Below, piece after piece: positions 1-49,153 of a stretch of DNA of 49,153 nucleotides (positions within the stretch are counted from its first letter, which is position 1; the number at the start of each line of letters is the position of its first letter). A program made the position numbers and the translations under genes. This DNA comes from a virus, in IMG/VR virus record IMGVR_UViG_3300048592_001393, positions 1-49,153 of that record; one strand, given 5' to 3'. The notes under the pieces are model-generated. The model was not told the origin of the DNA, searched no databases, and worked only from the letters and a program-made list of their open reading frames with translations.

Positions 1-525
1 ATGGGTTTGATCGTTTGCGTTTTTCACAAGGGACCTTTCGTGATCATGCCAGTCCTGGCGTTCCGGTTTTCTTCAAAAGCGCTTGGCTGTTCAGCTCCCC
101 GAGGTTTTCACCCATCCCCGGCACTGCCGCGGTCTGCACTTCGGGCATGCTCCGCATGCGCTCGTTCCGACCTTGCCTGCTCACTGTTCCGGTCCTGGGG
201 ACTTCGGAACCCGCTTCGCGCCGTTCCTCGTTTTTCCCCCAGGATCGAAACAGCCGAGCCTTTTTGCGCTAGCGCGATTTCCAGGGAAGGGATTTCAAAA
301 AAGCGCAGCGCATCTTTAGAGCGGTGGGGGGGGCCCCAAGCCAGGCGCGTGAGTGATTCGGGATTTTATGGGGGGGGGTGGCAAGCCCCCGCGCGAAGCG
401 CCCGGATTTCGGGTTCTGCAATTTTCCGACCTGCGTTCTGTTCAGACCGCTTGCGGTTCAACTGGTCCGCAAAATCGGGATTGGGAATTTTGTCGAGTGT
501 CGTACATAATGCACAGAATTGCTGA
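1..525 (+). CDS. Doubtful ORF, 174 aa, no recognisable domain
   Basis: An open frame from an ATG at the first base to a stop at 525. The product is rich in Ser, Arg, Ala and Pro, with no domain, repeat or secondary-structure pattern I recognise and no visible ribosome binding site, because the window starts at the ATG. Its composition resembles a chance open frame in GC-rich DNA. No minus-strand frame in this stretch looks better. It contains runs of G (around 327-335 and 368-376) that are unusual inside a gene. It may be spurious, and then 1-480 would be non-coding flanking DNA. Confidence 0.2.
   Translation: MGLIVCVFHKGPFVIMPVLAFRFSSKALGCSAPRGFHPSPALPRSALRACSACARSDLACSLFRSWGLRNPLRAVPRFSPRIETAEPFCASAISREGISKKRSASLERWGGPQARRVSDSGFYGGGWQAPARSARISGSAIFRPAFCSDRLRFNWSAKSGLGILSSVVHNAQNC
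481..510 (+). promoter_or_regulatory. Candidate promoter for the 545-856 gene
   Basis: TTGGGA (481-486) and CATAAT (505-510) are separated by 18 bases and lie about 35 bases before the ATG at 545. They match the sigma70 -35 and -10 boxes at 4/6 and 5/6 positions. Called by eye. Confidence 0.4.
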
Positions 526-544
526 AACGCAAAAAGGTGGGGAT

Positions 545-856
545 ATGGAAAGGGCTTTGGCTTGGTTTTCTGTGTTCTGCGGTTCCCTTGCCCTGACAGC
601 GGGGACGATATTCCCCGACGACGAACCGCTTCCCTTCGAACGGATCCCCGCTGCAGTGTGTGTGGACCGCTTCGCATCAGGTCGCAGTTTCGATCCCCGG
701 TGCTTCCGGTCGGACAATCCGACCAGCTACGATCACGACGCATGCGCAGCGGTTCTGGTCGAGTTTGGTTGCTGCGAGTATCGGACGGTGCGAACCTCCC
801 GAATCGTCGTTTGCGAAACGGGGGACAGGATCGCTGAACGTCCCCGATCCCGATAA
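545..856 (+). CDS. Small exported Cys-rich protein, 103 aa
   Basis: The ATG at 545 sits close behind a good ribosome binding site (AAAGGTGGGG, 532-541). The N-terminus (MERALAWFSVFCGSLALTAG) looks like a signal peptide or membrane anchor. The rest has several cysteines, including a CC pair (FGCCEYR), which suggests disulfides in the periplasm. It faces the leftward tail operon and is the only well-initiated rightward gene at this end, which suggests a lysogenic-conversion (moron) type gene. The function is unknown, and I see no homology to a named family. Confidence 0.5.
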   Translation: MERALAWFSVFCGSLALTAGTIFPDDEPLPFERIPAAVCVDRFASGRSFDPRCFRSDNPTSYDHDACAAVLVEFGCCEYRTVRTSRIVVCETGDRIAERPRSR

Positions 857-877
857 ATTCCCGCCTGGCAAAAATGA

Positions 878-914
878 AAGCCCCAGAACCGCATTTTGAG
901 CGTTTCAGGGGCTT
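878..914 (-). terminator. Terminator of the leftward head-tail operon
   Basis: AAGCCCC (878-884) pairs with GGGGCTT (908-914), and a GAA/TTC extension lies inside the stem. Read leftward, the stem is followed by TCATTTTTG. It lies just beyond the spike gene stop at 972 and probably ends the late transcript. The rightward 545-856 gene also ends before it, so it could work in both directions. Confidence 0.7.
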
Positions 915-915
915 C

Positions 916-926
916 GTCAAATTGAC
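916..926. promoter_or_regulatory. Palindrome GTCAAATTGAC, possible operator
   Basis: Two GTCAA half-sites with one central base. The same GTCAA-N-TTGAC pattern occurs at 41533-41543, inside a candidate leftward promoter. It could be a shared regulator site, but an 11-bp pattern with one free base may recur by chance. Confidence 0.25.
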
Positions 927-971
927 CTCTTTGAATCGTCGAATCTCAAGTCTGTCGTTCTGCACACTCTG

Positions 972-1712
972 TCACATGATCAGCTGATCGACCAGCTTTT
1001 TCGCTTTGGTCGTTTGCTGTTTCAGCTGCTGGAAGGGAAGGGGGTTCACGATCGTCCCAGACTGTCCTAGAGCGGTCGGAAAGGTCGCAAGCAGGAATTC
1101 GTCGATCGCAGTGATATTTCGCGCCAGCGCCTCACTTAGCTGCACCAGAACGTCTGTCGTTCCGTTCGTGATTTTAAACTTCCCCTGCTTGTTCACTGCC
1201 AGCGTGCCATTCGTGACTTTCATTTCGATCAGTTCATCCTGGACCAGCTTGATTTTCGCAGCGCCGAATTCGATCAAAAGGTCGTCTGTCAGGGGGAGCG
1301 CTTCATTCTGCGCATAAAGGCCGGGGAACGCGACTGCGTCCGACAGCGCGTGGGTTCGACCGCTCGGGGGGACTGCGCGCGCTCCCGAGCGCTTCCAGTC
1401 GTCCAGTGCCCGCGATGAAAATATCAGCGTGACCTTGTCGCCCTTTTTCACCGGGACGCTGATCCTGGCTGCACCAGCGCGAACCTCATAAACGGGGATA
1501 CCGGGGATTTCCGGGAGCGGGACGGGTGTGCTGGGATCGTCCGCATACAGCGAACTGAAATCGGGCTGCGCGCTGATCAGTCCCGTCGTCTTATCGACCG
1601 AAATCACCGTCGCTGGGAGCATGGTAAAGACCGATCGAAGTTTCGCTTCGACCGCTTCCGCGATCACCTGGAATAGGGTAGGGGTTTGCTGCGCTCCGCG
1701 CGGTCCACTCAT
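972..1712 (-). CDS. Baseplate spike protein, Gp138/gpV-like, 246 aa
   Basis: The membrane-puncturing spike at the tip of a contractile tail. The N-terminal half has the OB-fold pattern of Gp138-type and gpV proteins: the region around ATVISVDKTTGLISAQPDF, then a proline-rich strand, then VKKGDKVTLIFSSRALDDW. This is followed by short beta-repeat segments (LIEMKVTNGTLAVNKQGKFK) typical of the triple-stranded spike helix, and a helical C-terminus. Its start overlaps the stop of the hub gene by 4 bases (ATGA), as expected for a coupled operon. It is the last gene before the operon terminator. The family is inferred from motifs and position. Confidence 0.82.
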   Translation of the reverse strand: MSGPRGAQQTPTLFQVIAEAVEAKLRSVFTMLPATVISVDKTTGLISAQPDFSSLYADDPSTPVPLPEIPGIPVYEVRAGAARISVPVKKGDKVTLIFSSRALDDWKRSGARAVPPSGRTHALSDAVAFPGLYAQNEALPLTDDLLIEFGAAKIKLVQDELIEMKVTNGTLAVNKQGKFKITNGTTDVLVQLSEALARNITAIDEFLLATFPTALGQSGTIVNPLPFQQLKQQTTKAKKLVDQLIM

Positions 1713-2605
1713 GGCTGTATCCCCTCGTTCTGAATTTTCCAGTCCCCCCCGTCCACGTCGCCGACAATCTTTTGACGCTGGACGACCACGTCCCCGTTAA
1801 ACCCCTGGCAGCCCGATATTCGGACGGTCACGCCTGGCTGTATAAGCGGGATCAAAAAGCAGTCGAAGTTCACGCCTTTGTCGGTCTTTATCGGGGATCC
1901 GATCAAACCGCTGTTCGGTGTCAGGTTCACTATGGGACCGACGACGCCACGGGGGAACCATGTGTTTATCGTGTTATTCTGCACCGACCACTTGAACCCG
2001 AAGTCCTTCGCAAACTGGTTCATCGCGTCCGCGCTTTTTCCCCCGAGCGCCAGACCGCTTTGGATCCTGGCGGTCGAAACCGAAGGGATCGTATAGCCGC
2101 GGGCAAGTCCGAAGCTGTCCAGCACGTCCCTGATCGCCTGGTTTATCGGGAACCCCGCGCGATACGTACGGCTGATTTTGCTGTTTCGGATCGCGCTTCC
2201 CCCGTCCTCGGTTTCCAGTTTCGTGATCCAATCGGGGGAGCTGAAATAGGACTGGGAACTGGCGTCCCCGGTATGAATCACGCGAGTCAGGTCGCGGTAT
2301 CCTGCGGACAGCTCAATATAGAGCCCGCGAATTGTCTCGTTTTCCTTGATTTCCGGGGGGACCGTGAACAGGTTCCTTGTGCGCTCGGCAAGGTTGAACA
2401 CTTCGATCGTGCCCTTGTTCGGTTCGCCCTGGTCCTGCTTTTCAATACTGAACTTGATCCTGGCATCCTTGATCGTGAGTTCCTGGCGCGTGCGAAGGTT
2501 CACGATGCGCAGTTCACACCGTCTGAAAAAAAGCTTCGCACCTGCGGGAAGCGCGGTCGGCTGGGGGAAAGCACCGTTGCGCGCCTGGTTAAATAGATCA
2601 GCCAT
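1709..2605 (-). CDS. Baseplate hub protein, gp27/gpD-like role, 298 aa
   Basis: It lies between the baseplate plug and the spike, the place of the hub subunit that holds the spike trimer. The N-terminus has a strand-rich pattern (RIKFSIEKQDQGEPNKGTIE, then VFNLAERTRNLF) that is characteristic of phage hub proteins, which treat input as small tube-like barrels. A helix with a domain swap pattern follows (INQAIRDVLDSFGLARGY), then a C-terminal region that would contact the spike. The ATG at 2605 overlaps the plug gene by 8 bases. The assignment rests on gene order plus the N-terminal pattern. Confidence 0.72.
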   Translation of the reverse strand: MADLFNQARNGAFPQPTALPAGAKLFFRRCELRIVNLRTRQELTIKDARIKFSIEKQDQGEPNKGTIEVFNLAERTRNLFTVPPEIKENETIRGLYIELSAGYRDLTRVIHTGDASSQSYFSSPDWITKLETEDGGSAIRNSKISRTYRAGFPINQAIRDVLDSFGLARGYTIPSVSTARIQSGLALGGKSADAMNQFAKDFGFKWSVQNNTINTWFPRGVVGPIVNLTPNSGLIGSPIKTDKGVNFDCFLIPLIQPGVTVRISGCQGFNGDVVVQRQKIVGDVDGGDWKIQNEGIQP

Positions 2606-2942
2606 TGCTCACCTCTGCGACTGTCGTCGATTCGATATAGCAGAACTTCACTTCGTTCCCGAGCGTCTGGCGGTCGGGTGAGCGATCAGCGCCAGTCGTG
2701 TCGATTGCGATAAATTTCCCCGCCGGCATTCCTTCGATCATGAAACCGTCTGCCAGCAATTGCCCACCGATCACCGGCTGTCCGACCAGGATCGGAAGTT
2801 CCGACTGATCAAGCAGGTCGAATATCCAAAGTTCGCTGCGGGTGTTGTAATAGAATTCGAAGAAATAGACCGTCCCTTCCAGTTCGACCTGAAAGGAATA
2901 GTGCGACGTTTCATTCGTGACCGGGAGTTCCAGAACTGCCAT
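2598..2942 (-). CDS. Baseplate plug protein, Pam3 gp18-like, 114 aa
   Basis: A small all-beta protein (NETSHYSFQVELEGTVYFFE) with the pattern FYYNTRSELWIFDL and then a loop and strand region (PILVGQPVIGGQLLADGF). This matches the baseplate-plug family (Pam3 gp18 and relatives, often annotated DUF6983), which closes the tube inside the baseplate. It sits between the Dit-like protein and the hub, the usual place. The short length fits the family. Confidence 0.75.
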   Translation of the reverse strand: MAVLELPVTNETSHYSFQVELEGTVYFFEFYYNTRSELWIFDLLDQSELPILVGQPVIGGQLLADGFMIEGMPAGKFIAIDTTGADRSPDRQTLGNEVKFCYIESTTVAEVSNG

Positions 2943-2948
2943 GCCTTT

Positions 2949-3713
2949 TCAGCCTCCGATACCGGTTAAGCGCGACAGCGCAGTCGTCCCCCGATCCGTG
3001 GTTTTCGGATCAGCCTGTTTCGTAGCTTGCTGTCCCCGCGCGGTTTTCTTTTCCCCCGAGTTCGCAGCGTGCGCACCCTTTTTGTATTGCCCGGAAACGT
3101 CTGCCAGCAAAAGTTCCGCGATTCGGATATTCCGAAGCTGAACCTGGAAGCGAATCGACTTGCCGTCGCGCGCCTCCTGAGTCAGGTTTATCCCGGTTAT
3201 GATCATGTTCTGGTAGATTGAGTCCTTTTTGTTTTTGAAAAAGAACGTCTGAACGGTGAAAGGCTGAAAGCTTTCCTGAATATCAAGCAGCGTCTCAAAC
3301 GCAAGGCGCGGGTAGTTTTCATCGCGCGCTTCACCTTCCGCAAACCACTCCGCAGCAAGCTTGGATCCGACGCGCGATCCGACGACCGCTCCCAGGCCTG
3401 TTCCGATCAGCGATGCGCCGCCGATTTTTGTCGCAGCTCCGAGCTGGCTACCAAGGCCGGACAGCGCAGAGTTTCCGACCGATGCCAGGAACGACTGCAT
3501 TTCGTCGGTCGGACTTTCACTGATAAAGCAGTCGAGGGACAAACTCAGTGGACCGACTCGCGCATGATCCGAAACGTCCGCTCCGTTTTCGACCGGTGCT
3601 TCGGTCACGGTCGCATTGCGGGACGTGACAATACTGGGAGTCGCGTCGATCACCAGCGATCCAAGCTGGGTTCGCGCGCTTTCCTTGCCGAATATGAAAT
3701 TCGCTATTCCCAT
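2949..3713 (-). CDS. Dit-like baseplate protein, 254 aa
   Basis: It follows the tape measure gene in the position of the distal-tail or tube-initiator protein. The N-terminus (FIFGKESARTQLGSLVIDAT) carries the GS-LVIDAT strand and a disordered VTEAPVENGADVSDH segment, both typical of Dit-like N-terminal domains of myoviruses. The middle has a Gly/Ala-rich stretch (residues about 82-115), possibly a flexible or membrane-contacting loop. The C-terminus is charged and low complexity. The gene is 5 bases from the tape-measure stop. Confidence 0.72.
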   Translation of the reverse strand: MGIANFIFGKESARTQLGSLVIDATPSIVTSRNATVTEAPVENGADVSDHARVGPLSLSLDCFISESPTDEMQSFLASVGNSALSGLGSQLGAATKIGGASLIGTGLGAVVGSRVGSKLAAEWFAEGEARDENYPRLAFETLLDIQESFQPFTVQTFFFKNKKDSIYQNMIITGINLTQEARDGKSIRFQVQLRNIRIAELLLADVSGQYKKGAHAANSGEKKTARGQQATKQADPKTTDRGTTALSRLTGIGG

Positions 3714-3718
3714 GGCGC

Positions 3719-5437
3719 TTACCTCGTTTGAGTGTCTTTTGTCGATCGACCGGTTCTGCGAATCTGTTCGTCCATGAGGGAACCAGCTTCGCGTCTGATC
3801 GTTTCCATGAGCTGTTCGGGGTTCATCCCGGTCGCGTCGATATTGAAAATGTTTTCCTGTTTCACATTCGCATAGGGACTTTCAGGCATGCCGGGAACCG
3901 TCCGGGGATTGAGCGGCGGCATTCCCAGCGCATCGCGCGATATACCCGCCAGACCTGGGAGCTGGGGTTTCCAGTCCTTCGTCGCTTCCCGCGAATCAGC
4001 TTCGTCGCTCATGAAACGCTGCGCTTTGTCTGCGATCCAACCGAGCGCGCGCAGAGGCCAGAACAGGGGAATGATCCAAGTCAGATACTGCAGGATAACC
4101 CCGAGCCAGCTGGCGACCGTTTCGAGGAACTTCGATAGCTCGGGATGCGCACGCTGGAACGACTTCCAGAATTCCTGCAGCTTTCCGATCAGGAAACCAG
4201 TGACCGATTTCTTTCCTTCGAAGTATCCCGCTATGTCGTCGATTATCAGGAACAGCGCTGCACCGATCGCAGCGAACGCCAGCGGGATCGCCAGCAAGGC
4301 AGAGTTTGCAGCCCAGCCCCCGACCGCAATTCCGGTGATCGCGGACGACAGTTTTAAAACCGCACTCGTTAAAGTCGCAAGTTTCGCCACAGTGTTAGCA
4401 CCGACAAAAAGCAGGAAAGCAGCCGAAGCAAATTTGATCGCGCTTTCCACTCCCCCGAAAATATAGATCAGGCGGTCCATAACGCCGTAAAGAGTTTTCC
4501 CAAAGCGAACTGTCAGGTCGATCGCTTTCGCCAGACCGGTGAAAAACTCCGTGGCCTTGATCTTTACCAGCTCCCGATTCTGGACCAGCCAGTTCCGAAA
4601 TTCAGTGACCAGTTCTGTCAGGACGGGAGTGAATTCGGAAAAGATCGTGTTCCTGAGCCCTGTCAGGACCATTTTCATGCGGTCGAGTTCGTCGTTAAAG
4701 TCGGTCCCTGATTTCAAGGCGTCGTCCCCGAGCACAAACCCCAGCTTGAAAGCTTCGTCCTGCAGTTTCCTGATCCCGTCGGCACCTTCGTTAAGGAGCG
4801 GGATCAGTTTGGTTCCAGCCCGTCCGAACAGGTCGGTCGCTAGAGCGGTTTTTTCGACACCGTCCTGCATCGGTGCCAGCCGATCAGCTATGTCGTATAG
4901 GATCACGTCTGCGTTCCTGAGTTCCCCCGCAGCGCCTTTGACCGCGATCCCCAGGCGCTTGAATACCTTCGCAGCTCCCCCCTCGGGATCGGTGCCCGCG
5001 GCTTGAATCTGATTCGAAAGGAGTCGGAACGACATTGTGATCGTTTCGAAGTCCGAGCCCGACAGCTGCGCAGCATAAGCGAGGGACTGCAGCTGGTTGG
5101 TCGTGACACCGATCGCCTGAGCGGTATCCTTAACCTGATCCGAGTAGTTGGCCGTGGCCTTGGTCGCAGCAAACAGCCCTGCGGTCGCAGCCCCGATCGC
5201 ACCGACATACCAAAGCAGGGGACGCATGGCATCGGTAAGACCGCCGAACGCATCCTTCACGTCGTCGGTGGCCTTTCCGATATCCTTCATTTGCTTTTGA
5301 AAGTTCGCACCGAAACCGCTGTTCAGTGCATCCTTGAAATTCTTTCCGAGCGCAGCCACAGAGGAACGAACCCGCTGTTTGCTTCCTTCGTCCAGTTCGA
5401 AACTAAACCGTGTTAAAACCTCGCGGATCGTCGGCAT
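3719..5437 (-). CDS. Tail tape measure protein, 572 aa
   Basis: The tape measure sets tail length and lines the tube. The first part is helical (MPTIREVLTRFSFELDEGSK), and residues about 70-95 form a hydrophobic helix. A long helical domain with conserved tape-measure phrases follows (TNQLQSLAYAAQLSGSD; LFGRAGTKLIPLLNEG; ALKSGTDFNDELDRMK). Residues about 335-405 and 440-475 are strongly hydrophobic and could insert into the host membrane during DNA entry. At 572 residues it is short, implying a tail of roughly 80-90 nm at about 1.5 angstrom per residue. GGAAGG precedes the ATG. It directly follows the tail chaperone pair. Confidence 0.9.
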   Translation of the reverse strand: MPTIREVLTRFSFELDEGSKQRVRSSVAALGKNFKDALNSGFGANFQKQMKDIGKATDDVKDAFGGLTDAMRPLLWYVGAIGAATAGLFAATKATANYSDQVKDTAQAIGVTTNQLQSLAYAAQLSGSDFETITMSFRLLSNQIQAAGTDPEGGAAKVFKRLGIAVKGAAGELRNADVILYDIADRLAPMQDGVEKTALATDLFGRAGTKLIPLLNEGADGIRKLQDEAFKLGFVLGDDALKSGTDFNDELDRMKMVLTGLRNTIFSEFTPVLTELVTEFRNWLVQNRELVKIKATEFFTGLAKAIDLTVRFGKTLYGVMDRLIYIFGGVESAIKFASAAFLLFVGANTVAKLATLTSAVLKLSSAITGIAVGGWAANSALLAIPLAFAAIGAALFLIIDDIAGYFEGKKSVTGFLIGKLQEFWKSFQRAHPELSKFLETVASWLGVILQYLTWIIPLFWPLRALGWIADKAQRFMSDEADSREATKDWKPQLPGLAGISRDALGMPPLNPRTVPGMPESPYANVKQENIFNIDATGMNPEQLMETIRREAGSLMDEQIRRTGRSTKDTQTR

Positions 5438-5441
5438 GAAT

Positions 5442-5744
5442 TCACCTTCCCTGATTCAGTGCAGCTCTGGTTTTTTCTGCAGCCCGTTCAGCATAAAAAG
5501 CGCGGGCTGCATTCCGCAGGTCCAGCGCTTCGTGGCAGTCCAGCAAGTCTTTCAGCGACCAGAACTGGTCGATCTCTGCGAGTGTCGCTACACCTTCCAG
5601 GACCGGTCGCCATTTCATTACGTTCAGGTTCAGGCGTCCAGGCTCGAACTTCGGGCCGATTTCTTCGTCGCTTGCAGTGCCGAAGAACTGTCCGAAATCG
5701 ACTGGACGCCGCGTGAAAAATCCGAGTATTGCGATTTCAGGCAA
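5442..5744 (-). CDS. Tail assembly chaperone, downstream frame (gpT-like), 100 aa as an ORF
   Basis: The second reading frame of the tail-chaperone pair in front of the tape measure. It overlaps the upstream frame by 115 bases and lies in the -1 frame relative to it, the arrangement of lambda G/GT and P2 E/E'. The frame has only a TTG start (5744), with a weak AAGG nine bases upstream, so a frameshift fusion is the likelier product. Its sequence (FTRRPVDFGQFFGTASDEE, then a helical tail) shows no known domain. The stop is 4 bases from the tape measure start. Confidence 0.72.
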   Translation of the reverse strand: MPEIAILGFFTRRPVDFGQFFGTASDEEIGPKFEPGRLNLNVMKWRPVLEGVATLAEIDQFWSLKDLLDCHEALDLRNAARAFYAERAAEKTRAALNQGR

Positions 5745-6136
5745 GCGAAAGCGACCTTGTGAAGCAAAAAGGGTTCGCCGCGGAAGTGAACGTCGTAAAC
5801 AAGGGGCTTTCCATCGACCAGGACCTGCCCGTCGTCCAGGATTTCCCGCAGACGACGCGAATATTCCTTGGAGTCGATTTTGCTGAAAAGTTTTTGAATC
5901 ACCACGTCCAGGATTTCGACGCCCAGGTCCCAGTCGAACGATTCGTCCAGTTTGGAAACGTCGGTGTCCAGAACGTCTGCGAGGAACCCCTTGGTTTTCA
6001 GCGATTCAAAACCAGGCTTGACTGCGCCTCCAACGGTCTGGACCATCCAGGCCAGCATTTCAGTCGCTTTATCGACATTCCAATCCGCAAACGAATATTT
6101 GCGGCCGTCGATCATTGTGCTTTTCAGTGTTTTCAT
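5630..6136 (-). CDS. Tail assembly chaperone, upstream frame (gpG-like), 168 aa
   Basis: It lies between the tail tube and the tape measure, the usual place of the chaperone that binds the tape measure during tail assembly. The N-terminus is MKTLKSTMIDGRKYSFADWN, followed by a long helical domain. The last 38 codons (from about 5744) overlap the downstream frame and turn Ser-rich (ISDSSSALQATKKSARSSS), typical of the unshifted end. The ATG at 6136 is preceded directly by the AAAAGAGCACC motif, with AAAGGAA further upstream. Confidence 0.82.
   Translation of the reverse strand: MKTLKSTMIDGRKYSFADWNVDKATEMLAWMVQTVGGAVKPGFESLKTKGFLADVLDTDVSKLDESFDWDLGVEILDVVIQKLFSKIDSKEYSRRLREILDDGQVLVDGKPLVYDVHFRGEPFLLHKVAFACLKSQYSDFSRGVQSISDSSSALQATKKSARSSSLDA
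5765..5771 (-). other. Candidate -1 slippery site in the tail chaperone pair
   Basis: In the frame of the upstream chaperone the mRNA reads C TTT TTG, one base away from the P2-type slippery heptamer T TTT TTG. A -1 shift here would join 124 residues of the first frame to 107 of the second, giving about 231 aa. A second candidate is T TTT TCA at 5720-5714. Neither is a perfect X XXY YYZ heptamer, so the exact site is uncertain. Confidence 0.4.
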
Positions 6137-6147
6137 GGTGCTCTTTT
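6137..6147 (-). repeat. Leader motif AAAAGAGCACC, copy 1
   Basis: The minus strand reads AAAAGAGCACC immediately before the ATG of the tail chaperone gene. The same 11-mer occurs at 10133-10143, 20137-20147 and 35381-35391, all in leftward untranslated regions. Confidence 0.6.
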
Positions 6148-6186
6148 CCTTTCAAAAATTCATATAACCGGTGCAGCTCGAAAAAA

Positions 6187-6624
6187 TTATGTCGCGTCAA
6201 CCGGCAGCGAACCGACGACCACGTTCATCTGTGCAATGTCGATTGCCCAGACCGTCGTGTCGATATTTTTGCTGCGCTGAATTGCCGAAGGTTTTACAAC
6301 CCAAGCCTCTGAACCTTGAATCACGGTCGTTCCCGCGATTTCAGTCGCAGAGAAAACGAACTTCCCGGAATTGTCGAGTTCATCAGCCAATGCCTGGCCA
6401 GACAAAAAGTCGTTCGTCGGACTGGTGTTCATCAGAGTCAGAGTCACGCGACCGCTGCGGTCGTTCGACTTCGCACGCGCAACGTCCCCGCCAGCGCCGA
6501 CCGTTTTCGTGAACGTGTCCGATGCGCGTTCGATCTGAATGAAAGTCCCGTCCGCAAACCCGGTCGCAATGTGAGCGCCCAGAATGATCACGAATTTTTT
6601 GGGATCATACGTTACAACTGCCAT
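6187..6624 (-). CDS. Tail tube protein, DUF3277-like, 145 aa
   Basis: The inner tube subunit of the contractile tail. It begins MAVVTYDPKKFVIILGAHIA and continues with the family features: a GFADGTFIQIERASDTFTK strand pair, then a Gly-rich loop (VGAGGDVARAK), then SGRVTLTLMNTSPTNDFLS. The C-terminus holds the WVVKPSA strand that closes the tube barrel. The length is normal for DUF3277 proteins. It lies directly after the sheath gene, as in Bcep781- and Pam3-type phages. Confidence 0.88.
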   Translation of the reverse strand: MAVVTYDPKKFVIILGAHIATGFADGTFIQIERASDTFTKTVGAGGDVARAKSNDRSGRVTLTLMNTSPTNDFLSGQALADELDNSGKFVFSATEIAGTTVIQGSEAWVVKPSAIQRSKNIDTTVWAIDIAQMNVVVGSLPVDAT

Positions 6625-6669
6625 TCCTTATTTCCTCGCTTTCGTGAATAGAGTGTTATCGAACGAAAA

Positions 6670-7719
6670 TCAGACGCTCACCTTGCCATTGATTTGTGTC
6701 TTGATAATGGCACCAGCCAGACGCGCTGACCAGTTGATATCGGGCAAATAGCGATCAGCCCGATTCTGCGAACTGACTTCGGACGCCAGCGGGTAGGTGA
6801 CTTGTGGCGCTGGCGACGCTGCAAGGATTTTGCGACGAACAGCTTCGTCCAGAACCGACTGAACCGCTGCGACGATCACCTGAATACCGTCGTCGTCGAA
6901 CGGGATTTTGTCGTTATTCACGAACTGAGTGAACACGCGGTTTTCCATGGTGAAGCGGATCCAATCAATTCCGAAAATCACGTCGATCCACTCACCCGAT
7001 GCGACCTTGCCTTGCTCGTAAACGGACACGTTCGCGCGGTCGGTATAGGTGTTTGCGTTCTTTCCGTGAACTGCATTCCGCTGCGCGCTTGTCATGGGAG
7101 CGGCTGAAATTCCCGCGAATGTCTTATATGCCCACTGCACCGATCCCGGCTGTTTCGGGATAAGCAAACCGAGGGGAGCGCCAGCGACGAAGTCTGTCGC
7201 AGCGTCCGGGTGATAAAAAAGGCTTGTTCGATCGAAGTTATCACCTTTCAGAGCATAAGCCACATCAGTCGTCGAAGCGGGATCATAAACCGCAACGTCC
7301 GCACTGTTCGCAAGGAACACTTTGTAAAGCGGTTCGATATAGGCTGCGACAGCTTCGATATCAGCTTTCACTGCGCTGTCGATCGCAAGGCAATACCAGT
7401 CGTCGTTTGTCAGGCGCGCAGCGGTGATCGCTTCGACGAATGTTTCCGCATCGGGTGAGGCGTCTGCGTCGCGCCAGATAATGAAAAGCTTCGTCGGACG
7501 GATCGCCTGGCCGAAATAGAGCGTGGCAAAAGCAAGCCCGTTCGGTCCTACGTCTTCGTCCTCTGTCACTTCATCAAGGTTCGCATACTCGCGGATCTTA
7601 TCAGCTCCGAAGTCTGCGCCTGAATCGACGAACGCAGCCCAGCCGAAACCAATGGTCGCGGGAACAGCACGTTCGCGGGTGATGTTAATGTTAATGATAT
7701 CGTTAATCGTTCCGGCCAT
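6670..7719 (-). CDS. Contractile tail sheath protein, DUF3383-like, 349 aa
   Basis: The sheath subunit that contracts to drive the tube into the host. The N-terminus (INDIININITRERAVPATIG) matches the DUF3383 start. The middle has a Rossmann-like segment (TLYFGQAIRPTKLFIIWRD; DDWYCLAIDSAVKADIEAVA). The C-terminal part has the sheath pattern with a VSVYEQGKVASGEWIDVI segment and WIRFTMENRVFTQFVN. The length is a little under the usual value for the family. GGAGGCATGAAAGCC precedes the ATG. Confidence 0.9.
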   Translation of the reverse strand: MAGTINDIININITRERAVPATIGFGWAAFVDSGADFGADKIREYANLDEVTEDEDVGPNGLAFATLYFGQAIRPTKLFIIWRDADASPDAETFVEAITAARLTNDDWYCLAIDSAVKADIEAVAAYIEPLYKVFLANSADVAVYDPASTTDVAYALKGDNFDRTSLFYHPDAATDFVAGAPLGLLIPKQPGSVQWAYKTFAGISAAPMTSAQRNAVHGKNANTYTDRANVSVYEQGKVASGEWIDVIFGIDWIRFTMENRVFTQFVNNDKIPFDDDGIQVIVAAVQSVLDEAVRRKILAASPAPQVTYPLASEVSSQNRADRYLPDINWSARLAGAIIKTQINGKVSV

Positions 7720-7750
7720 TGGCTTTCATGCCTCCAAAAAGAGAGTGATT

Positions 7751-8356
7751 TTATTCTTCAGGTCTTTCGACCGTCAAAATCGGAAGTTCTTCGACATTGC
7801 CCAGTTCACGACGCAAAAAGCCGGTGATCCCGACGCTATTGATATAGTTCTGGTCCGCAAGCGAAAGCTTTTCATTCAGAGTGAATCGGATTTCCAGGTC
7901 CATAACAGCGCGAGGGGGAAAGCTGGTGTCCTCGACTTTGGTCGTGTCGATAATTCCATTGTCACGAATCACGACGATACCGACCGTGCGCAAAAGAGCG
8001 ATCGTGCTTTTTTTCGAATAATCCCACTGGACCGCAGACAGCATGTCGGTCGCGCGAACGAGCTGGGAATAGCTGTCCTTCGCGCTCACTCCCCGCGCCT
8101 TGACCGAAACCGTCGCTTCACGGTGTCCATGCAAATATAAGTTCCCGTCGCGCGCCTGGATCGTCATGTCGAACGCTCCGACCATGCGCAGCCCTGAAAG
8201 AAATTTCAGCGACAGGAAAGGACCGTCCGGCACCGGCCTGTATTGGTCCTCATCGACGACCGGGACGTTCTCGCCCGCAATGCTTACAAGCCATGCGCGC
8301 AAGGCCGTCCTGACTTCGTCCATTCGGTTTCTGACATAGCTATCGAGTATTGGCAT
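7751..8356 (-). CDS. Neck or tail terminator protein, 201 aa
   Basis: It lies directly before the sheath, the usual place of the protein that caps the tail and joins it to the head. The N-terminus is helical (YVRNRMDEVRTALRAWLVSI). Then come beta strands with FLSLKFLSGLRMVG and an HGHREATVSVKARG segment that fits the tail-terminator pattern of strand plus helix. The ATG at 8356 overlaps the stop of the previous gene (TAATG). An upstream in-frame start at 8389 is possible but would overlap further. The family (LIC_12616-like) is inferred. Confidence 0.65.
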   Translation of the reverse strand: MPILDSYVRNRMDEVRTALRAWLVSIAGENVPVVDEDQYRPVPDGPFLSLKFLSGLRMVGAFDMTIQARDGNLYLHGHREATVSVKARGVSAKDSYSQLVRATDMLSAVQWDYSKKSTIALLRTVGIVVIRDNGIIDTTKVEDTSFPPRAVMDLEIRFTLNEKLSLADQNYINSVGITGFLRRELGNVEELPILTVERPEE

Positions 8357-8736
8357 TATGCAGTTTCCTCTTTCAGAAATACCTGCCAATGCTGCAGCGA
8401 CAGATACTGATAACAGTAGGCACCGGTCACGGTGTAAAGACGCGCACCGACTTTCAGCTGGTCCGCGCGAACCCCGCGCTGTTCATCGTTTGGAAACATT
8501 TCCTCGGGGGAATAGCACACCAGATAACTGGAACGCCTTGTCAGCATTTCATCAGTGACATTCGGTGTGCGCTCGGTGATCGGCTGAATCGACGCCGAAA
8601 TTCGACGGCGCTCCCGCACCGAAGCTGAATAGATCCCGTCCCGATCGTAGTTTCCATGTCCATACCGAATCAGCTCCAGGACTTCATTCCCTGAGCCCTT
8701 GCGACGAAACTTGCGGATCATTCCATTTATGCTCAT
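8356..8736 (-). CDS. Putative head-tail joining protein, 126 aa
   Basis: The open frame extends upstream to 8931, but the ATG at 8736 is chosen because it overlaps the stop of the gp10-like gene (ATGA) and gives a compact protein. The residues before it are shadow sequence. The product (MSINGMIRKFRRKG, then strand-rich) ends at the TAATG junction. Position between a gp10-like and a terminator protein suggests a head-closure or neck role. No family is recognised from the sequence itself. Confidence 0.6.
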   Translation of the reverse strand: MSINGMIRKFRRKGSGNEVLELIRYGHGNYDRDGIYSASVRERRRISASIQPITERTPNVTDEMLTRRSSYLVCYSPEEMFPNDEQRGVRADQLKVGARLYTVTGAYCYQYLSLQHWQVFLKEETA

Positions 8737-9299
8737 TTTTTGCCGGTCCCCTGATTCACCACGTATCGAACCGCAGCCCTCATGGCTCCCGAGTCGATAA
8801 GCGGGTTTGATGAACCTTTCTTTTTGATCGTGCTGGGTGCGTTGGGTGGAACTCTTAAATCGGTGATCCGTTTCTTTATGTCGGTTTCGACGCGCAGCCC
8901 CAGGACTTCCAGACCATGAATAAGGTCCCATTCGCCGCGGTAAATCATGATCACGATTTTTTCGATAAGAGCGTTGTACTTGTCGCGGTTATCGTCCACC
9001 GCTGAACGCATGAAAGATCGTTCGGGTATGCGAACGGTCCCGTCCGCATTGTACGTTCCGAATTCGTTATAAAACGCGACTTCCGCGATCGTCTTTCCAT
9101 TCGGCTCGGTGCCGGTGTCCTGGTGAAAGCCCACCGTGACATAGGGACGACGCGACGCCTGGTGAACGAAAGCTTTGAAATACATGGACTTCGGTGTTCG
9201 CTTCACCGTTGACTTAAAGGAAATATGGCGACCTTTGTCGCTGAATATTTCCTCAAGAAATTCATCGTCAAGCAATCCTTCGTCCATGGCTCGTTTCAT
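8733..9299 (-). CDS. Tail completion protein, HK97 gp10 / Mu gpG-like, 188 aa
   Basis: The sequence has the marks of gp10/gpG-type tail-completion proteins: VAFYNEFGTYNADGTVRIPE, the RIPERSFMRSA motif, and the C-terminal region VPPNAPSTIKKKGSSNPLI followed by DSGAMRAAVRYVV. These proteins join tail to head or set the tail tube end. The ATG overlaps the preceding stop by 4 bases. The length is slightly longer than usual, from an N-terminal acidic extension (MKRAMDEGLLDDEFLEEIF). Confidence 0.75.
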   Translation of the reverse strand: MKRAMDEGLLDDEFLEEIFSDKGRHISFKSTVKRTPKSMYFKAFVHQASRRPYVTVGFHQDTGTEPNGKTIAEVAFYNEFGTYNADGTVRIPERSFMRSAVDDNRDKYNALIEKIVIMIYRGEWDLIHGLEVLGLRVETDIKKRITDLRVPPNAPSTIKKKGSSNPLIDSGAMRAAVRYVVNQGTGKK

Positions 9300-9646
9300 C
9301 CCGATACAAAAGGAGTGAGCGCCAGCGTTCTGCGCAGCGCAAGGAAGGTCGAACCATAGCCCGTCGTGGCGATCAGGTCGTCGGAAGTCGGAGCGGAATA
9401 GTTCACCGCCACGTTGCCGACGCGCTCACTGGTCACGGATCCCGATGCGCTCCCGCGCTCACCCGTCGCCATAAGATGCGCAGCCATATAGGCCAGACCT
9501 GTATTGTATTTCACGCCCCAGCGCGCAGCGTTCACCCAAAGCGAAGCGACTTCCAGAAACGAGTTAACGACCGATTCGTCCTGGTCCTGAAATTCAGCTG
9601 CGATCGTGCGAAAGATTTCCAGCGCTGTTCTGTCGGCCAGTGCCAT
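9296..9646 (-). CDS. Head-tail adaptor, DUF4054-like, 116 aa
   Basis: A short helical protein with the pattern typical of DUF4054: a helix with LWVNAARWGVKYNTG, then LAYMAAHLMAT, then GSVTSERVGNVAVNYSA and a C-terminal TGYGSTFLALRR. The TSERVGNVAVNY phrase is a strong family signal. It sits between the major capsid block and the gp10-like gene, the expected connector slot. The start overlaps the previous stop (TAATG). Confidence 0.78.
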   Translation of the reverse strand: MALADRTALEIFRTIAAEFQDQDESVVNSFLEVASLWVNAARWGVKYNTGLAYMAAHLMATGERGSASGSVTSERVGNVAVNYSAPTSDDLIATTGYGSTFLALRRTLALTPFVSG

Positions 9647-10128
9647 TAGCTGATTCCTTTAGGTGTGTGCGCAGGTGCCGGCGTGTCGGAGTCGCCCTTG
9701 CGAATGTCCTTTTCAGTTTTCGCCATTTCCCGCGCACGCAGTTCCTTTTCGATATAGTCGATGCGGTTTTTCAGCTCGGTGAGCACCAGCTTGCGTCGCT
9801 CACCTTTCTGCCAGCCACGTAAAGTTTCGGCGTCGTTTGTTCTGCGAATCACCGCAATCGCGTCCTCTGCCTTGCTTAGGCGCGCGATCGTGCTGTCGCC
9901 AGAATCGAATTCGAGGGAGCTGTCAGGCTTTTCCCGCTGAAAGTTCATAACCTCAAGCGTGCCCAGTTCCAGGTCGCGCTTTACGCCACGGATTTTTGAA
10001 ATTTCTGCCCAGTCGTCGTGTTCAACTTCATTCACTCCGGGGATCAGAACGATATCCTTCTGGGTGCTCGGAACCGTTACGTTATAAAGGTTTGGCAGTT
10101 TGTAATCGACGATCACTTTGTCGGACAT
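9646..10128 (-). CDS. Virion-associated protein of unknown function, 160 aa
   Basis: It follows the major capsid gene. The N-terminus is strand-rich (SDKVIVDYKLPNLYNVTV), then helical and strongly charged, ending in a Pro/Thr tail (SDTPAPAHTPKG). No family is recognised. The ATG is preceded by the shared AAAAGAGCACC motif. It could be a head-tail connector or an internal head protein. Confidence 0.6.
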   Translation of the reverse strand: MSDKVIVDYKLPNLYNVTVPSTQKDIVLIPGVNEVEHDDWAEISKIRGVKRDLELGTLEVMNFQREKPDSSLEFDSGDSTIARLSKAEDAIAVIRRTNDAETLRGWQKGERRKLVLTELKNRIDYIEKELRAREMAKTEKDIRKGDSDTPAPAHTPKGIS

Positions 10129-10132
10129 GGTC

Positions 10133-10143
10133 GGTGCTCTTTT
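10133..10143 (-). repeat. Leader motif AAAAGAGCACC, copy 2
   Basis: It lies 4 bases upstream of the ATG at 10128. See the copy at 6137-6147. Confidence 0.6.
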
Positions 10144-10167
10144 AGGAAAAAGGGTTTCTGAAACTGA

Positions 10168-10197
10168 GGCTCAAGCAGTATGAAACCGACTTGAGCC
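10168..10197 (-). terminator. Hairpin after the major capsid gene
   Basis: GGCTCAAG (10168-10175) pairs perfectly with CTTGAGCC (10190-10197), 8 bp with a 14-base loop. It lies about 50 bases past the capsid gene stop. Read leftward it is followed by TCAGTTTCAG and then CCTTTTTCC, so termination would be partial at best. It may instead protect the capsid mRNA 3' end and set a high capsid:downstream ratio. Confidence 0.5.
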
Positions 10198-10245
10198 CCT
10201 TACGACAAATCACAGAAAATTTAACTCACGAAAGGAGCGTTTGCT

Positions 10246-11175
10246 TTACGCGCCGATATCGTCGGTTTTTGCCTGAGACAGCGGGTAATAAAGCAGAACG
10301 CCACCAATACGCTCATGGCAGTAAACCTCGAAAGTGAGGCCTTTGGGCTGCGGCGGGAATTGCTCGAATTCCTGCGGAATTTCCAGCGTGAACTTTTCGG
10401 GGTTTCTGTCGTAAGCAATGGCGATATCGTTCGCCAGCGCGCCGCCCGAGTTCGAAGCTTTCATTTCATTCAGATAATCCACCGAATCAATTTCGGGGTT
10501 ATTCATCATGAAAAATTCCAGGATCGTCGTGTCGGACGTGGTCGAACGTGGTGTCGAACGAAGCTTCAAAAGGTATTCGTTCGGCATCAGCATAGTGTTC
10601 GCCTGCTCACGACCGAGCGACTGCGTTGCGACCTTTTGGAAAAGCATATTCAGGTCGGTGATGATCTGATCGGCGGTCGTCGTCACGTTCAGCCAGTCAC
10701 CAGTGGTCAAAGTCACGTCGGGAATGTTGGCGTTATTCAGCCAGCCGGTGAGGTTATAGATATCAGAACCGAAAAACGCGATATCACGTTCCAGTTCCAT
10801 GATCGCTTGTTTCGCCACGTTCGCTTTCCGTTGCTGCAGGGGCTTTCCAGTGCGCTGCGCTGCACGGATTTCCTGAACGGAATAATCGTAGCTGTCACCA
10901 AGGGAGCGCACTTTGGAAGTGTATTCCTTCCCGCGCAGCTGGACTTTGGGGAAGTCGTTCGCGTAGTCGCGGACGATTTTCGCCATACCGATCCCGTCGT
11001 AGCTTTCATAGGTGATCGTTTCAGCTGCGGGATCCGCTTCGAAGGAAACCGGGATCACCTGCCTTTGTTTGAGGAACGGATACACCTTATCGTAGGTGCG
11101 CGACTTGATGAATTCCAATTCACGCGCGAAGAACACGGACTCATTCGCGTCAAGGTTTGCGAATCTTTTTTTCAT
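10246..11175 (-). CDS. Major capsid protein, DUF2184-like, 309 aa
   Basis: The shell subunit. The N-terminus (DANESVFFARELEFIKSRTY) fits the DUF2184 start, followed by the signature YESYDGIGMAKIVRDYANDF and the capsid strand-helix pattern (QLRGKEYTSKVRSLGDSYDY). The second half holds the P-domain helix (IITDLNMLFQKVATQS) and the C-terminal HERIGGVLLYYP. The length is normal for the family. It has its own ribosome binding site (CGGGAG) and hairpins on both sides. Confidence 0.9.
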   Translation of the reverse strand: MKKRFANLDANESVFFARELEFIKSRTYDKVYPFLKQRQVIPVSFEADPAAETITYESYDGIGMAKIVRDYANDFPKVQLRGKEYTSKVRSLGDSYDYSVQEIRAAQRTGKPLQQRKANVAKQAIMELERDIAFFGSDIYNLTGWLNNANIPDVTLTTGDWLNVTTTADQIITDLNMLFQKVATQSLGREQANTMLMPNEYLLKLRSTPRSTTSDTTILEFFMMNNPEIDSVDYLNEMKASNSGGALANDIAIAYDRNPEKFTLEIPQEFEQFPPQPKGLTFEVYCHERIGGVLLYYPLSQAKTDDIGA

Positions 11176-11269
11176 ACCTGAAAAACTCCCGAGGTATTGT
11201 TAAAACCAATCTCTTAAAAGGGAAGCGAAAATCCTTTTCGAACCAGAACCGGGAAGGGGCTGTCAGTCC

Positions 11270-11779
11270 TTAGCTTGCTGTCTCAGTGAAAACAGCTTCG
11301 GCAAGGATCCGGGTGGTCGGATCGGTTTCAGTGAACACACGGCGCACCTTCAAACCGGTCGTGATATAAGCGACAGGAGTTCCGCCGCCGTCGTTCGCGT
11401 TTTTGCTGAACCGACCGGCGTTTACTCCGCTCGGGACCAGATAAAGGGTATCGTCTGCAGCTGCAGTGCTGGACGGTTCCAGAACCACCCACACGGCACC
11501 TTCGACCATTACGTTCATTGCGTCTTTTTCAGCGTAGCCTGGAACGTCGGTTCCAGACGCGCTTTCGATCGCATGGGTGAGCATGGCGACACCGGCGAAC
11601 TTTTGCACGTTCGACGTGGGAAGCTTGCCCTGCTTTTCCTTGTTCGTTCCAGGCACGATGCCATAACCGAAGGGGATACGGCCGCCCTCGGCTGCGAGTG
11701 TGCGCACTCTGCGGGTGGAAGCTTCGGCGTCCTGGCCTGCCCGCGCCGTGTCCATTTTCATACTGATCGAAGTTTGCAT
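11270..11779 (-). CDS. Capsid decoration or cement protein, Gp24-like, 169 aa
   Basis: It sits between the protease/scaffold and the capsid gene. The sequence has the arrangement of gp24-type cement proteins: MKMDTARAGQDAEASTRRV, IPFGYGIVPGTNKEKQGKL, FAGVAMLTHAIES, then a short beta C-terminus (GGGTPVAYITTGLKVRRVF). These proteins stabilise the expanded shell. The product is cysteine-free. The family is inferred from the FGYGIVPGT and FAGVA phrases and the order. Confidence 0.7.
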   Translation of the reverse strand: MQTSISMKMDTARAGQDAEASTRRVRTLAAEGGRIPFGYGIVPGTNKEKQGKLPTSNVQKFAGVAMLTHAIESASGTDVPGYAEKDAMNVMVEGAVWVVLEPSSTAAADDTLYLVPSGVNAGRFSKNANDGGGTPVAYITTGLKVRRVFTETDPTTRILAEAVFTETAS

Positions 11780-11819
11780 AAAACCTTCACTCCATAACCA
11801 AGGTTTAAAATAAAAACAG

Positions 11820-11844
11820 ACCTGCTTTGCAGCGCGTTGCAGGT
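11820..11844 (-). terminator. Hairpin directly after the protease/scaffold stop
   Basis: ACCTGC (11820-11825) pairs with GCAGGT (11839-11844), and the inner TGC/GCA can add pairs. Read leftward it is followed by CTGTTTTTATTTT. It begins one base after the protease stop. A partial terminator or processing site between the protease and the decoration gene. Confidence 0.5.
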
Positions 11845-12555
11845 TTACTTGCGCAGGTTCTCACGGCTGAAACCAATGGGTTTCTGCCATGCTTCCGCAT
11901 CAGCGCGGCGTTTGTCCTCACGGATCTGTTCAGCTGTGCGCTTGTCCTCGCGCTTGTTCTGCGCCTGAGCGCGACGACGCTGAATGTCGTTTGCTTCCTT
12001 CACCGAACCGCTGTCCTTGTTCGACGATTTTTCGTCACCGTCCATTTCTTCTTCTTCACCTTCCATTTCCTCACCGCCGCCGTCCCCTTCGTCGGCTTTG
12101 GCAGTGTTCAGGATATGATCGACGCGCGAGTCGATATAGTCGTCCGACTTGTTTTTGTCGTCGAACTTCGCGTCGAACTTTTTGATCAGCTGGACTTTCA
12201 GGTCGCGGTCGCTGAGCGCGGTATAGTCGATTTCCACGCCTTGCGCATCAGCGCGGGGAAGGAATTTCGTGACACTGCCGATCAGCTTGACGCGCGCCTG
12301 GACTGCAGCATTGATCGCCTGAGCGTCAAGGCGCTGGCTTTCAGCTGCTTTCAGTTTTTCCGCAGCCGTGCGCAGGTCCGCGTCCAGCGCATCAGCGCGA
12401 GCCGTTGCTTTCGTCTCGTTCGACTTCGCTGCAGCCAGTTCCTTTTGCAGGTTTTCGATGGTTTCAGCGTCGGAGCGCAGCCGCTTCAATAGAGCCGACT
12501 CAACCGCTTCGGAAACCTTGTACTCGACACCGCCCAAAGAAATTGTCTTGTCCAT
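11845..12555 (-). CDS. Nested scaffold protein from an internal start, 236 aa
   Basis: Inside the protease gene an in-frame ATG (12555) is preceded by AAAGGAAATGAACGA, an excellent ribosome binding site with normal spacing. It starts exactly where the protease domain ends (MDKTISLGGVEYKVSEAVES) and would give a free scaffold of coiled coil plus acidic/basic tail. This copies the lambda C/Nu3 logic. The spacing and domain boundary are seen directly; translation from this start is inferred. Confidence 0.6.
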   Translation of the reverse strand: MDKTISLGGVEYKVSEAVESALLKRLRSDAETIENLQKELAAAKSNETKATARADALDADLRTAAEKLKAAESQRLDAQAINAAVQARVKLIGSVTKFLPRADAQGVEIDYTALSDRDLKVQLIKKFDAKFDDKNKSDDYIDSRVDHILNTAKADEGDGGGEEMEGEEEEMDGDEKSSNKDSGSVKEANDIQRRRAQAQNKREDKRTAEQIREDKRRADAEAWQKPIGFSRENLRK

Positions 12556-13149
12556 TCGTTCATTTCCTTTCCGTTGTTTTAAATCTGCGGCACTCAGGAA
12601 CGAATCGAAACGGCATTCGCGCAATTGATCGGCTGAGTCGATCTTTACGCGAGCACCTGGACCGGCGCGTCCTTTAGTGACCAGTGCGACGTGATTATAA
12701 CGAATCCCACGCTGGATCGCGTCGTAGCGCTCACCTTCGAAATATCCTGGCGTGAATTCAAGGTCGAGTTCATAGCCCGCGCTGATTTCCTGCTTTCCCG
12801 CTTCCATGTCGCTGATCGCTTTGTCGTCGATCAGAGTTCCAGTCGAAGCGATGAAATTGTCAGCGCGGGAAACCGATTCACCGGTATATCCGACAGCGTA
12901 CTGTTTCGCGTTCTGAGCGTTCAGGAGTTCAGGCGGGTGATCGTTCGTGATCGGTATGGCTTTCAGGGTTTCGAGTGAATCAGCTGCGAAGCACTCCGAC
13001 TCGGGACGATATTCCCTCCACTCTGTTCCATCGTCCAGCCTATAGATCAGAATTCCAGACCGAGCGACTGTCATGTCGAAGCGCGCGAAACCGTTGTCCA
13101 GTCGGCGCAAGGGGCCTGGCATCATTCGATCGGTTCGAAAGCTTTTCAT
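11845..13149 (-). CDS. Head maturation protease fused to scaffold, DUF2213-like, 434 aa
   Basis: The first ~185 residues are a U35-type (HK97-like) prohead protease: ITNDHPPELL with a candidate catalytic His at about 71, the KQEISAGYELDLEF motif with the candidate Ser at about 123, and RYNHVALVTKGRAGPGARV with His at about 152. Residues 199-434 are a coiled-coil, then an acidic and then a basic tail (EEMEGEEEEMDGDEKSSN), typical of a scaffold that is cleaved and expelled. This one-gene protease-plus-scaffold design is known in several phages. The nested start at 12555 is listed separately. Confidence 0.85.
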   Translation of the reverse strand: MKSFRTDRMMPGPLRRLDNGFARFDMTVARSGILIYRLDDGTEWREYRPESECFAADSLETLKAIPITNDHPPELLNAQNAKQYAVGYTGESVSRADNFIASTGTLIDDKAISDMEAGKQEISAGYELDLEFTPGYFEGERYDAIQRGIRYNHVALVTKGRAGPGARVKIDSADQLRECRFDSFLSAADLKQRKGNERMDKTISLGGVEYKVSEAVESALLKRLRSDAETIENLQKELAAAKSNETKATARADALDADLRTAAEKLKAAESQRLDAQAINAAVQARVKLIGSVTKFLPRADAQGVEIDYTALSDRDLKVQLIKKFDAKFDDKNKSDDYIDSRVDHILNTAKADEGDGGGEEMEGEEEEMDGDEKSSNKDSGSVKEANDIQRRRAQAQNKREDKRTAEQIREDKRRADAEAWQKPIGFSRENLRK

Positions 13150-13181
13150 TAGAAGGTTCCTAGTGGGGCTTGGTTTCCCGA

Positions 13182-13211
13182 ATCATAGCGACAAACTTAA
13201 TACTAATACAA
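13182..13211 (-). promoter_or_regulatory. Candidate leftward promoter before the protease gene
   Basis: On the minus strand TTGTAT (13211-13206) and TATGAT (13187-13182) are 18 bases apart, about 33 bases before the ATG at 13149. The -10 matches 5/6. A second option is TTGACC (13243 region) with GAAAAT 17 bases on. The upstream terminator at 13273-13308 makes a promoter here likely. Confidence 0.4.
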
Positions 13212-13272
13212 TCGCATTTTCGCGGGACAGACGCCAGTGGTCAAGCAGCTTTCGAGGTTTTCGACAGGAATG

Positions 13273-13308
13273 AAAAACCCCCGATCGTTCTGAAAAGTTC
13301 GACGGGGG
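13273..13308 (-). terminator. Terminator after the Lar-like gene
   Basis: CCCCCG (13278-13283) pairs with CGGGGG (13303-13308), with TCG/CGA able to extend the stem inward. Read leftward it is followed by TTTTT (13277-13273). It ends the portal-to-Lar segment before the protease gene. Confidence 0.75.
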
Positions 13309-13409
13309 AATTGAACGAGGCAAATATCATTCGAAGTTTCAAGTCGGGTTTGGGCTTTCGTTTCATGGCAGAAAAATGAAGTCCCGACCTGCAGAAATTT
13401 GCATTCGTT

Positions 13410-13895
13410 TCATAGCTGAGTTTTTTCATCAGCGCAAGCAGGTCTATTATTCCATGCGGAAATCGCGCTCCATTTCACTGATTCTGGCAGCTGTTTTTTA
13501 TCGGTAGGAAGCGCATCCAATTTCCAGCTGAAAACCTTCGATCGCGCAAGGCAGTTTTCGCACTGAACACAGATACGGTGTTCGATGAATTTTGCAGCCT
13601 GATTTCTGTTATCGGAAATATATGCTGGTCCACCACAGAACGGACAGTCTTTCAGATTGGGATTTCGACGGGGCAATTCCGGGGGGTTTTCCAAGGCGCG
13701 CAGTGACTCGGTTTCACTGAGCCCCTGTTTTCCACCTTCCGCAGCTCCCATAAGAAACATAACAAGCCAGTCCCTTAGATCGCTGAAATCAGCTTCACCG
13801 TTTTCGACTCGCTTTTTCACTTCCGAAATTGCCATGTCAGCGACCTTGGAAAACCCGCGCTTCACTGACTCGAATTTTTCTTCACTCGGTTTCAT
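13410..13895 (-). CDS. Lar-like restriction alleviation protein, 161 aa
   Basis: The C-terminal half has the Lar-family zinc-ribbon pattern: LKDCPFCGGPAYI, then VQCENC, then SAWNNR. Lar (Rac prophage) and Ral relieve type I restriction by host enzymes, so this is a candidate antirestriction factor. The first ~75 residues form a helical extension (KFESVKRGFSKVADMAISEV) that is not part of the usual short Lar. The four cysteines fit metal binding. The start overlaps the previous gene's stop by 14 bases. The family is recognised; the role here is inferred. Confidence 0.7.
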   Translation of the reverse strand: MKPSEEKFESVKRGFSKVADMAISEVKKRVENGEADFSDLRDWLVMFLMGAAEGGKQGLSETESLRALENPPELPRRNPNLKDCPFCGGPAYISDNRNQAAKFIEHRICVQCENCLARSKVFSWKLDALPTDKKQLPESVKWSAISAWNNRPACADEKTQL

Positions 13896-14832
13896 CTATT
13901 AAAAGGTCCTCGATTACAGGTTCAGCATAGCACCGACAGCGAATCGGAATTCCCGGGGCCCCTTCCGGTGCAACGGGACCGTCGTCCTCATTCCAGTAAA
14001 AAATCTTTCCTTCCAGGCGACGATGCGTTTCCCTCACTCGTTCGTCAAGGGACGTTCGCCAGCGATAGCGCCCCAGTCCCAGCTTTTGCTGGCGCTGGCG
14101 GGTGATCTGTCCGTTCAGCTTTCCGATCTGATCAGCTGCAAGCAGGTCGGCGCGCGCCTGGGAACTGAGCCCGGTCGCTTGCAGTGTCTTTCGATCCGAT
14201 GCGCTTTTGAAGTTATCAAGGATCCCTTTTTGAATCGACTCGGGACGCAGCCCCGAGCGAAACCCGTCCAGCACCTGTCCCTTGATTCGTGTCAGTTCGT
14301 CCGTTCCCATTTTCGTTATCAGCTGGACGTTTTCACCGGTCCACGTTTCGACCGCCTGAGTGAGTTCCTGGTTTCCCGCCAGAATGTCCACACCCAGGAC
14401 CTTTTTCACGTTCGCCGCGGTCTGAACCTGATTCGATTTATCGACCTTCCTGGCATAGTCGCGCACCTTGGGTTTCTGGTCCTCCACGCGCTTTCCAAAG
14501 CGCACCAGGATATTGAGGAACAGACGGTCCAGGTCGTTCCCGAAGTCGTCAAACGCCTTGCTATAGATCGTGCGCTTGAACCCCTGGCGGTCGTCCAGCG
14601 TCGTGAACAGCGTCGGGGGAGTGTCGTCCTGCGTTGCACGGTAGTAGTCGCGCAGGTATTCGAGGTTTGGGAATAGGTCGGTCTGCAGGTCTGCGACCAG
14701 CGATGCGATCAGCGTCCGACAGAAAAGCGCATACTGCTTTTCAACCATGCGGGGATACCGATAGGCCGACTGTTTGGGATATCCCCGAACCTTCGCAAAC
14801 TTCGTCTGTGTCTGTTTGGGACTTACTGCCAT
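13882..14832 (-). CDS. Minor head protein, Mu gpF / SPP1 gp7-like, 316 aa
   Basis: A portal-associated head protein. The C-terminus has the Mu-F signature: YRWRTSLDERVRETHRRLEG, FYWNEDDGPVAPEGAPGIPI and the ending RCRCYAEPVIEDLLI. The N-terminal part is helical. The ATG at 14832 is chosen because GGGGA lies 6-10 bases upstream and because an intrinsic terminator (14950-14981) overlaps the longer frame to 14964. Another ATG at 14874 has AAGGAG but with short 3-base spacing. Confidence 0.85.
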   Translation of the reverse strand: MAVSPKQTQTKFAKVRGYPKQSAYRYPRMVEKQYALFCRTLIASLVADLQTDLFPNLEYLRDYYRATQDDTPPTLFTTLDDRQGFKRTIYSKAFDDFGNDLDRLFLNILVRFGKRVEDQKPKVRDYARKVDKSNQVQTAANVKKVLGVDILAGNQELTQAVETWTGENVQLITKMGTDELTRIKGQVLDGFRSGLRPESIQKGILDNFKSASDRKTLQATGLSSQARADLLAADQIGKLNGQITRQRQQKLGLGRYRWRTSLDERVRETHRRLEGKIFYWNEDDGPVAPEGAPGIPIRCRCYAEPVIEDLLIDETE

Positions 14833-14949
14833 GTTATTCCCCAGCCGTTCATTGCAGGTTATGATTGAACGCATCGACTCCTTTTCGGACGTGCGCTGGT
14901 CAAACGAGAATTTCCCTTGTTTTGCTCTTGAAACAACAATCCTCATCGA

Positions 14950-14981
14950 AAAATCCCCGATCAATTGCGACCGGGGATTTT
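14950..14981. terminator. Strong bidirectional terminator between portal and minor head gene
   Basis: AAAATCCCCG (14950-14959) and CGGGGATTTT (14972-14981) form a perfect 10-bp stem with a 12-base loop. Read leftward it ends in CGGGGATTTTTCG, read rightward in GGATTTTGTTTT. It sits 5 bases past the portal gene stop. Confidence 0.85.
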
Positions 14982-14985
14982 GTTT

Positions 14986-16578
14986 TCAGGCTGCTTTTCC
15001 TTCACCGTCTGTCGGATCGGGTTCGCTCGGATCCGGTTCCGGTTCAGCGGGTTCATCGACCGGGAGCGGGGCCCCTTCCTCAAGCGCGCGATCATAAACC
15101 AGCTTGGTTTCGAAGCTGTATTCGCCTGAGCCATAGCGCGACTGCGCGATTTCCTCGGCTGTCACGACTCCATTCGTGATATTCATATTGTCGATTTCGG
15201 CCTGGAGTTTCTGATTCGCCAGAATCACCGACTGCGGTTCCTGATAAAGCGGTTTGAATTCGATCGACCAGTCCTTCGGTTCCACACCCTTTGTCGGTCC
15301 TGACTTGTCAGCGAACACCAGTTTCAGGAACTGAACCAGCTGCGGTTTCAGTTTCGTTTCCTGGCAGTTCGAAACGCGATCGTAGTAAACGCGCATCTGA
15401 GCCTGGCCAGCTTCACCGAGCGACGCGCCTGGCGCTTCACCTAAGAGCACGTTATGCGGGTATTCCGAGCTGGCGACCATGCGCTTTTCCTGGCGATCAA
15501 GCAGTTCGGGCAAGCCGGTGACAGGCGTCGCCTTGCGCTCGAATTCCTCTTCTTTCCCTATGATCACCGAGCGCAGAACGGAGCGACAGTAATCGACAAG
15601 GTCGATGCGCGATTTTAAAAGCGCTTCCCCGTCCTCGCTGGACATGATTTCGTGCAGGTTTTCGATCTTAAAGACGGGCTGCGCGAAGTCAGTGACCAGA
15701 ACGCTGGCGCTGTCCTGTCCGACCGAATAGTTCCGAATCGAGTTCCAGCGCTTGTTCAAAATCGAATCGTGCCAGTATCCGTTTTCGATGAACAGCTGGC
15801 GGGGCAATGTTTCCCCGTCGAATCGAATCAGGCGCGACGCATGAATCGTGACACCCGACACGACGCGCGGTGCATTCGATTCTGCAGCGCTGACAGTGAT
15901 CGGACGACCGGTGTTCTGCGACCGTCGATTTCGAATCGCGGTGTCCTGCATGTTTTCGACGTTCCCCGTTCCGACACCGTCGGGGGTTAACATATATGTT
16001 GCCGGCATTCCATAACCAGGCTTGAGGGGATCGCTTTGAATGTCCTGATAGCTGAGTTCCCAGCGCGTGAATTCAGTCACGTACTTGAACCCGTTAATTG
16101 AAGCGGGGTTCAGAGGGAGCGCAAGCGACGATGCACCGTCGTTCACGACCGGCATCAGAGCTGAACCGCCATGCAAGCGCGCGTTTACCAGTGCCTGCAT
16201 GAACAAAGGTTTCCAGTTCAGAGTATTGTCGAGGTATTTCATAAAGTCCTGCGTCTGTTCCTCGGACCAGTCCGCGACCTTGATTTCGAAACCTTCCCTC
16301 ACCATGTCCTCTGCGATCATGGTGACTTGCTTCGCTGCGATCGGATCCGCTGCAAACATGCTTTCAGCGTCGCGCTGCGGAAGGGGTTCATATTCAATTT
16401 CTGCAGCGACGTTCTTATCTTTCCCAGCGACGCCTAGATTCGTTAGCTTGTTCACCCACCCGTCGGCTCTGTGAATCGCCTTTCCCATTCGACTCAGCAT
16501 CGTTCTGATTTTGCTGTCTGCCCTCGGTTCCGGTTTCCCTGATCCCCCCTGGCGGGTATTTGCGGCCACGTTCGTCAC
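14986..16578 (-). CDS. Portal protein, DUF1073-like, 530 aa
   Basis: The dodecameric portal at the packaging vertex. DUF1073 features: a helical N-terminus with the NARLHGGSALMPVV segment, a wing with strands (ASRLIRFDGETLPRQLF), EYPHNVLLGEAPGASLGEAG and a helical C-terminus. The tail is acidic and repetitive (EPAEPEPDPSEPDPTDGEG). The start is a GTG at 16578 with GGGAAGGGAAA just upstream. This makes a 164-base overlap with the terminase gene. Later in-frame ATGs lack a ribosome binding site. Confidence 0.88.
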   Translation of the reverse strand: MTNVAANTRQGGSGKPEPRADSKIRTMLSRMGKAIHRADGWVNKLTNLGVAGKDKNVAAEIEYEPLPQRDAESMFAADPIAAKQVTMIAEDMVREGFEIKVADWSEEQTQDFMKYLDNTLNWKPLFMQALVNARLHGGSALMPVVNDGASSLALPLNPASINGFKYVTEFTRWELSYQDIQSDPLKPGYGMPATYMLTPDGVGTGNVENMQDTAIRNRRSQNTGRPITVSAAESNAPRVVSGVTIHASRLIRFDGETLPRQLFIENGYWHDSILNKRWNSIRNYSVGQDSASVLVTDFAQPVFKIENLHEIMSSEDGEALLKSRIDLVDYCRSVLRSVIIGKEEEFERKATPVTGLPELLDRQEKRMVASSEYPHNVLLGEAPGASLGEAGQAQMRVYYDRVSNCQETKLKPQLVQFLKLVFADKSGPTKGVEPKDWSIEFKPLYQEPQSVILANQKLQAEIDNMNITNGVVTAEEIAQSRYGSGEYSFETKLVYDRALEEGAPLPVDEPAEPEPDPSEPDPTDGEGKAA

Positions 16579-18037
16579 GGCTTTCCCTTCCCAATAGTTT
16601 GCGCAAGTAGTGATTCTCGCCCTTGCTTAGATATTCCAGCGCCTGAGTCATGGCGTCAACCTGATCGTCGTTTTTGCCTTTCGGAAACAGACCTATCTCA
16701 CGTTTGAACGCGGCCACGTCAAAGCGCGCGATCTTTTCATCGGGAACCCAGACGTTCCCCGCTTCAATTTGCGGGCTGACAGCCTGCAAGCGGACTTCCT
16801 TGCTGTCCTTCGGGTAGACCGCGACGACGCCTGGAACCTCAAGCTGAATCGTTTCGATAATTGCTTCACCGTTCGCTTTTGCTTCGATCACCTTCGCGGT
16901 CGCGCTCGGATACTTGATAATCATTTCGATCAGCATGTCGATCGTTTTGTTTATCCCCCATCGTCCCAGCAATTGATCGACGATGAACTTTTCAATTCCG
17001 ATGCGTCCCCATACCTGAATCGAAACAGGATCGGATTTATCCGACTCCTTGAAATTGGCATCGACCGAAATGATCAGCTGGTCGAAGCGGTCGGGCATGG
17101 TGTGGTAAGTCTTAAACCATGCGGGGTTCACCATATTCCCGCCGTCGCTGTTCGGCTTGCCCTGATAAAGCGCGTTAAAGATCGCGGAACCAAGGTCGAT
17201 CTTAAGGCGTCCGAGGAACTTCGCGTCGCCTTTCCAGTTTGCCCAGAGGGGGAGCCCTTTTTCCTTCCGGGGATCGTCCGGGTGCATGCGCAGTTCTTTA
17301 TCGTCGGGATCACTGAGCGCAGGGAAGTTCATAACCTCCCATTGGCTGGCACCTTCCACGTTTTCAGACTGGTCGATCAGATATCCCGCAAGGTCGTCCT
17401 GGTGCCAGCGTGTGTGCATCACGATAATGTTTGCGTTCAGACTGCAGCGAGTCATGGCTACCGCATTAAACCACTCGACCATTTTTTTTCTATACTCGGG
17501 GTTCATCGCATCCTGCATATCCTTGATCGGATCATCGACGATGAACAGCGGGTTCGCGCTCTTACCGGTCGTAGCCCCGCCTATACCCGTTGTGTAAAGG
17601 TATCCCCGTTCGCTGGTATGGACTTCCTTTTCGGTTCGCTTCGCTCTGACTTCCGGTGCGATTTTCACTTCGGGAAAGATCGCGCGATAGGTGCCCGACG
17701 CCATAACCGCCTGGCATTCCCTATTGAAACCGTTCGACAGCTCGGCTGCATAGGACGCAGCTATGATTTTCGCTTTCCCCTTCGTCTGTCCCATGAGCCA
17801 CGCAGGGAACAGACGACTGATCAGCTCCGATTTTCCATATTGCGGGGGAACTGTAATGATCAGGCGCTGTCCCTGTTCACGCGCCAGGCGAGTCAGGCGG
17901 TCGCAAATTATTTCATGGTGAAAGTTCGCGCTGAAGTCTTGTTTGATTTCGTGAACGAATTCGAAGAAATCGTCGCGCGCAGCTTTGAGGTCTGCAGCGC
18001 GAAGCGCACTAAGCAGTTCCTTGGGATCGTCTGCCAT
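16415..18037 (-). CDS. Terminase large subunit, 540 aa
   Basis: The ATPase/nuclease that packages DNA. The Walker A-like motif is in ITVPPQYGKSELISRLFP (residues about 61-78), and the Walker B region is ANPLFIVDDPIKDMQD. The coupling motif region is IIVMHTRWHQDDLAGY. The nuclease domain shows LIISVDANFKESDKSD, then FIVDQLLGRWG, and the C-terminal KNDDQVDAMTQALEYLSKG. The last ~60 residues are charged and low complexity and are encoded in the overlap with the portal. The N-terminus overlaps the small subunit gene by 29 bases. Confidence 0.93.
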   Translation of the reverse strand: MADDPKELLSALRAADLKAARDDFFEFVHEIKQDFSANFHHEIICDRLTRLAREQGQRLIITVPPQYGKSELISRLFPAWLMGQTKGKAKIIAASYAAELSNGFNRECQAVMASGTYRAIFPEVKIAPEVRAKRTEKEVHTSERGYLYTTGIGGATTGKSANPLFIVDDPIKDMQDAMNPEYRKKMVEWFNAVAMTRCSLNANIIVMHTRWHQDDLAGYLIDQSENVEGASQWEVMNFPALSDPDDKELRMHPDDPRKEKGLPLWANWKGDAKFLGRLKIDLGSAIFNALYQGKPNSDGGNMVNPAWFKTYHTMPDRFDQLIISVDANFKESDKSDPVSIQVWGRIGIEKFIVDQLLGRWGINKTIDMLIEMIIKYPSATAKVIEAKANGEAIIETIQLEVPGVVAVYPKDSKEVRLQAVSPQIEAGNVWVPDEKIARFDVAAFKREIGLFPKGKNDDQVDAMTQALEYLSKGENHYLRKLLGRESRDERGRKYPPGGIRETGTEGRQQNQNDAESNGKGDSQSRRVGEQANESRRRWER

Positions 18038-18440
18038 TGCGTCTTTCCCTTCGCTTCAGGCGCGCTTCGATTTCAGCTTCGATTTCCTCGGGAGTTCTGT
18101 CGTCCAGCTGGGGAGTGTCACCGGAACCGGTGTCGATCTTATCTTTTTGCCCGCAGTATTGTTTGCCCAACCATATAAGCATCGTGACATTGCCGTCCAC
18201 GACACCTTTTTTCCACTGCCGGCGTCGGATGGAAATTTTACCGTATTCCCGCTTTTTAGCGGAAAGCTCGGAAAATTTGATCCCGTAGTGTTCGACCACG
18301 CGCTTTTCCAGCGTCTTTTGGTCGCACTCGAAAAACATCGCGCATTCCTCAAGTGTGCATTGCATCTTAAGGAGCGATTCGAGGCGCTTGAATTCCTTTT
18401 CGTCCGTTGGTCCCTTGATTTTCGGTCCGCGTCTGGCCAT
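18009..18440 (-). CDS. Terminase small subunit, 143 aa
   Basis: It directly precedes the large subunit and overlaps it. The N-terminal half is a helix-turn-helix region (QCTLEECAMFFECDQKTLEK) of the type that recognises packaging DNA, and the C-terminal half is a charged helix (ERRNGRRSQG end). The length is normal for small terminases. GGGAGG lies before the ATG. Confidence 0.85.
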   Translation of the reverse strand: MARRGPKIKGPTDEKEFKRLESLLKMQCTLEECAMFFECDQKTLEKRVVEHYGIKFSELSAKKREYGKISIRRRQWKKGVVDGNVTMLIWLGKQYCGQKDKIDTGSGDTPQLDDRTPEEIEAEIEARLKRRERRNGRRSQGTA

Positions 18441-18469
18441 GTGAAAACCTCCCTCGGTTTCACTATGCC

Positions 18470-18886
18470 TTAGACCGTAGGCGGAAACCAGCCTAGACGG
18501 GTGTGAATTCGGTAGTTATCGTCTGGCAGACACCAGGGCATTCCACACTTAACGCATTTCATGGGAGCGCCGCGGCGAATCGAATCGCCCTGAAAGTGAC
18601 CGCTGGTTATCTGTTCATCGAAGCGCAGTTTTTTTACGACGTAAGCAATATGCGCCTGGCAGTGTGAATTGGGGCAGGTGATTTCCATGCCTATATCAAG
18701 GTATGGTTTCCGCATTGGGTCCATACCGAATTTTCTGGGAGTGACCATAACAGCCAAACCCTTGCGCAGCTGCGCGTCGTGTTCTTCGACGTGCTTTTCG
18801 ATTTGCGGCATCATGCGCTTGATTTCTTCAGGCGTCGCCTTGCGGAACCCCTTCGGTATTTTGCTTTGGTTCTGGTCCTGATTCAT
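18470..18886 (-). CDS. Unknown protein with zinc-ribbon cysteines, 138 aa
   Basis: It lies just before the terminase. A charged helical first part (PEEIKRMMPQIEKHVEEHDA) is followed by two paired cysteine sets (CPNSHC and CVKCGMPWC), which fits a small zinc-binding fold. The DNA packaging neighbourhood suggests a DNA-related role, which is inference. The start overlaps the next upstream gene by 59 bases, and the stop is close to the terminase operon. Confidence 0.65.
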   Translation of the reverse strand: MNQDQNQSKIPKGFRKATPEEIKRMMPQIEKHVEEHDAQLRKGLAVMVTPRKFGMDPMRKPYLDIGMEITCPNSHCQAHIAYVVKKLRFDEQITSGHFQGDSIRRGAPMKCVKCGMPWCLPDDNYRIHTRLGWFPPTV

Positions 18887-19121
18887 ATTCGCTTAGTTCC
18901 TCAACCTTGATAATCATTTCATGCGTCGCAGCGATCAGCGCTGCAGCTTCGGCCAATTTAACCGCAGCCTGGGACCTGATTTCCAGCGCTTTTTGAACAA
19001 GCGTCTGGTGCCCGCTTGCGACAGGAACGCGCAGCGAATTAAAAAGGTCGGTCTGCATCAGTGCAAGTTTGTTCAATAGAGCATAGGTCGGAGCGCTGTC
19101 GGTTTTCTTCACCGGAAACAC
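18828..19121 (-). CDS. Unknown helical protein, 97 aa
   Basis: An all-helical, Ala-rich middle (IRSQAAVKLAEAAALIAATH) with an acidic, Pro-containing C-terminus. No family is recognised. It overlaps the genes on both sides, so it belongs to the pre-terminase operon. Confidence 0.55.
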   Translation of the reverse strand: MFPVKKTDSAPTYALLNKLALMQTDLFNSLRVPVASGHQTLVQKALEIRSQAAVKLAEAAALIAATHEMIIKVEELSEYESGPEPKQNTEGVPQGDA

Positions 19122-19321
19122 TCAGCCACCAGACACACCAGCGCAGCCAATCCCATGGACTCGAAGGGCTTCGGAGAGTAGGCTGCAGTGCCGACGATCA
19201 CACCTGCATAGCACAATGCCTTTACGGTCTTTTCCATAATCCAGCGACGTTTTTTGCGTTTGCGTTCATAGGAAGTGTTCTGCAAGGTCGAAAACATATT
19301 CAGATACAGCGCATCACTCAC
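19109..19321 (-). CDS. Small membrane protein, 70 aa
   Basis: A basic N-terminus (ERKRKKRRW) and two short hydrophobic stretches (VKALCYAGVIVGTAAY and MGLAALVCLVAECF). The start is a GTG at 19321 with AGGGG nine bases upstream. An internal ATG (19237) would give a 42-aa form. The size and topology allow a holin or membrane-modulating role, but there is no direct evidence. Confidence 0.55.
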   Translation of the reverse strand: MSDALYLNMFSTLQNTSYERKRKKRRWIMEKTVKALCYAGVIVGTAAYSPKPFESMGLAALVCLVAECFR

Positions 19322-19416
19322 GATCTAAACCCCTTAAAAAAGCGTTCGATATCTTGTGAGCCGATCCCTTGGGGGACAGGCTGAATACGTTTCATTGGCT
19401 AAGTGAAAAAACCTTA

Positions 19417-19560
19417 TCACCGGGACGCAAAAATTTCCAGCGCCTTTGCAGCGACTCGCAGTGTTTGGATCAGGATTTCAGCTATGGGATTTGCCATCGC
19501 AGCAATGGCGATTGTGATAATTACGACGCGCTTTAAGCGTCCTTCGGGAATCTTATCCAC
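19417..19560 (-). CDS. Very small membrane protein, 47 aa
   Basis: The open frame extends upstream to 19761, but that part reads as shadow sequence (Arg/His-rich). The GTG at 19560 has AAAAAGGATGC upstream. The product has one hydrophobic segment (VVIITIAIAAMANPIAEILI) flanked by positive charges. Adjacent to the 70-aa membrane protein. Possible holin partner; function unknown. Confidence 0.45.
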   Translation of the reverse strand: MDKIPEGRLKRVVIITIAIAAMANPIAEILIQTLRVAAKALEIFASR

Positions 19561-19637
19561 GCGCTTGCATCCTTTTTCAGTTTGCGGGCCACGCCTTTTT
19601 AGATCATAGCCCGTCGTCCGATGCAGCGCCAGTGGGC

Positions 19638-19805
19638 CTATTGATCGGTGTCGTCCTCTGCGGGTTCTTCGTCGTCCGGGAGCTGAAAGAATATGCGCGT
19701 GAGCGCAAGCGCTGTTTCGCTGTTCACTCTGTCTTTTGAATCGAATTCCTTGAACACACAATAAATGTGTTCGACAGTGTCTTTGTCAGACTGCGAAAGT
19801 TGCAT
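19638..19805 (-). CDS. Unknown acidic protein, 55 aa
   Basis: The ATG at 19805 has GGAG nine bases upstream (CCCGGAGCAAAAACG), so it is preferred over the TTG at 19829. It begins MQLSQSDKDTVEHIYCVFKE and has an acidic tail (PDDEEPAEDDTDQ). No family is recognised. Confidence 0.5.
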   Translation of the reverse strand: MQLSQSDKDTVEHIYCVFKEFDSKDRVNSETALALTRIFFQLPDDEEPAEDDTDQ

Positions 19806-19825
19806 CGTTTTTGCTCCGGGTTGAT

Positions 19826-20059
19826 TCAATGGAAAATCATATCTGAATTCGGATCGACCAATTCACTCAGAAACACCAATGCAGCATGAATAGCGGAATT
19901 CAAGGAATGAATCATGGAAGGAATTCGACGGGAAATTATGTTTGAAAGTTTGGAAAGCATGCGCATGTGATTTTCGTTTCGTCGTGTGAAGGTGTCCGAT
20001 ACTGAACGTGCGGGAAACCTGAACGACTTCATGCTAGCAGAGGGGGATGCGTGATACAA
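19826..20059 (-). CDS. Doubtful small ORF, 77 aa
   Basis: An open frame with a TTG start and only weak ribosome binding context for later ATGs (20032, 19966). The C-terminal third (IHAALVFLSELVDPNSDM) could be a helix. It lies behind a structured leader (20109-20173). I include it with low confidence because the interval otherwise holds nothing. Confidence 0.25.
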   Translation of the reverse strand: MYHASPSASMKSFRFPARSVSDTFTRRNENHMRMLSKLSNIISRRIPSMIHSLNSAIHAALVFLSELVDPNSDMIFH

Positions 20060-20108
20060 TAGGGCCTTGCGGTCCCGCTCACGCGGACTTGCATGAACCC
20101 ATTTTCAG

Positions 20109-20173
20109 TCCTGGTCGGTCTGCGCGCGCTGTTTAGGGTGCTCTTTTCAGCCTCGCAGGTTCCCCGACCAGGA
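20109..20173. other. Long-range hairpin enclosing leader motif copy 3
   Basis: TCCTGGTCGG (20109-20118) and CCGACCAGGA (20164-20173) are perfect 10-base complements. The 45-base loop holds GCGCGCGC and the AAAAGAGCACC motif (20137-20147, minus strand). It lies in a 125-base gap after the 20184-20486 gene. It may be a structured leader RNA, an attenuator or a regulatory target; the lack of a T-run argues against a simple terminator. Confidence 0.5.
20137..20147 (-). repeat. Leader motif AAAAGAGCACC, copy 3
   Basis: It lies in the loop of the 20109-20173 hairpin and, unlike the other copies, is not adjacent to a start codon. Confidence 0.5.
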
Positions 20174-20183
20174 CTTCCATCCC

Positions 20184-20486
20184 TCAGTTATAAGCCTGAC
20201 TTTTCATCAGCGAAACGAACGATGCGCGATTGCGCTCCCTGATAACCTCATGGAAGTAAGCTTCGGCTGTTTTTCTTTTGCGTCCTTTCGCCACAGCGAC
20301 GACAGCGCGGTTTGTCCAGCCTGGTGCGACCTTCGGGACCTTGGAACGTGGGTTCGCGTGGTCAGCACGATACGCCGACCTTGTTTCGCATCTTTCGGGA
20401 CAGTGTTCGACGACATAAAACTGGTCTGCAATTTCGACAAGAAAAATACCGATATTTTGCCTGACAATCTGCGGTGCGTTTTCCAT
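20184..20486 (-). CDS. Unknown basic protein, 100 aa
   Basis: The N-terminus reads as strands (IVRQNIGIFLVEIADQFYVV), then a basic region with VAKGRKRKTAEAYFHEVIRE. The ATG follows AAGGCTTGAAAAGCG. The competing overlapping frame (20207-20617) is Ser/Arg-rich and looks like a shadow. The positive charge suggests nucleic-acid binding, which is speculative. Confidence 0.55.
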   Translation of the reverse strand: MENAPQIVRQNIGIFLVEIADQFYVVEHCPERCETRSAYRADHANPRSKVPKVAPGWTNRAVVAVAKGRKRKTAEAYFHEVIRERNRASFVSLMKSQAYN

Positions 20487-20501
20487 CGCTTTTCAAGCCT
20501 T

Positions 20502-21119
20502 TCAAGCCTTGCCTGAATTTTTCGCCCGTACTGCATATCTAAACCCCCAGTAGTTTTTCCAGACCTGTTCCAGTGCTTCCATGTGCTGTTCAACTTCGTC
20601 GGGATCGGTCCCTGCAAAACTGAACCGCGCTTTGAACGCTGAAAGATTGGGGGACGAATGTATATACTCTTTCAGCTTGGAAAAATCCCCACTGAAAAAG
20701 GTCGATAAAACATACTCCAGGTATTGAGCCCCTGAAAGCTTCCGGTCCTCGGTGTCGGGGATGAACTGCGTCGCGGACTGGACCGCCAGCGGCGCGTTCG
20801 GGTTCAGCTTGGTATCCTTGCCCGGAATTCCCTTCGCCATTACTGAATGAATATAGAGCCAGCCGCCTGGCACTTTGACTCGCTTTAGACTTTCCGCGCT
20901 GACTTCGGTCGTGTTGAATATCAGGTTCTGCGCCTGGTGCTCGGCTATTGTTATGTCCCGCTCCCGCAGGTATTCCGCTTCCCATGCTGCATAGCGGGTT
21001 TCGCGCTCAAACTGACTCAGCTCCTGCGCATAAGCTTCGGTGCCAGCGACAGCCAGCAAATTGAAGTCCATTTTCTGAGCCCAGTTGGACTTGAGTTTTT
21101 CCAGTTCGGTTCGGTCCAT
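20502..21119 (-). CDS. Unknown helical protein, 205 aa
   Basis: The first gene of this leftward block, preceded by an extended -10 promoter (21149-21154). The protein is soluble and rich in Glu/Ala helices (YAQELSQFERETRYAAWEAE), with one strand-rich segment (VPGGWLYIHSVMAKGIPG) in the middle. No domain is recognised. The start has AAGAGGAAAACT upstream. Confidence 0.6.
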   Translation of the reverse strand: MDRTELEKLKSNWAQKMDFNLLAVAGTEAYAQELSQFERETRYAAWEAEYLRERDITIAEHQAQNLIFNTTEVSAESLKRVKVPGGWLYIHSVMAKGIPGKDTKLNPNAPLAVQSATQFIPDTEDRKLSGAQYLEYVLSTFFSGDFSKLKEYIHSSPNLSAFKARFSFAGTDPDEVEQHMEALEQVWKNYWGFRYAVRAKNSGKA

Positions 21120-21148
21120 AGTTTTCCTCTTAAAATTCCGACGTGGTT

Positions 21149-21154
21149 TTTATA
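21149..21154 (-). promoter_or_regulatory. Extended -10 promoter for the 20502-21119 gene
   Basis: On the minus strand TGGTATAAA contains a TG-n-TATAAA extended -10 box about 30 bases before the ATG at 21119. Called by eye; the -35 is weak. Confidence 0.4.
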
Positions 21155-21194
21155 CCATGCTGGGATTAGATAACATTTCAGCCCGAGGAATAGC

Positions 21195-21461
21195 ATGGAA
21201 AACGACCTGGAAATTCAGGACCAGACCGCCGAAGAAGAAACCCCCAAGGCGAAAGCTGACAAAGTCGAAAAGGAAAACCCTACGACTTTCGTTGCCTTGA
21301 TTCGCTATAAGCAGGGGGACCTGGAAAGGGACGGGTGGGTTATTGATTCAAACAAAGGGAAGTTTCAGGAAAAACTTTCCGATCCGAGGGTTCTGGAAGT
21401 TCACCATATCTTTAAAGGTAAAAAGGTTCCGTTTGCTTTGAAGAACGTAGTCTGGTTTTAA
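21195..21461 (+). CDS. Unknown charged protein, 88 aa, transcribed rightward
   Basis: A lone rightward gene between two leftward blocks, starting at an ATG behind GAGGAATAGC. The first third is acidic and lysine-rich (ETPKAKADKVEKENPTTF), then a strand-rich part (VALIRYKQGDLERDGWVIDS) and a C-terminal VHHIFKGKKVPF. The opposite orientation and its own terminator (21513-21549) suggest independent expression, perhaps in the lysogen (moron pattern). Confidence 0.6.
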   Translation: MENDLEIQDQTAEEETPKAKADKVEKENPTTFVALIRYKQGDLERDGWVIDSNKGKFQEKLSDPRVLEVHHIFKGKKVPFALKNVVWF

Positions 21462-21512
21462 TGGGAGCATTCCGAACGATAGTTTGGAAGGTTTAAATCA
21501 TCTAGTTCTGAG

Positions 21513-21549
21513 CGACCGAGGAAACCTAAAAAGTTCCCCGGTCGTTTTT
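21513..21549 (+). terminator. Terminator of the 21195-21461 gene
   Basis: CGACCGAGGAA (21513-21523) pairs with TTCCCCGGTCG (21534-21544) with one mismatch. A TTTTT run (21545-21549) follows. Confidence 0.75.
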
Positions 21550-21552
21550 CTT

Positions 21553-22419
21553 TCAGTAGTCCTCTGCGGATTTCCCGTCGTAAAGCTTGCAGTGCTGACA
21601 GCTCTTATCATACCAGGCCATGGGATCACCGTCCGCACTCCCAGGCATGAAAGGCGGTCGTCCTGCGGTCGAAGGGGTATGCGGGGGACGCATCCCGGAA
21701 CCGCCTGGGGTACTCTTTTCGATCGCACGCTGCGCGCGTTCCTGGCTTTCCCCGCCATTGGTCACGGCATCAAAGCAAGCCTGGTCGTTCAGAGCGCATT
21801 GCTGTTTGACGTAGTCGATTCGCTTTTGAATGTCGCCCTTCATTTCGTTCACCTTGGTTATGCAGACACCCGACCAGACCGAGCATGCTGCGGTGAACAG
21901 TTCCTTGAACTTTTGAAGCTTCGACGCCATTGCGGTACAGTAGACAGCTCCACCACTGCATGCAGCTGCGATATATTCCAGCTGCGCCTTTTCGGTTTCC
22001 TTCCGCGCGATCCACATAGATTCGGGGTGGTGTTCTTCGGCAACGTCCCGAGCCCTGGCATAGTCCGCCTGGACTTCCTCGGTCACGTTCCGGTCGATCG
22101 TCCCGAGGTATGCGCCTGTGTCCTTCCTATACATACGGAACCCCCAGTCCGTTGCGCCTGTCACTGGCTGGGGGTTTACTGACTCGCATCGGATATAAGT
22201 GTCGCCCTGGCAGACCTGCCTTGCAGCGACGATCAGGTCCCCTGCAGCTGCAGCGGTCCATTCAAGGCGCTTCGGGAGCAAACCCGAAGGGATCGCCTTG
22301 GAAGGTTCGGGCAATGGCCAGACCGATAGGGGACCGTCCAGACCTAAATCCGGTTTGTATGGCTCACGACCATACAGTAGGGAAGGGAGCAAGCAAACGA
22401 CAGCGACCAGTCGTTTCAT
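21553..22419 (-). CDS. Exported Cys-rich protein, 288 aa
   Basis: A clear signal peptide (MKRLVAVVCLLPSLLYG) is followed by a mature part with about ten cysteines arranged in pairs (CQGDTYIRCES; ACSGGAVYC; ACSVWSGVC; QQCALNDQAC; SCQHC). This predicts a disulfide-bonded periplasmic or surface protein. The C-terminus before the last Cys pair is Pro/Gly-rich and flexible. It overlaps the membrane protein upstream by 4 bases, so the two probably act together. No named family is recognised; superinfection exclusion or host-surface alteration are possible roles. Confidence 0.7.
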   Translation of the reverse strand: MKRLVAVVCLLPSLLYGREPYKPDLGLDGPLSVWPLPEPSKAIPSGLLPKRLEWTAAAAGDLIVAARQVCQGDTYIRCESVNPQPVTGATDWGFRMYRKDTGAYLGTIDRNVTEEVQADYARARDVAEEHHPESMWIARKETEKAQLEYIAAACSGGAVYCTAMASKLQKFKELFTAACSVWSGVCITKVNEMKGDIQKRIDYVKQQCALNDQACFDAVTNGGESQERAQRAIEKSTPGGSGMRPPHTPSTAGRPPFMPGSADGDPMAWYDKSCQHCKLYDGKSAEDY

Positions 22420-22760
22420 TTGCTTCGCTCCGATTCGAGTTTCTTCGCGCGTGCGTCAAGGTATTCCTGAACCCCAGCGCGATCGTTCGCAGGTCCCCAT
22501 ACATATTTCAGGTAAACGAACCAGCCGGTGATCCCGAGGACGACGACGAACACTGATCCGATCGCCATGCGTTCCACACGCGAGGACCTAAAGGACCGGT
22601 CCAGTAGGGTTTCAGGCTTTCCCGAGCGCATGCGGGACAGTTGAGCCATGGCAAGGGCAAACATGGGGAACCATGCGTCCACCCAGGTCCAGCCCTGAAA
22701 CAAACCGATGAACCCCAGAACGACTGCGCCATACCACAGATAATGAAATTCGAACTTCAT
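22416..22760 (-). CDS. Membrane protein, 114 aa
   Basis: Two or three hydrophobic segments (WYGAVVLGFIGLFQGW, WVDAWFPMFALAMAQ, then IGSVFVVVLGITGWFVYLKY) and a charged cytoplasmic tail (YLDARAKKLESERSK). It is coupled to the exported protein downstream by an ATGA overlap. A pair of this kind could span the envelope. No family is recognised, and the topology also fits a holin candidate. Confidence 0.6.
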   Translation of the reverse strand: MKFEFHYLWYGAVVLGFIGLFQGWTWVDAWFPMFALAMAQLSRMRSGKPETLLDRSFRSSRVERMAIGSVFVVVLGITGWFVYLKYVWGPANDRAGVQEYLDARAKKLESERSK

Positions 22761-22978
22761 AGGGGATTTTCCTCACTTGATTCAAAAGGTTTAAAACTCA
22801 GCTGCAAGGTCCGCAGCTTTTCATCTAGTTTTTTATCGAAGCACTTTTCACATAAAAGGTCCCTGCTTGTCACTGGCGCAATGCCATAGGGCTGCATCAG
22901 TGTCCAGATTAGGTGCGCGTCGTATATCGCATTCGCTTGACTGATCGTCAATTCCTTCGCGCACTCGGGACACTTCAT
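22757..22978 (-). CDS. Small zinc-ribbon protein, 73 aa
   Basis: Two cysteine pairs (CPEC and CEKC) about 40 residues apart fit a small zinc ribbon. The remainder is helical. The ATG follows GGAACGAAAGGCC, part of which lies in a hairpin with upstream sequence (22981-23027). Function unknown. Confidence 0.55.
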   Translation of the reverse strand: MKCPECAKELTISQANAIYDAHLIWTLMQPYGIAPVTSRDLLCEKCFDKKLDEKLRTLQLSFKPFESSEENPL

Positions 22979-22980
22979 AG

Positions 22981-23027
22981 CTGGCCTTTCGTTCCTGGGT
23001 GATATTTCCAGGCACCATAAAGGCCAG
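22981..23027 (-). promoter_or_regulatory. Hairpin that can sequester the 22757-22978 start
   Basis: CTGGCCTTT (minus, 23027-23019) pairs with AAAGGCCAG (22989-22981), which includes the ribosome binding site of the 22757-22978 gene. It could dampen translation of this gene relative to the recombination gene before it. Confidence 0.4.
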
Positions 23028-23044
23028 CGCTGAATGAAGCAAGC

Positions 23045-24055
23045 CTATTTCAAAAGCACTTCCAGAACCGCTTTCAGCTGCGGGAGCGGAAGGTTTTTGA
23101 TTGAATCGCGTCCCATCTTTATGCGGTCCTCTATTGCGATCATGTCCATTCCAGCTTGGATTTTCATGTCGATCGCCTTGTCAATTTTCGCAAGCCAGTC
23201 CGCGCGCTTCTTTTCCTCGGTTTCCTTGGCACCCTTGGCGTTCAATTCGGTTACGTTCGTCGCGTCCTCACTGATAAAGTCGGGAAAGAAATCCTCGCGC
23301 GATGCCTGTTTGTCTTTCAGCGAATTGTATATTCCATACAGTTCAGCGAATTCATCCTGATCGACCTGATCGTAGGAATGTTTCAGGCGCTTTTCGATCA
23401 TTTCTTTTGTGACACCCAGCTTGTCGAACGCGACCAGCATATTCCGCAAACGGATTTCCCAGGGCTGTTTCCCGTCGCCTTTGGCGATCACCTGTTTCGC
23501 TTTTTCCACCACGTCTGCGACTATGTCGTCGGGGATCATTTTTTCCATGCACGATCGCATGTTTCTGGTCGCAATGTTTGCGATCTTTTCCGCTATGTCG
23601 CGTTCATCGGTGAGTTTCTTCGGTCCCTGGCGTGTGTCGCGGGTGTGGTTCACAGTGAACGTCCGCTTGTGTCCGTTGTTTGCTTCCAGGTCGATGCACC
23701 AGGCCTGGCAGAGGGAATAACCTTCGAAGCGCTGCAGTTCAGCCCAGTCAAAGTCAAGGTTCCGAAAGTGTCTGGCGATCATGGTAATCACCTTGATCGA
23801 AGGACCAGTGACCGTCTGTCCCCCGCGAGGGAACGCATAGGTCGCCATTGCAGCAAGCGACGGTCGTTCGATTTCTTTCATCGCACCGGTATAGCACTGC
23901 ATCATGTCGCGCGGACGCTGGAACGACTGAACGATCCTGGCCTGTATCTGTGCAGCTGCAGCGCGCGCAATAGCTTCCCCGATCATATTTTGCTGGGAGT
24001 TCTGCAGCTGGCCAGGCGTCGATTCGATAACCTGAACTTCATTCGTGTTAAACAT
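23045..24055 (-). CDS. Putative phage recombination-associated protein (RecT neighbourhood), 336 aa
   Basis: A helical N-terminus (AAAAQIQARIVQSFQRPRD) precedes the phrases IERPSLAAMATYAFPRGGQT and VTGPSIKVITMIARHF, which I recognise from an uncharacterised phage family that usually sits beside a Gp157-like gene and recombination genes. The central part has WCIDLEANNGHKRTFTVNHT. The C-terminus is helical and charged. It may be a single-strand annealing or recombination-mediator protein, but the family has no certain function and this is inference. Coupled to the Gp157-like gene by a TAATG overlap. Confidence 0.6.
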   Translation of the reverse strand: MFNTNEVQVIESTPGQLQNSQQNMIGEAIARAAAAQIQARIVQSFQRPRDMMQCYTGAMKEIERPSLAAMATYAFPRGGQTVTGPSIKVITMIARHFRNLDFDWAELQRFEGYSLCQAWCIDLEANNGHKRTFTVNHTRDTRQGPKKLTDERDIAEKIANIATRNMRSCMEKMIPDDIVADVVEKAKQVIAKGDGKQPWEIRLRNMLVAFDKLGVTKEMIEKRLKHSYDQVDQDEFAELYGIYNSLKDKQASREDFFPDFISEDATNVTELNAKGAKETEEKKRADWLAKIDKAIDMKIQAGMDMIAIEDRIKMGRDSIKNLPLPQLKAVLEVLLK

Positions 24056-24630
24056 TATTCGATTTCCTTCGCTGGGATGAATTCGACGTTCGGACTTTTG
24101 ACGATCGACGCGAGTTCACAGGCCAGTTCATGGTCCGCTTTCATTTCGTCGTCGTGTCTTTCGGGGAGCGGACGCAGCGCTGCTTTGAGCGCGATCAGGT
24201 CCCATTCATATTTGGTTCGGATGAATTTATGCGCGTGAATAGCATGGTGATCAGCTGGCTGCTTAAACTTCGGTTCGGTCTTTTCCGAATACTTGATTCG
24301 AACCTGCCATTCGTTCCCGGTGAATTTCTGAAAGTCGTTCGACTGCAGCGCATAAATAAGCTTCCGTTCGATTTGCTTCGCTTTCGACCTGTATCCCTTC
24401 GCGCGCTTGTCCCAGGCTTTTGCGCGGGTTTCGCTTTCCAGCGCCAGAACTTCCAGTCTGTCGATCAGCGACTTGTAATCGTCGATCTTTTCACGACTGT
24501 CCAGCATGAACTGGTCGATCATGTCGGGATCAAAGTCGTTCAGTTCGTCGTCGTGCTCGGTGATCGCTTTCAAAATGAGCCTGAGGGGACTGGCTTTCGT
24601 CGGTATTAGTTGAGTTTGAGTTTCGATCAT
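24055..24630 (-). CDS. Gp157-like protein, 191 aa
   Basis: The layout matches siphovirus Gp157 (Sipho_Gp157): an N-terminal acidic segment (DFDPDMIDQFMLDSREKI), a long coiled coil (LEVLALESETRAKAWDKRAK), then the KLIYALQSNDFQKFTGNEW region and a C-terminal EWDLIALKAALRPLPERHDD. Gp157-type genes accompany phage recombination genes; their biochemical role is not settled. It sits between the recombination gene and the ribbon-helix-helix gene. Confidence 0.65.
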   Translation of the reverse strand: MIETQTQLIPTKASPLRLILKAITEHDDELNDFDPDMIDQFMLDSREKIDDYKSLIDRLEVLALESETRAKAWDKRAKGYRSKAKQIERKLIYALQSNDFQKFTGNEWQVRIKYSEKTEPKFKQPADHHAIHAHKFIRTKYEWDLIALKAALRPLPERHDDEMKADHELACELASIVKSPNVEFIPAKEIE

Positions 24631-24815
24631 ATTGCGATTTCCAGTTTATGTTTGCGTTTAGGACCAGTGCGCAACCTAAGATTTCTTTCCAGACAATTCC
24701 GAACTACGTCGGCTTCGCTCACACCGTCTTTTTCCGCTATTTGCTTGAGTTTCAGTGTCAGCCGAACGGGTATCCAGAAATTTTTGCGTTCCATTGGTTC
24801 ACGTTTTTTTGACAC
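24627..24815 (-). CDS. Ribbon-helix-helix (Arc/MetJ-type) regulator, 62 aa
   Basis: A short strand followed by two helices: RKNFWIPVRLTLKLKQIAEK, then DGVSEADVVRNCLERNL, the pattern of a ribbon-helix-helix DNA-binding dimer. The C-terminus is basic. The start is GTG at 24815 with GGAG nine bases upstream. It is the first gene after the promoter at 24914-24942 and may autoregulate it. Confidence 0.6.
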   Translation of the reverse strand: MSKKREPMERKNFWIPVRLTLKLKQIAEKDGVSEADVVRNCLERNLRLRTGPKRKHKLEIAI

Positions 24816-25326
24816 AAGCTTTTACTCCAATAGTTAAACCGTGCGTAATTCATTAGCACACCCACAGAGCCACGAAAAGCCCCATTATCAAGGGTTTGAA
24901 GAAAATACGGATGCGTATATATGCAGGGAAAAGAGCGCTCAATTTTTAGCTTGCGCGAGAATCAAACAGCCGCTACTGTCGCGCTCGGTGAGGGGGTTCT
25001 TCGCCAGTTCGAAGCGGTTCCAATGCGTCCGTTTTTCGCTTCGAATAAAGGTTTCAGGAGCCATGAACCCCAGCTTTTTTTAATTTGCTAGAACCACGCG
25101 ATAGGAATTTCGCCAGTATTGACTGAACAGACTTCGCAAATTTGGTTTGGCTCTTGAGTGAACCAGCAAAAATTTTGTCGAAAGCTTACCTTGCCGATCA
25201 GCTTGTTCGCGCATCGACAGAAATACCAGCGAAAGAGTTCCTGGGAAAATTCCGAGTTCTTCTAGGTCAGAGGGGAACTAAGGTTCAAAGGTAAAGGTCA
25301 GTTTCGCGTTGACCATGTTTACCCTT
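24816..25326. other. Non-coding control region, left part
   Basis: A 510-base gap with no convincing gene. It contains the leftward promoter (24914-24942) and several TTGAC boxes (near 25117 and 25309). Two short frames (24841-25083 plus; 25080-25214 minus) lack ribosome binding sites and recognisable products. Confidence 0.6.
24914..24942 (-). promoter_or_regulatory. Candidate leftward promoter of the recombination operon
   Basis: Minus-strand TTGAGC (24942-24937) and TATACG (24919-24914) are 17 bases apart, about 100 bases before the GTG of the ribbon-helix-helix gene. Good -35, fair -10. Confidence 0.45.
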
Positions 25327-25365
25327 AAATCCCCCGCTTTTTTGCACTAGGCAAGCGGGGGATTT
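25327..25365. terminator. Perfect 13-bp stem, bidirectional terminator candidate
   Basis: AAATCCCCCGCTT (25327-25339) and AAGCGGGGGATTT (25353-25365) pair perfectly around a 13-base loop. The T-run after the stem is short on both strands, so termination may need extra factors or this may be an RNA-stability element. Confidence 0.55.
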
Positions 25366-25377
25366 CTGCGTTCGGTG

Positions 25378-25417
25378 AAAAAAAATCGGTCCCAGTGCGC
25401 AATGCACCGGAACCGAT
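25378..25417 (-). terminator. Terminator of the 25488-25986 leftward genes
   Basis: ATCGGT (25385-25390) pairs with ACCGAT (25412-25417), with an inner GTGC/GCAC stem (25395-25398, 25404-25407). Read leftward it is followed by eight T residues (25385-25378). Confidence 0.8.
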
Positions 25418-25487
25418 AACAATAGGAATCGCCCTAGTGGGGGATGGATGAACCCCCAGCGCGATCAGGGTTAGTATAGCACCCAGG

Positions 25488-25661
25488 CTAGCTTGATTTC
25501 TTCACTTGCTGCTTTTCTTTCAGCTGCAGCGCGTGTTCCCCGAGGACGACGCGAATATATTCGAGGAACGTCAAACCCTTCCTTTCTGCTTCCTTTTCCA
25601 GTGTCGCTGCGATCGTGTCCGCTATGTACGTTTTAATGAGCGTTTGCTTTTTGACTACCAT
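25488..25661 (-). CDS. Small ribbon-helix-helix-like protein, 57 aa
   Basis: The ATG at 25661 has AGGA at a suitable distance. The product (MVVKKQTLIKTYIADTIAA) starts with a strand, then helices (LEKEAERKGLTFLEYIRVVL), in line with a ribbon-helix-helix regulator. It overlaps the previous gene's end. A longer start to 25691 would overlap further and is rejected. It may repress the rightward early promoter next door. Confidence 0.55.
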   Translation of the reverse strand: MVVKKQTLIKTYIADTIAATLEKEAERKGLTFLEYIRVVLGEHALQLKEKQQVKKSS

Positions 25662-25662
25662 C

Positions 25663-25986
25663 CTAGATCGTCCTTTCGTTTCCGCACTCATTACAAATTG
25701 CAGCGCTCTGATCGTGCGTTTCAGTAAAGCGCTGTTCCGTATTGCAGGAACCGCAGAACAGCTCGTAAGAGTTCCGCAGGTCCTCGACAGTGTGAATCGT
25801 TTCCAGGTCGATCATTTTCGCAAGCGCGGTCTGGAACGTCGCCTTGCGGGGGAGCATATAGAGTTCCCCGGTGGACTTGTTCTTCAGGCAGAGGGGAGCG
25901 AATTCCAGTGTCCAGTTCGTATAGCCCAGGCCGTATGCTGCGCGCTCAAAAAGTTCCTTGGTCTGGTTCCGGGTATTGTCTTTCAT
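25663..25986 (-). CDS. Unknown protein with zinc-ribbon end, 107 aa
   Basis: The ATG at 25986 has GAGGGGATCAAGC upstream. The N-terminus is helical (ERAAYGLGYTNWTLEFAPLC) and the C-terminus holds two cysteine pairs (CGSC; CNEC) as in a zinc ribbon. It is co-transcribed with the small regulator. Function unknown; a metal-binding regulator is possible. Confidence 0.55.
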   Translation of the reverse strand: MKDNTRNQTKELFERAAYGLGYTNWTLEFAPLCLKNKSTGELYMLPRKATFQTALAKMIDLETIHTVEDLRNSYELFCGSCNTEQRFTETHDQSAAICNECGNERTI

Positions 25987-26010
25987 GCTTGATCCCCTCA
26001 TGCACTGTTC

Positions 26011-26028
26011 AATACCCCTATCGGTATT
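26011..26028. promoter_or_regulatory. Palindrome AATACC-n6-GGTATT, possible operator
   Basis: Perfect 6-base inverted halves around CCTATC, between the divergent 25488-25986 and 26207 genes. The nested TATCGGTA (26019-26026) recurs as TACCGATA at 26140-26147 in opposite orientation. Confidence 0.45.
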
Positions 26029-26044
26029 TTGACGGGAAACTTTA

Positions 26045-26119
26045 GGACCTGGACGGTACTTTTTTTTCCCTGTCCAGGACCTTGACAGGTACTTTTTTTT
26101 CCCTTCCCGGTACTTTTCC
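26045..26119. repeat. Tandem repeat with GGTACTTTTTTTTCCCT core
   Basis: The 17-mer GGTACTTTTTTTTCCCT occurs at 26055-26071 and 26088-26104, with a shortened third copy (GGTACTTTTCC, 26109-26119). The flanks also repeat (AGGACCTGGAC; AGGACCTTGACA), giving a unit of about 33 bases. The first copy is flanked by CCTGGAC/GTCCAGG, which can form a hairpin. The A/T runs could bend DNA. Confidence 0.6.
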
Positions 26120-26164
26120 GCTCAAGTTTTCGCCTGACTTACCGATAAGGATATTGTAAGCAGC

Positions 26165-26178
26165 GCGGGGGAACCCGC
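26165..26178 (+). promoter_or_regulatory. Short hairpin in the early leader
   Basis: GCGGG (26165-26169) and CCCGC (26174-26178) enclose GGAA, about 30 bases before the 26207 gene. A structured 5' leader for the rightward early mRNA. Confidence 0.35.
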
Positions 26179-26206
26179 AGAACCCTTGTCCTGAAAGGAA
26201 TTGCCA

Positions 26207-26527
26207 ATGAGTGTCAGCCTGGAAATAGCAAAAACGATCCAAGCACAAATAGGTAAGCAAATTCTGTGGGCTATCGGATGCCAGAAAATGATGGCACTGA
26301 ACGAAACGGAAAATCGCCTGGGTGGGCTGCAGTTTCAAGCTTCGCTGTTTGGCAAATTCCGCTGCGTCGTGACCGTGGAACTGAACGGTCGGGACACCTA
26401 CCGGGTGAAGCTGACAAACCCCAGGACTGGCGCTCTGATCAAGGAAGTAGGGGACGACGTTTATGCGGACGTGCTCGGGGACCTGATCGAAGAATCGGTC
26501 GAACAATACTTCGCAAGCAAACGATGA
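26207..26527 (+). CDS. First rightward early gene, unknown, 106 aa
   Basis: The ATG at 26207 is preceded by AAAGGAATTGCCA. The product has a helical N-terminus (SLEIAKTIQAQIGKQILWAI) and a C-terminal strand-helix part (VYADVLGDLIEESVEQYF). It looks like a small early phage protein of the type often near a switch region. No named family. An in-frame TTG 6 bases upstream is less likely. Confidence 0.6.
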   Translation: MSVSLEIAKTIQAQIGKQILWAIGCQKMMALNETENRLGGLQFQASLFGKFRCVVTVELNGRDTYRVKLTNPRTGALIKEVGDDVYADVLGDLIEESVEQYFASKR

Positions 26528-26536
26528 ACAAACCGA

Positions 26537-26559
26537 GGAACCCCCGCAGAGGGGGTTCC
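26537..26559 (+). terminator. Hairpin after the first early gene
   Basis: GGAACCCCC (26537-26545) and GGGGGTTCC (26551-26559) form a perfect 9-bp stem with the 5-base loop GCAGA, followed by CTTTGAAC. The short T-tail suggests partial termination or an mRNA stability element. Confidence 0.5.
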
Positions 26560-26584
26560 CTTTGAACTTAAAGGAAAGCAAACA

Positions 26585-27118
26585 ATGAAATTCATGATTC
26601 AGGTGAAGAACAGTCTGGCGAACCACACGACCGAAGTCAAACCCCACCACACGAAAGTCGTTCACACGATCGTCGATCTATTGAAAGCGCATCCCGACAT
26701 GCTCACCTGCAGCTATACGTTCACTGATCGGATGTTTAACGGTGAAGAAACCACGGTCACGATCATAAAGGACGACAGCCTGGAAAAGTCCATGGGACGG
26801 GTGATCGAAACCGTGAAACTGGAACGCCAGCTGCAGGAATTGCAGCCAGCTCCCAAACCCCAGCCCGAACCAGCGAAGGGACCTTCGGTCGATCCTGTCG
26901 AGTTCGCCAGGCGTCAAAAAACGAACGTCGGGAAGGTGCGCGCCTGGATGAATACATACAAGGGACACTCTTTCACGATTGCAGCTGTCGCGGAAAAGGT
27001 CGGACTTGATAAGCGACCGACGCAGGACATACTCTGGCGACTTTGGAAAAAGGGTGAACTGAAATCCGATAGGGAAGGGGTTTACTACGCGCCAGGAAAC
27101 GGAAGGGTGAAAGCATGA
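26585..27118 (+). CDS. Unknown protein with C-terminal winged helix, 177 aa
   Basis: The N-terminal half is compact (MKFMIQVKNSLANHTTEVKP), then a Pro-rich linker (PAPKPQPEPAKGPSVDP). The C-terminal part, FTIAAVAEKVGLDKRPTQDI and LWRLWKKGELKSDREGVYYA, reads as a winged helix, so DNA binding is likely. RBS AAAGGAAAGC. The second early rightward gene. It could be a replication or transcription factor. Confidence 0.55.
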   Translation: MKFMIQVKNSLANHTTEVKPHHTKVVHTIVDLLKAHPDMLTCSYTFTDRMFNGEETTVTIIKDDSLEKSMGRVIETVKLERQLQELQPAPKPQPEPAKGPSVDPVEFARRQKTNVGKVRAWMNTYKGHSFTIAAVAEKVGLDKRPTQDILWRLWKKGELKSDREGVYYAPGNGRVKA

Positions 27119-27438
27119 ATATCAGAGTTTATGAATACCGCAGCATGCACGACCAGGCGAACCGGGAGCATGTCGCTGCGAAGTCGTCGTCGGACGCATC
27201 GCATCAGCTGGCTTACAGGCTGTCCGACGAAGGTCTATATGATCCCCAGGTCTGGTTCATCAGTGGTGTGTTCCCCGATCCTGGCGCGCTGATTTCAATT
27301 TGCGAGGAATTCAGGCGACACCTTTTGAAACCTGAGTTTGCGGACACGCTGGTCCAGCATGCGGACGTGGACCAGGGGCTATTGCTTATATCCGAGTTCG
27401 CATCGTTCCTGGCGACTAGGCGGGACCAGGGGATTTAA
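27115..27438 (+). CDS. Unknown early protein, 107 aa
   Basis: Coupled to the preceding gene by an ATGA overlap. No domain is recognised; the product has short strand and helix segments (VYEYRSMHDQANREH; ISICEEFRRHLLKPEF). It may act with the winged-helix protein. Confidence 0.55.
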   Translation: MNIRVYEYRSMHDQANREHVAAKSSSDASHQLAYRLSDEGLYDPQVWFISGVFPDPGALISICEEFRRHLLKPEFADTLVQHADVDQGLLLISEFASFLATRRDQGI

Positions 27439-27596
27439 ACCGGGATTGCGCAATTTTTACCTGCCAGGACGAAATTCAGGCTGGAACCAGTCTGAATTTC
27501 CCAGCCAACATAGCTAGTTATGCGATTCTTAAAATATATATAAATTATGAATCACTTTCTGCCGAAAAGGTGTATAGTGAGGGACAGGGGGAACGA

Positions 27597-27929
27597 GTGA
27601 AGGAACTGCTTTGGATCGGGAACGCACTGAAAGAGCTTCGGGACCTTCCCGAGGACATAAAGCGCGAAATAGGGTTCGACCTGCGATTGCTTCAAAAGGG
27701 TGTGGAACCTCGGGACTTCAAACCCATGTCCACGGTAGGGAAGGGGGTTCTGGAAATCCGGGTTCGGGACGGTGAAGGTCGGAACGTCGGTCGCTGTTTT
27801 TATGTCGTGAACCGTGGGGATAAGGTGATCGTGCTTCACTCATTCGTCAAAAAGTCCCAGAAAACCCCGAAAGCTGAAATCGAAAAGGGACAGGTTCGCT
27901 ATAAGACCATGGAACAGGTTCTGAAATAA
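27597..27929 (+). CDS. higB: HigB/RelE-type toxin, 110 aa
   Basis: A phage-derived HigB-like toxin (Gp49/DUF891): LLWIGNALKELRDLPEDIKR, then GFDLRLLQKGVEPRDFKPM, then VLEIRVRDGEGRNVGRCFYV and VIVLHSFVKKSQKTPKAE, the RelE fold with the conserved HxFxKKxxKTP end. Such toxins cleave mRNA at the ribosome. The GTG start (27597) has GGGGGAACGA just before it. The antitoxin follows 17 bases downstream. Confidence 0.85.
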   Translation: MKELLWIGNALKELRDLPEDIKREIGFDLRLLQKGVEPRDFKPMSTVGKGVLEIRVRDGEGRNVGRCFYVVNRGDKVIVLHSFVKKSQKTPKAEIEKGQVRYKTMEQVLK

Positions 27930-27946
27930 AACGAAAGGAACGGACC

Positions 27947-28258
27947 ATGAAAAAGAAAATCGAAAACGAAGAGAAGGTCGAATATACAAAAGGCGATAAC
28001 GTGTTTGAGGACCTGGGGTTTAGCCCGGACGAAAGCGCGCGTCTGCGTTTCAAGCAGGACCTTTGGCTTTATATCGTCGATAACATAAAGCAGCGCGACC
28101 TGACTCAGCATCAGGTTTCGAAAATCCTGGACATTCCCCAGTCGCGCGTAAGCAATGTTGTGAACGGAAAGATTCAAGGAATAACGATCGACTCACTAAT
28201 GGAATTTGCAGCGAAGCTTGATCAAAATGTTGTGTTTGAAATAAAGCGACTTGCATGA
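27947..28258 (+). CDS. higA: HigA-type antitoxin, helix-turn-helix, 103 aa
   Basis: The partner of the preceding toxin. The N-terminus is acidic, and the C-terminal two thirds hold an XRE-type helix-turn-helix (LTQHQVSKILDIPQSRVSNV; then SLMEFAAKLDQNVVFEI). Toxin-first order is typical of HigBA. It should bind the toxin and repress the operon promoter upstream of 27597. In a phage genome this can support maintenance or host-defence control. Confidence 0.85.
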   Translation: MKKKIENEEKVEYTKGDNVFEDLGFSPDESARLRFKQDLWLYIVDNIKQRDLTQHQVSKILDIPQSRVSNVVNGKIQGITIDSLMEFAAKLDQNVVFEIKRLA

Positions 28259-28269
28259 AGGTGACTACC

Positions 28270-28428
28270 ATGGAAATAAGGCAGGACCTATATGATTCGC
28301 TTTTCCAAGTTCTTGTCGAAGCTGACCTTGCATTACAAAGCAAGGAACTAAAAAATCTTCACGAAGCTGTCAAACATGCTCAAGCTTTTTATCCCGAAGT
28401 CTGGACTGCTCAAACCACTGCAAATTGA
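28270..28428 (+). CDS. Small ORF after higA, 52 aa
   Basis: The ATG at 28270 is preceded by GAAGGTGACTACC, a fair ribosome binding site 11 bases after the higA stop. The product is helical (MEIRQDLYDSLFQVLVEAD, then ALQSKELKNLHEAVKHA). Its last 59 bases are antisense to the end of the methyltransferase gene. It may be a third member of the toxin-antitoxin operon; this is inference from position. Too short for family recognition. Confidence 0.5.
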   Translation: MEIRQDLYDSLFQVLVEADLALQSKELKNLHEAVKHAQAFYPEVWTAQTTAN

Positions 28429-29458
28429 TTTCATTCGCCAGGCGCTGCAGCATAAGCGGGGGAACCGACATTCCGGTCACGAAAACCGGTCTGATCCCCA
28501 GGCTGTCGTAGTCGTCCGGGAAAGACTGCAGCCTGATACAAGCCAGCGATCCCGCGACTTTCCAGTCTTCGATTTCGCGCTCCCTGAAATATAGACCGCT
28601 TGCTGTCGCTGTCGGAGCGGGCATCGTTCGGGTGTCCCATAAAGGACGCAGACCTTTTCGCGTTCGTCGCAAATTTGCTTTTCCGCAGAGATATCCGTCA
28701 AGCAGTCCTTCCGTTGCTTCATAGGCGCTGATTTCCTTTTCTCTAAAGTTTAGAATCAGCTCGGGGAAATCCTGATCCCTGCGACGCGCGACGAAGAACG
28801 TCCGTTCCCTGCGCTGCGCGACTCCCATGCGCGCAGCGTTCAATAGGAACAGCTGGCAGTCGTAGCCGATCGCATCGAAGCGCTTGAAAATTTCTTTCAC
28901 GTATCCCCTGGCGGTTCCACTGATCAAGCCTTTCACGTTTTCCGCGACGACGACGCGCGGGTTCAGCTTGCGCGCGGTTTGGATGAAATGAAAGAAAAGG
29001 TCGTCCAGGACCTGTTCTGCCTGTCCTTCCTTGAATTTCTTTTTGACCTGCCAGCGCTTTTCACGATCGCCGGCCATGCTGAACGAACTGCAAGGCGGGG
29101 ATCCGTCCAGAATGTCCAGTTCAAAAAGTTCGCGGGGAAGCTGGTGGGGCTTGATGCGGTTAAAATCCTGAACTGGCATCGTGAAGAAAAATTGCGGTTT
29201 CAGATTCTTTAAATACATCGCAGCGATTTTCGGATCTATTTCGACTCCACCGAGTACGTCGAACCCGGCAAGCTTATAACCCATGCTTGAGCCCCCGCCA
29301 CAAGCGAAGCATGAAAAGACTTTCAGCCCGTTTGGCTTAAGTCCGACTTCCGACTTTCGCAGCTGCGCGAGTGTCCAGGGGACGCTGGTCAATTCGTCCG
29401 CTATATAGCGACGCTCATTTTTTATCGTCGAATTCAAAGCCACACCTCGGACAGACAT
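28370..29458 (-). CDS. C5 cytosine DNA methyltransferase, 362 aa
   Basis: Transfers a methyl group from SAM to cytosine in a specific DNA site. Conserved motifs are visible: motif I (FSCFACGGGSSMGYKLAGFD), motif IV with the catalytic Cys (DGSPPCSSFSMAGD), motif VI (VVAENVKGL), motif VIII (AQRRERTFFVA) and motif X (SVPPLMLQRLANEI). Motif I is unusual, with FACGGG instead of the common FxGxGG. No partner nuclease is adjacent, so it is an orphan, probably protecting phage DNA from restriction. The target sequence is unknown. The start overlaps the ParB-like gene. Confidence 0.9.
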   Translation of the reverse strand: MSVRGVALNSTIKNERRYIADELTSVPWTLAQLRKSEVGLKPNGLKVFSCFACGGGSSMGYKLAGFDVLGGVEIDPKIAAMYLKNLKPQFFFTMPVQDFNRIKPHQLPRELFELDILDGSPPCSSFSMAGDREKRWQVKKKFKEGQAEQVLDDLFFHFIQTARKLNPRVVVAENVKGLISGTARGYVKEIFKRFDAIGYDCQLFLLNAARMGVAQRRERTFFVARRRDQDFPELILNFREKEISAYEATEGLLDGYLCGKANLRRTRKGLRPLWDTRTMPAPTATASGLYFREREIEDWKVAGSLACIRLQSFPDDYDSLGIRPVFVTGMSVPPLMLQRLANEINLQWFEQSRLRDKKLEHV

Positions 29459-30101
29459 GATCGAACTTTTCGAAATCCCCTGCAGTGAATTCCTTCGAAC
29501 CGGGTTTCGCTTCCCCAGGCTGGGGCTGCGGGGTATGGGTTTCGATCGTCGTGACTCGATTCGATTCGATCGTCCGGCTTTCCTTTTTCATGGGGATTTC
29601 AGCTGGCGGGGGATCGTCCTCTGCAAGCGCGTCCGACTGTTCCTCTGCGTCGTCCTCACCGAAAAGGCTGTCCAGCTCCCCGTCGTCAAAGCCCAGTTCT
29701 TCGTCGTCGAAGTCGTCGTCCAGCTCGTGAAGTTCGTCCAGCTCGGCTTTCAGGTTTTCGATATCCCATTCCGATTCATTCAGACGGTTATCAGCAATCC
29801 TGATTTTCTTTTTCTGCGATTCGGTGAGCCCCGGCTTGATAATGCAAGGCGCGTCGATCATATTCAGCGAACGCGCTGCAGCATAGCGCTTGTGGCCTTT
29901 CAGAATTATATGGTTTTCGTCCAGAACGATAGGCTGGTCCCATCCAACCTCAAGTATATGATCCGCGAGTTTTTCAATATCGGGACCTTTATGTTTCTTA
30001 TTGTTTTTCTCGTAAGGCTTGATCTTACTGAGCGGAACCATGGTCACATCAGAGTCGATTGTGACGATCACCTGCGCTGGCCGCGGCTTTTTTCTTGCCA
30101 T
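29415..30101 (-). CDS. ParB/Srx-domain protein with zinc-ribbon end, 228 aa
   Basis: The N-terminal ~110 residues match the ParB-N fold: MVPLSKIKPYEKNNKKHKGP, then LADHILEVGWDQPIVLDENH and the GHKRYAAARSL motif. The middle is acidic low complexity (DELHELDDDFDDEELGFDDG). The end has a cysteine pair (CPRCGFEF). Such proteins often lie beside phage DNA methyltransferases and may be CTP-dependent DNA-binding or nuclease proteins. The ATG at 30101 is chosen for GGGAGG upstream. It overlaps both neighbours. Confidence 0.75.
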   Translation of the reverse strand: MARKKPRPAQVIVTIDSDVTMVPLSKIKPYEKNNKKHKGPDIEKLADHILEVGWDQPIVLDENHIILKGHKRYAAARSLNMIDAPCIIKPGLTESQKKKIRIADNRLNESEWDIENLKAELDELHELDDDFDDEELGFDDGELDSLFGEDDAEEQSDALAEDDPPPAEIPMKKESRTIESNRVTTIETHTPQPQPGEAKPGSKEFTAGDFEKFDHVCPRCGFEFDDKK

Positions 30102-30306
30102 GCTGAAAATCCTCCCGAGCTGTTTCCCATAAAATGTTTCGTGATTCAGTTTCAATCCAATCCCTAAGCAGCTTGACCGCGTCGTCGAAGTCCTGCATCA
30201 GGGGACTTTCCCTGCGCTTCATAGATGAAAAGGTTTCCGATCTCATAACGACAGCCCAGTATCCGTTTTGATTCACCAGTTGAAAATCAATCTTGATCAT
30301 GGACAT
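30049..30306 (-). CDS. Unknown protein, 85 aa
   Basis: The ATG at 30306 has GGGGAGGCGATC. The product is compact (MSMIKIDFQLVNQNGYWAVV, then a charged helical part). It overlaps the ParB-like gene by 53 bases. Position suggests it belongs to the methyltransferase/ParB operon. The upstream extension to 30357 has no suitable ribosome binding site. Confidence 0.55.
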   Translation of the reverse strand: MSMIKIDFQLVNQNGYWAVVMRSETFSSMKRRESPLMQDFDDAVKLLRDWIETESRNILWETAREDFQHGKKKAAASAGDRHNRL

Positions 30307-30400
30307 GATCGCCTCCCCAGGAAAATAGCCCGGAACGCGAGTCGCATCCCGAGCCATGGAAAAAAAGGTGAGTCCCTATGAAATCGAATTGCTTTAAATC

Positions 30401-30751
30401 CTAGGTTTTCGATGCGATTACGTCCAGCATTTCAGGAAAGCGCACCTTGTAAACCTTGCTGTCCTTTGTCACCTTGACTTCGAACGACTGGCGGGGACCG
30501 ACGCGCAGGTCGTCGGTGAACGCAGCGGGTAGGGTGATCACCAGCGTTCCGAGTTCCTCGGGGGATGCGATTTCGATATCCCCATCGACCAGTGTCACCG
30601 TCGCGTTCGTCCCATCTGATTTAGAAAAACCCGCTTCGATCGCTGTCGCGCCGGTAAGGTCAAAGGGAGTTCCCTCGCGGTTTCTGAGTTCAGCGCGAAC
30701 GACATGATCAGAGCCCCGGATAATTTCGACGGTATTCGAACTGCAATTCAT
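30401..30751 (-). CDS. Fibre-accessory protein, BppU-N-like, 116 aa
   Basis: A beta protein with the phrase GTPFDLTGATAIEAGFSKSD and then LVITLPAAFTDDLRVGPRQS, the kind of fold seen in baseplate upper proteins and accessory domains next to fibres. It lies immediately after a second small beta protein and the collagen-like fibre gene. Assigned by pattern and location. Confidence 0.55.
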   Translation of the reverse strand: MNCSSNTVEIIRGSDHVVRAELRNREGTPFDLTGATAIEAGFSKSDGTNATVTLVDGDIEIASPEELGTLVITLPAAFTDDLRVGPRQSFEVKVTKDSKVYKVRFPEMLDVIASKT

Positions 30752-30764
30752 TTCTGATCCCCTT

Positions 30765-31139
30765 TCATTGGCAGGAAACTATGGAACCCGTTAAAGCGCT
30801 TTCGGACACTACTGTCCCGACGACCGGCTGTCCGATGAAATTGACTGGACTTAAAAGCAGAGGCTGGAACAGTTCTTCGGATTTTGCGATCAAAGTGATA
30901 CCGTCGTTATCGTAAACCTCATAAATCACGTCCACGAAATCAGCGCCGGAAGGCATGTTAATTGTATTGTTTGCATAGTGTCCCGGACTAGCTGCTATAT
31001 AGGAAAGCGAAACGTCCGCATGCAATTGAGCATAGGAGTTTCGACGAAAGATCTGAGCCTTGACCACGTAGTTCGTGGCTTCGTCCTCGACTGCGACAAA
31101 TAATGGAATTGGATCACCGACTGCGACTATAATTGGCAT
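30765..31139 (-). CDS. Fibre-accessory beta protein, 124 aa
   Basis: Strand-rich sequence (FVAVEDEATNYVVKAQIFRR; PSGADFVDVIYEVYDNDG) with few charged helices, next to the collagen-like fibre. No family is recognised; it may bind the fibre or host surface. Confidence 0.5.
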   Translation of the reverse strand: MPIIVAVGDPIPLFVAVEDEATNYVVKAQIFRRNSYAQLHADVSLSYIAASPGHYANNTINMPSGADFVDVIYEVYDNDGITLIAKSEELFQPLLLSPVNFIGQPVVGTVVSESALTGSIVSCQ

Positions 31140-31155
31140 AATATGAAAACCCCTT

Positions 31156-32190
31156 TTAAGGTGTGGTGACTTCCATCCAGTGATAATCCCAGTGCATGCT
31201 GCGATTGCCCGCGATGCCTGTCAAACCAAGAGCGCAAGGAAAAGGCTTTAAGCCCGCTGTGAAAGATACATTCTGAGTTGAAAGCAAAACGTCGTCAAAA
31301 TACGTTTTGCACTCACAAACGAAACTGGTATTTGCTACACGCGATACAAGGGTATATTCAACCCTGAAAATATGCGAAAGCAAGTCCACGGCAGGACCTT
31401 GAACCCAAGTGCTATTGGCAGTGCCAGCCGATTTTTGTCGAGAATACCAGAAATTTTTTATTGGCGCTTGTCCATTGCACTGCAATCCGCTGTAAGCGAA
31501 ACCACTGATTTCCTGATCCATTTGCTGCGCGGAAAGAAGACTTCCAAATCCAAAAGCTACATCATTTGAAACCGGTAAACTTATCAGCCGTCCTCTGCCC
31601 TCGATTATTAATTTGGTTCCTATTGGAACAGATTCGCCGTTTGATCCGACTATTTCCCAGTTAAAAGTAAGGTTGTTCGACCAGCTTATTCCAGCTCCCG
31701 AACTTGAAACAGTCATTTCAAGATATCCCATATATCCTGCGCTCATACTTTGTCGCCTTGCGCAGGTAAAACTCCCATTTCCCGAAGAGGTCATAAAAAC
31801 GCCCGAAGTCCAGACAGTTGTTGGCAGGTATTGAAAGTAATCGTCGAAAATATTTATTTTCTGCTTTCGAAATCCTTTTGGTGTTTCATCGTTATATTTG
31901 AGCATAACGGAACTTCCGCCACCGCCTCCCGATTCGTCGGCCCATTCGGTGTCGTAGTCAGTGTTTGAAGTTTTTTTCAGAACCTGTCCGGTGGTTCCCC
32001 CTGCAGGGACACCTTCACCAGCTGGACCTTGCGCACCAGTCGCGCCTTGCGGTCCCTGCGGTCCTGTCTCCCCTTGGATCCCCTGCGGACCAGTTTCACC
32101 TTGGGGACCTTGAATTCCTTGCGGTCCCTGGGGCCCCTGCGGACCGGGATCACCTTGCGGACCAGGAACTGGAAACGTGACCAAACCCAT
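31156..32190 (-). CDS. Collagen-like tail fibre, 344 aa
   Basis: Residues 10-60 are seventeen Gly-X-Y triplets ([19 protein letters not shown]), forming a collagen-like triple helix. Then comes the fibre junction phrase [20 protein letters not shown], a glycine linker (SGGGGGS) and a C-terminal beta domain of about 240 residues. Trimerising fibres of this type carry receptor-binding tips. The gene is followed by small beta proteins. The product could be a second fibre beside the RCC1 one. Confidence 0.8.
32011..32163 (-). repeat. Gly-X-Y coding repeat of the collagen-like fibre
   Basis: Seventeen consecutive triplet codons with Gly at every third position, many reading Gly-Pro-Gln. The DNA is a near-repeat of 9-18 bases and may vary in length by slippage. 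Confidence 0.75.
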
Positions 32191-32208
32191 GCAATTATCC
32201 CCCGTGTT

Positions 32209-32727
32209 TTAAACGCTGGAACGCCAGCGTGAGTTTTTTGCAAAAAATCCTGACTCAGCTTTCACCTTGTCCACGTATTGCTGATTTTTGCATTTGCCTG
32301 TGTCGCATCCTGCAGCGCTCCCCTGGTTATATGCGCTCACTGCTTTCCAGGTGTCGCCATTATATTTCTGCAGCAAATTGTTCCAGTAAACCGAGCACCA
32401 GTGGACGTTCGTTTCCACGTCAAGCAAACCAGGGAGCGGTCCCCTGTATCCGAGCCAGCGCGCTGTTCCCCCCATTATTTGCCCGAGCCCGTAGCTGAAT
32501 TTCTGCAGCGTGATTTCTGTCTGCAGAGTGATCCCGCATTGCTTCGCAAAAAATGGAGCGTTATAAACCCACTGGTATTCAGGTTCGAAACGCATAGCAA
32601 ACGGATCATACTGCGATTCGACGCGAAAGATCGCAGCAAGGATTGGATCGTCGGTCGGAACCGTGGCCGGCGTGAGGAACCGCCGAACGTATAGTTCACG
32701 GTTTTCGCTGTTCAGTGTTTTTTCCAT
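32209..32727 (-). CDS. Lytic transglycosylase (SLT-type endolysin), 172 aa
   Basis: A GH23-type lysozyme that cleaves peptidoglycan. The signature is AIFRVESQYDPFAMRFEP, with the catalytic Glu in RVESQYD, then YGLGQIMGGTARWLGYRG, then KAVSAYNQGSAAG. No signal peptide is seen, so export would need a holin. The N-terminal extension is charged. It lies between the collagen-like fibre and a methyltransferase gene, and could also be a tail-associated enzyme. Confidence 0.85.
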   Translation of the reverse strand: MEKTLNSENRELYVRRFLTPATVPTDDPILAAIFRVESQYDPFAMRFEPEYQWVYNAPFFAKQCGITLQTEITLQKFSYGLGQIMGGTARWLGYRGPLPGLLDVETNVHWCSVYWNNLLQKYNGDTWKAVSAYNQGSAAGCDTGKCKNQQYVDKVKAESGFFAKNSRWRSSV

Positions 32728-33314
32728 ATCGTCTGGTATCCTTGGTAAAGAGGACGCAAACCGATCGTTTTCATGAATTCAGCCACAACCCAATGCTTGC
32801 CTTCATATTCCTCGTGACAGTCGTCAACCATGATCATACAGCCTTTCGGGAGTAGGCCATATACCAGTGCGAGTTCCGCCATGTGGTGAAACGCGCTGGC
32901 TTGATTCAGCTCAGGCGTCCAGTCGAAAGAGTCGAGATACAAAAGCATGCAGTCCTGCAAGATCTTGCGCGCTTCGTCGGTCTGGAAAAATTCAAGGCTG
33001 TTCCGATTTATCCCGATCACTTCGGGACACTCTTTTCGAACGCGCTGAATCGCGCCTTGATCTATGTCGATCGAAACAATTGACAAAGCTATATTGGAAT
33101 TCTTACGGCGGCACCAGTCCCATATTGCGGTTGAACGACCGTCCCCCCACCAGCTGGCTGCGCCCCATGCCCGCATGCAGCCCGTTTCGATAATAAAAGC
33201 TGATTTTTTCAAACTTAAAAGGTGATCGACTGCAATTTTGAAACTCTGCGCACGGTGTTCCAATAGGTCGAATTCGGGGAGCTGGTCGAACTGTTTGATT
33301 TCATGATTCAGCAT
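32712..33314 (-). CDS. SAM-dependent methyltransferase, 200 aa
   Basis: A class I methyltransferase fold: FIIETGCMRAWGAASWWGDG (motif I), then ALSIVSIDIDQGAIQRVRKE, then LYLDSFDWTPELNQASAF and GCMIMVDDCHEEYEGKHWVV. It resembles TylF/Methyltransf_24 sugar O-methyltransferases. The ATG at 33314 is chosen because GGAGG lies upstream with ideal spacing. It overlaps the downstream end of the glycosyltransferase gene by 14 bases, so the two are coupled. Confidence 0.7.
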   Translation of the reverse strand: MLNHEIKQFDQLPEFDLLEHRAQSFKIAVDHLLSLKKSAFIIETGCMRAWGAASWWGDGRSTAIWDWCRRKNSNIALSIVSIDIDQGAIQRVRKECPEVIGINRNSLEFFQTDEARKILQDCMLLYLDSFDWTPELNQASAFHHMAELALVYGLLPKGCMIMVDDCHEEYEGKHWVVAEFMKTIGLRPLYQGYQTIWKKH

Positions 33315-34338
33315 AGGCGGGCAGCCTCCATATATCGAAAAGGCGTTCAGCAAGCTGTTCGGGATCAGGGAGCACGCGCGACCAGAACTGATCGTCGGGG
33401 AGCTGATCATAGTTCAGCGCGAAGGGGTTCAGCGGGTTCCAGTCCAGTTCATGCTGCAGACAGGTTTGAGCGAAGTCCCATTGGTTCCAGCCCAGCTTGC
33501 CAGCCCTATAGTGCATCAGGTGCCAGCCCGGACGCGCGGAACTGATAAAGCCTATGCGCGCCCCGTCGCCGGCTGCAATATGCAGGGGAGCGCTGTCGTT
33601 CGTGAAAACCTTGTCAGCGTGTGAAAGAAAGCTGATCAGATCTTTCAGCTGAAAGTCGGGATCGTTCCGCAGGTCGATCGAATCGCCTGGCAATGAAAAG
33701 TCCAGGACACCGTTTTCCCCGTCCGAACTGTTTCGACCGATCACGATAGGAACCCATTTTTCGGAAAGCTTTTGCGCAAACGGTTCCCACCATATTTCAG
33801 GTATGGTGCGACTGGGCCACGTTCTGCCAGGATGCAGGAAAATGAATCTCTGTGGGGATCGCAGGAAATCCTTGAAAAGCGGGTGATCGCTCTTGGATTT
33901 AGACAGCACTATTTGTCGATCGCGCGGGGGTAGGGGACGCTGCAGCGCAGAAATTGAAATCAGGTCAACGGTCGGTATCGCGCCTGGCTGAACGAATTCC
34001 CATAGCAAACCTTCCTTTAGACCGCTTTCAAAAAAGCGATACTCGCGCAGGTCGATTTCCGAAGAAAAGCTGAGCGTCTTTACTTTCAGGTGCGAAAATA
34101 CTTCCGGGTATTCGGTGAGGACTGTCAGGTCTGCAGCTGGAAACTTTTGCAGCATATAGCGAACGGTCGGTTCGCAGCAAACCACGTCCCCCAGTCCACC
34201 GTAAGCACCGAACAGCCAGCGCTTTGTCTTTCCTCGTTCCATAGCTTCCTTGTTCCGGTAGCTCGGGAGCAAATGAACCGGGAGCTGAATCACGTCCCGG
34301 TCAAGGTCTATTCCCCGCTCGTTCACTGGCTCACTCAT
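33301..34338 (-). CDS. GT9-family glycosyltransferase (heptosyltransferase-like), 345 aa
   Basis: The GT9 marks are clear: FGAYGGLGDVVCCEPTVRYM in the N-terminal Rossmann half, then FLHPGRTWPSRTIPEIWWEP and the nucleotide-sugar site VFTNDSAPLHIAAGDGARIG. The C-terminus is a less conserved lid. This family transfers heptose or similar sugars onto LPS core. The ATG at 34338 overlaps the preceding GT9 gene by 4 bases. Such genes are rare in phages and may modify host LPS to block superinfection or decorate virion proteins. Confidence 0.82.
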   Translation of the reverse strand: MSEPVNERGIDLDRDVIQLPVHLLPSYRNKEAMERGKTKRWLFGAYGGLGDVVCCEPTVRYMLQKFPAADLTVLTEYPEVFSHLKVKTLSFSSEIDLREYRFFESGLKEGLLWEFVQPGAIPTVDLISISALQRPLPPRDRQIVLSKSKSDHPLFKDFLRSPQRFIFLHPGRTWPSRTIPEIWWEPFAQKLSEKWVPIVIGRNSSDGENGVLDFSLPGDSIDLRNDPDFQLKDLISFLSHADKVFTNDSAPLHIAAGDGARIGFISSARPGWHLMHYRAGKLGWNQWDFAQTCLQHELDWNPLNPFALNYDQLPDDQFWSRVLPDPEQLAERLFDIWRLPAYAES

Positions 34339-35378
34339 GATAAAGCCCCTTCCAGCTGAATGATCGACTGGACGGTATTTAGGGGGTGTCCGATCATTTC
34401 CAGCATGCGTTCGCGTGTGCATCCTTCCAGAATCAGGTCCTGGCCAGTGCAGAAATTGAACCCCCCTTCGTTAAACATATTGTCGCGGTTAAGGTGGACC
34501 ATACCCGCGCCGAATACCCCCTTGCGCCAGTGATACAGGTAGTCCTCATGTTTCACAGTCGCCAGGAAATAGATCCTGGCTTTCCCCGACGCTGCAATGT
34601 GAAGGGGAGCACTGTCGTTTGTCAGAACCCGCTTGCAGCGTTTCAGAACCGCGATCAGCGCGGGAAGGGAAAGCTGGTCCCTTAGATCGACAGCGTTTTC
34701 GCTTGGGACTACTTTGACGTATCCCTGATCATGTCCAAGGTCCCGACCGATCAGAACGACCTGGAAGCGCTGCGCAAGGCGATTGATCACTTCCTGCCAC
34801 CAGTCCAGCGGGAAGGTCTTACTAGGCCAGTGCCGGCCAGCGTGAACTACGATCGCTTTTTCCCAGTCGATCGCTGCGTCCATCCCAGCTGGCAGTTCAT
34901 AGTCGGGGAGCACGATCGCGCGTTCGGCAACGGGAAGTTGCATCCGAACAATCGACTGCGAAATGAAGTCCACGCTATGAGTGACCATGTGGTTAAAGAA
35001 CTGCCATTGCAAATAATCAGGCGGGTGAATTGTCTGGCTGACATAAAATTCCTTGTCGTTCGGTTTGTCGTCGGGACCGAAAACCGCTTTCAGACGCGCA
35101 TCGCGGAACAGTTCAGGCCATTCGGTTTTAACGTAAAGGTCAATTTCGGGCATCCTGTTCAGGATGAACTGAATCGTCGGAGTCGCGCAGACAGCGTCCC
35201 CCAAACCGCCCCAGGTATAAATCAGCCATTTGTTTGCAAGGCCGGCTTCGCGCGCACGCTGCGCACGAAAACCGGGAATATGAAAGGCCGGCAGCTGCAT
35301 AACAGGGATTTCAGGATTTTTCAGCCAGTCCGGAACCTGATTCGTCCGATCCTGGAAAGCTTCTTTTTTGAGTTTCAT
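34335..35378 (-). CDS. GT9-family glycosyltransferase, second copy, 347 aa
   Basis: A paralogue of the neighbouring GT9 gene: YTWGGLGDAVCATPTIQFIL, VVHAGRHWPSKTFPLDWWQE and VLTNDSAPLHIAASGKARIY. The two share the same order of motifs and a similar length, so a tandem duplication with divergence is likely. Both lie in a coupled block with the methyltransferase gene. The start has the AAAAGAGCACC leader motif just upstream. Sugar and acceptor specificities cannot be read from sequence. Confidence 0.82.
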   Translation of the reverse strand: MKLKKEAFQDRTNQVPDWLKNPEIPVMQLPAFHIPGFRAQRAREAGLANKWLIYTWGGLGDAVCATPTIQFILNRMPEIDLYVKTEWPELFRDARLKAVFGPDDKPNDKEFYVSQTIHPPDYLQWQFFNHMVTHSVDFISQSIVRMQLPVAERAIVLPDYELPAGMDAAIDWEKAIVVHAGRHWPSKTFPLDWWQEVINRLAQRFQVVLIGRDLGHDQGYVKVVPSENAVDLRDQLSLPALIAVLKRCKRVLTNDSAPLHIAASGKARIYFLATVKHEDYLYHWRKGVFGAGMVHLNRDNMFNEGGFNFCTGQDLILEGCTRERMLEMIGHPLNTVQSIIQLEGALS

Positions 35379-35380
35379 GC

Positions 35381-35391
35381 GGTGCTCTTTT
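35381..35391 (-). repeat. Leader motif AAAAGAGCACC, copy 4
   Basis: It lies 2 bases before the ATG at 35378. See the copy at 6137-6147. Confidence 0.6.
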
Positions 35392-35407
35392 TTTTGCTTT
35401 GAGTTTT

Positions 35408-36745
35408 TCAGTATTCGACGATCACAGAATCGACGATCGGTCCGACGACATTCGATCCGAAGGACGCACCGATCACGTTATTCAGAGTCACTGTGTAAGA
35501 CGTTCCAGGCGTCACGTCCAGCACGCTCACGAATTCGGTCGGATCAGCCTGATAAATCGGATGCGAAAGCAGAACGGGAGTCGATTTCGATGCGATCGTT
35601 CCATCCCCAAGGCGACCGCTTGCATTATTCCCCCAGGAATAAGTCGCAAGGTTTTTCGTCTGTCCCCAGTACCCGCCGCCGAAGGAATTCAGTCGCAGGA
35701 AATCATAACCGGTAAGGACCTGCACCGGGCTTGACCTATGGGTTCTGTCGTTCAGACCGAACTGGCCATAGCTGTTCGCTCCCCACCCGTAATAGTTTCC
35801 GTTCGTCGCTTTTGCGATCACGGCTGCACCTGCCAGCGCTTCGTCGTAGGCTGAATAAAGTTCGGTGAAAACGAGCGAAGCTTGCGAAGTCTGAATCGGT
35901 GTGAATTTGTCGTTTCCGAACCCACTGGTCCCGTCCCCGAGTTCACCGTTATAGTTCGCTCCCCAGGCCCAGACCTTCCCGTCTGATTTGAGCGCACCAT
36001 AACTAAACGCCATTTGCACGACTTTGACGAACGAACCAGTAAGAACTGAAACTTTGACGGGACTGGACTTGCTGGTTCCCGGTCCGTTTGTTTCGATGCC
36101 GAGCTGTCCTTCGTCGTTTCGTCCCCAGGCGTAAACTTCACCCGCAGAGGAAATAGCGATAACAGACTGATCACCCGCAGCCACGTCGATCCAAGTCAGA
36201 CCGCCGACGACCAGAACCGGGGAACTGCGATTCGTGATCGAATTATCCCCTAATTGCCCGTAAGCGTTCCCGCCCCAGGCATAAAGCTTCCCGTCGCAAG
36301 CCAGGCCATAAGCGGAAGTGTGAGTCGATACGACGACCTTTTTGAATTTCAGTCCACCGACGACCATACCGGGAACCGATACTGCACCGGTCGTCGTGTT
36401 CTGGCCTAAACCCCCTTCGGTGTTTGATCCCCAGCTATAGGCCAGTCCGTTGCGCGTGATCCCGACAGTATGGGGATAGGAAGCGCCTCCCCCGTTGCTG
36501 ACTTGAATGAATTTCAAACTCCCGTTGGTCTTTACCGGTGAACTTTTCGCAGTGATCGAAAAATCCCCCAGCTGTCCGTTTGAACCTGCACCGACAGCCC
36601 ACGCATCATTATCCTGGTCGATGAAAAAGTTTGCGGTCCCGTTTCCTTCCATAACTGGCGGTCGTCTGATCCCGCGCACGCGAACCTTGAAAACACCGGC
36701 TGGCGCGACAAATGTCCCATCGGCTGTATATACTCTGCGTCCCAT
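35408..36745 (-). CDS. Tail fibre with seven RCC1 repeats (beta propeller), 445 aa
   Basis: The N-terminus (TFVAPAGVFKVRVRGI) and C-terminus (VTPGTSYTVTLNNVIG, then SFGSNVVGP) match the start and end of fibre domains with the TFTVPAGV pattern. Between them are seven RCC1-type units, recognisable by WGxNxxGQLG-like phrases (WAVGAGSNGQLGD, YSWGSNTEGGLGQ, YAWGGNAYGQLGD, YAWGRNDEGQLGI, WAWGANYNGELGD, YGWGANSYGQFGL, YSWGNNASGRLGD). Seven repeats form a closed propeller. The protein lies among fibre genes and is probably the receptor-binding tip. RCC1 repeats are best known from eukaryotic RCC1 and some bacterial surface proteins. Confidence 0.85.
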   Translation of the reverse strand: MGRRVYTADGTFVAPAGVFKVRVRGIRRPPVMEGNGTANFFIDQDNDAWAVGAGSNGQLGDFSITAKSSPVKTNGSLKFIQVSNGGGASYPHTVGITRNGLAYSWGSNTEGGLGQNTTTGAVSVPGMVVGGLKFKKVVVSTHTSAYGLACDGKLYAWGGNAYGQLGDNSITNRSSPVLVVGGLTWIDVAAGDQSVIAISSAGEVYAWGRNDEGQLGIETNGPGTSKSSPVKVSVLTGSFVKVVQMAFSYGALKSDGKVWAWGANYNGELGDGTSGFGNDKFTPIQTSQASLVFTELYSAYDEALAGAAVIAKATNGNYYGWGANSYGQFGLNDRTHRSSPVQVLTGYDFLRLNSFGGGYWGQTKNLATYSWGNNASGRLGDGTIASKSTPVLLSHPIYQADPTEFVSVLDVTPGTSYTVTLNNVIGASFGSNVVGPIVDSVIVEY

Positions 36746-37245
36746 TAACAGTTCCCCCTGCGCAATATGAACCAGTCCGTTCCATCGGTGACGACTTCGA
36801 CAAATCCTGCAGCCTCATAAATAAAAAAGTCTGCAGCCACGTTCCCGATCAATTCGGATCCGTTGCGCTGCAGCCGAATATAGTTCGAAAGGCTTGCGTT
36901 CATTTCCTTGTCGATAGCCACGAAAGAATATCCCGAACCCACTACAGCGGGATCCGGAAGGTCAAGCGTGACAAGCGCCGACGTGCAGTCGCATAACAGA
37001 ATTTTTTTGTTATCCCCCGCTCCCATCGCTTTCGTGCCCGTGACCGATTCGACGACGGGATCCGAAGGGAACGCCTGGTAAGGGTTCCCCCCCGACGAAA
37101 ACTTAAGGATATTCGTCGATGCTTCGACCTTGAAACCAGGCGGTGATCCGTTGCCATTGTCAAAAATAAGCCCCAGGTCTGTCGTGTTTGATTTCGGTCC
37201 TATTTTCAGGACGTGCGCGACAATGCGTTCGATCAGCGATGCCAT
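36745..37245 (-). CDS. Tail fibre protein, 166 aa
   Basis: It starts with a helical trimerisation-like segment (LIERIVAHVLKIGPKSNTTD), then fibre strands (DLGLIFDNGNGSPPG), then the phrase NKKILLCDCTSALVTLDLPD and YIRLQRNGSELIGNVAADF, and ends in TDGTDWFILRRGNC, the pattern found at tips of fibre proteins. It overlaps the RCC1 gene by 1 base. Confidence 0.65.
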   Translation of the reverse strand: MASLIERIVAHVLKIGPKSNTTDLGLIFDNGNGSPPGFKVEASTNILKFSSGGNPYQAFPSDPVVESVTGTKAMGAGDNKKILLCDCTSALVTLDLPDPAVVGSGYSFVAIDKEMNASLSNYIRLQRNGSELIGNVAADFFIYEAAGFVEVVTDGTDWFILRRGNC

Positions 37246-37248
37246 GCG

Positions 37249-37899
37249 TTAATACTCCACTATGTTATGTGCGATCACTGGCGCGTAGGTCGATGGGACC
37301 GCTGAGTCGTCGATAAAAGCGGTGATCGACGAATCGAATTTGCATCCCATGATCCGACAGCGACGCGCGGTGGAATTGAGCAGGATCGCAATGTCCCCGA
37401 CAGAGGACCAGCCCGAACTGAATTCCGCGCCGTGGATTTCGATATCCCCTGCGTTCAGGATCAAAGCCCTGGTCGCAGCTGCGTCTGACTTGAAAAACCG
37501 AAAGCCGGGTTCGAAGTAAAGGCGCACAGACTTGGAAATCGTGATCGCTGCGGTCAAAAACGCATTGGCATTGGAAGGGGAAACATAGATGAAATCACCG
37601 TTCAGAACGTCCGACGATGCAAGCGCATCCTGAATCGTAGCGAAGTGACAGCCCGACTGCGCACCGACGAACCATTTCATCATTGGAATTCGCGGCGCGC
37701 GTTCGTCCAGGTTCTTTTCCCATTTCTGGCTGATATAGTGCAGCCAGTTCATGTAAGGCGCTGGTGGAAATCCCCCCGCTTGCCATGTTGCCTCCTGCAC
37801 TTCCGTAGGCGGTTCGACGATATTGGTTCCGGGTGAAGGATTATTTTCGCCCCACTCCGAAAACGTCGAAGGTCTGTCGTTTACAATTGTGACGGCCAT
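37249..37899 (-). CDS. Tail fibre or tailspike protein with beta-helix region, 216 aa
   Basis: The N-terminus carries the fibre attachment pattern ATWQAGGFPPAPYMNWLHYI. Then a parallel beta-helix-like part (FATIQDALASSDVLNGDFIY; ILNAGDIEIHGAEFSSGWSS). The end HNIVEY fits a beta-strand closure. It is a short fibre that probably sits between baseplate and the longer fibres. Confidence 0.65.
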   Translation of the reverse strand: MAVTIVNDRPSTFSEWGENNPSPGTNIVEPPTEVQEATWQAGGFPPAPYMNWLHYISQKWEKNLDERAPRIPMMKWFVGAQSGCHFATIQDALASSDVLNGDFIYVSPSNANAFLTAAITISKSVRLYFEPGFRFFKSDAAATRALILNAGDIEIHGAEFSSGWSSVGDIAILLNSTARRCRIMGCKFDSSITAFIDDSAVPSTYAPVIAHNIVEY

Positions 37900-37922
37900 T
37901 CGCTTTTAACTCCCAATATGGT

Positions 37923-38534
37923 TTAGGTTCGTTCGACCAGTCCAGCCCACTTTCCCCCGACCGTTTCCGCGATATCGGAAAAGCCTTTCCCGACTCCGAC
38001 AGGTCCCCCGGCGAAACAAAACGTATCGGCTGCATCGACGCCTGGCGCGGGTGTGCTGATATAGGTAAGCGACACACCGTCGGCAAGGATGCGTTCAAGC
38101 TGTTCATAAACGAACGCTGCATTTACTGGCGGGAACGTCCCGTCCCCGAACAGCCCGACGCATCCTTTCCCTAGGTTCTGATAATGGACGACGTTTGCCA
38201 CCATGATCAGTCTGAACGCCTGAATGATCGCCCGCGGCTGTCCCTCGGAAAAGTTTTCCGCGATTTTGACCTTGATCAGGATGCGATAAAAGTCGTCGGC
38301 AAATCCTTGCCGTGGCTGTTCGACCAGCGATCCGATCAGGTCCAGCGCGTCCCCTTCGGCAAGTTCCAGCGTGTCGTTCAAAAGCACGCTGAACGCTGCG
38401 TTTTCCAGGTCCTGAACCTGTCTGGAAATCGAACGAATCAGCGCTTCAATTCGTGGCTTGCCTTTGTATTGCCCGGCAAGGCGCGCGACCGCGTCGTCCT
38501 CATGCGTCGTTATCTGTATGATTTCCTCTGCCAT
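37923..38534 (-). CDS. Baseplate protein, DUF2612-like, 203 aa
   Basis: A wedge-type baseplate component (gpI-like). The family phrase is RLAGQYKGKPRIEALIRSIS with LENAAFSVLLNDTLELAEGD, then LIGSLVEQPRQGFADDFYRI, as in DUF2612. The C-terminus has FAGGPVGVGKGFSDIAETVG, which is typical of this family. The ATG at 38534 is chosen over the in-frame start at 38669, which would intrude into the J gene. Confidence 0.75.
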   Translation of the reverse strand: MAEEIIQITTHEDDAVARLAGQYKGKPRIEALIRSISRQVQDLENAAFSVLLNDTLELAEGDALDLIGSLVEQPRQGFADDFYRILIKVKIAENFSEGQPRAIIQAFRLIMVANVVHYQNLGKGCVGLFGDGTFPPVNAAFVYEQLERILADGVSLTYISTPAPGVDAADTFCFAGGPVGVGKGFSDIAETVGGKWAGLVERT

Positions 38535-38547
38535 GAAAACCCCCGCT

Positions 38548-40413
38548 TTAAACGATCGTCGTATTGATTTCGATGCGACCTGAATCGAACCGTGCGATTT
38601 CATCCGCTTCGATCGGGATATTGTCGTCCAGCGTGGGGTTCGCAGCGGTCCCAATTCGGATCGTGACACCAGTGATCCCTGCGACCGATCCGAACGAGCC
38701 GATCAGGTAAGGGAACACGATCACGCTGTCGCCCATGGTGAGCGATTCGCCATATCCCAGGATCGCTGCGCGTACCAGTGCGACGCCATTCTGGGGAAAC
38801 GCTGTCGTGACCAATAGGTCAACCTCGACATAAATGTCGATTTCCGACGCAAGGTCGAACGCCACTGGCTGGGTGAACCCGTCGTCGTCGATCACGTTCA
38901 CCGTCTGGGATCCGTAAAAGCCGATCCCTGCAGCGACCGAGTCGAACAGAGTTTCGCCTATGTCCTGGTTCGATCCCCCGAGGACGACCGCGCGGACTGA
39001 TTTCCCAGGAACCCCGTCCCCGTCCGTGACCAGCGTGCGATTGGAGTAAACGACTGCATCTTCCACGTCCTCAACCTGCAGCAATGCAGCCTTGATCGCG
39101 TTTTTAGTCGCGCGACCAGTCGAACCGATTTCCTCTTTCCGACGCAGTTTGAATTCTGCGGTCGTTTCGATTTCCCGACCGACTTCCGCGTCCGTTGGGT
39201 TTGTCACTTCGTCCCAGCCAGACACCGTGGTTTCGATCACTGTCAGCGATCCCGCCGGCGCTTGAACTTCCCCCGCTTCGACGGCTGTCGCAGTCCCGTC
39301 CCCGTAGGGGGACAGCCCTTCCTGTTCCTCGGTGATCGCGGGAACGAGTTCCCCAACGTCCTCACCGACCTGATCGACTTCCACCGTGAAACCGGTATTC
39401 GCAGCCTGAATATCCGAAACGTCGATTTCCTCGACTATGCTGAACGCGACTTCGTTTGTATTTTCGACCGCAGCTGAATCAACGATCAGCGTTTCCGCAG
39501 CCAGCGCAGCCTGCAGAGCGGTCGCCACGGCACCAGCGGTCGCACCGGTCGAAATAGCGACTTCGATCTGAGTGTCCTGCGCCAGCGCACCTGCGGGCAC
39601 GACACCAGCTCCCGACACGTTAAACCAGACGCCGGCCGTAAGGTTATTCCCATAGGCAAATATGAAGTATTTGTTATTCAGCGATCCCGCCACGTCCGCG
39701 ACCGTGGTCACGCGATACTTGGTTTGCGCTGCGAGTGTGTTCGCTCCGATTTCAAGCAGGGGCTGCGCTGACTCTGCGTTATCCCCGACAAACTCAATAT
39801 CGAAAGCCAGCGCCGATCCCGCTTCGACCGTCGAATCAGTCACTGTCACTTCGTCGATGCCGACAAGCAGTTCCAGCGCAGCTTTCAAGGTCGCTGCATC
39901 GACAGTCGCTCCCGTTATGCTCCCCGTTGCATCCCCATCATATACAAGGGTAAACGCGCCTGAACTTGGAATGCTTGCGAAAGAAATTCGCTGCACTGAG
40001 TTCTGGCCAGCGCCAATCGTAATTTCGGCGTCCGTTGCGAACCTTGCTTCGGCGTTTCCTTCGACTGAAATGAATGATCCCGCTGGAATGATCGTCGCCA
40101 GAGTTCCGAACGCTCTGACAGCGACCTTGCTATACGTCGCTCCGAGCCGGGTAAGGTTCGCAAATTTTGCGACTTCGTCGAATTGAACCCCTTCCGCGTA
40201 ATCGGGATAACGCTGCAGGTATATTTGCTGCAGGAGTTCCCAGAATAATGATTCGCGTTCCGAGAAAATCCCGATGAATTGTCCGATCGGTCTGCGCGCA
40301 TCGACATCGACACCAGCTCCATAGGTCCCCCTAAAGTCGTTTTCGAGTTCATCTTTCACGTCCGCGAGTCGCTTGATTTTCAGTCCCTGCGAAGTAAGTC
40401 CATACGTAGGCAT
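38548..40413 (-). CDS. Baseplate J-like protein with large insertion, 621 aa
   Basis: The J protein forms the wedge ring of the baseplate. The N-terminus (YGLTSQGLKIKRLADVKDEL, then FSERESLFWELLQQIYLQRY) matches the start of J, and the J core is recognised from about residue 380 (EIETTAEFKLRRKEEIGSTG; ALLQVEDVEDAVVYSNRTLV). Between them lies a beta-rich insert of about 250 residues (105-370) with SSGAFTLVYDGDATGSITGA and YGNNLTAGVWFNVSGAG segments. The total length is well above typical J proteins. The insert may be an Ig-like or carbohydrate-binding module. Confidence 0.8.
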   Translation of the reverse strand: MPTYGLTSQGLKIKRLADVKDELENDFRGTYGAGVDVDARRPIGQFIGIFSERESLFWELLQQIYLQRYPDYAEGVQFDEVAKFANLTRLGATYSKVAVRAFGTLATIIPAGSFISVEGNAEARFATDAEITIGAGQNSVQRISFASIPSSGAFTLVYDGDATGSITGATVDAATLKAALELLVGIDEVTVTDSTVEAGSALAFDIEFVGDNAESAQPLLEIGANTLAAQTKYRVTTVADVAGSLNNKYFIFAYGNNLTAGVWFNVSGAGVVPAGALAQDTQIEVAISTGATAGAVATALQAALAAETLIVDSAAVENTNEVAFSIVEEIDVSDIQAANTGFTVEVDQVGEDVGELVPAITEEQEGLSPYGDGTATAVEAGEVQAPAGSLTVIETTVSGWDEVTNPTDAEVGREIETTAEFKLRRKEEIGSTGRATKNAIKAALLQVEDVEDAVVYSNRTLVTDGDGVPGKSVRAVVLGGSNQDIGETLFDSVAAGIGFYGSQTVNVIDDDGFTQPVAFDLASEIDIYVEVDLLVTTAFPQNGVALVRAAILGYGESLTMGDSVIVFPYLIGSFGSVAGITGVTIRIGTAANPTLDDNIPIEADEIARFDSGRIEINTTIV

Positions 40414-40416
40414 CTT

Positions 40417-40809
40417 TTATGCTCCCGAAATCTGATTTTCAGATACGTCACCCGTTGGAACCAGCTGTTCGTTAAAAGTCAGGATCCCCGAAGCGGTTCG
40501 CGCTTCAAAATTTACAGTCAATTCGCGCGTCACAGAATCAAGCGTAGTTTCGAATCGAATTATGGAGATAATTCCAGGGACTTTTTTCAGCTCGTTTATG
40601 AATATGGAATTCACCCTCTGAACGTCGGACTGTTTTTCGAATATTTCTTCGAAGTATGGGAGCCCCTGAGTTGTGTCTAAAAACCACTCGCCAGCGACAG
40701 ACTGCAAATTGCATTTGCAAATTTGCTTTATTTCATCGACTCCGTCCGCCATAACCCAGTTGTTATTTTCAAACGCTAGATCGCCTGTATCGTCCAGTAG
40801 GAAATTCAC
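40417..40809 (-). CDS. Baseplate gp25/gpW-like protein, 130 aa
   Basis: The protein starts MNFLLDDTGDLAFENNNWVM, then CNLQSVAGEWFLDTTQGLPY with the GEWFLD phrase of the gpW/gp25 group (DUF2634-type), and a C-terminal segment of the same kind. The gp25-like protein joins the sheath end to the baseplate wedge. It lies in front of the J gene, the standard order. Confidence 0.75.
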   Translation of the reverse strand: MNFLLDDTGDLAFENNNWVMADGVDEIKQICKCNLQSVAGEWFLDTTQGLPYFEEIFEKQSDVQRVNSIFINELKKVPGIISIIRFETTLDSVTRELTVNFEARTASGILTFNEQLVPTGDVSENQISGA

Positions 40810-41342
40810 TGTAAAGCCCTCCCTGCATCGGTTAAAGGCGACGGCGTCGGTGCTACTGAATTCGTTCCGGTCGTCGTCACTGTCAGTAGTAAAAAAGCTT
40901 CCCTCAGTTTTACCGGAAACTGGGACTGATTCGCAGCTGAAACAGGCGTGAGCCCGACGATTTCGAGGAACTTCGCTTTCGCCAGCGCAACACTCGCAGG
41001 ATCGACGACGCAGGATGCGACGACGCTGAACTTTGTCGCAGGTGTGTCGGTCCCTATGAATGAGTTTATGGGAACAACGTAGGTCGATGCCAGGATCGCA
41101 GATTCAAAAGCGTTCGCCAGCGTCGCGGGTGTGTTATCGGTGAGCGCGGATTGGAATGTCGATTTTGCAAAAGTGAAGGTCAAGGCCGGCGTTGCCGGGG
41201 CTTTGAACAAACCGTTCGTCGTCAATAGATTCGTGACCAGGCTATCGACCTTGTTCGCAAGGTTTGCTTTCCAGCTGGTGTCAGCCACGTTTGGAACAGT
41301 AGCCCAGGCGGTTTGCCAGGCTGCAGCGTTTGCTAGAACCAT
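40806..41342 (-). CDS. Unknown tail/baseplate-associated protein, 178 aa
   Basis: The ATG at 41342 has GGGGAGCGCGAACG. The product is neutral and rich in Ala and Thr (ANAAAWQTAWATVPNVADTS; ALTFTFAKSTFQSALTDNTP). It overlaps the gp25-like gene by 4 bases and is the first gene of the leftward baseplate/fibre operon. No family is recognised. Confidence 0.55.
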   Translation of the reverse strand: MVLANAAAWQTAWATVPNVADTSWKANLANKVDSLVTNLLTTNGLFKAPATPALTFTFAKSTFQSALTDNTPATLANAFESAILASTYVVPINSFIGTDTPATKFSVVASCVVDPASVALAKAKFLEIVGLTPVSAANQSQFPVKLREAFLLLTVTTTGTNSVAPTPSPLTDAGRALQ

Positions 41343-41507
41343 CGTTCGCGCTCCCCGAATTTTCGTCAAGCTTGCACCATTCGCATGGAAAGTTCGAGAG
41401 TGAGTTAGCCGCGCGGACTCGAGTTTTCCGCCTCGATGCCTCGCCTCGTTAGAGCTCGCCCGCGGCGAGGCTGAATCGGTGCCGATCAAACGAAGCGATC
41501 ATTTTGC

Positions 41508-41537
41508 ATAATGGCTTTGTATTGCATGTTTCGTCAA
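41508..41537 (-). promoter_or_regulatory. Candidate promoter of the baseplate/fibre operon
   Basis: Minus-strand TTGACG (41537-41532) and CATTAT (41513-41508) are 18 bases apart. It lies between a terminator (41618-41649) and the first gene, so a promoter is needed here. The box overlaps the palindrome at 41533-41543. Confidence 0.45.
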
Positions 41538-41543
41538 GTTGAC
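41533..41543. promoter_or_regulatory. Palindrome GTCAAGTTGAC over the -35 box
   Basis: Perfect halves with one central base, sharing the pattern of 916-926. A dimeric regulator could occlude the -35 element here. Confidence 0.3.
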
Positions 41544-41617
41544 TAGGGTGTGAAATCGAAGCGGCCGTCTAAAAACATAGCTTCGTTTTATGGTGCCATG
41601 GAAGGTGATCGGTGCAT

Positions 41618-41649
41618 AAAAAAGAGCCCCGGAATTCTGTTCCCGGGGC
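41618..41649 (-). terminator. Terminator between the small-gene block and the baseplate operon
   Basis: GCCCCGGAA (41626-41634) pairs with TTCCCGGGGC (41640-41649) with one bulged C. Read leftward it is followed by TCTTTTTT (ending 41618). Confidence 0.8.
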
Positions 41650-41802
41650 CCCGCTTACGACCAACTGTCCTCGAAAAACTGAGCGCGTCGCCCGTTATGG
41701 CATAGCATGATTTTATCATGCAGCGCCTTGGAAGTCAGACGCAGCGGGCAAAAGAAAAAAACCGGAAACGTGTGCGCGTCCCGGTCCCCCTTGCTTTTCC
41801 CT

Positions 41803-42108
41803 CTAGCTCACCGCCAGATTTTCGCTTTTCTGATTTTCTGATTTTGACACACTGGCCAGGCATTGGGAACAGTTCGGGATCAGCGCGTCGAAAAAAAGGT
41901 CGAGCGCTTCGACGACAGAATCATTCAAACCGTTCGGATCACCGTCCGCTGCAGCTTCGGCTTTGAGTCGCTCGAAAATTTCGTCCTTATACTTGCGGAC
42001 GGTGGGGATTACGATTGCCTGCAGTTTTTCGGCAAGCGCTTCAATTCCACCGTTGCGGATTTGTTCGACGATGAATCGCACAACAAGACCTAAGAGCCAT
42101 TCTTTCAT
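41803..42108 (-). CDS. Unknown helical protein, 101 aa
   Basis: The ATG at 42108 has AGGGG upstream. The N-terminus is a hydrophobic helix (MKEWLLGLVVRFIVEQIRNG), then charged helices (KYKDEIFERLKAEAAADGD). It is the last gene before the terminator at 41618-41649. A membrane-associated role is possible. Confidence 0.5.
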   Translation of the reverse strand: MKEWLLGLVVRFIVEQIRNGGIEALAEKLQAIVIPTVRKYKDEIFERLKAEAAADGDPNGLNDSVVEALDLFFDALIPNCSQCLASVSKSENQKSENLAVS

Positions 42109-42253
42109 GTTCAACCCCTATGCTATTGGATATCGCAACGGGATCAGCTTATCATGGAATTGCAGGTCGTGTGGGGGTTCGAGGAATTCCGCAGCCATGG
42201 CGGGAAGTGATCAAGGGGACGACTCCGAGTGTCAGCAAAAAGCTTTGTTCCGA

Positions 42254-42382
42254 TCACTTGCCCACACGTCCTGTCCATAGCTCGACAAGGTTCGCGCTGA
42301 TCGCCCAGAAACCCTTCAAAGCCCCAAGCAGAATTGCAGCGGGAAGCAAAATCAGATTGATGAAAGTCAAAAATAGTTTCAC
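42254..42382 (-). CDS. Very small membrane protein, 42 aa
   Basis: A GTG start (42382) begins MKLFLTFINLILLPAAILL, then GALKGFWAISANLVELW and a short basic end. Almost all of it is one long hydrophobic helix. It is too short for most annotation pipelines. The ribosome binding site is weak. It lies next to the 42397-42663 membrane protein. A holin-like or toxin-like role is possible. Confidence 0.4.
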   Translation of the reverse strand: MKLFLTFINLILLPAAILLGALKGFWAISANLVELWTGRVGK

Positions 42383-42396
42383 ATGAAACACTTTTT

Positions 42397-42663
42397 TCAC
42401 TTCACCCGCTGGCTGGACAGTTCGCACGTATCGGTTCCTCCGAACATGAAATCGCAGCGCTTGACCGCTTCCTGAAAGTCAGGGAACACGGCGCGTCCCT
42501 GGAGTTCCTTAAGGCATATTTCGACACAGAACGTCTTATCAAGCGGAAGGACATTCCGATCGTCGTCGCCAGTGCTGGTCACGTTCAGGAATATTCCGAC
42601 ACCTGCAAGCAATGCGTTCAAAAATAGAAATCCCGCTGCATACCCGACCAGCTTTTGTTTCAT
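42397..42663 (-). CDS. Membrane-anchored Cys-containing protein, 88 aa
   Basis: An N-terminal membrane helix (YAAGFLFLNALLAGVGIFLN) with the rest outside the membrane and four cysteines (FCVEIC; RCDFMFGGTDTC). It resembles small inner-membrane proteins of phage lysis or exclusion systems. It overlaps the next upstream gene by 4 bases. No named family; spanin-like or exclusion roles are only possible. Confidence 0.5.
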   Translation of the reverse strand: MKQKLVGYAAGFLFLNALLAGVGIFLNVTSTGDDDRNVLPLDKTFCVEICLKELQGRAVFPDFQEAVKRCDFMFGGTDTCELSSQRVK

Positions 42664-43079
42664 TCAGGCTTTCCCCCGTTCCAGTTCACATGGTTCCAGA
42701 ACCTTCGGTTAAAAGGACCGCAGTTCTTATTCCGCTGAATCAGTCCCCTGATTTCTTTCAGGCTATATTGGATACAGTGAGCGGGTTTGTAAAGGTCCCT
42801 GAATTCATCGACCGTCAAGGCGTATTCGATTACCATGTCGTCCTTTATTCCGCGCTGGATCACCTTGTCACGATCAAGCAGAACCCAGGCGTGCGCGAAA
42901 ACCTCGCTGTCCATAGGCATGGTAAGCAGACCGTGGACGATTCGGATTCGGCTGAGCATGCCATGAGCTGGAAACCTTGCGACCAGTTTCATCGCAATTT
43001 CAACTGCGTCGTCGAAACAGCGGTTCGTCGGGTATATCACACCCGGAACCCGATCGGTCCTGGCCGCGTTAAAGTACAT
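42660..43079 (-). CDS. Transglutaminase-like protein with Cys-His-Asp triad, 139 aa
   Basis: TNRCFDDAVEIAMKLV (Cys21) followed by RIRIVHG and then FAHAWVLLD (His63, Asp69) fits the Cys-His-Asp order of a small papain/transglutaminase-like family (N-C-F-x-NAL ... HAWxxxD). Such enzymes process peptides, cross-link or deamidate. There is no signal peptide. It lies beside the membrane protein 42397-42663 by a 4-base overlap. The fold is a motif-level guess, so activity is uncertain. Confidence 0.5.
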   Translation of the reverse strand: MYFNAARTDRVPGVIYPTNRCFDDAVEIAMKLVARFPAHGMLSRIRIVHGLLTMPMDSEVFAHAWVLLDRDKVIQRGIKDDMVIEYALTVDEFRDLYKPAHCIQYSLKEIRGLIQRNKNCGPFNRRFWNHVNWNGGKPE

Positions 43080-43082
43080 CGC

Positions 43083-43373
43083 TTATCCTTTCCTATATGA
43101 TCCGCATGGCTTTCCCGCTTTCAATTCTTCGCCTGGAGCAATGATCAGAATTCCAAACGGATCGCTTTCGATATCACGGGGATCGCGCTCGGCCCCTGTG
43201 TATGGGTTCCGCGTGAGCACTTTCCTTTCTATAGTGTCTGCATGAATTTTTCCATGGTCGGTTTGCTGATCCGTTTTCCAAGTTCGAAAGCTCCCGTCCA
43301 GTGGTTCGATTACCTTCCCCCCGATCACCACGCGCGCTTTACCAGGATCATAGGTCTTAGGCTTGTCGCTCAT
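43083..43373 (-). CDS. Unknown protein, 96 aa
   Basis: The ATG at 43373 has AAAGGAGCGCACGAC, a strong ribosome binding site. The product has no recognised domain (YDPGKARVVIGGKVIEPLDG; HADTIERKVLTRNPYTGAER). It sits beside the transglutaminase-like gene. Confidence 0.55.
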   Translation of the reverse strand: MSDKPKTYDPGKARVVIGGKVIEPLDGSFRTWKTDQQTDHGKIHADTIERKVLTRNPYTGAERDPRDIESDPFGILIIAPGEELKAGKPCGSYRKG

Positions 43374-43441
43374 GTCGTGCGCTCCTTTCGCTTTTAGGAA
43401 ATTTACGGGCTGGAATTCTCTAATCATCATAACCATAAACT

Positions 43442-43765
43442 TTACTCGACAGCCACGGGTTCAACCTCATGCCAGATTCGACGCTGCACTGCGACTATGA
43501 TTTCCTCATGGGTTTGATCCCTGATCATTCGATAGTGAAATTCCTGAGCGACACGCCTGCAAATGTCGATGCACTGATCGCGGTAAACCTCGGGGACGAA
43601 GGAAAGCCATATTGAAAAGTCCAGCTGGCATGGGTTTGCGCTCACATTCCAGCCTATGAATTCGGAACCGTTCATGATCGGAACACCGAACCCGATCAGC
43701 TTGCGCATTTGCATGTCGGAAAAGGCGATCGTCCCCCATGGGTTCAGAAATTGAATTCGCTGCAT
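43442..43765 (-). CDS. Unknown protein, 107 aa
   Basis: It begins MQRIQFLNPWGTIAFSDMQM with a compact alpha/beta pattern and then NPCQLDFSIWLSFVPEVYRD. RBS GGAGCTAACTC. No family is recognised. Confidence 0.5.
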   Translation of the reverse strand: MQRIQFLNPWGTIAFSDMQMRKLIGFGVPIMNGSEFIGWNVSANPCQLDFSIWLSFVPEVYRDQCIDICRRVAQEFHYRMIRDQTHEEIIVAVQRRIWHEVEPVAVE

Positions 43766-43768
43766 GAG

Positions 43769-44026
43769 TTAGCTCCATTTCTTTTTCGATCGAATCAGCA
43801 TTTCGATTTCATCTCCGAACCATGCTTTCGACTGGACGTTCAGTTCAGCATGCTGGACCGCAGCTTCGGCAATGTCCAGCAAGGCTGACAGCGATTCGAA
43901 TACGTCCTGAATACCTTCGTCCGTGACCGCTTCGACTGCTTTCAATTCGCTATCGCGCATGGCAGAGCACTGAACCCCCCTAAGATGCGCGATTGTCTGC
44001 AAGGCTGCTTTCGTTCGCGCATTCAT
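43769..44026 (-). CDS. Unknown helical protein, 85 aa
   Basis: Helical (ALQTIAHLRGVQCSAM; DVFESLSALLDIAEAAVQHA). It is one of the small-gene block and overlaps the next gene by 4 bases. Confidence 0.5.
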   Translation of the reverse strand: MNARTKAALQTIAHLRGVQCSAMRDSELKAVEAVTDEGIQDVFESLSALLDIAEAAVQHAELNVQSKAWFGDEIEMLIRSKKKWS

Positions 44027-44238
44027 CCCGGTTCCTTGTTCTTATCGAAGAATTGCTGGTATTTCTGCAGCGCGATCAGGATATCGTGTTCCAGCTGCAT
44101 CAGTGCTTCCCTTTCGTCCCTGTCCTCGCGGTCCAGCGTGTTCATCTTTTTCCCGATTTCGTTCGCCAGCCAGCTGGTCGCCAGCGTTAAAAACCCATAG
44201 TGCTTTGGAACTTTCGGTCCCTGTTCATCGGTCTGCAT
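44023..44238 (-). CDS. Unknown helical protein, 71 aa
   Basis: Charged helical sequence (MNTLDREDRDEREALMQLEH, then ALQKYQQFFDKNKE). A coiled coil is likely. ATGA overlap with its downstream neighbour. Confidence 0.5.
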   Translation of the reverse strand: MQTDEQGPKVPKHYGFLTLATSWLANEIGKKMNTLDREDRDEREALMQLEHDILIALQKYQQFFDKNKEPG

Positions 44239-44416
44239 AGTCGCCTTTCCAGTCGTCGTGAGTTGTGCAGCAATCGACCGTGTCGCTCAAGCGCTTGTTC
44301 CTCGCGCGATAGCAGACGAAACCGATTCGTCTGGTATGGCCAGCGCATATAGGACGATCGCAGTCGGGATAATCGCAGAGGAACGACGCGCGCTCCCCGC
44401 AGTAGAAACAGTGCAT
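44225..44416 (-). CDS. Small zinc-finger protein, 63 aa
   Basis: A B-box/AN1-like cysteine-histidine pattern: MHCFYCGERASFLCDYPDCD, then RPICAGHT, with further Cys and His near the end (CCTTHDD). This predicts a zinc-bound fold for protein or nucleic-acid contact. Function unknown. Confidence 0.6.
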   Translation of the reverse strand: MHCFYCGERASFLCDYPDCDRPICAGHTRRIGFVCYRARNKRLSDTVDCCTTHDDWKGDYADR

Positions 44417-44709
44417 CAGTGTTTCCTTTCCTGGATTTCGCTCATTCGCGTTCCAGGCTGAACCTCGACCAGGCTTGGGAGCGGAAGCGTCCCGTCGTCC
44501 TTTTCCTTGTCCAGCGCGTTCAGGGGTTCGACCGTCTGCGACTGCAGGACACCGTCCCTATAGATTCGAGTGACCTTTATGTCCTGGTATGCAGCGTGGT
44601 CGCGCAGTCGCCTATACCGCTTCCAGACCAAACGGTAGCCGATCAGTCCAGTGATCAGGACACCGGAACAATACCCGGCTGCAAATGAGATTGGATTTAG
44701 TTCGATCAT
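44416..44709 (-). CDS. Membrane-anchored protein, 97 aa
   Basis: An N-terminal transmembrane helix (FAAGYCSGVLITGLIGYRLV) followed by a basic cytoplasmic segment (WKRYRRLRDHAA) and a soluble acidic tail. The start overlaps the zinc-finger gene. No family is recognised. Confidence 0.55.
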   Translation of the reverse strand: MIELNPISFAAGYCSGVLITGLIGYRLVWKRYRRLRDHAAYQDIKVTRIYRDGVLQSQTVEPLNALDKEKDDGTLPLPSLVEVQPGTRMSEIQERKH

Positions 44710-44811
44710 GAGGAATAAAACTCCCGCTAAAGGGCTGGGATTGCCCTTCCAGGAATTCTGATAACAGTTTTCGGATAATTTATCAGGCGGGAAATAACAG
44801 ACGGGACCAGC

Positions 44812-45588
44812 TCACTCGACTACCCGGAACACGAAAGCCTGTTTGGATCCAAAGTTCGTCTGGTAGGTCGTGACTCCATCGAACGCCAGGAAACACTTCA
44901 TTTCTGCGACGAAGCATCCCAGGTCTGAAAGTTTCTGGCTTTCCAGGATCCCCTGGCGCTTCACTAAAAGAACGACACCGCTGTCGCTCATGAACAGAGC
45001 CCTGTCGGGGAAAGCCTGAAAAGCGGTCCATGCTGATTCGCGGTTTCCAATATCACCGACCGCATTTTTCACGTCCTTCACCGAAGCAAAATTCCTCAAT
45101 AGCCCGGTGATTATGTCGTTCACGGTCAAACCGCATTCGGTTTTCAGTCCCTTTTTCCTTATCACCTTACCGACCTTGTCGCAGACCGCTTGCTTTTCCC
45201 TTTCCTGCGCTTCCATGGCTGCAGCTTCGTCCGCTTCGATCTGTTTCAGGTTTGCTGCGCGAACTTGTTCCTGCTTTATCTCTGCAGCTTGGTAAGCCTG
45301 GTCAAGCTTCACCAGAAACCCAGCATGCTTTTCGCCCATTTCTTTTGCTTTGGGATTGGAGCAATATTTCATGCGTTCGATTTCGACAACGGTGTACTTG
45401 GCACCCATCTTTTCGCGCATTCTGCGTAGTTCATCCAATGGCAAGCTGGACAGGTCCTTCGAATAGTTGTTCACCCATTCCTGTCCCCAATATTCTTCGG
45501 GATCCTTACAGTGATTACGACCATGGTCGAGGACGGTCGCACAGGCTTGCATGGCAAAAAATACCGATCCCAGCACGAAATACTTCAT
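44812..45588 (-). CDS. Lipoprotein with coiled coil, 258 aa
   Basis: The ATG at 45588 opens MKYFVLGSVFFAMQACATV, a lipoprotein signal with the lipobox MQAC. The mature part has a long helical, coiled-coil-like segment (AEIKQEQVRAANLKQIEADE), and the C-terminal region holds cysteines and a beta-rich part (FMSDSGVVLLVKRQGILESQ). The AGGGG upstream fits. An outer-membrane lipoprotein from a phage may block superinfection or alter host surface. Function is not known. Confidence 0.7.
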   Translation of the reverse strand: MKYFVLGSVFFAMQACATVLDHGRNHCKDPEEYWGQEWVNNYSKDLSSLPLDELRRMREKMGAKYTVVEIERMKYCSNPKAKEMGEKHAGFLVKLDQAYQAAEIKQEQVRAANLKQIEADEAAAMEAQEREKQAVCDKVGKVIRKKGLKTECGLTVNDIITGLLRNFASVKDVKNAVGDIGNRESAWTAFQAFPDRALFMSDSGVVLLVKRQGILESQKLSDLGCFVAEMKCFLAFDGVTTYQTNFGSKQAFVFRVVE

Positions 45589-45633
45589 AAATTTCAACCC
45601 CTGGAAAAGTTTGTATGCCAGGGTGTTTTCGGT

Positions 45634-45852
45634 TTATTTACTGTAAAGCCTGATTAAATTTTTCTTTAGAACGCAGGTTCTTGATATCACCAGACGAAGC
45701 TGATTCTGCTTGCTTATGTCGTCCTGTAATGTTTCAGGCGGGATGCTTAAAAAATCGCTTAGTTCCTTGCACAGTTCCTTCACTACTTCAATTTCTGCGT
45801 TCAGTGCTTTTAAATGATCAATTGTCGTAAACTTGTTCGTGCGATTGTCCAT
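45634..45852 (-). CDS. Unknown helical protein, 72 aa
   Basis: An all-helical charged protein (IDHLKALNAEIEVVKELCKE, then LSIPPETLQDDISKQ). The ATG at 45852 is used because GGAAAG precedes it; a TTG at 45885 is an alternative start. It lies between the lipoprotein and the winged-helix gene. Confidence 0.5.
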   Translation of the reverse strand: MDNRTNKFTTIDHLKALNAEIEVVKELCKELSDFLSIPPETLQDDISKQNQLRLVISRTCVLKKNLIRLYSK

Positions 45853-45984
45853 GCTTTCCAATTTTCCCCTTATTTCAGAGTTCAAAGGGGTGAAATAGCA
45901 CGATAGCAGGGGTTTGACAGGCTGGAAAAATCGGAAAAATTTCCGTCCATGGAAAAAGACCGATTTAAAGACGTGTGGTGTGGC

Positions 45985-46650
45985 TTATTCGACAGTAGCG
46001 GGAACAGAATGAACCAGACGCAAGCAAGCCTTGACGCTCGGAAGGTCGTCACTGGCTGCAGCTGCGACGATTTTGTCGATGGTCCGCTGCATCATTTGTA
46101 TCGTGCTGAGTTGCAAGGTGACTGTGTTCTGCAAAAATTCGATCATTTTGACTTTTTCTGCGTCCATTTCCCGCATGTTTTTTATCTCCGCTTTCAGTTC
46201 CCTTATCATTTTCGATTCCTCGTCGTCGTCTGCAGGTCTATTTTTTGTAACACGACTCAGTAGTTTTTGCACTCGCTCTACTACCTCGCGGGCACTCTGC
46301 CCATAGTCGGGATCGTTCCCCAGATATCCGTTTCTGTGTTTAACCATACGGACTTTGTTTGTAAAGATGGGGTTCATTTGCAGTCGCTTGCAGGTTTCGG
46401 ATGTCAGGACGCATTCGTCGTGCAATCGTCCGATAATTTTCGTTAAACTGTCCTGGTTCCAACCCGTTATGCAATGCAGAACCTTCGTGATCGTATCGTC
46501 CAGGATCACATATCCCCTGCGGTCCATAATGAACATCAGGAAAAATACGACAAACCAGTCCATGTGTTTTTTCTGGAATGATCTGGCCATGCAAAGGACC
46601 AGGCTCAATTTTGCAAACTGTTTAATTTCTTGCGAATAGATAACTGCCAT
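45985..46650 (-). CDS. Winged-helix plus coiled-coil protein (Rep- or regulator-like), 221 aa
   Basis: The first half is a winged-helix-like domain (LSLVLCMARSFQKKHMDWF; YVILDDTITKVLHCITGWNQ, then LTKIIGRLHDECVLT), followed by a short NP motif (LQMNPIFTNKVRMVKHRNGY). The second half is a coiled coil (ESKMIRELKAEIKNMREMDA). The NP phrase after a winged helix recalls plasmid RepL-type proteins, but the match is weak. It is the first leftward gene after the terminator array, at the phage's right edge. It could be a replication initiator or a regulator. Confidence 0.5.
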   Translation of the reverse strand: MAVIYSQEIKQFAKLSLVLCMARSFQKKHMDWFVVFFLMFIMDRRGYVILDDTITKVLHCITGWNQDSLTKIIGRLHDECVLTSETCKRLQMNPIFTNKVRMVKHRNGYLGNDPDYGQSAREVVERVQKLLSRVTKNRPADDDEESKMIRELKAEIKNMREMDAEKVKMIEFLQNTVTLQLSTIQMMQRTIDKIVAAAASDDLPSVKACLRLVHSVPATVE

Positions 46651-46854
46651 GATAAAGAGGCCTCAAGTTGAAGCTGGAAGCGGTTTTGCAGACCGGGATG
46701 CTTCCAGGTGATTCGAGTGAAATCAGAAATTTTGTCGGTGTTTGGTTTTTACTTCATCGTGAATTCCTTGCGCTGCGCGGCTTTGGCCGCAGTGTAAATT
46801 GGTACGTAATTCATCGCAGAAACTTCGTTTACCAATTTGCGAAAGAACAGAAAA

Positions 46855-46883
46855 GGGGGACTAGGCTAGTCCCCCTTTTTTTT
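46855..46883. terminator. Terminator, first of a triple array
   Basis: GGGGGACTA (46855-46863) pairs perfectly with TAGTCCCCC (46867-46875) around GGC. A T-run (46876-46883) follows on the plus strand and T4 on the minus strand, so it works in both directions. Confidence 0.85.
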
Positions 46884-46947
46884 GTCGTAGTTCTGGCGTG
46901 GGTAAAAGCCCGGCTGTACGTGTGAATCGTCGTAGCTCAAATTTGAA

Positions 46948-46973
46948 AAAACCGGCTGTCAGAACCGGTTTTT
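46948..46973. terminator. Terminator, second of the array
   Basis: AAAACCGG (46948-46955) pairs with CCGGTTTT (46965-46972), T-run to 46973. Confidence 0.75.
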
Positions 46974-46982
46974 CGTCAAAAT

Positions 46983-47005
46983 CCGGCTCCCAGGGCCGGT
47001 TTTTT
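46983..47005 (+). terminator. Terminator, third of the array
   Basis: CCGGC (46983-46987) pairs with GCCGG (46995-46999), followed by TTTTTT (47000-47005). Confidence 0.65.
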
Positions 47006-47144
47006 GAAAAAATGATTCATAATTTTGAATAGTTGGGAATTTTGCTCTTGAATCTTATTCTTCTATGATCCGTGCCGTGTCGGTGGGGATAAAACAGCGC
47101 TTCGCTGGGTTCAAATTTGCGTGGTGTGCTGTCCAGCCAAAGCG

Positions 47145-47195
47145 GGACAACTTTTCAGGAGTTGTGCAAACCGAGGACAACTTTTCAGGAGTTGT
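47145..47195. repeat. Two direct copies of a 21-bp palindromic element
   Basis: GGACAACTTTTCAGGAGTTGT occurs identically at 47145-47165 and 47175-47195, 9 bases apart. Each copy has ACAACT/AGTTGT arms around TTTCAGG, so each is itself an imperfect palindrome. Possible regulator sites or a mobile-element end. Confidence 0.7.
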
Positions 47196-47548
47196 TTCTA
47201 TTTGACACCCATGTTTAATTCACCCACTCCCCCTATGCTTTTTTGATCGTTTTTTTATCAGCGCGCTCCCTGAAATCGAAAATTCCCGTCGATCATGTTC
47301 GACCGAATCGCTGCATAGCGTGTTTCCGCGCCTGGGAAATTCACGCGCTTGCGATTGCGAAATTGATCAATGCGGGAGTCGTGTAATCAGCCTGTGCGCT
47401 CGGGGATTTATCCCCTCCCCGTTTTTTTCAGCGACGCCTGGTTTTTCTGTGCAAAAAGTGAACTTCTCAACTCCTGTTCTGATTCTGCCGATTCAGCATG
47501 CGCGGGACAGCCCGCCATGGTGATCATAAAAGCTCCCTAAAAAGTTGG

Positions 47549-47587
47549 AACCCGCTTCCGGCGCGGGTTTCAGCGTTTATTTTTTTC
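47549..47587 (+). terminator. Possible rightward terminator
   Basis: AACCCGC (47549-47555) pairs with GCGGGTT (47563-47569), followed after a short spacer by a T-rich stretch (TTTATTTTTTT) ending near 47586. Confidence 0.4.
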
Positions 47588-47857
47588 GTCCAATAAACAG
47601 GTGTATTTTGATCGCCTGGAAGGGGGGATTTCCCAAAATCCTGGAGTCTGATTAAAACGAGTGCAATATTGATTATGTCTTATTCAACACAACAAACAAT
47701 AATGCTGTTGCTGAATATAATTAATAACGTACCGCTGAAAGTGGTGTGTTGATGAATGGTGCGTTTCCGCTTTGGCGCATTTTTGCACAAAAAGTCCCTT
47801 CCTCGAGACCGCTCGGCCGGGCACAATCGAAAAATAGGAACGGGAGGGCCCAGCGGC

Positions 47858-49153
47858 ATGGACGATAGCGCAAAAAATAAACAGAAAAACCCAGGGCAGG
47901 GGGCTGCTCAGGAATCGAAGGATCCAGACGGCCGTCATATCCTGGCCCTGCGGGTCATCAAAACGCTGGAGGCCGCTGGCTATCAGGCCCGCCTTGCGGG
48001 CGGCTGCGTCAGGGACCGGCTGCTTGGAATTCATCCCAAGGATTATGATGTCGCCACCACCGCCTTGCCCGAGGAAATCTGCACAGTTTTTAAACAGAAA
48101 AACATCAAGGTCGTGCCGACTGGAATTGACCACGGAACAATCACCGTCGTAATCGCTGGACAAGGCATGGAGGTCACGAGCCTCAGACGCGATGTCTCAA
48201 CCGATGGAAGACGCGCCACGGTTGCGTTTGGCAGGGGTTTCGAAGAGGATGCGGAGCGCCGGGATTTTACCTTCAACGCCATGTTCGAGGACGCTGAAGG
48301 CCTTATCTACGATTACTTCGGTGGCCAGGAGGACCTGAAAGCAGGACACCTGCGTTTTGTGGGCGTGGCTCAGGAAAGGATACGTGAAGACTACCTGCGC
48401 ATTCTGCGCCTCTTCCGGTTCTGGTCGCGTTTCGGCTTCACGCCCGATGCCGCGACTCTTGAGGCCTGCCGGGCCGAGGGGCAGGGCCTTCGTATCGTAA
48501 GCCAGGAGCGCATAACGCATGAGCTTATGGAAATCCTGCAGGGCGATCATATCGTAGGCCCGCTAGACGCAATGGCCAGCACCGGGATCCTGAATCTGGT
48601 CCTGGGCCTTCAGTCCATTGCCGATGGCGAATTGAAGCGCATGGACGCCTTAAAAATAAGCAGAAAAGAGGAGAGGGGACCGGCCCGTCTCGGGATTCTG
48701 CTGCGACTCCGTTTTGGTCATGATCCAAAGTCCTTTGAAGACACGATGCAAAACCTTCGCTTATCGCGCAGCATCCAGCAAAAAGTAATGCTTTCCGCCT
48801 TTGTCCCCTTGGATAAACTCGGGCATGATCCCGCCATTATCATGGATCACATGGATGCGTGGGAATTCCAGGGCGCGTCCTTCATGGAAACGTTGCTCCC
48901 GCTTTGGCGAGCGCTGTATCCGGAACACAAAAAGACTCTCGACGAAGTGGAAGGTATCGAATCCCGGCATGGCCTGCGTCGCCGTTCCAAGGTTCCCGTT
49001 GATGGCCAGGCGCTCATAGCTCAATGTGGTGCCAAGCCCGGCCCTGAACTCGGACTGCTGCTCGTGGAATTGAAAAGACGCTGGCGCCTTGGTGAATGGC
49101 AGACCCGGGACGAAGGTCTGGAGTTAGCCCGAACGATCCTGGCTGGAAAATAG
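47858..49153 (+). CDS. cca: CCA-adding tRNA nucleotidyltransferase, 431 aa
   Basis: A bacterial tRNA-maturation enzyme that adds or repairs the 3' CCA end. Class II features: LAGGCVRDRLLGIHPKDYDV with the GG and DxD metal site (D in KDYDVAT), then RRDFTFNAM, then a helix with QERITHELMEILQGD. The length fits a short version without a long extra domain. The ATG at 47858 (GGGAGGGCCCAGCGGC upstream) is preferred over the open frame that reaches to 47756. Its codon pattern differs from the phage genes, so it is best taken as host DNA flanking the element. The final base of the window is its stop codon. Confidence 0.9.
   Translation: MDDSAKNKQKNPGQGAAQESKDPDGRHILALRVIKTLEAAGYQARLAGGCVRDRLLGIHPKDYDVATTALPEEICTVFKQKNIKVVPTGIDHGTITVVIAGQGMEVTSLRRDVSTDGRRATVAFGRGFEEDAERRDFTFNAMFEDAEGLIYDYFGGQEDLKAGHLRFVGVAQERIREDYLRILRLFRFWSRFGFTPDAATLEACRAEGQGLRIVSQERITHELMEILQGDHIVGPLDAMASTGILNLVLGLQSIADGELKRMDALKISRKEERGPARLGILLRLRFGHDPKSFEDTMQNLRLSRSIQQKVMLSAFVPLDKLGHDPAIIMDHMDAWEFQGASFMETLLPLWRALYPEHKKTLDEVEGIESRHGLRRRSKVPVDGQALIAQCGAKPGPELGLLLVELKRRWRLGEWQTRDEGLELARTILAGK

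Follow-up and report, generated by a model that had tools for sequence, protein, structure and literature searches.

Why does a contractile-tailed phage keep a propeller of the RCC1 type, named after a eukaryotic chromatin protein, among its tail-fibre genes, and what might the propeller do there? The question was raised by an IMG/VR record of 49,153 bases (the window, by which we mean the whole stretch of DNA analysed), whose terminase, portal, capsid, sheath, tape measure, and baseplate hub and wedge genes identify it as a contractile-tailed phage. An earlier note, made from the letters alone, had described an RCC1 propeller inserted into a tail-fibre protein. The open reading frame was placed exactly, at 35408-36745 on the minus strand, with an ATG start and 445 amino acids. 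The features of the gene and its neighbours are as follows.

35408..36745 (stop included), minus strand: putative RCC1-propeller fibre-tip protein, 445 aa (open reading frame with ATG start; RCC1 domain E 1.5e-55; ortholog in L001)
36671..36745, minus strand: residues 1-25, the N-terminal portion of a fibre domain of the Gly_rich_2 type, RRVYTADGTFVAPAGVFKVRVRG (profile match)
35561..36661, minus strand: residues ~29-395, predicted seven-bladed RCC1-type propeller, limits approximate (seven RCC1 stretches; AF2 model; Foldseek)
35411..35536, minus strand: residues 404-445, the C-terminal portion of that Gly_rich_2-type domain, EFVSVLDVTPGTSYTVTLNNV..ASFGS..DSVIVEY (profile match; without RCC1 signal)
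36745..37245, minus strand: 166-aa fibre-type protein directly upstream of the RCC1 gene (open reading frame; weak PHROG match; syntenic in L001)
37249..37899, minus strand: 216-aa fibre protein (phrog_2126 tail fiber, E 3e-3; syntenic in L001)
37923..38669, minus strand: gpI-like baseplate protein, DUF2612 (PF11041, E 1.4e-8; PHROG baseplate, E 1.5e-16)
38548..40413, minus strand: gpJ-like baseplate wedge protein (phrog_6, E 1e-51)
31156..32190, minus strand: collagen-like tail fibre, the other fibre carried by this virus (matches to PF01391 and to PHROG tail fiber)

Transcription runs from the gpJ-like gene through the gpI-like gene and two fibre-type genes to the RCC1 gene, and the end of the gene for the 166-aa protein shares one base with the RCC1 start codon. 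The true start of the gpI-like gene is probably the ATG at 38537, since its ortholog in the related virus L001 begins at that ATG. The N-terminal part of the 216-aa protein resembles phage tail fibres. On the 3' side of the RCC1 gene come two GT9 genes, a small gene without an assigned function, a transglycosylase gene, and the gene for the collagen-like fibre. The RCC1 gene lies after the baseplate genes in the fibre block of a contractile-tailed phage, which is the location of a phage tail-fibre gene and bears out the context that had been read from the sequence.

The related virus L001 encodes the same 445-residue protein, 87% identical over its full length, with the same architecture and gene order. 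Between the two genes dN/dS was 0.115. We conclude from this ortholog and ratio that the gene is real and has been kept intact under purifying selection.

The two adjacent heptosyltransferase-like (GT9) genes, at 33301-35378, lie within the tail-fibre block between the RCC1 gene and the collagen-like fibre gene. In two cyanophage-like loci, RCC1 tail genes are followed by genes for long TPR and glycosyltransferase-looking proteins and by oxygenase-like genes, as judged by eye. Modification of the fibre or of surface sugars is a possible role of such glycosyltransferase neighbours. A small transglycosylase (SLT) gene (32209-32727) sits among the fibre genes, outside any lysis module. The right end of the record (47756-49153) holds a gene of the phage poly(A) polymerase or tRNA nucleotidyltransferase type, despite which ARAGORN found no tRNA genes in the window.

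The RCC1 repeats and the closure of the ring

The seven RCC1 repeats were recovered by curated profiles. PF00415 marked seven stretches in the 445-aa protein (E 2.1e-51, 173 bits against a cut-off of 21.7), and the RCC1-like domain PF25390 covered residues 48-418 (E 1.5e-55, 189 bits against a cut-off of 150), so that the protein exceeds the curated cut-offs of both and belongs to the RCC1 repeat family. A profile search of the window placed the repeats singly, from 35489 to 36610, with six of the seven above the curated cut-off. Their spacing is about 50-60 residues, not the ~45 first estimated. A sequence search of the PDB matched UVR8, HERC2, RPGR, and RCC1, with E values as low as 5e-34.

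We modelled the protein with AF2, using an alignment of 34 viral sequences as input. The model contained a propeller at residues ~46-395, with pLDDT mostly 80-96 and a pTM of 0.77, which matched UVR8 and HERC2 in Foldseek (target TM 0.85-0.88) and also RCC1; from the single sequence, AF2 gave a pLDDT of 30 and no usable model. The seven-repeat propeller expected of a structure prediction was thus obtained, and the expected packing together of the terminal strands was not, the ends having pLDDT mostly below 50. These low values are due to the coverage of the ends by only two sequences. The 445-aa protein is therefore predicted to be a seven-bladed RCC1-type propeller in which the closure of blade 7 is uncertain. 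It would share its fold, which is familiar from proteins of plants and animals, and not its function, with eukaryotic RCC1; Ran exchange-factor activity is not expected in a phage.

Only the first two strands of repeat 7 are recognisable, and one reading of this last blade would do away with the insertion. It holds that this is an ordinary RCC1 tail protein whose C-terminal VLDVTPGTSYTVTL forms strands three and four of blade 7, so that a fibre origin would apply to just the first 25 residues, fused to the propeller. The PF25390 match does extend to residue 418 and the last repeat to ~419, the AF2 model has a strand at 417-423, and in the alignment F405 falls on a W that is conserved among the other viral RCC1 proteins. 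A viral RCC1-repeat profile, however, follows repeat 7 only to STPV(L), at about residue 391, and the tail beyond this point adds no RCC1 score, being equalled by 920 of 1000 shuffled tails. As a control, second halves raised the score in repeats 1, 2, and 3, but not in repeat 6, and because repeat 6 gains nothing, the tail test is supportive and not decisive. The tail also beats 172 true RCC1 C-ends on a glycine-rich fibre profile. Since it contributes no RCC1 signal, the C-terminal tail is better explained as fibre, and we judge an ordinary RCC1 protein with a fused N-terminus to be rather unlikely.

On the simplest reading of the inserted arrangement, blade 7 would be closed by strands from the N side (about residues 29-43) together with strands from the C side (368-392). 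Residues ~36-46, before the first WG, have by eye the look of the fourth strand of a repeat and were weak in the profile test. Such a closure would let both chain ends leave the ring side by side, as an inserted domain requires.

The two ends and the Gly_rich_2-type fibre domain

The segments flanking the propeller had been described as resembling two halves of one fibre domain. When the two ends were spliced and searched against Pfam and PHROG, nothing was returned beyond a weak match to PHROG 863, and purpose-built half-domain profiles were therefore needed. We gathered Gly_rich_2 (PF21722) domains from cyanophages, other viral contigs, and the genomes of one bacterial class, built one profile from their first 30 residues and another from the VTPG strand region, and scored both ends of the window protein, of L001, and of 172 other viral RCC1 frames, with 2000 shuffles per end. 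The window protein and L001 were absent from this broader profile. One viral protein among the controls, L087, forms a row in it, so its score is not independent.

The N end (~25 residues) matched its half-profile with an E of 6.2e-7 (1.9e-7 in L001), above all 2000 shuffles, and the sole better control among the 172 RCC1 frames was L087, which has a true, complete Gly_rich_2 domain before its RCC1 repeats. The match of the C end (~40 residues; E 1.4e-3, and 6.1e-4 in L001) exceeded all 172 viral RCC1 control ends and all 2000 shuffles; the runner-up, a shuffle, had an E of 0.19. With an earlier C-half profile made from cyanophage sequences only, the C end was not significant. Split Gly_rich_2 ends were confined to the window protein and L001; the other viral RCC1 frames inspected, 172 in number, had none. 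The resemblance of the flanks to two halves of one domain was in this way upheld at the level of sequence.

A full-length Gly_rich_2 profile aligned both ends colinearly, at model positions ~2-24 and then 48-68 (the latter being residues 407-427), with an E of only 0.047. Both the N-terminal strand motif and the VTPG..YTV strand motif of the family are present and in the right order. Only the first glycine loop appears to be absent from the alignment, and the propeller would occupy that place. Neither the intact protein nor the spliced ends reached the Pfam cut-off for Gly_rich_2, as expected for a domain that is split and stripped. The glycine-rich loops of the family are replaced by the propeller or shortened here, and the 445-aa protein is not assigned to it. 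Matches of the spliced ends by tblastn in Streptomyces phage records were rejected as chance-like (E 5, on the strand opposite to annotated genes).

Proposed place of the propeller on the fibre

When the Gly_rich_2 profile was run against all solved structures, it matched the fibre gp24 of the myocyanophage Pam3 over the full domain (7YPX, 7YFW; E 7e-6), and also the bacterial protein RemZ. In Pam3 gp24, six glycine-rich loops make up the distal tip and are proposed to bind the receptor (PMC9608196). By mapping onto gp24, the propeller would be distal and would stand at loop 1 of the tip. We favour, with somewhat more than even confidence, a fibre-tip adhesin in which the propeller takes the place of the receptor-binding loops of a split Gly_rich_2-type base. 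Strands from residues 1-25 and 404-445 would form a small beta-sandwich base, as in Gly_rich_2 fibres and those of the Pam3 gp24 type. In this base, the first distal loop, normally a glycine-rich loop of receptor recognition, would have given way to the complete propeller, and the remaining glycine-rich loops would have shrunk. At the distal end of the fibre, the propeller would bind to a surface protein or sugar of the host, a function suggested by its position and by precedent. The 445-aa protein would itself be attached to the upstream fibre proteins. It has no N-terminal docking domain of its own, the fibre strand starting at residue 3, and docking would presumably need a partner. The fibre-tip reading is supported because the position matches the tip loops of Pam3 gp24 and because RCC1 fibres have precedents; we count against it the low-confidence AF2 ends, the missed Pfam cut-off, the E of 0.047, and the missing docking domain.

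Divergence within the tail block bears on the same point. Between the window and L001, identity was 95% for the baseplate proteins, 95% for the 216-aa protein, 92% for the 166-aa protein, 87% for the RCC1 protein, and 44% for the collagen-like fibre, the most divergent gene of the block. Because of the 44% against 87%, specificity may lie in the collagen-like fibre, which may be what chiefly determines host range in these two viruses, and this counts against the adhesin reading. The fair conservation of the RCC1 protein would also suit a structural or decorating tail part, a rigid spacer or protein-protein hub that ties the collagen-like fibre to the 216-aa and 166-aa fibres without binding to a host receptor. 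The RCC1 propellers of UVR8, RCC1, and HERC2 are protein-binding platforms, as such a hub would be. A spacer or hub nevertheless fits poorly with a position that corresponds to the distal tip loops of Pam3 gp24, and with a T7-like fibre in which RCC1 domains form the C-terminal part, and we consider it unlikely.

Four IMG/VR scans returned no further members of the lineage of the window virus and L001. For the 166-aa, 216-aa, and baseplate proteins, relatives were found only in the sister virus and in one distant virus without a comparable fibre, and hence no propeller-free ancestor of the RCC1 gene was found. A quick tree of RCC1 domains, with many weak forks, put the pair on a very long branch that pointed to no donor, which leaves the acquisition from a surface protein proposed in the earlier note unsupported. 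Only nine RCC1 relatives came out of a scan of bacterial genomes. Two MAGs, one of Bacteroidales and one of Ignavibacteriales, have contigs with an identical RCC1 match, identity, and length, and this contig is probably shared or misbinned.

RCC1 propellers in other phages and comparison with known fibres

The earlier note took such a propeller to be of a kind seldom described in phages, but RCC1 proteins are frequent in viral contigs. A profile-based scan of IMG/VR confirmed RCC1 proteins in at least 593 stretches, tblastn with the 445-aa protein matched 15 of 50,697 phage records, and a viral structure library yielded 239 matches with an E of 0.001 or less, some of them outside phages. Pseudomonas phage Ppr_SeaP3 has a T7-type fibre N-domain (PF03906, just below the curated cut-off) followed by RCC1 repeats, the tail fibres of the Pseudomonas phages PollyC and Littlefix have an RCC1 domain that is SeaP3-like by structure, and C. 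difficile phages carry giant RCC1 proteins in the fibre block. RCC1 proteins in phages and RCC1 domains on T7-like tail fibres are therefore already known. At five viral loci, up to six adjacent RCC1 genes of ~450 codons, with differing N-terminal parts, lie on one contig; such runs are suggestive of a diversifying adhesin family.

RCC1 proteins have been detected by mass spectrometry in virions of phage W70 (PMC11370258), GAP32 (PMC5259590), and phAPEC6, where they are named DNA condensation protein and where the authors suggested a part in DNA ordering (PMC7247149). An internal DNA-ordering protein in the window virus, as the phAPEC6 authors proposed for RCC1 proteins of jumbo phages, would draw on the name of the fold and on this detection in virions of other, larger phages. 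Yet the gene lies in the tail-fibre block and not in the head block, the ends of the protein are fibre-like, and elsewhere RCC1 is fused to a T7-type fibre domain; we regard DNA ordering as highly improbable here. In a literature search that left most subscription journals outside its scope, we found no paper that ties phage RCC1 proteins to receptor binding, and a paper on receptor-binding proteins of Littlefixvirus does not mention the propeller.

Insertion of an RCC1 propeller into a Gly_rich_2-type tip domain seems to be new, seen here only in the window virus and L001. The insertion holds as a matter of sequence comparison and may point to the fibre tip as the workplace of phage RCC1 propellers. 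A propeller in the tip loop that carries the proposed receptor site offers a concrete, testable adhesin alternative to DNA ordering in the head for this widespread group of proteins. We put forward tentatively, as a proposal that falls a little short of even chances, that fibres of the Pam3 gp24 type have, in their glycine-rich tip loops, a site where whole binding domains can be exchanged, and that the many phage RCC1 proteins without an assigned role make up an extensive, barely described group of propeller adhesins that do not condense DNA. That the tip domain apparently tolerates a whole foreign fold, as suggested here, bears on the evolution of phage host range.

With other phage RCC1 proteins (PHROG 4219, 7220, and 16766; W70_237-239, GAP32 gp1, phAPEC6 gp549/551, and proteins of cyanophages and C. 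difficile phages), the 445-aa protein has the seven-bladed RCC1-type propeller in common, and several members of these PHROGs are virion-associated and often encoded in tail gene blocks; those examined differ from it in having different or no flanking domains. The T7-like fibres of SeaP3, PollyC, and Littlefix resemble it in that an RCC1 propeller makes up the far part of a tail fibre. In SeaP3, however, a T7-type docking domain comes first and the propeller is joined to its end, whereas the propeller of this contractile-tailed phage splits a domain of the Gly_rich_2 type. In the viral protein L087, which is the same protein as L189, Gly_rich_2 is likewise combined with RCC1 repeats, but there the Gly_rich_2 domain is complete and the many repeats come after it, a tandem and not an inserted arrangement. 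As in Pam3 gp24 and Gly_rich_2 fibres such as that of cyanophage S-RIM44, the strand motifs stand at both ends in identical order. Those fibres end in glycine-rich tip loops, while here loop 1 would be a propeller of ~370 residues and the other loops are shortened or gone; Pam3 gp24 also has an N-terminal helical docking domain, which the 445-aa protein lacks. In the T2-type tip protein gp38, glycine-rich helices and protruding loops bind OmpC (PMC12892980). The likeness to gp38 of T2, S16, and PP01, small tip proteins whose loops on a glycine-rich base set the receptor (PMC12892980), concerns only the way in which they act: a sequence match was neither expected nor observed, and the binding element here is predicted to be a propeller.
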